From Pirellula sp. (GTDB lineage: Bacteria > Planctomycetota > Planctomycetia > Pirellulales > Pirellulaceae): 32,544 nucleotides of DNA. Positions 1 through 32,544 of the stretch are shown piece by piece (the first letter of the stretch is position 1; each line of letters opens with the position of its first letter). Under the pieces are notes generated by a model, which made no database searches, was not told where the DNA came from, and saw nothing but the letters and a program-made list of their open reading frames with translations. The translations under genes and the position numbers were made by a program. Location: contig JALOQS010000026.1 in the NCBI GenBank assembly GCA_025459355.1, positions 1 to 32,544 of the forward strand, given 5' to 3'.

Positions 1-63
1 AAATTCAGCAGTATACCACTACAAGATCAGATCGTTGATCCTCGGAAAGGGCCGAACGCTTAA
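1..63 (+). CDS. C-terminal tail of an upstream ORF, probably CcoQ/FixQ-type small subunit (partial)
   Basis: Frame 1 reads KFSSIPLQDQIVDPRKGPNA* and its TAA overlaps the ccoP ATG (TAATG). Short hydrophilic tail immediately before ccoP; identity inferred from position. Confidence 0.5.
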   Translation, partial: KFSSIPLQDQIVDPRKGPNA

Positions 64-671
64 TGTCTACACTTACAAACAAAGAGCCACCTGTTGGGCA
101 TAGCTACGATGGGATTCAGGAATACGACAACCCGCTCCCCGGTTGGTGGAAATGGTTGTTCTGGGTGACGATCGCCGCATGCCCGTTTTACCTCATGTAC
201 TTCCACGGGGGTGAGGCAGGTCGTTCCGTAGCCGATCAGTTTCAGACAGCACTTTCGGAAAACACTAAAAAGCAATACAAAGAAATTGGCGACTTAACTC
301 CCGACGAAGCCACGATGGTCAAGTATTTACAAGATCCGAAGTGGGTGAACGTCGGGCAGTCGATCTTTCGCTCGAACTGTGTTTCGTGCCACGGTGCGGA
401 AGGTGGCGGGAATGTTGGACCCAATCTTTGTGACGACAACTACAAAGCCGTGAAGTCTTTGACTGACATCATTAAAGTCGTCAACGAGGGGCTCGCTGGA
501 GGAGCTATGCCGGCTTGGAGCAAACGTCTATCACATCAGAACGACGTCATCTTGGTGTCGGTTTATGTTGCCAGTTTGCGTGGTTCAAAGCCCGCTACTG
601 CAAAAGGACCTGACGGTAGTCCCATACCGGCGTGGCCAACAAGTTCCGCTGAACCTACACAAAAAATGTAA
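63..671 (+). CDS. ccoP: cbb3-type cytochrome c oxidase subunit III (CcoP/FixP), single-heme form
   Basis: N-terminal CcoP signature (HSYDGIQEYDNPLPGWWKWLFWVTI), one TM helix, one c-heme motif CVSCH; followed by ccoG, fixH, ccoI and ccoS. Confidence 0.93.
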   Translation: MSTLTNKEPPVGHSYDGIQEYDNPLPGWWKWLFWVTIAACPFYLMYFHGGEAGRSVADQFQTALSENTKKQYKEIGDLTPDEATMVKYLQDPKWVNVGQSIFRSNCVSCHGAEGGGNVGPNLCDDNYKAVKSLTDIIKVVNEGLAGGAMPAWSKRLSHQNDVILVSVYVASLRGSKPATAKGPDGSPIPAWPTSSAEPTQKM

Positions 672-748
672 CCGACGAGGGGGTGTTGGTATCAAAGATG
701 CAGTGTCACAGATACCAGCCCACCATTTTATAAGACCTCGAAACAAGG

Positions 749-772
749 CCCATCCCAATGCGTTGGGATGGG
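749..772. repeat. Perfect inverted repeat CCCATCCCAA-TGCG-TTGGGATGGG (10-bp stem, 4-nt loop) between ccoP and ccoG
   Basis: Read directly from sequence; no T-tract follows, so not a canonical intrinsic terminator. Confidence 0.85.
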
Positions 773-782
773 ATCCAAAAAC

Positions 783-2351
783 ATGAGTACGACCGATCAC
801 TTTCCGATCATCTCCTCGCCTGAAGCCAAAATAGCAGCATGCTCTGTCGGCTGCGGCAATTGCAAAGGAGAAGGGGATTGCCAAAACGAGACCGCGAAAT
901 CGGAGCTTTCTAGAGGCAAAGCCTCGGAATCAAATCACAAAGCTGGAAATGAAGGTTCGATTCTACAACCGAATGAACAGGTTCTTCCTACGTTAGCCAA
1001 AGACGGCAAGCGCCGCTGGATTACACCGTCGTTAGCGATTGGCAAATATTGGACTCAACGTCGCATCGTTGGATACGCGTTGATCGCGTTCTTTGTGATC
1101 TTGCCTCACCTCCGCATCAATGGAAAGCCGTATGTCCTGTTGGATATCGCTTCTCGACAGTTTACGTTTCTGGGGCATACGTTTTATCCGACCGATACTC
1201 CGCTCTTAGCATGCTTGTTGCTGGGTTCGTTTTTTACGGTCATGTTGGCGACTAGTGTTGCTGGTCGAGTATGGTGCGGCTGGGCCTGTCCACACACGGT
1301 TTACATGGAGTTCGTGTTTAGACCTATCGATCGATTTTTCGATGGAACCATTGGGCGTGGTGGCAAGGGCCTCAAAACGCTGAGTGGACCAATGAAGGTA
1401 GCTCGGTTTATCGTCTACGTTATCCTTTGCGGATTGATTGCACACGTCTTTCTGAGTTACTTTGTCGGAACAGATCGATTAGCTCAATGGATGCGAATGA
1501 CTCCAACTCAGCATCCGATCGCCTTTCTGGTTATGTTTGGCTCGACAGCAGCCATGACGTTCCATGGATTAGTGTTCCGCGAGCAACTGTGCATGATCGC
1601 GTGTCCCTACGGTCGATTCCAATCGGTCATGTTGGATCGCAAATCCTTGATCGTGGCTTATGACACCAAACGGGGTGAACCTCGCAAGAAGGGTAAGAGA
1701 ATCAAAGAGGGGGTTGCTGCACTCAATGTACCCTCTGCTGGGGATTGTATCGATTGCGGGCGATGCACTGCTGTGTGCCCAACCGGTATTGATATTCGCA
1801 ATGGATTGCAGCTCGAATGCGTTCACTGCGCACAATGTGTGGACGCTTGTAACACGGTCATGCAAAAAATTGGACAACCGATTGGATTGATTCGTTACAC
1901 GAGTCAAGACGGCCTTGAGGGCAAACCTCAGAAATTGATACGAGCCAGAACAGCCATCTATTCGGTACTGATCACGGTGCTGGCGGGATTGTTCCTCTAC
2001 ATCTTGTCAACCAAGTTTGCGTTTGATGCCAGAGTTTTTCGAGGGGGCGGATCACCGTTTTCGATTTTGGAAAACAAGCAGGTTCAAAACAACTTCAAGA
2101 TCCGGCTTGTGAATCGAAGCCAAATAGCTCAAGAGTATTTGCTGGCTCCTAGCGATGAAAAAATCAAAGCGAATTGGAGTGCTGGTGAAAGACTAAAGTT
2201 AGAACCAGGTGAAACCGTGCTGGCGTTAGTGGATGTCAAGTTTCCGATTGCCATGACCAATGGCAAGGGGTTTGCTAACGCGACCATTACCGTAAAAGAT
2301 GGCAGCGAATCAACTCGCGATTTACCTGTTCGCCTACTAGGACCACAATAA
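783..2351 (+). CDS. ccoG: cytochrome c oxidase accessory protein CcoG (two 4Fe-4S ferredoxin-type motifs)
   Basis: Multiple TM helices, CGWACPHTVYMEFVFRPIDR, CMIACPYGRFQSVMLD, CIDCGRCTAVCPTGIDIRNGLQLECVHCAQCVDAC, C-terminal FixG-type Ig-like domain. The tracked start at 768 lies in the hairpin; ATG at 783 (MSTTDHFP) preferred. Confidence 0.95.
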   Translation: MSTTDHFPIISSPEAKIAACSVGCGNCKGEGDCQNETAKSELSRGKASESNHKAGNEGSILQPNEQVLPTLAKDGKRRWITPSLAIGKYWTQRRIVGYALIAFFVILPHLRINGKPYVLLDIASRQFTFLGHTFYPTDTPLLACLLLGSFFTVMLATSVAGRVWCGWACPHTVYMEFVFRPIDRFFDGTIGRGGKGLKTLSGPMKVARFIVYVILCGLIAHVFLSYFVGTDRLAQWMRMTPTQHPIAFLVMFGSTAAMTFHGLVFREQLCMIACPYGRFQSVMLDRKSLIVAYDTKRGEPRKKGKRIKEGVAALNVPSAGDCIDCGRCTAVCPTGIDIRNGLQLECVHCAQCVDACNTVMQKIGQPIGLIRYTSQDGLEGKPQKLIRARTAIYSVLITVLAGLFLYILSTKFAFDARVFRGGGSPFSILENKQVQNNFKIRLVNRSQIAQEYLLAPSDEKIKANWSAGERLKLEPGETVLALVDVKFPIAMTNGKGFANATITVKDGSESTRDLPVRLLGPQ

Positions 2352-2352
2352 A

Positions 2353-2832
2353 ATGACTGAAGCAGGATCTCGCCGATTTTGGGTTTCTTTGATTCTTGGT
2401 TTCTTTGCGATTGATATCACGATCGCGGTCGTGGCAATTACCATGGCAGCTGGCGATCCCTCATTCCGATCGATACCCGGATTTGGTAAACGCTCGGTAC
2501 AGTGGTCGGAGCGGCAGCAGTCCCTCAAGCACTTTAAAGAGTCCGGACTGCAAGTTGAAATTGACACGGAAAAGTCGACCAACGATGTATTGGTTCTGAA
2601 TATTACCGACAAAGATGGTAAACATGTCAGCGGTTTGAACTGGACCGTAGAAGTGTTTCACTTTACTCGGGTCGCTGAACAGCAACGAGTGGAGGTCGTC
2701 GAACGAGACGGGGTTTATACAGCCGCGTTGACGATGAAGAAGCCTGGCTTTTGGCATTTAGAGCTATCGGGTACGGTCGATGGAAAATCGCTTTGGATGG
2801 AACGCACCATAGATTGGAAAATGCCATCATGA
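2353..2832 (+). CDS. FixH/CcoH family cbb3 oxidase assembly protein
   Basis: N-terminal TM (RFWVSLILGFFAIDITIAVVAI) and FixH-like periplasmic domain (HVSGLNWTVEVFHF...GFWHLELSG); sits between ccoG and ccoI. Confidence 0.85.
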   Translation: MTEAGSRRFWVSLILGFFAIDITIAVVAITMAAGDPSFRSIPGFGKRSVQWSERQQSLKHFKESGLQVEIDTEKSTNDVLVLNITDKDGKHVSGLNWTVEVFHFTRVAEQQRVEVVERDGVYTAALTMKKPGFWHLELSGTVDGKSLWMERTIDWKMPS

Positions 2833-3749
2833 GCTCTTGGGGCAACGCATTCGAGTTGCTAGGTGCAACAGCGATTGCTTCTGCGTTGGGTTCGTTGCAC
2901 TGCGTTGGGATGTGTGGTCCGTTTGCAATCATGGCGTCTGGATTGAAGAACCCTGACGGGCAAGCTGATCTCAAAGTAAAGATCAATGCTATTCAGCAGA
3001 TGGCCGCGTACCATATCGGTCGGCTCACGACCTATTTGATGATGGGATTGGCGGTTGGTTTCTTGGCGAGTTCGCTAGGACGGTGGGATTGGTTTCAATC
3101 GATTGGTGTATGGGCTGGTATAGTTCTTATTGGCATGGGCGTTTGGAGATTGTTGATCGCATTGTCACCTGATGGATTTTTGATTTCCGGTAGCACGGCT
3201 AAGCACGGAAAATGGGTGCAAGCGTGGAGTATGCAATTGGCGCGATTTCGTCATTTGTTGCCACGGCAGACACGTTGGCAAAACGCTTTCGGTTGGGGTT
3301 TAACGACGACTTTGCTTCCGTGTGGTTGGTTATATGTTTTTGTCGTCACCGCAGCTGCGTCGACTTCAACCGCAATGGCGATGGCCACCATGATCGCATT
3401 TTGGATCGGAACATTACCTTTGTTATCGATTTCGGTTTGGGGGTGGCGATTCATGGGAGATCGTTGGCGAGGAGCTACGGGTGTGGTGTCGTCGCTGTGT
3501 GTGCTAACGATGGGAGTTTATCTCATGGTTGCGCGCTCCACAGTTGAGTTACCGATACCAGCCTCGCTGCTCAATCAAGCGTCTGCGACCGAGCAGACTG
3601 AATCGGAGATGCATGCAACAAGTTCAGTCGAGTTTGCTGGCTCTGAAATTGGCTCTGAAACAGGTATTGAGCGACTCAATCGACTTCGAACGCTTCTCAA
3701 TGCAGGGTTGCCATGTTGCCAAGCCGATACGAATGACGGAGGCAACTGA
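2829..3749 (+). CDS. Sulfite exporter TauE/SafE / DsbD_2-type transmembrane protein of cbb3 operons
   Basis: ASALGSLHCVGMCGPFAIMASG is typical of DsbD_2/UreH-like membrane proteins; multiple TM helices. ATG at 2829 overlaps the fixH TGA (ATGA); the tracked start at 2751 is too long. Confidence 0.85.
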   Translation: MSSWGNAFELLGATAIASALGSLHCVGMCGPFAIMASGLKNPDGQADLKVKINAIQQMAAYHIGRLTTYLMMGLAVGFLASSLGRWDWFQSIGVWAGIVLIGMGVWRLLIALSPDGFLISGSTAKHGKWVQAWSMQLARFRHLLPRQTRWQNAFGWGLTTTLLPCGWLYVFVVTAAASTSTAMAMATMIAFWIGTLPLLSISVWGWRFMGDRWRGATGVVSSLCVLTMGVYLMVARSTVELPIPASLLNQASATEQTESEMHATSSVEFAGSEIGSETGIERLNRLRTLLNAGLPCCQADTNDGGN

Positions 3750-3754
3750 TCACG

Positions 3755-6274
3755 ATGGCACTAGATCGCAAACTAGCTAAGAAAGAAAACTCGGTGCCGT
3801 GCGCTCACTGTGGCGCTCCTGCACGAGGGTCTTCGGGGCAAGAGCGTGCGTTCTGCTGCAATGGTTGCATGGGTGCTTATGCCTTGATCCATGAGATGGG
3901 TTTAGAAGACTACTACAAGCTCCGAGCTGATACAGGGAGTGCGTTAGGGGTTCAAGAGTCCGAGCAACGCAATGCGGTCTTGTTTGATTTGGACGCTGCG
4001 GGAGTAAAGGTCAACCACCTGCCGGGTGGACTCGATTGCGTGCGGCTGTCTGTCGAGGGGATGCACTGTGCGGCGTGTTCCTGGTTGATCGAGCGACTGC
4101 AGCCGACGATTCACGGACTTTATAGCGCGCGAGTTCGGCTTAGCGATAACTCCGTCGAATTGATTTATGATCCATTGCAAACAACGGTAGCGAGAGTCGC
4201 ATCTAGACTTTCCAAGATCGGTTATCAGCTTGCGCCATGGCAAGATGACGAAGAACAAGCTCGCGAAGTCACATTGAAGCAGCGAGAGCATTGGATTGGT
4301 TTAGCGGTCGCAGCGTTTTTGGCCGCCAATGCGATGTGGATTGGTGTCGCGCTTTATGCGGGCGAGGCGACGGGCATATCAAAAGAGAACGAGTATTTCC
4401 TCCGATGGGTAGGTGCAGTTCTGGGGCTGTTAGCCGCCATGTTTCCGGGCCAAATTTTTTTCCAAACCGCTTGGGCTGCGATTAAGTCAAAGACACCTCA
4501 CATTGATATCCCCGTTGCGATCGCGTTGCTCATTGGATCGGCGAGCGCGGTGTACGGTGCGTATACCGGGGTTGGGCATGTGTATTTTGACTCGCTAGCG
4601 TCGTTCGTACTTTTATTGCGAGTAGGTCGATATCTACAATTCCGAGCTCAATCGCGAGCGAGAGTCTCGATGACCAGGCTTTTGCGATGGCATGCGAATA
4701 TCGCCAAGAAAAAGGGACCCGATGACGTCATAACAGTTGTTCCATCGAGCCGCCTGAAACCAGGTGACGTCGCGGTGGTAGAGCCCGGAGAGATAGTTCC
4801 TGCGGATGGAGAGATACTCACGGGCAAGAGCGCGATTGACATGTCGCTGTTGACTGGTGAAACGCAGCCCGTGATGGTTGAGTCGGGTGACGTTGTCGTA
4901 GGCGGAACAACGAACTTAACATCTCGTGTTGAAATGTTGGTATCAGCGGCTGGTGACGAAAGCCGCATGGGCAAACTGATGGCGATGGTTCGAGACGCCA
5001 CCACCTACCGGACACCTTGGATCCAAGCGGCCGATAAAGTCAGTCGTTGGTTCGTGGTTATCGTGCTCGCGTTGGCGGTATTAACGTTTGCTGGGTGGAG
5101 TGTGGCAGCCAGTGTCGGGACGGCAACCGGGCATACGATTGCGTTGCTCACCATCGCTTGTCCATGTGCCTTAGCATTGGCTGCACCATTGGTCGTAACC
5201 ATATCGCTAGGGCGAGCGGCTCGTCAGCAGATTTGGGTTCGCGAGGGAGAGTGTTTAGAGAAGCTTGCCAAGCCAGGAATGTTATGGCTGGATAAGACTG
5301 GTACGATCACCATGGGGCGAATGCATGTACACCGATGGATTGGTGATGAGAAGTGGTTGCCAGCCATAGCTGCGCTTGAGCGATCAGTTTATCACCCCAT
5401 TGCATCAGCAATCGTTGACTTTTCTGAAGCTTACGAAGCGGAAGTGCATGGGGTCGATTACGGATCTGCGAATGCCTCGGAGGTTGTTCAGCAACAAGGG
5501 TTGGGGGTTCGCGGACTACTTCGAGGCGGCTCGATAGACGAAGCCATTTTATCAGTTGGCAGTGAAGCATGGATTCGAAGGCTTGGCATTCCGATCACCG
5601 AGAGCTGGCGAGTGCAGGCCATGGAGATTGTAGAAAAGGGGCAGTCGGCGATTTGGGTCGCGAGCGATGATCATGTGGTGGGGCTCTTTGCCGTCGGAGA
5701 TGCGATACGACACGATGCCGTCGACACACTACGAGCGTTGCGTGAATTAGGATGGAAGCTGGGAATATTATCGGGGGATCATCCGAAGGTTGTCGAGAAG
5801 ATTGCCGAGTCGCTGCGTAATCAAGGGGTCGAATTAGAGACCGTTTTGGGAGCACAGAACCCAGAAGATAAGCTTGCGATGGTTCGCAACAGTCGCGAGC
5901 AACTCGGTATTCAAATCGCGATGGTTGGTGACGGAGTCAACGATGCCGCGGCCTTGGCAGCGGCTGATATCGGAATTGCGGTACGCGGCAATACGGAACA
6001 ATCGTTAGCCGCTGCCCCGATTTATATCGCCAATCCGAGATTGAGTTCACTGTTGGAATTATTCTTGGCATCAAAGCGAGTTGTCCGGGCGATACGCAAT
6101 TGCTTTGTCGTTTCCTTACTCTACAACACCATCACGCTTTCGTTAGCGATTAGTGGTCTCATTCATCCACTTACCGCGGCCCTGTTTATGCCTTTGAGTG
6201 GCGTATCCGTGTTGGTGTTGGCCATGAATGCGAGAACGTTTACGAAACGCCGTGAAAAGACCAAAGGTAAGTAA
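3755..6274 (+). CDS. ccoI: Heavy-metal (copper) translocating P-type ATPase, CcoI/FixI-like
   Basis: N-terminal Cys domain (CAHCGAPA...FCCNGCMGAY), HMA motif GMHCAACS, TM CPC (TIACPCALALAAP), DKTGTIT, LTGETQPV, GDGVNDAAALAAADIGIA. Confidence 0.95.
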   Translation: MALDRKLAKKENSVPCAHCGAPARGSSGQERAFCCNGCMGAYALIHEMGLEDYYKLRADTGSALGVQESEQRNAVLFDLDAAGVKVNHLPGGLDCVRLSVEGMHCAACSWLIERLQPTIHGLYSARVRLSDNSVELIYDPLQTTVARVASRLSKIGYQLAPWQDDEEQAREVTLKQREHWIGLAVAAFLAANAMWIGVALYAGEATGISKENEYFLRWVGAVLGLLAAMFPGQIFFQTAWAAIKSKTPHIDIPVAIALLIGSASAVYGAYTGVGHVYFDSLASFVLLLRVGRYLQFRAQSRARVSMTRLLRWHANIAKKKGPDDVITVVPSSRLKPGDVAVVEPGEIVPADGEILTGKSAIDMSLLTGETQPVMVESGDVVVGGTTNLTSRVEMLVSAAGDESRMGKLMAMVRDATTYRTPWIQAADKVSRWFVVIVLALAVLTFAGWSVAASVGTATGHTIALLTIACPCALALAAPLVVTISLGRAARQQIWVREGECLEKLAKPGMLWLDKTGTITMGRMHVHRWIGDEKWLPAIAALERSVYHPIASAIVDFSEAYEAEVHGVDYGSANASEVVQQQGLGVRGLLRGGSIDEAILSVGSEAWIRRLGIPITESWRVQAMEIVEKGQSAIWVASDDHVVGLFAVGDAIRHDAVDTLRALRELGWKLGILSGDHPKVVEKIAESLRNQGVELETVLGAQNPEDKLAMVRNSREQLGIQIAMVGDGVNDAAALAAADIGIAVRGNTEQSLAAAPIYIANPRLSSLLELFLASKRVVRAIRNCFVVSLLYNTITLSLAISGLIHPLTAALFMPLSGVSVLVLAMNARTFTKRREKTKGK

Positions 6275-6276
6275 TC

Positions 6277-6423
6277 ATGAGTGTTTTATACATTGCATTG
6301 CCTGCAGCACTATTCTTGGGTGCATTAGGTTTGATTGGATGTTTGTACTGCATCAAAAGTGGGCAGTACGACGACCTAGATTCCGAGTCGATGCGGATCC
6401 TCAATGATGATGAGGACAAATAA
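6277..6423 (+). CDS. ccoS: cbb3-type cytochrome oxidase assembly protein CcoS (48 aa, absent from the ORF track)
   Basis: Translation MSVLYIALPAALFLGALGLIGCLYCIKSGQYDDLDSESMRILNDDEDK*; one TM followed by the GQYDDLDSESMRIL signature; directly downstream of ccoI. Confidence 0.95.
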   Translation: MSVLYIALPAALFLGALGLIGCLYCIKSGQYDDLDSESMRILNDDEDK

Positions 6424-6426
6424 GCA

Positions 6427-7749
6427 ATGCGTTGGCTTCCGATTAGTCTGGGGCTGCTATGGATGTCTGTCGTTGGCGTTGTGGTTTCTAATGAAGTCCG
6501 ATCGGGGGACGATTTTGAGAATCCGCCCGTGTCGTATTATGACAGTCCATCCCGAGATCGAGTTGCGGTTCTCTGGCAGGACATCTTAGCGGGCAAGGCG
6601 GAATTGGTTGCGGATGAAAAGGGTAGTTATCTACCATCTCTGCTAGAGCTTTTAGACGTTCCTGTTTCTTCGCAGTGCCTGGTGTTTTCAAAAACCAGCT
6701 TGCAGATCAACCATATCTCACCTCGAAAGCCGCGAGCGATCTATTTCAACGATGATTGTTATGTGGGAACCGTTCAAGGGAGCAACATTATCGAGCTCAC
6801 GGCAATTGACGACTCTTTGGGTTCGGTGTTTTACACTTTGGAGCTGCCGAGTCGACAAATTGATGAGGCGCCAGAGAGACCGACCATCATAAGAGATCGT
6901 GGTCAGTGTTTATCGTGTCATGCAACCACGCGAACCGAGCGAGTGCCGGGTGTACTAGTCCGTTCGGTTTACGCAGACAAAGCAGGTCGTCCTCGGAGTG
7001 GTTCGTCCAGCTATGTGTCTGATCATCGGAGCCCATTTTTGCAGAGATGGGGCGGATGGTATGTGACAGGTTCTCATGGTGCAATGAGGCATATGGGGAA
7101 CGTCTACGCGGTCGATCGAGAGGACCCTCAAGGTCTCGACATGGAGTCGGGAGCAAATTTGAAGAAGCTTCCCAGCGAAGTTAGTCGGAGCGGATATTTG
7201 TCCGAAGAAAGTGATATCGTCGCCTTGATGGTTCTGGAGCATCAGACACGTGTCCACAATCTGATAACGCGAGCCAATTATGAATCACGGCAAGCGACTC
7301 ATCTCGACAAAGCCATGAATCAAGCCCTCGGACGAGCAGCGGACTATGTGAGCGAATCGACCGAGCGCCGCATCGCTGCTGTGGGCGAAGAACTGGTCAA
7401 AGCATTGCTGTTCGCGGATGAGTATGAGTTGACGGACAACGTAGTTGGTTCAAAGCGATTCCAGGACGATTTTCTGAGTGAGGGACCTGTGGATTCACAA
7501 GGGCGATCGCTTCGAGATTTTGATTTGTCCCAATACATGTTTAAGAATCGCTGTAGTTTTCTGTTGTTGTCAAAACACTTCGACGGACTGCCTGAGCCTG
7601 TGATGCGAGTTGTCAAAAGCCGCATGACCGAGGTGTTGGTGCACGGGGCCAACATACCGCACGGGGTTGTTATTGACGATCAGCAGCGAGCGATCATTGT
7701 TAGTATGCTAAACGAATTAAAGCCAGATTGGCTTGAGGTAGTCGAATGA
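6427..7749 (+). CDS. Exported mono-heme c-type (CxxCH) protein of unknown function
   Basis: N-terminal hydrophobic segment and one heme motif RGQCLSCHATTRTERVPG; starts 3 nt after the ccoS stop and overlaps the next gene by ATGA. Confidence 0.8.
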   Translation: MRWLPISLGLLWMSVVGVVVSNEVRSGDDFENPPVSYYDSPSRDRVAVLWQDILAGKAELVADEKGSYLPSLLELLDVPVSSQCLVFSKTSLQINHISPRKPRAIYFNDDCYVGTVQGSNIIELTAIDDSLGSVFYTLELPSRQIDEAPERPTIIRDRGQCLSCHATTRTERVPGVLVRSVYADKAGRPRSGSSSYVSDHRSPFLQRWGGWYVTGSHGAMRHMGNVYAVDREDPQGLDMESGANLKKLPSEVSRSGYLSEESDIVALMVLEHQTRVHNLITRANYESRQATHLDKAMNQALGRAADYVSESTERRIAAVGEELVKALLFADEYELTDNVVGSKRFQDDFLSEGPVDSQGRSLRDFDLSQYMFKNRCSFLLLSKHFDGLPEPVMRVVKSRMTEVLVHGANIPHGVVIDDQQRAIIVSMLNELKPDWLEVVE

Positions 7750-8876
7750 CGGATTCAAATCAGATGGAAAACGATACGCAGGGGCGAGTTGATACTGCGT
7801 TGTTAAACGCCATCTTAAATACGGCGGTCGATGCTATCGTCACGATAAACCATCGCGGGACGATACTCCACGCGAACCGAGCTATTGAAAAGCTGTTTGG
7901 TTACAAGCCTAACGACTTGATTGGGAAGAACGTGTCATTCTTGATGCCGGAGCCAGATCGGTCGCGACACGACCAGTATATCCACAAGTACCAAGAAACC
8001 GGTCAACGAAACATCATCGGTGTAGGCCGTCAAGTGTTAGGGCAGAAGCTCGACGGGACCTTGATTCCAGTCGATTTAGCCATTAGCGAAGTCAAGATAG
8101 ACGATCAAGTTTTGTATACCGGCATCATGCGAGACATGACTGAGCGTCAGCAGACCGAAGCAGAGTTACGTGACGCCCAGTTACGGCTCATTCAAAGCGA
8201 ACGATTAGCCGCGATCGGTCAAATGGTAACTGGTTTGGCGCATGAGAGCCGCAATGCATTGCAGCGATCGCGAGCTTGTTTGGATATGTTGGATTTGGAT
8301 CTTGATTCGCAGCCCGAGCAAAAGGATCTCATTCGACGCATACGTTCGGCGTTGGTGGAATTGCAGACTTTGTATGAAGAAGTGAGGAGCTATGCGGCCC
8401 CCATTCAGCTCGGCAAGACACGGCATATTCTCTCTGAGCTGTGTTCACAAACATGGTCTAATCTGGAGGACCAATCAAAAGACTTAAGGGTGGCGTTGAG
8501 TATTGATTGCAATAATTGTCCTGCCATCTATTGCGACCCGGACAAGATCTCTCAAGTCCTTAGAAACATATTCGAGAACGCCTTGTTCGTTTCTCCGAAG
8601 CGATCAACGGTGTACGTCGTTTGCCAAGAGATTAAGAATGGACGGTCGTCCGCGATACGAGTGGTCATTGCTGATTGCGGCCCGGGGCTCGATGAAGAGC
8701 AACGACAAAGAATATTCGATCCGTTCTTCACGACCAAGACCAAGGGGACTGGTTTGGGCATGGCAATTAGTCGGCGGATCATTGAGGCACATGATGGTCG
8801 CATTTACGTCGGGGGAGATGAGTTGCGGCCCGCGAACGCGAGTGGTGCGGTAATCGTCGTCGAGCTGCCATCTTAG
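7746..8876 (+). CDS. PAS-domain sensor histidine kinase, FixL-like putative heme-based oxygen sensor
   Basis: PAS core with FLMPEPDRSRHDQYIHKYQETGQRNIIGVGRQVLGQKLDGT matching the FixL heme PAS; H-box LAHESRN; ATPase N box (LRNIFENALFVSP), G boxes (DCGPGLDEEQRQRIFDPFFTTKTKGTGLGMAISRRIIEAHDG). Confidence 0.92.
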   Translation: MTDSNQMENDTQGRVDTALLNAILNTAVDAIVTINHRGTILHANRAIEKLFGYKPNDLIGKNVSFLMPEPDRSRHDQYIHKYQETGQRNIIGVGRQVLGQKLDGTLIPVDLAISEVKIDDQVLYTGIMRDMTERQQTEAELRDAQLRLIQSERLAAIGQMVTGLAHESRNALQRSRACLDMLDLDLDSQPEQKDLIRRIRSALVELQTLYEEVRSYAAPIQLGKTRHILSELCSQTWSNLEDQSKDLRVALSIDCNNCPAIYCDPDKISQVLRNIFENALFVSPKRSTVYVVCQEIKNGRSSAIRVVIADCGPGLDEEQRQRIFDPFFTTKTKGTGLGMAISRRIIEAHDGRIYVGGDELRPANASGAVIVVELPS

Positions 8877-10030
8877 TCAGATCGTGTGTTGGGATTCTCG
8901 TTTCTATTGAGAGACTTGCTCGTTAACATGCGATTCCAATCCCATTCTTTTGGTATCGCTTTTCCATTCATGCAGTTTAAAAGTGCATCCGCCAGTAGAG
9001 GGGACATCAGGGACCCCTTGGAACCGAGACCGTTCAAGCAGAACAAGGACGGATGTTCTCTATGCTGGCCGATTAATGGATGTCGATCGTAGCTAGCGGG
9101 GCGAACGGCGGCTCGATGCTTTAAGACTTTAATCGAAGCATTGCGAGACGGCGGAGCGAGCAATTCGCGAAATCGATCGAGTAGAGTCACTCTCGCCTCA
9201 ACCACTTCGGCACGGTCGTCGACGACGCCATCGAGGGTCTTGCGATCATAGGTTGCCCCGAGCAATAGTTCTCCGTTCCCATCAGGTACAATCCATGCCG
9301 AGTGGTGGACGACGTGGTCGGTAGGAAAGGCAGGTGGGGCAGCGATTTTTAGGATATCACCGCGAGCCGGATGAAGAGGCAAGTCTCGAAACCAACGGTT
9401 TTCGCGAGCCGCGAAACCTTGGCAAAAAAAGATCGCATCAAAACAGCCATCCAAACCTGCGATTTTCGGTTGGGGAGTGAAGACAATGTCGCGATCGCAA
9501 TCAAGATCCATTTCGTGGAGCGACGATTGCCTTTGAAGAAAATCCTTTGTCGCATCTAGGTAAGAGCTGGTTTCTAATCTAGCCGCCGGTTGCAGCAGGG
9601 CTGCAGAAAACGGCATGTTCAACACGGGACATGCTTGTCTATCAAACGGTTGCACCGAAGGCATGGTCTCGTTCTCAGGTGGCACGTTCCATCGGTTTTG
9701 GAAGAGCGATTGTTCTTCGGCGGACTGAAAAACTTTTAACGCCGGTTGTTCATGCCAGAATTGACCGCCAGTTGTTTGTTCGATCCGCTTGTAGAATGTT
9801 CGAGCCATTGGGAAAAAAAGATCCCATTGCCAGCTGGCAGCGGCCCGGCCGCCTGTGATGGGGGTTACCAAGCCAGCTGCAACGCGCGAGCAGCTTTCTG
9901 AATCAGCACGATCAATCACCGTGATTGACCAGCCTCTGTGGATAGCCTGCCATGCGACAGCGGCGCCAGCTAGGCCGCACCCAATGATCGCGATCGAGGG
10001 AGGTTCATCACCGTGCAATCGATTCAGCAT
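8873..10030 (-). CDS. FAD-dependent oxidoreductase (DAO / glycine-oxidase fold)
   Basis: N-terminal Rossmann motif IAIIGCGLAGAAVAWQAIHRGWSITVIDRA; C-terminal HRAAVRPASYDRHPLIGQH and GLGSKGSLMSPLLA. Stop overlaps the convergent kinase stop by 4 nt. Confidence 0.85.
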   Translation of the reverse strand: MLNRLHGDEPPSIAIIGCGLAGAAVAWQAIHRGWSITVIDRADSESCSRVAAGLVTPITGGRAAASWQWDLFFPMARTFYKRIEQTTGGQFWHEQPALKVFQSAEEQSLFQNRWNVPPENETMPSVQPFDRQACPVLNMPFSAALLQPAARLETSSYLDATKDFLQRQSSLHEMDLDCDRDIVFTPQPKIAGLDGCFDAIFFCQGFAARENRWFRDLPLHPARGDILKIAAPPAFPTDHVVHHSAWIVPDGNGELLLGATYDRKTLDGVVDDRAEVVEARVTLLDRFRELLAPPSRNASIKVLKHRAAVRPASYDRHPLIGQHREHPSLFCLNGLGSKGSLMSPLLADALLNCMNGKAIPKEWDWNRMLTSKSLNRNENPNTRSD

Positions 10031-10063
10031 AGGATCTACACTCCACTCAAAATCACAATTGAT

Positions 10064-10930
10064 CTAGTTGGCGGAACTAGGTAGAGCCTCGGATGCATTT
10101 TGACCGTTTGATGACGTCGTGTGCTTGGCTCGCAAATTGAGTATTTCCACAAACAAAGAAAAGAGCATAGCGAAATATACGTAGCCTTTGCTAACGTGTG
10201 TGCCGCTACCGTCAGCAACAAGCATCGCGCCGATCATCACCAAAAATGAAACGGCTAACATTTTTACCGTAGGGTGTTTTTCGACGAAGCTAGCGACTTG
10301 ATTTGCGAACACCATCATAACCCCGACGGAGATAAGGACAGCGGTAACCATGACCCAGAGTTGGTCGGCTAGTCCCACGGCGGTGATCACAGAGTCGAGG
10401 GAGAAAACCAGATCGAGGATGGTGATCTGGACGATTACCGATGAGTAGCTTGGGCGAGCCGTAATCGTATGTTCGCTGGCTTCCCCTCCAACCATATGAT
10501 GAATTTCCTTGACGCTCTTCCATAGGAGAAAGAGACCTCCACCGATGAGAACCAGATCTTTCAGAGATAGGCCGTTGATTTCAGGGCGTTCTTGAAGCCA
10601 AGCTTTAGCTGACTCCCCTATTGGCAGACTATCTAGCATGAAGAACGGTTGGTTCATTTTGACGATTAGGAAAATGAAACCCAGCAATACCAATCGCATC
10701 CCCATCGCCATAGCCAAGCCTACCAGCCGAGCAGACTTTTGCTGATGTTTGGGAAGCTTGCCCGTTAAAACCGATAAAAAGACCAAGTTATCGATTCCCA
10801 GCACGATTTCCATGGCGGTTAGAGCCGTCAATGCGATCAGGCTGCTGGTCAGGCTGCCATCAGAGGTAATGCCGCCAGCCATAAACAATGGCTGTTGAAA
10901 AAAGGGTATAAGTGTTTCCATGAGCAGCAA
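10064..10930 (-). CDS. TerC family integral membrane protein
   Basis: TAMEIVLGIDNLVFLSVLTGKLP and ITILDLVFSLDSVITAVGLA motifs with multiple TM helices. Start may be ATG at 10921 (METLIPFF). Confidence 0.9.
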   Translation of the reverse strand: MLLMETLIPFFQQPLFMAGGITSDGSLTSSLIALTALTAMEIVLGIDNLVFLSVLTGKLPKHQQKSARLVGLAMAMGMRLVLLGFIFLIVKMNQPFFMLDSLPIGESAKAWLQERPEINGLSLKDLVLIGGGLFLLWKSVKEIHHMVGGEASEHTITARPSYSSVIVQITILDLVFSLDSVITAVGLADQLWVMVTAVLISVGVMMVFANQVASFVEKHPTVKMLAVSFLVMIGAMLVADGSGTHVSKGYVYFAMLFSLFVEILNLRAKHTTSSNGQNASEALPSSAN

Positions 10931-11061
10931 AATAGGGGGATATGAGGGTTAGAACGCGGGAATGCTTTGCATTTTCTGATGCGAATCGGATAAAATAAGG
11001 TAGATCTTCTCGATACTTCTACTGCGGTTTTCCACTGCCGTCCCAACAATCTGAAATCACC

Positions 11062-13197
11062 GTGATTCCATTTCGCATGCAATGCCCGGGTTGCCAGGCC
11101 AAGGTTGTAGTCAAGCACTCAGCGCTGCTGGGTAAATCTCTGCCATGCCCGAAATGCAAGCACGCTATTGTCGTGCCGAAGCAAGGGCCCATTTCTAATC
11201 CAAGTGGGGCGCCAAGCCGAGAACCTTCTCCGAGTTTTGATTCTACGGCGTTAACCAAAGAGGACTATGGCGATTGGGACGAAGTTCTCTCGAATTTACC
11301 TCAAAACCTGACCGGCGTTGATCCCGAACAGATCGATTGGAGTCCGATCGGCGGCAACGATGGCACATCTGATTCAACGATCCATTTTCAACCGGTCGAT
11401 ACAGCACCACCCCAGCCATCGACCGCTAGCGATTGGCAAAGCAAAAACGTCAAGAAACGCCGCCAATTGTTGCTGGTCGCGACCATTGCCGTACTGAGTT
11501 CCGTGCTGGCGGGAATCGGCTTTTTTAGTTTTCTCTCGTTCATGAAGGATGATCAGGTCGTTCAGGCAGGTAACAAACAATTGACCGAGGAGAACGCCAA
11601 CGGAGCACCAGTTCAGACCGATGGCAAATCCGAGCCGACCAAGGAAACCGAGCCCAAGCCCGATTCCAATCCGGCGTTACCAGACGAAAAGGAATCCCCT
11701 CAAATTCCCCCGGGTGAACAAACAGCCAATGGGGATGGCAAGAGCGTCCCGGTCGTTATTCCTTCTGCGAACTCCAATACAACCAACGCAACGGACTCGA
11801 ATTCGTCTGATAACAACGGTACGGCTAACAGCGGTGCACCTAACATGCCTGACAAGGGTTCATCTGAGACGGCCCTTCCTGGAAAAGGGGATTTAGCTTC
11901 CGACGGTAAACCCGAGGAGTCAACGACAACAACCGATGTAGCGGCTGAGCTCGCCTACAAACTCCCGCCGGAATTGCAAAGGGTAAAGGACCTGTTAAAC
12001 AATAGTCGTGGGACATTCGGATCCGACGCAGGTTTTCGTCCACCATCCTCGGTCGATGACCTGGACCTCGAAAGCCTACAGTATCCAGAGATGGATATCT
12101 TTCATCCCGAAGCCAAGATGCTGGGTGATTGGAAACAAGCCTCTTCGCTCAGCATTCCTAGGATGAGTGCACCCAATGACGTTCCCTTGGCCCTGGGTTT
12201 AGAAGGGTTCGCAAGAATCACCAACATCGGCATCACGATTGATTGGCAAGCGTGCAGGGCCAGAGGTGTGCAATCGAATCCACTCGTATCTATTAAGTTC
12301 GAGAACAAGACGATCGCGGGTTTCCTCGATGAAGTTCTTGCTTCCGAGGGGCTCCGTTTGAATTTGGATCCCAAGGGTTTTCCCATTGTCGCACCTGCTT
12401 CGTTGCCTGAAAAATCAACCGCTTCCGTGAAGTGGAATGTGAGTGAGATCTGTGCAGCGGGATTTGAAAAGGAAACGGCAGAGCTGTTAATCTCGATGTG
12501 CAATGTGAAAGATTACTGTTCGTACGTTGATGGTGGTTTGGTTTGGAATGAGAACGCATCGTTGATCGATAAGGCCATGGTCTACGAAACGATTAGGCAC
12601 CTTGCAAAAATCACGGGCAAACCGATTCCGAGTTGGCCCTCGACCGAGTTGTTTAAAGAAACGCAATTCTCGGTGGATAATTGGAGAGACAGTCGCAGCG
12701 CTGCAAACCGAACATTGCCAGACGCTGCTTTCGTTTTAGAAAGTCGTTCCGCAATAAGCATACTGCAAGAAGCAGCAATGATGGTCGACAATCAAATCAT
12801 TGTTGATTGGAAGTCAGCCTGGGGTCACGGATTAACACCGACAGAGGAGATGATCTTAGTGCTGCGAAATAGAACGTTCGCTCAAGTTTCTAAGAAGCTG
12901 TTAGTCGAATATGCATTGGAGCTAATCCCGATCGACTCTCGCACATTTTGGTTGACGACTGGGAAAGTTCGGCAGATGAGTCTGTGCGTAGTTCCCATCA
13001 AACCACCTGCGGAACTAAACATGGATTTGGTCAAACGAACGTTAGCCAAACTTCGTCCGATTGGGGACGATGGTTTAAGTCGGTTTCAGTTGCGGCCCGT
13101 GCCAGGTATGCAGGGCATTTACTTCGCTCGCATTTGCCCGCCTAACATTAACACCATCTTTCAAGAAGAATTCGCCAGCGTGTTTGGTTGGCAATAA
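11062..13197 (+). CDS. Zinc-ribbon (MJ0042-like) single-TM protein with two STN/secretin-like repeats
   Basis: N-terminal MQCPGCQAKVVVKHSALLGKSLPCPKC, low-complexity Pro/Asn/Ser linker after a TM (LLLVATIAVLSSVLAGIGFFSFL), C-terminal domain with internal similarity. Start may be 11077. Confidence 0.7.
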   Translation: MIPFRMQCPGCQAKVVVKHSALLGKSLPCPKCKHAIVVPKQGPISNPSGAPSREPSPSFDSTALTKEDYGDWDEVLSNLPQNLTGVDPEQIDWSPIGGNDGTSDSTIHFQPVDTAPPQPSTASDWQSKNVKKRRQLLLVATIAVLSSVLAGIGFFSFLSFMKDDQVVQAGNKQLTEENANGAPVQTDGKSEPTKETEPKPDSNPALPDEKESPQIPPGEQTANGDGKSVPVVIPSANSNTTNATDSNSSDNNGTANSGAPNMPDKGSSETALPGKGDLASDGKPEESTTTTDVAAELAYKLPPELQRVKDLLNNSRGTFGSDAGFRPPSSVDDLDLESLQYPEMDIFHPEAKMLGDWKQASSLSIPRMSAPNDVPLALGLEGFARITNIGITIDWQACRARGVQSNPLVSIKFENKTIAGFLDEVLASEGLRLNLDPKGFPIVAPASLPEKSTASVKWNVSEICAAGFEKETAELLISMCNVKDYCSYVDGGLVWNENASLIDKAMVYETIRHLAKITGKPIPSWPSTELFKETQFSVDNWRDSRSAANRTLPDAAFVLESRSAISILQEAAMMVDNQIIVDWKSAWGHGLTPTEEMILVLRNRTFAQVSKKLLVEYALELIPIDSRTFWLTTGKVRQMSLCVVPIKPPAELNMDLVKRTLAKLRPIGDDGLSRFQLRPVPGMQGIYFARICPPNINTIFQEEFASVFGWQ

Positions 13198-13250
13198 ATT
13201 AATAAACACAGCTAGTCGCACCAGAGTGCATCAGAAGAGTTGGCGATGGT

Positions 13251-14399
13251 TTAAGTCGCGTCAAAGTAAGGTATTCCCAGCATTTTAGCCATGCGTCGTG
13301 GACGAATCATGGACTGTTGCATCGCCGTTGATTCATTGAGATCGCGGCGGTCACTGCACATAGGATGCGGATCTGTTGACTGGATGATACCTAATATTTT
13401 AAGCACGTGAGCGGTGCTATGTTTGTACGCAGCGACGCTTTCCGAAGCATCAAATCGAAAGACTTGATCCTCCAAGGATTGAATTGCTTCAAAGAGTTTA
13501 TAAACCCTGGTATCGAAATGACCATGGCGGGTTGGAAATCGTTTTTCAGCCACATTGTTACCGAGCCACATATCTTTGGCCGCGCAAATAAGCGGAGCGG
13601 AACTACTGGCTGCACCGATGAGAAGAGGCATGCCAATTTTGATAGCCGTAGCGATTCCAAAGTCGTCGCCGCTGTGCGGAGAAAAGTTGAGAGACAAGTC
13701 CCTGCACATGGCTGACCAGTACAGGAAATGGGGGACATCGAGCGTGCTAACTTTGCCACCAACGAATTTTGGATGACTCGCCAATTGCCAGAGCAGCCAA
13801 GGCTCAAAAGGTGTCGCCCACGGAACAAACGATGGCTCTAAAGCATGAACAATGCCAGGCCGCTCAAGTCGTTCAGCGATGGCAAAGTATCCGTCTCGCC
13901 GTTCCTCTGGGCAAAGAGAGTTAAGCCAGCGAGAAGTCATGATCATGACCTCGCAGTTATCGTGTTCTTGAACGAGGTCCATCAAAGGATAATAGCGCTC
14001 GACGAGAAACTTGGAATCTGAGTCCGCCCCGCGCGCAGTGACCCCAGCAATAAATTTCGAGTTCGGAAACTCCGAGCGGAAACGTTTGAGCACTTCCGAA
14101 TAAGTATCGTTGTCCAGCTGAAAGATGTAACCCGTGTCAGCGTTAAGAACCGGCACCAACTCAACACCGTAGTACTCCGCCGAATCCATCATCCATCGGA
14201 TGCTTTTGTAAAAACCGGACCAATCTGGCTTGCCGTCGTGAAAGGGAAGCAGGACCGCCGCGCACAATCTGGCCCGCGTCTGATGATCGATCAACGACTC
14301 TTCGGACGTCCAACCCCATTTGGTCTCCATCCAAGTCGTCGTTGGTTTGAGTTCCGATGGATGTGATATCAAGTGACAGGCGTCGTCGGATTCATGCAT
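13251..14399 (-). CDS. Dihydrodipicolinate synthase-like (DapA-family TIM barrel) protein
   Basis: VLLPFHDGKPDWSGFYKSIRWMMDSAEYYGVELVPVLNADTGYIFQLD...KFIAGVTARG resembles the DapA fold. ATG at 14399 (MHESDD) chosen because the longer ORF overlaps the upstream gene. Confidence 0.6.
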   Translation of the reverse strand: MHESDDACHLISHPSELKPTTTWMETKWGWTSEESLIDHQTRARLCAAVLLPFHDGKPDWSGFYKSIRWMMDSAEYYGVELVPVLNADTGYIFQLDNDTYSEVLKRFRSEFPNSKFIAGVTARGADSDSKFLVERYYPLMDLVQEHDNCEVMIMTSRWLNSLCPEERRDGYFAIAERLERPGIVHALEPSFVPWATPFEPWLLWQLASHPKFVGGKVSTLDVPHFLYWSAMCRDLSLNFSPHSGDDFGIATAIKIGMPLLIGAASSSAPLICAAKDMWLGNNVAEKRFPTRHGHFDTRVYKLFEAIQSLEDQVFRFDASESVAAYKHSTAHVLKILGIIQSTDPHPMCSDRRDLNESTAMQQSMIRPRRMAKMLGIPYFDAT

Positions 14400-14464
14400 A
14401 GTTCGATAGGAGAGTAGAAGGTGAGTGCTGAGAATTCCGATTTGTATTCGCGTTGAGCAAGCCG

Positions 14465-14998
14465 CTAGTTCTCGGGGTTGAGTCTGGATTTCCGTCTTCT
14501 TCGTTTCGCTTGAATGGGTTGCCAGAAAAGCCACAGTCCCGACAGCAACATAAGGAGTAGGCCTACGCCGGCGGGAAAAAAGATTCCCAGTTTGCTCAAG
14601 TCACCCAAGAAATAGGATCCGTCGTGGAGTGACTCGATCCAATCCGATCGACGAATCGCGACTTGCATGATCTCGCCCGTCGCGGAGTCCAACTGCATTT
14701 CCCAATCACCGGTCAGCACGAGCTTGGTGATTCCTTTGGAAGGCCTGACATCAATTCTCTGAACATTTGACCAGTCAAAAGATTCAAAGCCATCGTGCGA
14801 TCGCACTTTTTCGAGCATGTCAGCAAAGGAAAGGCTGGGCGTTTTGGCGGTCCCTTTCTTTTCGGGAGGCTGAACCCAAGTCCATTGCTTTTTGACTTGC
14901 AGCATCAGGCCCGTGGCAACAACGACTGTCAGGGGCAATGCAACGAGTAGCGTCAGCCAGTAATGGATTCGACGGTTCAGCACGTGGGGTTTCATCAT
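14465..14998 (-). CDS. PepSY-associated TM helix domain protein
   Basis: HVLNRRIHYWLTLLVALPLTVVVATGLMLQVKKQWTWVQPP and TGDWEMQLDSATGEIMQV; C-terminal TM with LWLFWQPIQAKRRRRKS. Confidence 0.75.
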   Translation of the reverse strand: MMKPHVLNRRIHYWLTLLVALPLTVVVATGLMLQVKKQWTWVQPPEKKGTAKTPSLSFADMLEKVRSHDGFESFDWSNVQRIDVRPSKGITKLVLTGDWEMQLDSATGEIMQVAIRRSDWIESLHDGSYFLGDLSKLGIFFPAGVGLLLMLLSGLWLFWQPIQAKRRRRKSRLNPEN

Positions 14999-15610
14999 GG
15001 CAACAACGGAAACGAAGAAGCGGAGATCGAAATGGATTTGAGCAGCCCAGAGAGACGGACCGGACTTACTTTACCAACCCTCTGATCGATTTTCTAATGG
15101 ATAACTTCACTAGCCGGGCCGCCCCAGTGAGTTTCGTGAAAGACGAGGGTTAGCATAAGTGACGCAATCGTCAAATTGGATGCGACTATTTGTCAGACCT
15201 AAAAACCGACAACAGAAATAAGGGATTTCGGTAAGATTTGTGCCGAATCGAGTGGCTCCGAGGCGTGAACTGCGGCGAGATACCTTTCGCTCCTTTCATG
15301 TACTCTGTAAACTCGTGCAAAATTTGCAAAGATTGGGTAAAAACTCTGCGTCGACTGGCTGTTTATCGGGCGAAAACAGGGAAAAACCTATGTGTTTTGT
15401 CTGATTGGCGGCGATAGATCAGAGGCAGAGCTGGCTCGGAATGCAGCTCGGCGATCGTATGATTTTTTGAACCTTTTGTTTGCGTTTTTTTGCGGCATGG
15501 TAATAAGGCGTCGCGGTTACACTCTTCGGCCTTGCTGAAGAAACGTCGCCGAATTTGTAACTATGTCTGACGAGACGAACCGTCGGATACCACTGTCCCG
15601 TTAACTACTC

Positions 15611-16309
15611 ATGACAACCCAAAGATTTCTTTATCCTAGATGGACCAATAAGTTTCTGGCGTTGCTAGGCGTGTTGATCGCCGGCGGCGGGGCTTATGCT
15701 GGTGTGTTGTTCCTTGGGGCGACCAGTCCGGTTACTCTCAATACGAAGTACAGACCAACTCAGCCGGTCCCATTTAGCCATGCACTGCATGCTGGGCAGC
15801 TGAAAATGGACTGCCGGTATTGCCACAATTCCGTTGATAAGTCAGCACACTCCTCCATTCCCCCAACCCAGACCTGCGTAAACTGCCACAGTCCTAAGAC
15901 GGCTGAGGGCGGGGCACCGACATTGTCTGCTGTGCATGCTGAGAGCAAAAAGCTCAAGCCAGTGCACGAAAGCTGGCGAACAGGGGAATCGATTGACTGG
16001 GTCCGGATTCACCGGTTGCCCGACTATGTGTACTTTAATCACTCCATCCACATTGCACGTGGCGTTTCCTGCGTTACTTGCCACGGTCGCGTCGACAAGA
16101 TGGAAGAAGTTTACCAAGCGGAGGATCAATCGATGACTTGGTGTATCGATTGCCACCGCAATCCGGCTCCTCATATTCGGCCAGCCGACCAAGTTACCAA
16201 CCTAGGATGGAGCTTGGATTCCGAAGAAGAGCAGCTTGCACTGGGCAAGAAGCTCGTAGAAGAAAACAACATCAACCCTCAAACCAACTGCGCAGTGTGT
16301 CACCGATGA
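15611..16309 (+). CDS. actA: Alternative Complex III subunit ActA, pentaheme cytochrome c
   Basis: N-terminal TM anchor and five CxxCH motifs (CRYCH, CVNCH, CVTCH, CIDCH, CAVCH); first gene of an act operon. Confidence 0.93.
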   Translation: MTTQRFLYPRWTNKFLALLGVLIAGGGAYAGVLFLGATSPVTLNTKYRPTQPVPFSHALHAGQLKMDCRYCHNSVDKSAHSSIPPTQTCVNCHSPKTAEGGAPTLSAVHAESKKLKPVHESWRTGESIDWVRIHRLPDYVYFNHSIHIARGVSCVTCHGRVDKMEEVYQAEDQSMTWCIDCHRNPAPHIRPADQVTNLGWSLDSEEEQLALGKKLVEENNINPQTNCAVCHR

Positions 16310-19300
16310 GCCTCACCGGTCAAGAACATCAGCAACGATATTTTCGTAGCATTGACGAGCTGCAGCAAACTCCTGAATTTCAGCAGTTTGTAACTCGTGA
16401 GTTTCCCCAAGCGGCCTCGGAGTTTCCCGAGGGTGTGTCGCGTCGACGTTGGATCCAGATGATGGGTGCATCTCTGGCGCTCGGTGGGGTCGCTGGATGC
16501 CGCTATCATCGTGAAGAGATTGGCGCGTTTGTTGTTCGTCCTGAAGGGCGAGTGCCTGGGATTCCCGAGTACTTTGCTACAAATTTCGAGTGGGCGGGTA
16601 GCGTTGTCAATGCGTTGATCGCGAACCTCGAAGGGCGTCCGCTCAAGGTCGACGGCAACCCAGACCACCCAGCTTACGCAAACTCACAGCCAAAGAACTT
16701 TACCGAGAACAAGAAGCTGCGATCCGCAGGTACGACTGCGATAACACAAGCGTCGATCCTGTCGTTGTACGACCAAGATCGCATAGCGAACCCGCTGCTG
16801 CGTGAGAAGCTTCGTTCGTCACCGAAGAAATTCAGCTCGGAAGAAGCTGCGAACAAGACAGCGGCCTGGGACGCATTCTCTCAGTTCATCGAAGATCAGA
16901 AAAAGGTCTTGGCAGGAACCCAAGGAGAAGGACTCGCGATTCTATTCGAGCCTACTCAGAGCCCTTCGTTGCGACGAGCTCTTGCGGATGCCGCCGCAAT
17001 GTATCCCAAGGCCAAACTCGTCAAGTACGAGTCGGTTTACACTGGCAAAGTTAGCAAGGCGTTGGAATCTGTCGGGGCTGCGGGCGGCTCGATCGGTTTG
17101 AACCTTGATGCGGCCAAAGTCATCGTGAGCTTGGATGCTGATTTGTTTGGGGCAGATGCCAACAGCGTCCACAATGCGAGACAATTTGCGAACCATCGCA
17201 GTCCAGATGGAGAGTGGGTCAATCGTTTGTATGTGATCGAGTCGCAGTACTCGGTGACAGGTTCAGCGGCCGACTTCCGATTGGCACTGCAATCTCGTCA
17301 AATAGCCGCATTACTCAAGAAGATTGAGTCAGCCATTGACGCTGGTACTGTCGTCGAAGACAAGATTGAGGACACGTACTACAACAAGCTTGACGATGCG
17401 GGCAAAGTGGCGCGAGTTATTGAATGTATCGCGAGCGACCTGTTGAGTCACAAGGGCGAGTCGGCCTTATGCGTTGGATCGCATCTTGATCTGAACGTTC
17501 AATTGGCAGCGCTTCGAATCAACCAAAAGCTTGGAAACCTAGGCAAGACCGTCAACGTTTATGTTGCTCCCAACGAGCTAGCAGACGTTGGCACGATGAA
17601 GCTTGATGATTTCGTCAACCAAGCCAGCTCGTTCAAGTCGGTATGGATACTGGCAAACAATCCAGTCTTTACCGTGCCTGGCGATTTGGCGTTGGCAGCA
17701 GCGATCGAGAAGATCCCGGACTCGGTTTACTTGGGCAACCATGACGACGAAACAGCTGAACTGTGCAAATGGACGGTTCCGGCTGCTCACCCCTTTGAAG
17801 TTTGGGGTGACGTTCGAAACGTTGATGGAACGTACGGTGTTGGCCAGCCTTTGATCGATCCGTTGCTAGATAGCAAGTCGCCGATCGAGTTTCTTGCGAT
17901 GCTCGCTGGGCTACCGGTGACTTCAGGGCAACAATATGTCATGGAAACGGCCAAGGCGGTGAGTGGTGGCACACTCAGCGAACGAGTTTGGAAAGAGACT
18001 CTGCATAGCGGTTTCTTGGCAGGCAGTGCTTTGATATCTTTCGCGGGAGAGTTGACCTTCACATCGGCGGCGACCGAAGGCGATGGGGTAGCAATTTCGG
18101 CAAACGAATTGCCTGACGGAGAAATTACGCTCGGTTTAGACAAAAAGCAGCTCGAAGTAGTCCTTCGTCCGAGCGATACCGTTTACGACGGACGATTGGC
18201 TAACAATGGATGGTTGCAAGAGTGTCCACAACCGATCACCAAGCTGACTTGGGATAACGCAGCGATTTGCAGTATCGGCACGGCTCGGGAACTGGGCTTG
18301 AAGCAAGGCGAATTGGCGAGTTTGCGAGTTGGCGAATCCAATGTTTTGCTCCCCGTGTTCGTGGTTCCTGGGCATGCAGAAGGATCGTTTACGGTCAATC
18401 TTGGTTACGGTCGTGCCAAGGGCAAGGCTGGTATCAACGGTAGTGAGGTTGGAACCAATCTGTCGTCCTTCCGAAGATGGAACCAAGCGTCGGTTTACAC
18501 CAGCGTTGAAGTCAAGAACACGACAACGCCATATCCTCTCGCGACCACTCAAGATCACTTCGCAATTGAAGACGAAGGTGGTATGCGTGAGAACGCCAAG
18601 CGTGCTCCAGCGTTGATCCGCGAGGGAACGTTTGATGAATTCAAGACGAATTCGAATTTCGCGTTCGAAACCGTTGAGCACCATTTCGAGAACAAATCGT
18701 TGTGGGAAGAGCCAAAGGTTGACTTGAACCACAAGTGGGGCATGGCGATCGACCTCAACAAATGCATTGGTTGCAATGCGTGTGTGGTCGCATGTCAGTC
18801 GGAGAATAACGTACCGATCGTCGGCAAAGAGCAAGTTCGTAAGGGTCGTGAGATGCACTGGTTGCGACTCGACCGGTATTTCACCTGCGATATGGAAGCG
18901 ACTCAAGCCAAGGGTTCGTTCAAAGATCCGGTTGATCCTACCATTGTGACGCAACCAATGATGTGCTCGCACTGCGAGACCGCACCGTGCGAACAAGTTT
19001 GCCCAGTTGCTGCGACAGTTCATACCGAAGAAGGCATCAACGCGATGGCCTACAACCGCTGCATCGGGACCCGCTATTGCGGTAACAACTGCCCGACCAA
19101 AGTGCGACGCTTTAACTACTTCAGCTATGTTGAGCAATATGGTTACAACTACGGTTGGACCGATAACCGAGAAAAGGCATCTGCCAAGTTGCAGTCTCTG
19201 GTTCTCAACCCCGAAGTAACCGTTCGTGGTCGTGGTGTCATGGAAAAATGCACCTATTGCATTCAGCGAGTGCAAAACGGAAAGATTCATGCCAAGACCA

Positions 19301-19614
19301 AGGGGGACGGAAGAGTGCATGATGGTGACGTCATCACCGCTTGCCAACAAGCGTGTCCGACCCAAGCGATCGTTTTTGGAGATTTGCACGACAAGACCAG
19401 CCGGGTCTACAAGTCGCACAATGATCCGCGAGCGTATGCCGTTCTAGAAGAACTCAACATTAAGCCAAGAACATTGTATCTTGCTAAGATTCGCAATGTT
19501 CCTAAGCGTTTGCAAACTGCTACCCAAGTAAATCCGCACAGGCCGGGAGATGAAGCTCACGGTCACTCGGATGATCACTCACACGAATCAGGTGACCATG
19601 GCCACCACAGCTAA
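16306..19614 (+). CDS. actB: Alternative Complex III iron-sulfur subunit ActB (molybdopterin-oxidoreductase-like plus ferredoxin domain)
   Basis: TAT-like [18 protein letters not shown]-terminal Fe-S clusters [45 protein letters not shown]...ACQQACP. ATG at 16306 overlaps the actA TGA; the tracked start at 16078 lies inside actA. Confidence 0.94.
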
Positions 19615-21055
19615 CATCGCATCGTACAATCCTCGGGAAATCGACAACACGTCTGATGTTCCGGGACATCGTGCACCACTGATAACGGGTAATCAGACCT
19701 ATCACTCTGTCACAGAGATGGTCTGCAATGTGGCAGAAGCGCCGCAACCGATGCTGTGGTATATCCTGTTCGGATTTTCATCTCTGACAGCGGTGATGTT
19801 TTTATCCTTGATCGCCTTCCTCCTTTACATGGGGGTTGGTATCTGGGGTAACATGAACCCGGTCTTTTGGGCATGGCCGATCGTTAACTTCGTTTTCTGG
19901 GTCGGTATCGGTCACGCCGGTACATTGATCTCGGCGATTTTGTTCTTGTTCCGTCAGAACTGGCGAACCAGTATCAACCGAGCCGCTGAAGCGATGACGA
20001 TTTTCGCGGTTGTTTGTGCAGGGATTTATCCTGGCATTCACGTTGGTAGAGCATGGTTAGCATTTTGGTTGTTGCCTTATCCAAGTTTGAACCTTTGGAT
20101 GTGGCCGCAATTCCGAAGTCCGTTGTTGTGGGACGTTTTCGCGGTTGGTACTTACGCCTCCACATCGCTGGTGTTCTGGTACATGGGGATGATTCCCGAC
20201 TTGGCGACCTATCGCGACAGATCCAAGACCAAGATGAAGAGGTTTGTTTACTCTATCTTCTGCTTGGGTTGGACGGGGTCGTCTCGCCACTGGCTCCGAT
20301 ATGAAAAGGCATATACCCTTTTGGCAGCGTTGGCAGCACCGCTCGTTTTGTCCGTTCACACCGTCGTTAGTTTTGACTTCGCGGTATCCCAGGTCGCCGG
20401 TTGGCACACAACGATTTTCCCACCGTACTTCGTTGCCGGGGCGATTTTCTCAGGCTTCGCGATGGTGGTAACGTTGCTCGTACCGATGCGTAAGATATAC
20501 AAGCTTGAAAATTTGATTACGCTCCGCCACCTCGACAACATGAACAAAATCATTCTAGCCACGGGCTCGTTGGTTGGTTTGGCGTACGGTACAGAATTTT
20601 TCATTGCGTGGTATAGCAAGAACCCGTACGAAGGCTTTACGTTCATGAACCGGGCGTTTGGTCCCTACTGGTGGGCCTACTGGATCATGGTGTCATGCAA
20701 CGTAATTTCGCCACAATTGTTCTGGTTCAAGAAACTCAGAACGTCACCGTTCTGGATGGTAGTCATATGCATCTTCGTAAACATCGGGATGTGGTTTGAA
20801 CGGTTCGTTATTACGGTAACATCGTTGAGCCGAGATTATCTCCCTAGCTCCTGGGGTTACTTCAGTCCGACCATTTTCGACGGTTTGATGTTCTTCGGCA
20901 GCTTCGGCGTCTTCATGTCGCTGTTCTTGTTGTTCTGCCGTTACTTGCCCACGATTGCGATGTCGGAAGTAAAGGGCGTCATGTCGTCCGATGCACACGC
21001 CAAGCACGTTCAAGATGAGTTGATGGGCGTTCATTCACATGGGCACCACCACTAA
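19598..21055 (+). CDS. actC: Alternative Complex III membrane subunit ActC (NrfD/polysulfide reductase-like)
   Basis: Multi-TM NrfD-like protein; [39 protein letters not shown] is typical of ActC. Start MATTANIAS at 19598 overlaps actB. Confidence 0.93.
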
Positions 21056-21112
21056 TTTTTCCGTCCGATACAAGCCAAGACAAATTACTTATTCACGATA
21101 ACGATTCCTACC

Positions 21113-22555
21113 ATGAGTGATCACAAGCCGAAGAACACCACCGGGACGAAAGCTCCCAAGGCGTATGGCTGGATGGCTGAATATCCAGATGAGCACAAGC
21201 TGTTAGAAGCAGCCCGCAAGGTACGCGATTCGGGTTACACCGACACCGACGCCTTTACTCCGTTCCCGGTTCACGGGATCGACGAAGCGTTGGGGATCAA
21301 GCCAACCGTTCTTCCATTCATTGTTTTGTGCTGCGGATTTACCGGGCTCTGCTTGGCAGTCACCATGCAGTACTGGATGAATGGAGTGGATTACATGTAC
21401 ATCATTTCGGGAAAGCCGATGGGGATAACTCCAGCATCGGTACCCGTATCCTTTGAAATGACGATTTTGTTCTCCGCATTCTCGACCTTCTTAGGCATGA
21501 TTGCGTTGAACAAGCTACCTCGCTTTAGCAATCCTGTTTTCACGAATCCTCGATTTGACCGAGCGACGGACGACAAGTTTTTCTTGTACGTCAGTGCGTC
21601 GGACAAGTATTACAACCGTGATTCGGTGAAAGAATTACTCGGCGGAACATCACCCGATGTTTTGGACGAAGTTGTGGAAGATGGGTCACCGGCTGAGCTG
21701 CCAAAGTTTGTTTGGTTGGGTGCTTTGCTCGTCGTTCTCACTGGGCTTATCCCATTGATGATCGTGTTGAACATTCGCGAGAGTTTCAGTGAAAAGCCCA
21801 GGTTCCACGTGTTCCTAGACATGGACTTTCAACCGAAGAAAAAAGCTGATCAGCAGACAACCGTTTTTGCTGACGGCAGAACGATGCGTCCTCAAGTTGC
21901 CGGCACTGTTGGTCGAGGCCAGCTAGAAGAGCAAGATGCGTTTTATCTGGGATATGATCCAAACGATTTGGCAGCGACGGTCAAAATGACACCGACCAGA
22001 TTAGTGTCGTTGCAGGATGGAGCAGCACAGCCACCAGCAGACGCGCCAGCGACGCAGCCACCTGCCGCGACCGACTCTGCTGCAGCACCTGCTACTGCAC
22101 CGACTGCGAATGCTACACAGCCGCCTGCTGCAGCACCGATGCCTGCGGCAGAAGCTCCAGAAAAGCCGTGGCTCACCGAGTTACCGATTGAGGCTAATGA
22201 AGCGAACATGAAGCTCGGTGAACTCAAGTTCCAGATTTATTGCTCCGCGTGCCACGGTTATGCTGGGAACGGAGACGGTTTGGTGCACAAGCGAGCAGAC
22301 GCGTTGGCACAGGGAACATGGTTACCACCGACATCTTTCCACATCGACCGAGTCAAAGCACAGTCGGTCGGAAAGATTTTCAATACGATTTCCAAGGGGC
22401 AAGGAAAGATGGCTGGTTATGCCAACGCACTTACTCCCAAGGAACGCTGGGCAATTGTGTTGTATGTTCGTGCGTTACAGCGTTCACGAGATGCAAAGCT
22501 TGACGACATACCAGTCGATAAGCGATCCAGTTTGGAAGAGGCGGGAAGCAAGTAA
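21113..22555 (+). CDS. ActD-ActE fusion: DUF3341 membrane domain, Ala/Pro linker, mono-heme cytochrome c
   Basis: N-terminal DUF3341-like region (YGWMAEYPDEHKLLEAARKVRDSGYTDTDAFTPFPVHGIDEALGIK), three TM segments, A/P/T-rich linker, then a cytochrome c domain with CSACHGYAGNGDG. Confidence 0.92.
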   Translation: MSDHKPKNTTGTKAPKAYGWMAEYPDEHKLLEAARKVRDSGYTDTDAFTPFPVHGIDEALGIKPTVLPFIVLCCGFTGLCLAVTMQYWMNGVDYMYIISGKPMGITPASVPVSFEMTILFSAFSTFLGMIALNKLPRFSNPVFTNPRFDRATDDKFFLYVSASDKYYNRDSVKELLGGTSPDVLDEVVEDGSPAELPKFVWLGALLVVLTGLIPLMIVLNIRESFSEKPRFHVFLDMDFQPKKKADQQTTVFADGRTMRPQVAGTVGRGQLEEQDAFYLGYDPNDLAATVKMTPTRLVSLQDGAAQPPADAPATQPPAATDSAAAPATAPTANATQPPAAAPMPAAEAPEKPWLTELPIEANEANMKLGELKFQIYCSACHGYAGNGDGLVHKRADALAQGTWLPPTSFHIDRVKAQSVGKIFNTISKGQGKMAGYANALTPKERWAIVLYVRALQRSRDAKLDDIPVDKRSSLEEAGSK

Positions 22556-22604
22556 TCCGGGCAATACTCCTCTGTAAGACAACGATCAACAAGACTAGAG
22601 AATC

Positions 22605-23855
22605 ATGGGCTTAAAGTACGACAAAGAAACGATCGAGCTTCCCGCATCTTGGAAGTCAAAACCACTTCCATTAATTGCGATTGGACTCATCCTGTTGGTG
22701 ATTTCCTACACGATCGGATTAACGGTCGCAGGGGGCGGGACGGATTCTGATCGCGGAATGAGATTCGCGACTCACTCCTATCTCGCGAACTTTATGTTCC
22801 TGCTTTCGTTTTCGCTGGGTGCATTGTTCTTCATCATGGTTCAGTTTCTGACCAGAGCGGGCTGGAGCACTGCGATTCGACGGGTTGCAGAGATTAAGAT
22901 GGCGATATTGCCCTATTCCGGGTTGATGTTCATTCCTGTATTGGGACTTGTGTTGACCGGGAACTATGCATTGTACGAATGGAACCAAGATCCCTCTAAG
23001 ATCCACAATTCTCTGATTCGAGGCAAAATCGAGGACGGATACTTGCAAAGCAATTACTTCACCTTGAGAAGCGTGATTTATCTGGCGTTGTTGTCTGGCA
23101 TGTCGATCTGGTTCTTCAACAAGAGCCGTGCACAGGACGAATCGGGTGATCCAGAGTTGTCGTTAGCACGGCAAAAGTGGTCCGGACCTTTCATTATGGT
23201 CTACGCCCTCACGGTGAGTTTTCTAGCGTTTGATTGGGTGATGAGCATCGACGCAGCATGGTTCAGCACCATTTTCGGAGTTTACGTGTTCGCAGCAAGC
23301 ATGCTCGGATTCTTCTCCATGATGGTCATCATCAACATGGCGTTGCAAAAGGCAGGCAAGCTTCAAGGGCTCGTCAACGTGGAGCATTACCACGACCTCG
23401 GCAAGTTCATGTTCGGGTTCGTCATGTTCTGGTCTTACATCGCCTTTTCGCAGCTCGTTTTGATTTGGTACGGAAACATTCCAGAGGAAACCGAATGGTA
23501 CCGCGTTCGACTGAATGGAGGCTGGGAGTACTACTCGTACGCTCTCATCATTGTTCACTTTGCCATTCCATTTTTAGGGCTGCTCAGCCGACATGTGCGA
23601 CGACACAAAGCCGGGCTATTGTTTTGGGCCTGTTGGTTGGTGGCCGTTCACTGGATGGACATGACTTACCTGGTCATGCCCAACGTTAAGGGTGGTTTCG
23701 CAGTGGTTCCCATGGTAGGGCATTTGATCGGTGGATTCGGTGCACTCGCTCTATTTGCAGGGTTTTTCCTCTTGAAGGCATCGAATGTGCCTTTGGTGGC
23801 GGTTCGCGATCCACGAATGCCCGAATCTTTGACCTACAGTAATCCCATCCTCTAA
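22605..23855 (+). CDS. actF: Alternative Complex III membrane subunit ActF (quinol:cytochrome c oxidoreductase)
   Basis: About 10 TM helices; position after actDE; AFDWVMSIDAAWFSTIFGVYVFAASMLG is typical of ActF. Confidence 0.92.
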   Translation: MGLKYDKETIELPASWKSKPLPLIAIGLILLVISYTIGLTVAGGGTDSDRGMRFATHSYLANFMFLLSFSLGALFFIMVQFLTRAGWSTAIRRVAEIKMAILPYSGLMFIPVLGLVLTGNYALYEWNQDPSKIHNSLIRGKIEDGYLQSNYFTLRSVIYLALLSGMSIWFFNKSRAQDESGDPELSLARQKWSGPFIMVYALTVSFLAFDWVMSIDAAWFSTIFGVYVFAASMLGFFSMMVIINMALQKAGKLQGLVNVEHYHDLGKFMFGFVMFWSYIAFSQLVLIWYGNIPEETEWYRVRLNGGWEYYSYALIIVHFAIPFLGLLSRHVRRHKAGLLFWACWLVAVHWMDMTYLVMPNVKGGFAVVPMVGHLIGGFGALALFAGFFLLKASNVPLVAVRDPRMPESLTYSNPIL

Positions 23856-23869
23856 GAGGAGCATCAAAT

Positions 23870-24187
23870 ATGGCACGTTACGACGACTTAAATACAAAGA
23901 TGATTGCCTACGCGACGGTGCTGAGCATCGTAGTGTTGGTTATTGTGCTGCAGGGGCTTCAAGCGTTGACCTATGCACTCGTGAATTCTGAAGACGCGAG
24001 GAAGATCGGTTCGAAATCCGATGCGGGAGCAGTTGCCAAAGGTGAACAATTAGCAAGTCTCGACGGTTATAAGAAGCTACAGGTTCCGGACGAAACTTCG
24101 GCCACTCCTAACGCGACGAAAGAAATTTTCCAGATTCCCATCTCGGAAGCGAAGAAGTTAGTGCTTCAAGAAATGGGCCAAAAGTAA
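23870..24187 (+). CDS. Small single-TM protein of unknown function in the ACIII-caa3 operon
   Basis: 105 aa, one TM (MIAYATVLSIVVLVIVLQGLQALTYALV), 14 nt after actF and 24 nt before SCO1, same strand. Confidence 0.75.
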   Translation: MARYDDLNTKMIAYATVLSIVVLVIVLQGLQALTYALVNSEDARKIGSKSDAGAVAKGEQLASLDGYKKLQVPDETSATPNATKEIFQIPISEAKKLVLQEMGQK

Positions 24188-24211
24188 ACGACACACGTTG
24201 TTGACACCATT

Positions 24212-24877
24212 ATGACCACTTCACGACTCTCACTCGCACGAAATGCAGGCATTACGCTAGCTGCGTTGGTAATTTCCAGCGTGTCGTGCGTTGTTGGAGT
24301 CGCCAGAGACGGTGGAATTCCCGACAGAAGAATTGGTATTGGGGTCGACGAGAAGCTCGACACGAACATCCCGCTGGACGTAACGTTTAGCGACGATCGT
24401 GGCCGGTTGGTTAATTTTGCGAAATTATTGGAGCAGAAAAAGCCAATCCTTTTAACTCTAAACTACAGCAATTGCCCTGGTCTTTGCGTAGCCCAATTGA
24501 ATGGGCTAGTAAAGGGGATCAATCAAGTCAAAAGCTTGAAGCTGGGAACCGATTTCTACATGGTTTCGTTGAGCATTGACCCCCGGGACAACGTTAAAAA
24601 GGCTGCCGACACCAAAGTCCGTTATGCAGGGGATTTGGAGGATCCACACGCCGTCGACGGTTGGACGTTTTTGACCGGATCTGAGAAAGACATCGTGACC
24701 ATTGCCAAGGCAGTGGGGTTTAACTACACCTATGATGCCAAGCACGATCAGTACAACCACGCCGCCGCAGCGATTTTCATTTCTCCGAAGGGTCGAATCA
24801 CTCGCTATCTTTACGAGGTCGGGTTTTTCGGCGACACGTTGAAAATGGCTTTGAATGGCTTTGGTCGAGGCGGGTGA
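24212..24877 (+). CDS. SCO1/SenC family copper chaperone, C-terminus truncated by frameshift
   Basis: Signal-like N-terminus, thioredoxin fold with NYSNCPGLCVAQ, SLSIDPRDN, distal His in YNHAAAAIFISPKGRITRYLYEVGF. Frame ends at GRGG* just after a 10-bp duplication. Confidence 0.88.
   Translation: MTTSRLSLARNAGITLAALVISSVSCVVGVARDGGIPDRRIGIGVDEKLDTNIPLDVTFSDDRGRLVNFAKLLEQKKPILLTLNYSNCPGLCVAQLNGLVKGINQVKSLKLGTDFYMVSLSIDPRDNVKKAADTKVRYAGDLEDPHAVDGWTFLTGSEKDIVTIAKAVGFNYTYDAKHDQYNHAAAAIFISPKGRITRYLYEVGFFGDTLKMALNGFGRGG
24844..24863. repeat. Perfect 10-bp tandem duplication AATGGCTTTG x2
   Basis: 24844-24853 and 24854-24863 are identical; removing one copy joins the SCO1 frame to the 24855 ORF frame. 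Confidence 0.95.
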
Positions 24878-25112
24878 GGGCAAGATCGGCAGCACTTTGG
24901 ATGCATTCGTTTTGTGGTGTTCTCACTACGACGCGAATGAGAACCGATACTCAACCAGTGCGAAGACCCTACTATCCGTCTTTGCTGGAATTTTTTTGAC
25001 AATGGGGTTAACTGCGTTACTTCCTTTTTGGCTTTCCGGTCGCAAAGGAAAGATGCTGGCGAGAGCAAAATCTTCCCAGCCCGAGACAATTAGTCACGCA
25101 TCCCCGGTATAG
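24864..25112 (+). pseudogene. Frameshift-separated C-terminal part of SCO1 (membrane anchor)
   Basis: The ORF tracked as 24855..25112 (MALVEAGEGKIGSTLDAFVLWCSHYDANENRYS...LLSVFAGIFLTMGLTALLPFWLSGRKGK) matches the usual C-terminal extension and TM of SCO proteins from similar operons. Confidence 0.8.
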
Positions 25113-25173
25113 GATTTAGGTACACTAACGGAACAAGCGTGTTTTCAACGCGTAACTCCTGACAAGCTTTATC

Positions 25174-26154
25174 ATGAATATGTCGATTTTAGCAGATATA
25201 CAGGAAGGCTTTTGGTTCCCCAAGGCAGCCTCAAGTTTTGCGGACCGAGTAGACTTTCTCTACTTCGCGATCCTCTGGATTTGCGTGATTTTCTTCGTAC
25301 CGATCGTCGCAGCGATGATCTACTTTACGTACAAGTACCGGCAACGCCCGGGTTATCGTGGAAGCACCGAGGCTCTTCACAACAACACGATAGAAGTGAC
25401 TTGGACGGTGGTTCCTACGCTGATCGTCGTCTGGATTTTCTGGGAAGGGGCGGCTGGGTACCTCGAAATGTCCCGTGTTCCGGATGACACACTCGATATC
25501 AACGTTTACGCCCAAAAGTGGAACTGGAGCTTTAAGTACAAGGAAAACGGCGGCGAGAGCAACATTCTCTACGTCCCAGTGAATCAGAACATTAAGCTGA
25601 TCATGCAATCGAAGGACGTTTTGCACAGCTTCTTCGTTCCGGCATTCCGCGCTAAGCGAGACGTTGTGCCTGGTCGCTACACATACATGTGGTTTCGGCC
25701 TACAGTTGAGGGCGTATATGACTTGTTTTGCACCGAGTATTGCGGTGACAGTCACAGCAATATGATCACCAAGGTGCACGTTGTGTCTGAGGAAAAATAC
25801 AAAGCTCAATTGGCCGAAATGGTCAAGGAGCCTGAGGACATCATCGAGCGAGGCAAGTGGTTCTACCAACGCAAGGCTTGCATGTCGTGCCACTACGCTG
25901 GCGAAATCGGTGCAAAGGGTCCTGGTCCGAACTACAATGGTTCGTGGGGCAAGCCTGTTAAGTTGTCGGATGGCACAGAGGTTATATTCGACGAGCAATA
26001 CGTTTTGAACTCGATTCGCAATCCCGGATCACAGAAGCGTGCTGGGTACGAAAATGCGTCAGCGATGCCTGCTTACAGCAAGAGCGACCTCAAAGATGAG
26101 CAGGTTGACGCCATCATTGCGTTCATCCAATCCTTGAAGGACGCGAAGCCTTAA
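25174..26154 (+). CDS. coxB: Cytochrome c oxidase subunit II with C-terminal cytochrome c domain (caa3-type)
   Basis: Two N-terminal TMs, CuA motif FCTEYCGDSHSNM, C-terminal heme motif CMSCH. Confidence 0.95.
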   Translation: MNMSILADIQEGFWFPKAASSFADRVDFLYFAILWICVIFFVPIVAAMIYFTYKYRQRPGYRGSTEALHNNTIEVTWTVVPTLIVVWIFWEGAAGYLEMSRVPDDTLDINVYAQKWNWSFKYKENGGESNILYVPVNQNIKLIMQSKDVLHSFFVPAFRAKRDVVPGRYTYMWFRPTVEGVYDLFCTEYCGDSHSNMITKVHVVSEEKYKAQLAEMVKEPEDIIERGKWFYQRKACMSCHYAGEIGAKGPGPNYNGSWGKPVKLSDGTEVIFDEQYVLNSIRNPGSQKRAGYENASAMPAYSKSDLKDEQVDAIIAFIQSLKDAKP

Positions 26155-26216
26155 AGGTCCACAACAAGTAACGAGAATCAATTGAGGAATTACTTCTTCA
26201 TCCAAGGAATAAAGAA

Positions 26217-27890
26217 ATGAGTGCGGTTACCAGTCCTATCACTGCGCCGGTAACAACCGAAGAGAAAGTCGAGCATCACTATCTCAACCATTCTTCTGGT
26301 TTTTTGAGCTGGGCGCTGACATTAGATCACAAGCGGATCGGCATGATGTATCTTGCCGGTATCTTGTTTGCTTTCTTCTTGGGGGGCGTGTTCGCATTGG
26401 CGATCCGCTTCCACTTGTGGAATCCGAACAAAGATCCTGATTTAGCGTTGTTCACCAACCAGACGTACAACCGTATTTTTACGTTGCACGGCGCGATCAT
26501 GGTTTTCCTGTTCATCATTCCCAGTGTTCCAGCAGCTTTAGGTAATTTCCTGCTGCCCATCATGCTGGGGACCAAGGACGTAGCCTTTCCACGGTTGAAC
26601 TTGTCGAGCTTCTACCTCTGGGTGATTGGCTTTATTTTCTTCTCTTTCACGCTAGCTACGTCCGGCATTGATACTGGATGGACGTTTTACACGCCCTATA
26701 GTATTGAAACGACTTCCTCGGTGACACCAGCCACATTCGGCGTGTTCATTCTCGGCTTTAGTTCGATCTTCACCGGGTTGAACTTCATCGTGACCATTAA
26801 CACCATGCGTCCACCCGGGATGACTTGGTTTAGAATGCCGTTGTTCCTCTGGGCAGTGTACGCGACATCGATCATTCAGGTCTTGGCCACTCCAGTACTC
26901 GGTATTACGGTGCTATTGTTGGCGATGGAACGACTGATCGGGATCGGAATTTTCGATCCAGCCCTCAACGGTGACCCCGTCACGTTCCAACACTTTTTCT
27001 GGTTCTACTCGCACCCTGCTGTTTACATCATGATCCTCCCTGCAATGGGTATCATCAGTGAACTCATGAGCGTGCACAGTCACAAGGGAATCTTCGGTTA
27101 TCGAATGATCGCCTACAGCTCGATCGCGATTGCCCTGTTCGGGTTCTTGGTATGGGGACACCACATGTTCACCGCCGGAATGTCGGACATCACCACAATC
27201 GTGTTCAGTGCGTTGACCTTTACGGTGTCGATCCCGTCAGCCATCAAGGTGTTCAACTGGGTGGGAACCATGTATCAAGGCACCGTCGCGATCAACACTC
27301 CGATGGTATACGCCTTGTCCTTCCTGTTCTTGTTCACTATCGGTGGTTTGACTGGTCTGTTCCTAGGTGCTCTTTCGGTCGACATGCACCTGCATGATAC
27401 GTACTTCGTTGTCGCACACTTCCACTACGTTATGATGGGTGGAACATTGGTGGCCTTCGTCGGTGGCTTGTTCCACTGGTGGCCTAAGATGACTGGCAAG
27501 ATGTTCAATGATGCGGCTGGTATTCTGTCCGGGGTCATCGTGTTCATCGGCTTTAACCTCACCTTCTTGCCTCAGTTCGTTCTCGGCACGCGAGGCATGC
27601 CTCGTCGGTATGCTTCGTACGTGGAAGAGTTCCAAGAGTTGCACAGGCTGTCCACCATCGGAGCGGCAACGCTCGGAGTTGGGTTGTTGGTTGCTGGAAT
27701 CGTATTGCTTCACTCACTGTTCTATGGAAAGAAAGCACCAAAGAACCCTTGGGGTGGAGCAACATTGGAATGGGAATGCTCATCACCGCCACCGCACGAT
27801 AACTTCAGCTCTCCGCCGAGTGTGGGAGATCCGTACGATTTCAGTAAGATTGAGTACGACGGTAAGTCTGGCGGTTACGTCAAGAAATAG
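26217..27890 (+). CDS. coxA: Cytochrome c oxidase subunit I (heme-copper oxidase, A-type)
   Basis: [72 protein letters not shown]. Confidence 0.97.
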
Positions 27891-27909
27891 GTATCCTAAC
27901 AACACAACT

Positions 27910-27932
27910 GCCGCCCCAATTTTTGGGGCGGC
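27910..27932. terminator. Perfect hairpin GCCGCCCCAA-TTT-TTGGGGCGGC between coxA and coxC; possible attenuator or terminator
   Basis: 10-bp GC-rich perfect stem, 3-nt loop, followed by TTTCCCCC, 20 nt after the coxA stop. Confidence 0.6.
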
Positions 27933-27956
27933 TTTCCCCCATTTATTAGCTCTGAT

Positions 27957-29054
27957 ATGACAACAGAAGCCGCAGTACATACCGACAATCATGACCATGG
28001 ACACCATGATCACCCTGCATGGTTGGCGCACCATTTCGATGATGCTCAGCAGCAGTTTGATGCTGGTAAATTTGGCATGTGGATGTTTTTGGTGACGGAA
28101 GTCCTTTTCTTTTCAGGGATGTTCTGCGCTTATGTTCTATTCCGAAACCGGAATCCGGAAGTTTTTGAATACTGCAGTTCGTTCTTGAACACGAAGCTCG
28201 GGGCAATCAATACCGGCGTTTTGTTGTTCAGCTCGCTCACGATGGCTTGGGCTGTGAGGGCGGCTCAACTCAAACAGCACACGTTGCTGGTAGGGATGCT
28301 GGGAGCGACACTCGGTTGCGCAGCGGTCTTTTTGGGTGTGAAAGCGGTGGAGTATACCCACAAGTGGGAGCTAGGTCTTTTGCCTGGTAAGCTCTACGTG
28401 GCCCAAGTGGAGAATGCGGTTCACGCGGATCATCACTACTTGAGAAATGTTCTTATCGTTCCTTTGATCTACACAGTCATTGGGTTGCTTTATTACCTTT
28501 ACTCAATCGTGATTTCGAGTCGTCTTCATCGACAGATTGCCGGTCCAGTATTTGTTTCAGGCGTTTGTTTCTTTGCTGGTGTATTGTTGGGACAGTACCT
28601 GGAGAGTGGTGATCACGGCGATCATGCGGCGCATGCATCCCATTCGACGTCTCACGGAGACGAGGCTGGCCATGATGGGGCTGCTTCCTCGCATTCGGGC
28701 ACTGACGTAGCAACAGCTAATGCCGCTACGCCGCCATTGACACTCGTTTCTGATTCCTCAAGACTACTCAACCCAGATGTTTTCGTTTCGCCAGTCGAGC
28801 AAGAGATTCCTCGAAGTGACGTCAACAACCAGGGTATGGCAGGTTTGTTTTTCAGTATTTATTACTGCATGACAGGTGTCCACGCCGTGCACATCATCGG
28901 CGGGATGGTGGTCATCATTTGGTTGATTGTGAAAGCTGCCCGACACGAGTTCCATTCCCAGTATTTTGGACCTGTGGACAACGTCGGCCTTTACTGGCAC
29001 TTGGTAGACTTTATTTGGATTTATTTGTTCCCGCTTTTGTACCTCATCACCTAG
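27957..29054 (+). CDS. coxC: Cytochrome c oxidase subunit III with His-rich N-terminus and His-rich internal insertion
   Basis: COX3 features: GKFGMWMFLVTEVLFFSGMFCAYVLFR, and C-terminal YYCMTGVHAVHIIGGMVVI...YFGPVDNVGLYWHLVDFIWIYLFPLLYL. Confidence 0.94.
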   Translation: MTTEAAVHTDNHDHGHHDHPAWLAHHFDDAQQQFDAGKFGMWMFLVTEVLFFSGMFCAYVLFRNRNPEVFEYCSSFLNTKLGAINTGVLLFSSLTMAWAVRAAQLKQHTLLVGMLGATLGCAAVFLGVKAVEYTHKWELGLLPGKLYVAQVENAVHADHHYLRNVLIVPLIYTVIGLLYYLYSIVISSRLHRQIAGPVFVSGVCFFAGVLLGQYLESGDHGDHAAHASHSTSHGDEAGHDGAASSHSGTDVATANAATPPLTLVSDSSRLLNPDVFVSPVEQEIPRSDVNNQGMAGLFFSIYYCMTGVHAVHIIGGMVVIIWLIVKAARHEFHSQYFGPVDNVGLYWHLVDFIWIYLFPLLYLIT

Positions 29055-29121
29055 GGTATGATCGATCGAGAGCAGTAGTCACCCTTTCACTATCTTCAGC
29101 GAACACACTATAGAATCGATA

Positions 29122-29550
29122 ATGGCTAATTCACACAGTTCTACAGCTGACGCTCACGGGCATGCCGGAGACGCACATGGTCATGGCGATGGCGAATTTG
29201 CGCACCCAGCTCCGATTTGGATGCTGCTGGCAGTGTTTTTCGCACTGTTGGTTTTGACCTTCCTGACCGTATTCCAAGCCCGTTTCGATTTGGGTGATTT
29301 GGAAATCGTGTTGACATTGTTCATTGCGACGGTCAAAGCAGGTCTCGTTATCGCCTTCTTTATGCACTTGCTTTGGGATAAGCCTCTCAACGCCATTGTT
29401 ATTTTGAGCAGCTTGATTTTCGTATCGTTGTTCCTCGGTTTCTGTTTGATGGACGCCAAAGGTTATCGGAATAATCTGATCATGGATCCGAACGGTGACC
29501 TGCTTGAGAAATCGAAGCCAGCGTCACAGCTCGTGAAGACCAGCAACTAA
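29122..29550 (+). CDS. Cytochrome c oxidase subunit IV (prokaryotic, CoxD-like) with His-rich N-terminus
   Basis: Three TM helices with VKAGLVIAFFMHLLWDKPLNAIVILSS, typical of prokaryotic COX4; directly downstream of coxC. Confidence 0.9.
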   Translation: MANSHSSTADAHGHAGDAHGHGDGEFAHPAPIWMLLAVFFALLVLTFLTVFQARFDLGDLEIVLTLFIATVKAGLVIAFFMHLLWDKPLNAIVILSSLIFVSLFLGFCLMDAKGYRNNLIMDPNGDLLEKSKPASQLVKTSN

Positions 29551-29584
29551 GCGAATCCGAGATTGATAACCGGGTAGCGTCATT

Positions 29585-30091
29585 GTGGGGAAGTTCGAAC
29601 ATATTCGGCACAAGCCACCATTAGAGCTTTCCCAGCCCAGGGGTCTTATTCTTGTACTGGCCCCGATGAGGAGCAATGTAAATCTTAGCCGCATTGTTCG
29701 TTTGGCGGGTTGCGCGGGGATAAAGCGCGTCATCCAGTGTGGTCCCGGTCGAATTGACAAAGAGATTGCACGGGATGCTGTCGACGTCGTGGAGATTGTC
29801 GAGCGGCGAACTCTTTTGCCCGTTCTAGAGCAACTCGGAACTGAGGGGTATCAGCGCGTTGGCTTGGAACAAACTACCAATTCAGAGTCTCTTTTCTCGT
29901 TCCAGTTCGTAGAGAAGACGGCCCTGGTAATTGGCAGCGAGCGAGAAGGGTTGTCACAAGAGGAATTGGATCGGATCGATCGAGTCGTTGAGATTCCTGT
30001 ATTTGGCCAGCCGTATTCGTACAATGTGGCTACCGCGACGACCATGGCTGTTTATGAGTTCTGCAAACAGCACAGTCCGCTAAACGTTTAG
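29585..30091 (+). CDS. SpoU/TrmH family RNA 2'-O-methyltransferase
   Basis: SPOUT motifs LVLAPMRSNVNLSRIVRLAGCAGI, ALVIGSEREGLSQEEL, VEIPVFGQPYSYNVATATTMAVYEF; GTG start. Confidence 0.9.
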   Translation: MGKFEHIRHKPPLELSQPRGLILVLAPMRSNVNLSRIVRLAGCAGIKRVIQCGPGRIDKEIARDAVDVVEIVERRTLLPVLEQLGTEGYQRVGLEQTTNSESLFSFQFVEKTALVIGSEREGLSQEELDRIDRVVEIPVFGQPYSYNVATATTMAVYEFCKQHSPLNV

Positions 30092-30312
30092 CCAAATTTG
30101 TTGGCACTTCTTGGTTCTGTACCTGCCAGCCTGCGAATGTCGTTCGTCTGTTCCCAAACCTAAAATTTGCGAATGCTAGCAATGGTCATAGGTTAAATTT
30201 TAACGCGCAGATAATCTTTTTTGTTTGAAGCGACTTTCTCTTGAATTCCGATCATAGGGACTGAGGCATCCTGCGCGATTGGTTGCCATTGATTCCAAGT
30301 GAGGTACGAGAC

Positions 30313-32544
30313 GTGAAAAAGAGACTGTTCTTTGGCTTCCCAGCAAGCACCTTAGCTCTACTTGCTTCTGCACCTATGGTCGCGCAAGCTCAATCGCCTA
30401 CTCAGCAAAGCGGTTTGCCGATGCCTGCAACAGCACCGCAACCTAGTTCGGCGGCGGCGTCGAATGAATCGAGGCTGCAAGTTTATGATCTGCCGTTGGA
30501 AGTGGTAGGCAGTGTCGCCGCGCAGTTGCAGCTTCACTACGGTGCAGACAGACGAATTCGCGTCACCACGGAGCCAGGGTCAGGCCGGCTCATGGTACTC
30601 GCCCCATCAGTTGTACAGGATGGGATCAGAAACTACGTCGATGCCGTCAAAGCCAAAACCGGTTCTCTCGCCGTGGATGCGCGTGGGCAAGTCGTCCCGT
30701 CCGCCATCCAAAAAACTGATTACACATTGAAGCATCTCAATGCGAAGCAGCTTGAGGAGACCGTCACGCGGCTCATCGGAAAGAGTGTCACAACTGTTGA
30801 AGTTGGTAGAGGGTTGGTCAGTCTTCAGACTCAGTCAACCTCGGGCATTCAAGAATTGATGCGCATCGATCGCACATCGAATACGGTACACGTCTCTGGT
30901 TCTCCAGCGATCGTCCTCGGATGGACGGAAGTCATTACAGCTCTAGATCAAGGGAGCGTAGACCCTAAGCGTCCCACCCAGGTTATTCCCATGGGACCAG
31001 CCTCGCCCGATCGCATTGAAAAGGCGGTGCGATTGGTTCGACAAGCCTCGTTCACCCAAGATCCTGCTCAAAACATTCAGGACATGGAACAAGATGAGCA
31101 GGCCACCGCAATCGTTTCACAAGACGATCCAACCACAGGCAGCGGCTTGATCGGCGAGGTGGATATCTCGTTCGTCAACGACCTAGGATTGGTCGTTATT
31201 CGAGGCAGCAAGAAAGACGTCGAGCGTGTTAAAGAAGTGATCGAAAAGATCAAATCGCAAAGTCTCGAGACCAAGCCGGATATCGTGTTGCGTGAACTTG
31301 TGCACGTCAACAGCCAAGCGATCGAAGTCATCATTCGAGATATCAACACCAACGTCTTTGCTCCTCGCCAAGGGCAAGTGAACATCACTTCCTTGGTGCA
31401 ACCTAACGCTTTGCTTTTGATTGGTCGCGAAGACGCGATGAAGAGCCTCATGGAGCTTATCGATAAGCTCGATGCCCCGCTCGATGCCAATAGTCAGCCC
31501 AAGGTGTTTAAGCTCCTGCATACTTCGGCATTGGATGCTGAAGAGCTGGTACGTAATTTCTTCTCCGATAGCGCAACGGGCGGAGGTAATGGGACCACAG
31601 ATCGTGTTGGTTTAAGCACACGGGTCAAAGTGGTCGCCGACTATCGTACCAATGCGTTGGTTGTGCAAGCATCGCCACGCGACATGATTGAAGTCACAAA
31701 TCTCATCAAAGACATCGATGTGGATACGGCGCCAGCCGAAAGCCAACTCCGGGTGTTTTCGATCAAGAATACGGTCGCATCCGAATTGCAACCAATTCTC
31801 GCGGCTGCAATCGGTGGTCAATCGACAGGCGGGCAGACCGGCCAAGGCGGACAAGGTGGTCAGGGCGGGCAAGGTAACCAAGGGGGCGGCACAACCACCG
31901 TCAACTCACAAGCCCGAACACCAGGTGGCGTGATTACATGGCGACGAGGAGTCGACGGCAAAGAAATTGATTCGGGTATTTTGGCGGGAGTTGTCATCAC
32001 CTCAAGCCCAACGATCAATGCGTTGGTGGTTCGGGCGCCCGCTAAGAGCATGGATTTGATTGAGTCACTGATCAAGGAACTCGATACGTTGCCCGGCGCA
32101 GAAGCCAAGATCAAAGTGTTTCCCGTGATTAACGGTGACGCCACCAGTCTAGCCTTAACGCTGCAACAAGTCTTCGGCTTGCCAGCCACGGCTGGTACCG
32201 CAACCACGAACGCCTTGGCAATCGGCTTGCAGAACTTAGCAGCACTGACCAGTGGTGGCGAGGGATCGATAGTTCCTCTTCGGATAACCACTGACGCTCG
32301 AACCAACTCGATCATTGCCTCGGGATCAGAATCCGATCTCGGAGTCATCGAAGCGGTTCTCTACCGACTAGATGATCCGGGTGGACAGCAACGCAGCAAC
32401 CAAGTCGTATGGTTGCGTAATAGCGCGGCGACCGATGTTGCGACGGCGATTAATCAATTGCTCGTCAACCAACGACAAACCATTACGCAGTTGCTTCAAC
32501 AGGGGCAGCAGATCAGCGTGTTCGAGCGAGCTGACCGAGAAATA
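30313..32544 (+). CDS. Secretin-like (type II/III secretion GspD N-domain repeat) protein, 3' end outside window
   Basis: Open from GTG at 30313 (MKKRLFFGFPASTLALLASAPMVAQAQ signal peptide) to the window end; repeated secretin N-domain segments (LRELVHVNSQAIEVIIRDI, VFKLLHTSALDAEELVRNFF, VFPVINGDATSLALTLQQVF) and a GQ-rich linker. Not in the ORF track. Confidence 0.85.
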   Translation, partial: MKKRLFFGFPASTLALLASAPMVAQAQSPTQQSGLPMPATAPQPSSAAASNESRLQVYDLPLEVVGSVAAQLQLHYGADRRIRVTTEPGSGRLMVLAPSVVQDGIRNYVDAVKAKTGSLAVDARGQVVPSAIQKTDYTLKHLNAKQLEETVTRLIGKSVTTVEVGRGLVSLQTQSTSGIQELMRIDRTSNTVHVSGSPAIVLGWTEVITALDQGSVDPKRPTQVIPMGPASPDRIEKAVRLVRQASFTQDPAQNIQDMEQDEQATAIVSQDDPTTGSGLIGEVDISFVNDLGLVVIRGSKKDVERVKEVIEKIKSQSLETKPDIVLRELVHVNSQAIEVIIRDINTNVFAPRQGQVNITSLVQPNALLLIGREDAMKSLMELIDKLDAPLDANSQPKVFKLLHTSALDAEELVRNFFSDSATGGGNGTTDRVGLSTRVKVVADYRTNALVVQASPRDMIEVTNLIKDIDVDTAPAESQLRVFSIKNTVASELQPILAAAIGGQSTGGQTGQGGQGGQGGQGNQGGGTTTVNSQARTPGGVITWRRGVDGKEIDSGILAGVVITSSPTINALVVRAPAKSMDLIESLIKELDTLPGAEAKIKVFPVINGDATSLALTLQQVFGLPATAGTATTNALAIGLQNLAALTSGGEGSIVPLRITTDARTNSIIASGSESDLGVIEAVLYRLDDPGGQQRSNQVVWLRNSAATDVATAINQLLVNQRQTITQLLQQGQQISVFERADREI

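Follow-up and report, generated by a model that had tools for sequence, protein, structure and literature searches.

A perfect 10-bp tandem duplication splitting sco in a draft Pirellula genome is probably an assembly error

Results

A tandem duplication divides sco into two frames

The window analyzed here, a stretch of 32,544 nt, belongs to a Pirellula draft genome that was assembled from environmental DNA (metagenome-assembled, 459 contigs, 76.5% complete). It contains a sco gene that lies between two groups of respiratory genes. On the 5' side is an alternative complex III operon, with a multihaem cytochrome c, an Fe-S/molybdopterin-type subunit, NrfD and ActD. On the 3' side are the genes for subunits II, I, III and IV of a caa3-type oxidase (COX2, COX1, COX3 and COX4_pro matches at 25174-29550), which links sco to a CuA oxidase. 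Two of these neighbors have further features. ActD (21113-22555) has a C-terminal cytochrome c domain fused through a Pro/Ala-rich linker, with ActD at residues 19-181 and the cytochrome at residues 365-452. Cytochrome oxidase subunit III (27957-29054) has a long His-rich insertion at about residues 210-290, ahead of the last COX3-matching segment (296-363). The features at sco itself are as follows:

24212..24877, + strand: Sco (SCO1/SenC) upstream frame as assembled, 221 aa (ORF, translation, PF02630, PDB Sco matches, hydrophobicity)
24844..24863, + strand: perfect 2 x 10 bp tandem duplication of AATGGCTTTG, frame-shifting (repeat search, TRF; single copy in relatives aligned across the junction)
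24855..25112, + strand: downstream frame, 85 aa, with the conserved Sco C-terminal tail and membrane helix (ORF, translation, hydrophobicity, tail matches in relatives)

The decamer AATGGCTTTG occurs twice back to back, at 24844-24853 and 24854-24863, and nowhere else in the window. TRF reported the array with a period of 10, 2.0 copies and 100% match. A chance origin of the repeat was ruled out, since dinucleotide shuffles gave a mean of 0.06 single matches to AATGGCTTTG and never two, and since only about 0.03-0.05 perfect two-copy repeats with a period of at least 10 are expected per window. The initial annotation had described a perfect 10-bp tandem duplication splitting SCO1 at this position, and the repeat search, TRF and the open reading frames all confirm it.

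The upstream frame ends in ...DTLKMALNGFGRGG*, that is, GFGRGG followed by a stop. The downstream frame begins MALVEAGEGKIGSTLDAFVLWCSHYDANENRYS..., and its start ATG lies inside the second copy of AATGGCTTTG. The upstream frame matched SCO1-SenC PF02630 with an E value of 4.5e-9 and 36.8 bits (cut-off 22.8). Its CPGLC motif (CxxxC) and the His of YNHAAAA correspond in alignment to the Cys pair and His of 3me7 and to the same residues in all the relatives shown, so the truncated form does retain its copper ligands, as had been proposed. The further proposal that it loses its membrane anchor was right for the C-terminal helix, the one hydrophobic 19-mer of the downstream frame (residues 38-56), but not for the N-terminal hydrophobic segment (residues 13-31), which is kept in the upstream frame. 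The gene thus resembles the planctomycete Sco form that has a C-terminal helix (PF02630, CuA assembly) in its CxxxC, its distal His, its fold region (59-195) and its position next to oxidase subunit II. It differs from that form in that, as assembled, the tail and helix are in a different frame from Sco. A tail and helix in the same frame are a trait of the genus form and do not define the Sco family overall.

The split is private to this assembly

With the upstream piece as the query, 42 of 60 genomes gave a match, the best being in the same genus. In each same-genus genome aligned across the junction, the AATGGCTTTG unit is present as a single copy, and the relatives' protein continues KMALVEAGEGKIGS...DAFVLWC.HYDANENRYS..., or a close variant of this, into the helix. 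The tail was found in 21 of the 26 other same-genus genomes, and in all 21 it forms one unbroken frame of 282-362 aa with Sco. Because same-genus tails are always in one frame with Sco, the split state is private to this assembly among the genomes searched. This confirms that the frame is broken relative to all relatives, and the outcome in which relatives would conserve two copies and the truncated protein did not materialize. A scan of genome contigs gave four relatives that are uncultured Pirellula MAGs, and no second genome of this species. The downstream frame has no stop and shares 66-77% identity with the tails of closer relatives. This high identity gives no sign of decay. The initial annotation took the intact downstream frame to mean a recent event; the event is either recent or not real at all.

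A second copy of the gene was also sought. No second intact sco copy was found across the draft genome, which has one unrelated Sco on another contig (C247), and the Sco C-terminal tail occurs only once in the draft.

Similar lesions are in excess in the draft

Tandem duplications were counted in 895 kb of readable sequence sampled from the draft and in 796 kb from relatives of the same genus (five genomes, of which one is a single contig). Perfect two-copy duplications with a period of 10-60 numbered 34 in the draft and 11 in the relatives (binomial p 0.0025). A duplication was called frame-breaking when a long open frame resumes in a shifted frame right after the repeat. There were seven of these in the draft, sco and six more, and no clear case in the relatives (p ~0.012). 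The six others are as follows:

C9 (L060), repeat 3527-3548 in gene 3278-4923: perfect 11-bp duplication AATTTTCGTTC in cysS (cysteinyl-tRNA synthetase)
C13 (L064), 16512-16549: 19-bp duplication in a TgpA/transglutaminase gene (family search)
C35 (L089), 1994-2015: 11-bp duplication in a 3-keto-disaccharide hydrolase/GSDH gene (family search)
C82 (L140), 526-605: 40-bp duplication in a PSCyt1/PSCyt2 gene (family search)
C56 (L110), 10185-10212: 13-bp duplication, without shared-domain confirmation
C77 (L131), 387-436: 25-bp duplication, without shared-domain confirmation

The breaking duplications differ from the in-frame ones at their junctions. A blunt junction, with no matching base past the two copies, was seen in 6 of 7 breaking duplications compared to 1 of 13 in-frame duplications (Fisher p 0.0012); in the remaining 12 in-frame duplications the match extends for one to six bases past the two copies. 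The lengths of the breaking duplications are 10, 11, 13, 19, 25 and 40 bp. A transposon target-site scar, in which tandem copies are left after excision, was considered as a source and rejected because these lengths differ between sites.

Frame breaks of all kinds were counted by protein homology, aligning the relatives' proteins to the draft and using the reverse comparison as the control. This count is independent of the repeat count. Six distinct breaks were found in 182 kb of matched sequence in the draft and no real one in 209 kb of the relatives (p 0.010). These six are what was left of ten flagged places once duplicates had been combined and one place (L091), an antisense frame, had been removed; the two flags in the control were both put down to antisense frames. 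Within the window, sco was the only gene flagged. Two of the six breaks, those in sco and in the PSCyt gene, are perfect duplications, while the others, in L143 near 4490, L063 near 2987, L071 near 403-478 and L154 near 9030, resemble small deletions or single-base shifts. From the appearance of their sequences, without a family search, these four broken genes look kinase, DUF1501-like, PSCyt2-like and oxidoreductase-like. In the protein-kinase gene, the copies of a short repeat seem to have been collapsed. Either the draft or the lineage is generally error-rich; an error-rich draft is the simpler reading.

One duplication lies in the only cysS of the draft

In the C9 gene, TIGR00435 positions 2-44 and 39-465 fall in two frames. 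This is the sole gene of the draft near the TIGR00435 cut-off, and no other gene passes it in a draft of this completeness. The same type of lesion as in sco is thus present in an indispensable single-copy gene. Cysteinyl-tRNA synthetase is essential, and a living cell cannot do without it. Therefore, an error is the best reading of at least the cysS duplication, assuming that no second cysS lies in the ~23% of the genome that is missing. The split cysS is also a useful marker of assembly quality.

Other core genes of the draft were inspected. The ileS gene and one dnaE-type gene are intact, so errors in the draft are not everywhere. When rpoB, rpoC and alaS were sought, none of them gave a match in this incomplete draft.

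Discussion

The initial annotation offered three explanations for the duplication in sco: an assembly error, a recent slippage mutation and a reversible switch. Of these, the assembly error is the best supported, through the genome-wide excess of lesions and cysS, and the reversible switch is unsupported. We consider the second AATGGCTTTG copy to be, most likely, an assembly error that is absent from the organism, because the draft has unusually many such breaks and one of them is in its only cysS. Counting against this is that the numbers of frame-breaking sites, seven among the duplications and six by homology, are small.

Such an error could arise where the ends of two contigs or reads share a short overlap: if they were abutted and the overlap was kept twice, a perfect, blunt tandem duplication would result. 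Blunt junctions and lengths of 10-40 bp fit an uncollapsed contig overlap. They are not what would be expected from slippage between pre-existing repeats, or, given the varying lengths, from a target-site duplication of fixed length. We infer this assembler step, as well as a common origin of the sco site with the other breaks. A literature search for an artefact of this specific uncollapsed-overlap type found no direct description. In isolate genomes, many bacterial pseudogenes have been traced to assembly errors, in numbers that vary with the assembler and the coverage (PMC11017572). Those spurious pseudogenes are like the present case in that a single frame-shifting lesion lies in an otherwise conserved gene and in that many occur per low-quality draft. 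They are unlike it in that the study did not include metagenome-assembled genomes, and the assembler step is one that we infer here.

The main alternative is a genuine, very recent 10-bp duplication that leaves Sco truncated and either inactive or altered, with the downstream frame not yet decayed. The perfect repeat and the well-kept, stop-free downstream frame are both as expected from such an event, short duplications do arise in real genomes, and a single genuine sco mutation is fully compatible with the sequence. However, similar lesions are in excess in this draft, its only cysS included, and the junction lacks the base matching that would favor slippage. We therefore regard a real mutation as unlikely, though it is the strongest competitor of the assembly error.

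A further reading takes the two-copy allele as genuine and as segregating in the natural population alongside an allele with one copy, so that some cells would have anchored Sco and others truncated Sco. This seems very improbable to us. If it were true, the dense frame-breaking duplications would mark a lineage in which short tandem duplications arise unusually often.

Neither a phase switch nor a functional split protein has support. In a phase switch, reversible change between two copies and one copy would toggle Sco between the truncated and anchored forms. Slippage can in principle shorten tandem direct repeats, and sco shares with slipped-strand phase variation a frame-shifting tandem repeat within a coding sequence. 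However, the array has just two copies of a 10-bp unit without flanking matching bases, it is not conserved (no relative has a repeat here, and all 21 frames are unbroken), the assembly shows no mixed or second allele, and Sco belongs to an oxidase operon and is not a surface antigen, the gene class being different. The switch is thus extremely improbable. Equally hard to credit is a split or recoded protein, in which the 85-aa frame would be translated by starting at the ATG at 24855 or through a +1 frameshift near GGG-TGA to give a soluble Sco and a membrane peptide: the ATG in the second copy is in the right frame and the two frames overlap by 23 bases, but no split is conserved among relatives, neither the re-initiation ATG nor the GGG-TGA site is conserved as such, in most relatives the ATG corresponds to a Met inside the unbroken gene, and there is no clear ribosome-binding site within 20 bases 5' of it.

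The probable assembly error at sco is a caution and not a discovery: a short perfect tandem duplication in a draft MAG can mimic a mutation or a switch. What marks it as a probable assembly error is the count of similar lesions within one draft and, above all, their presence in an indispensable gene. Were the duplication real after all, this Sco would be a rare example from nature of the protein without its C-terminal membrane helix. With the extra copy taken as an assembly error, the real gene would be predicted to encode a normal Sco with this helix, and the intact protein would be made together with the caa3-type cytochrome oxidase whose genes come directly after sco.
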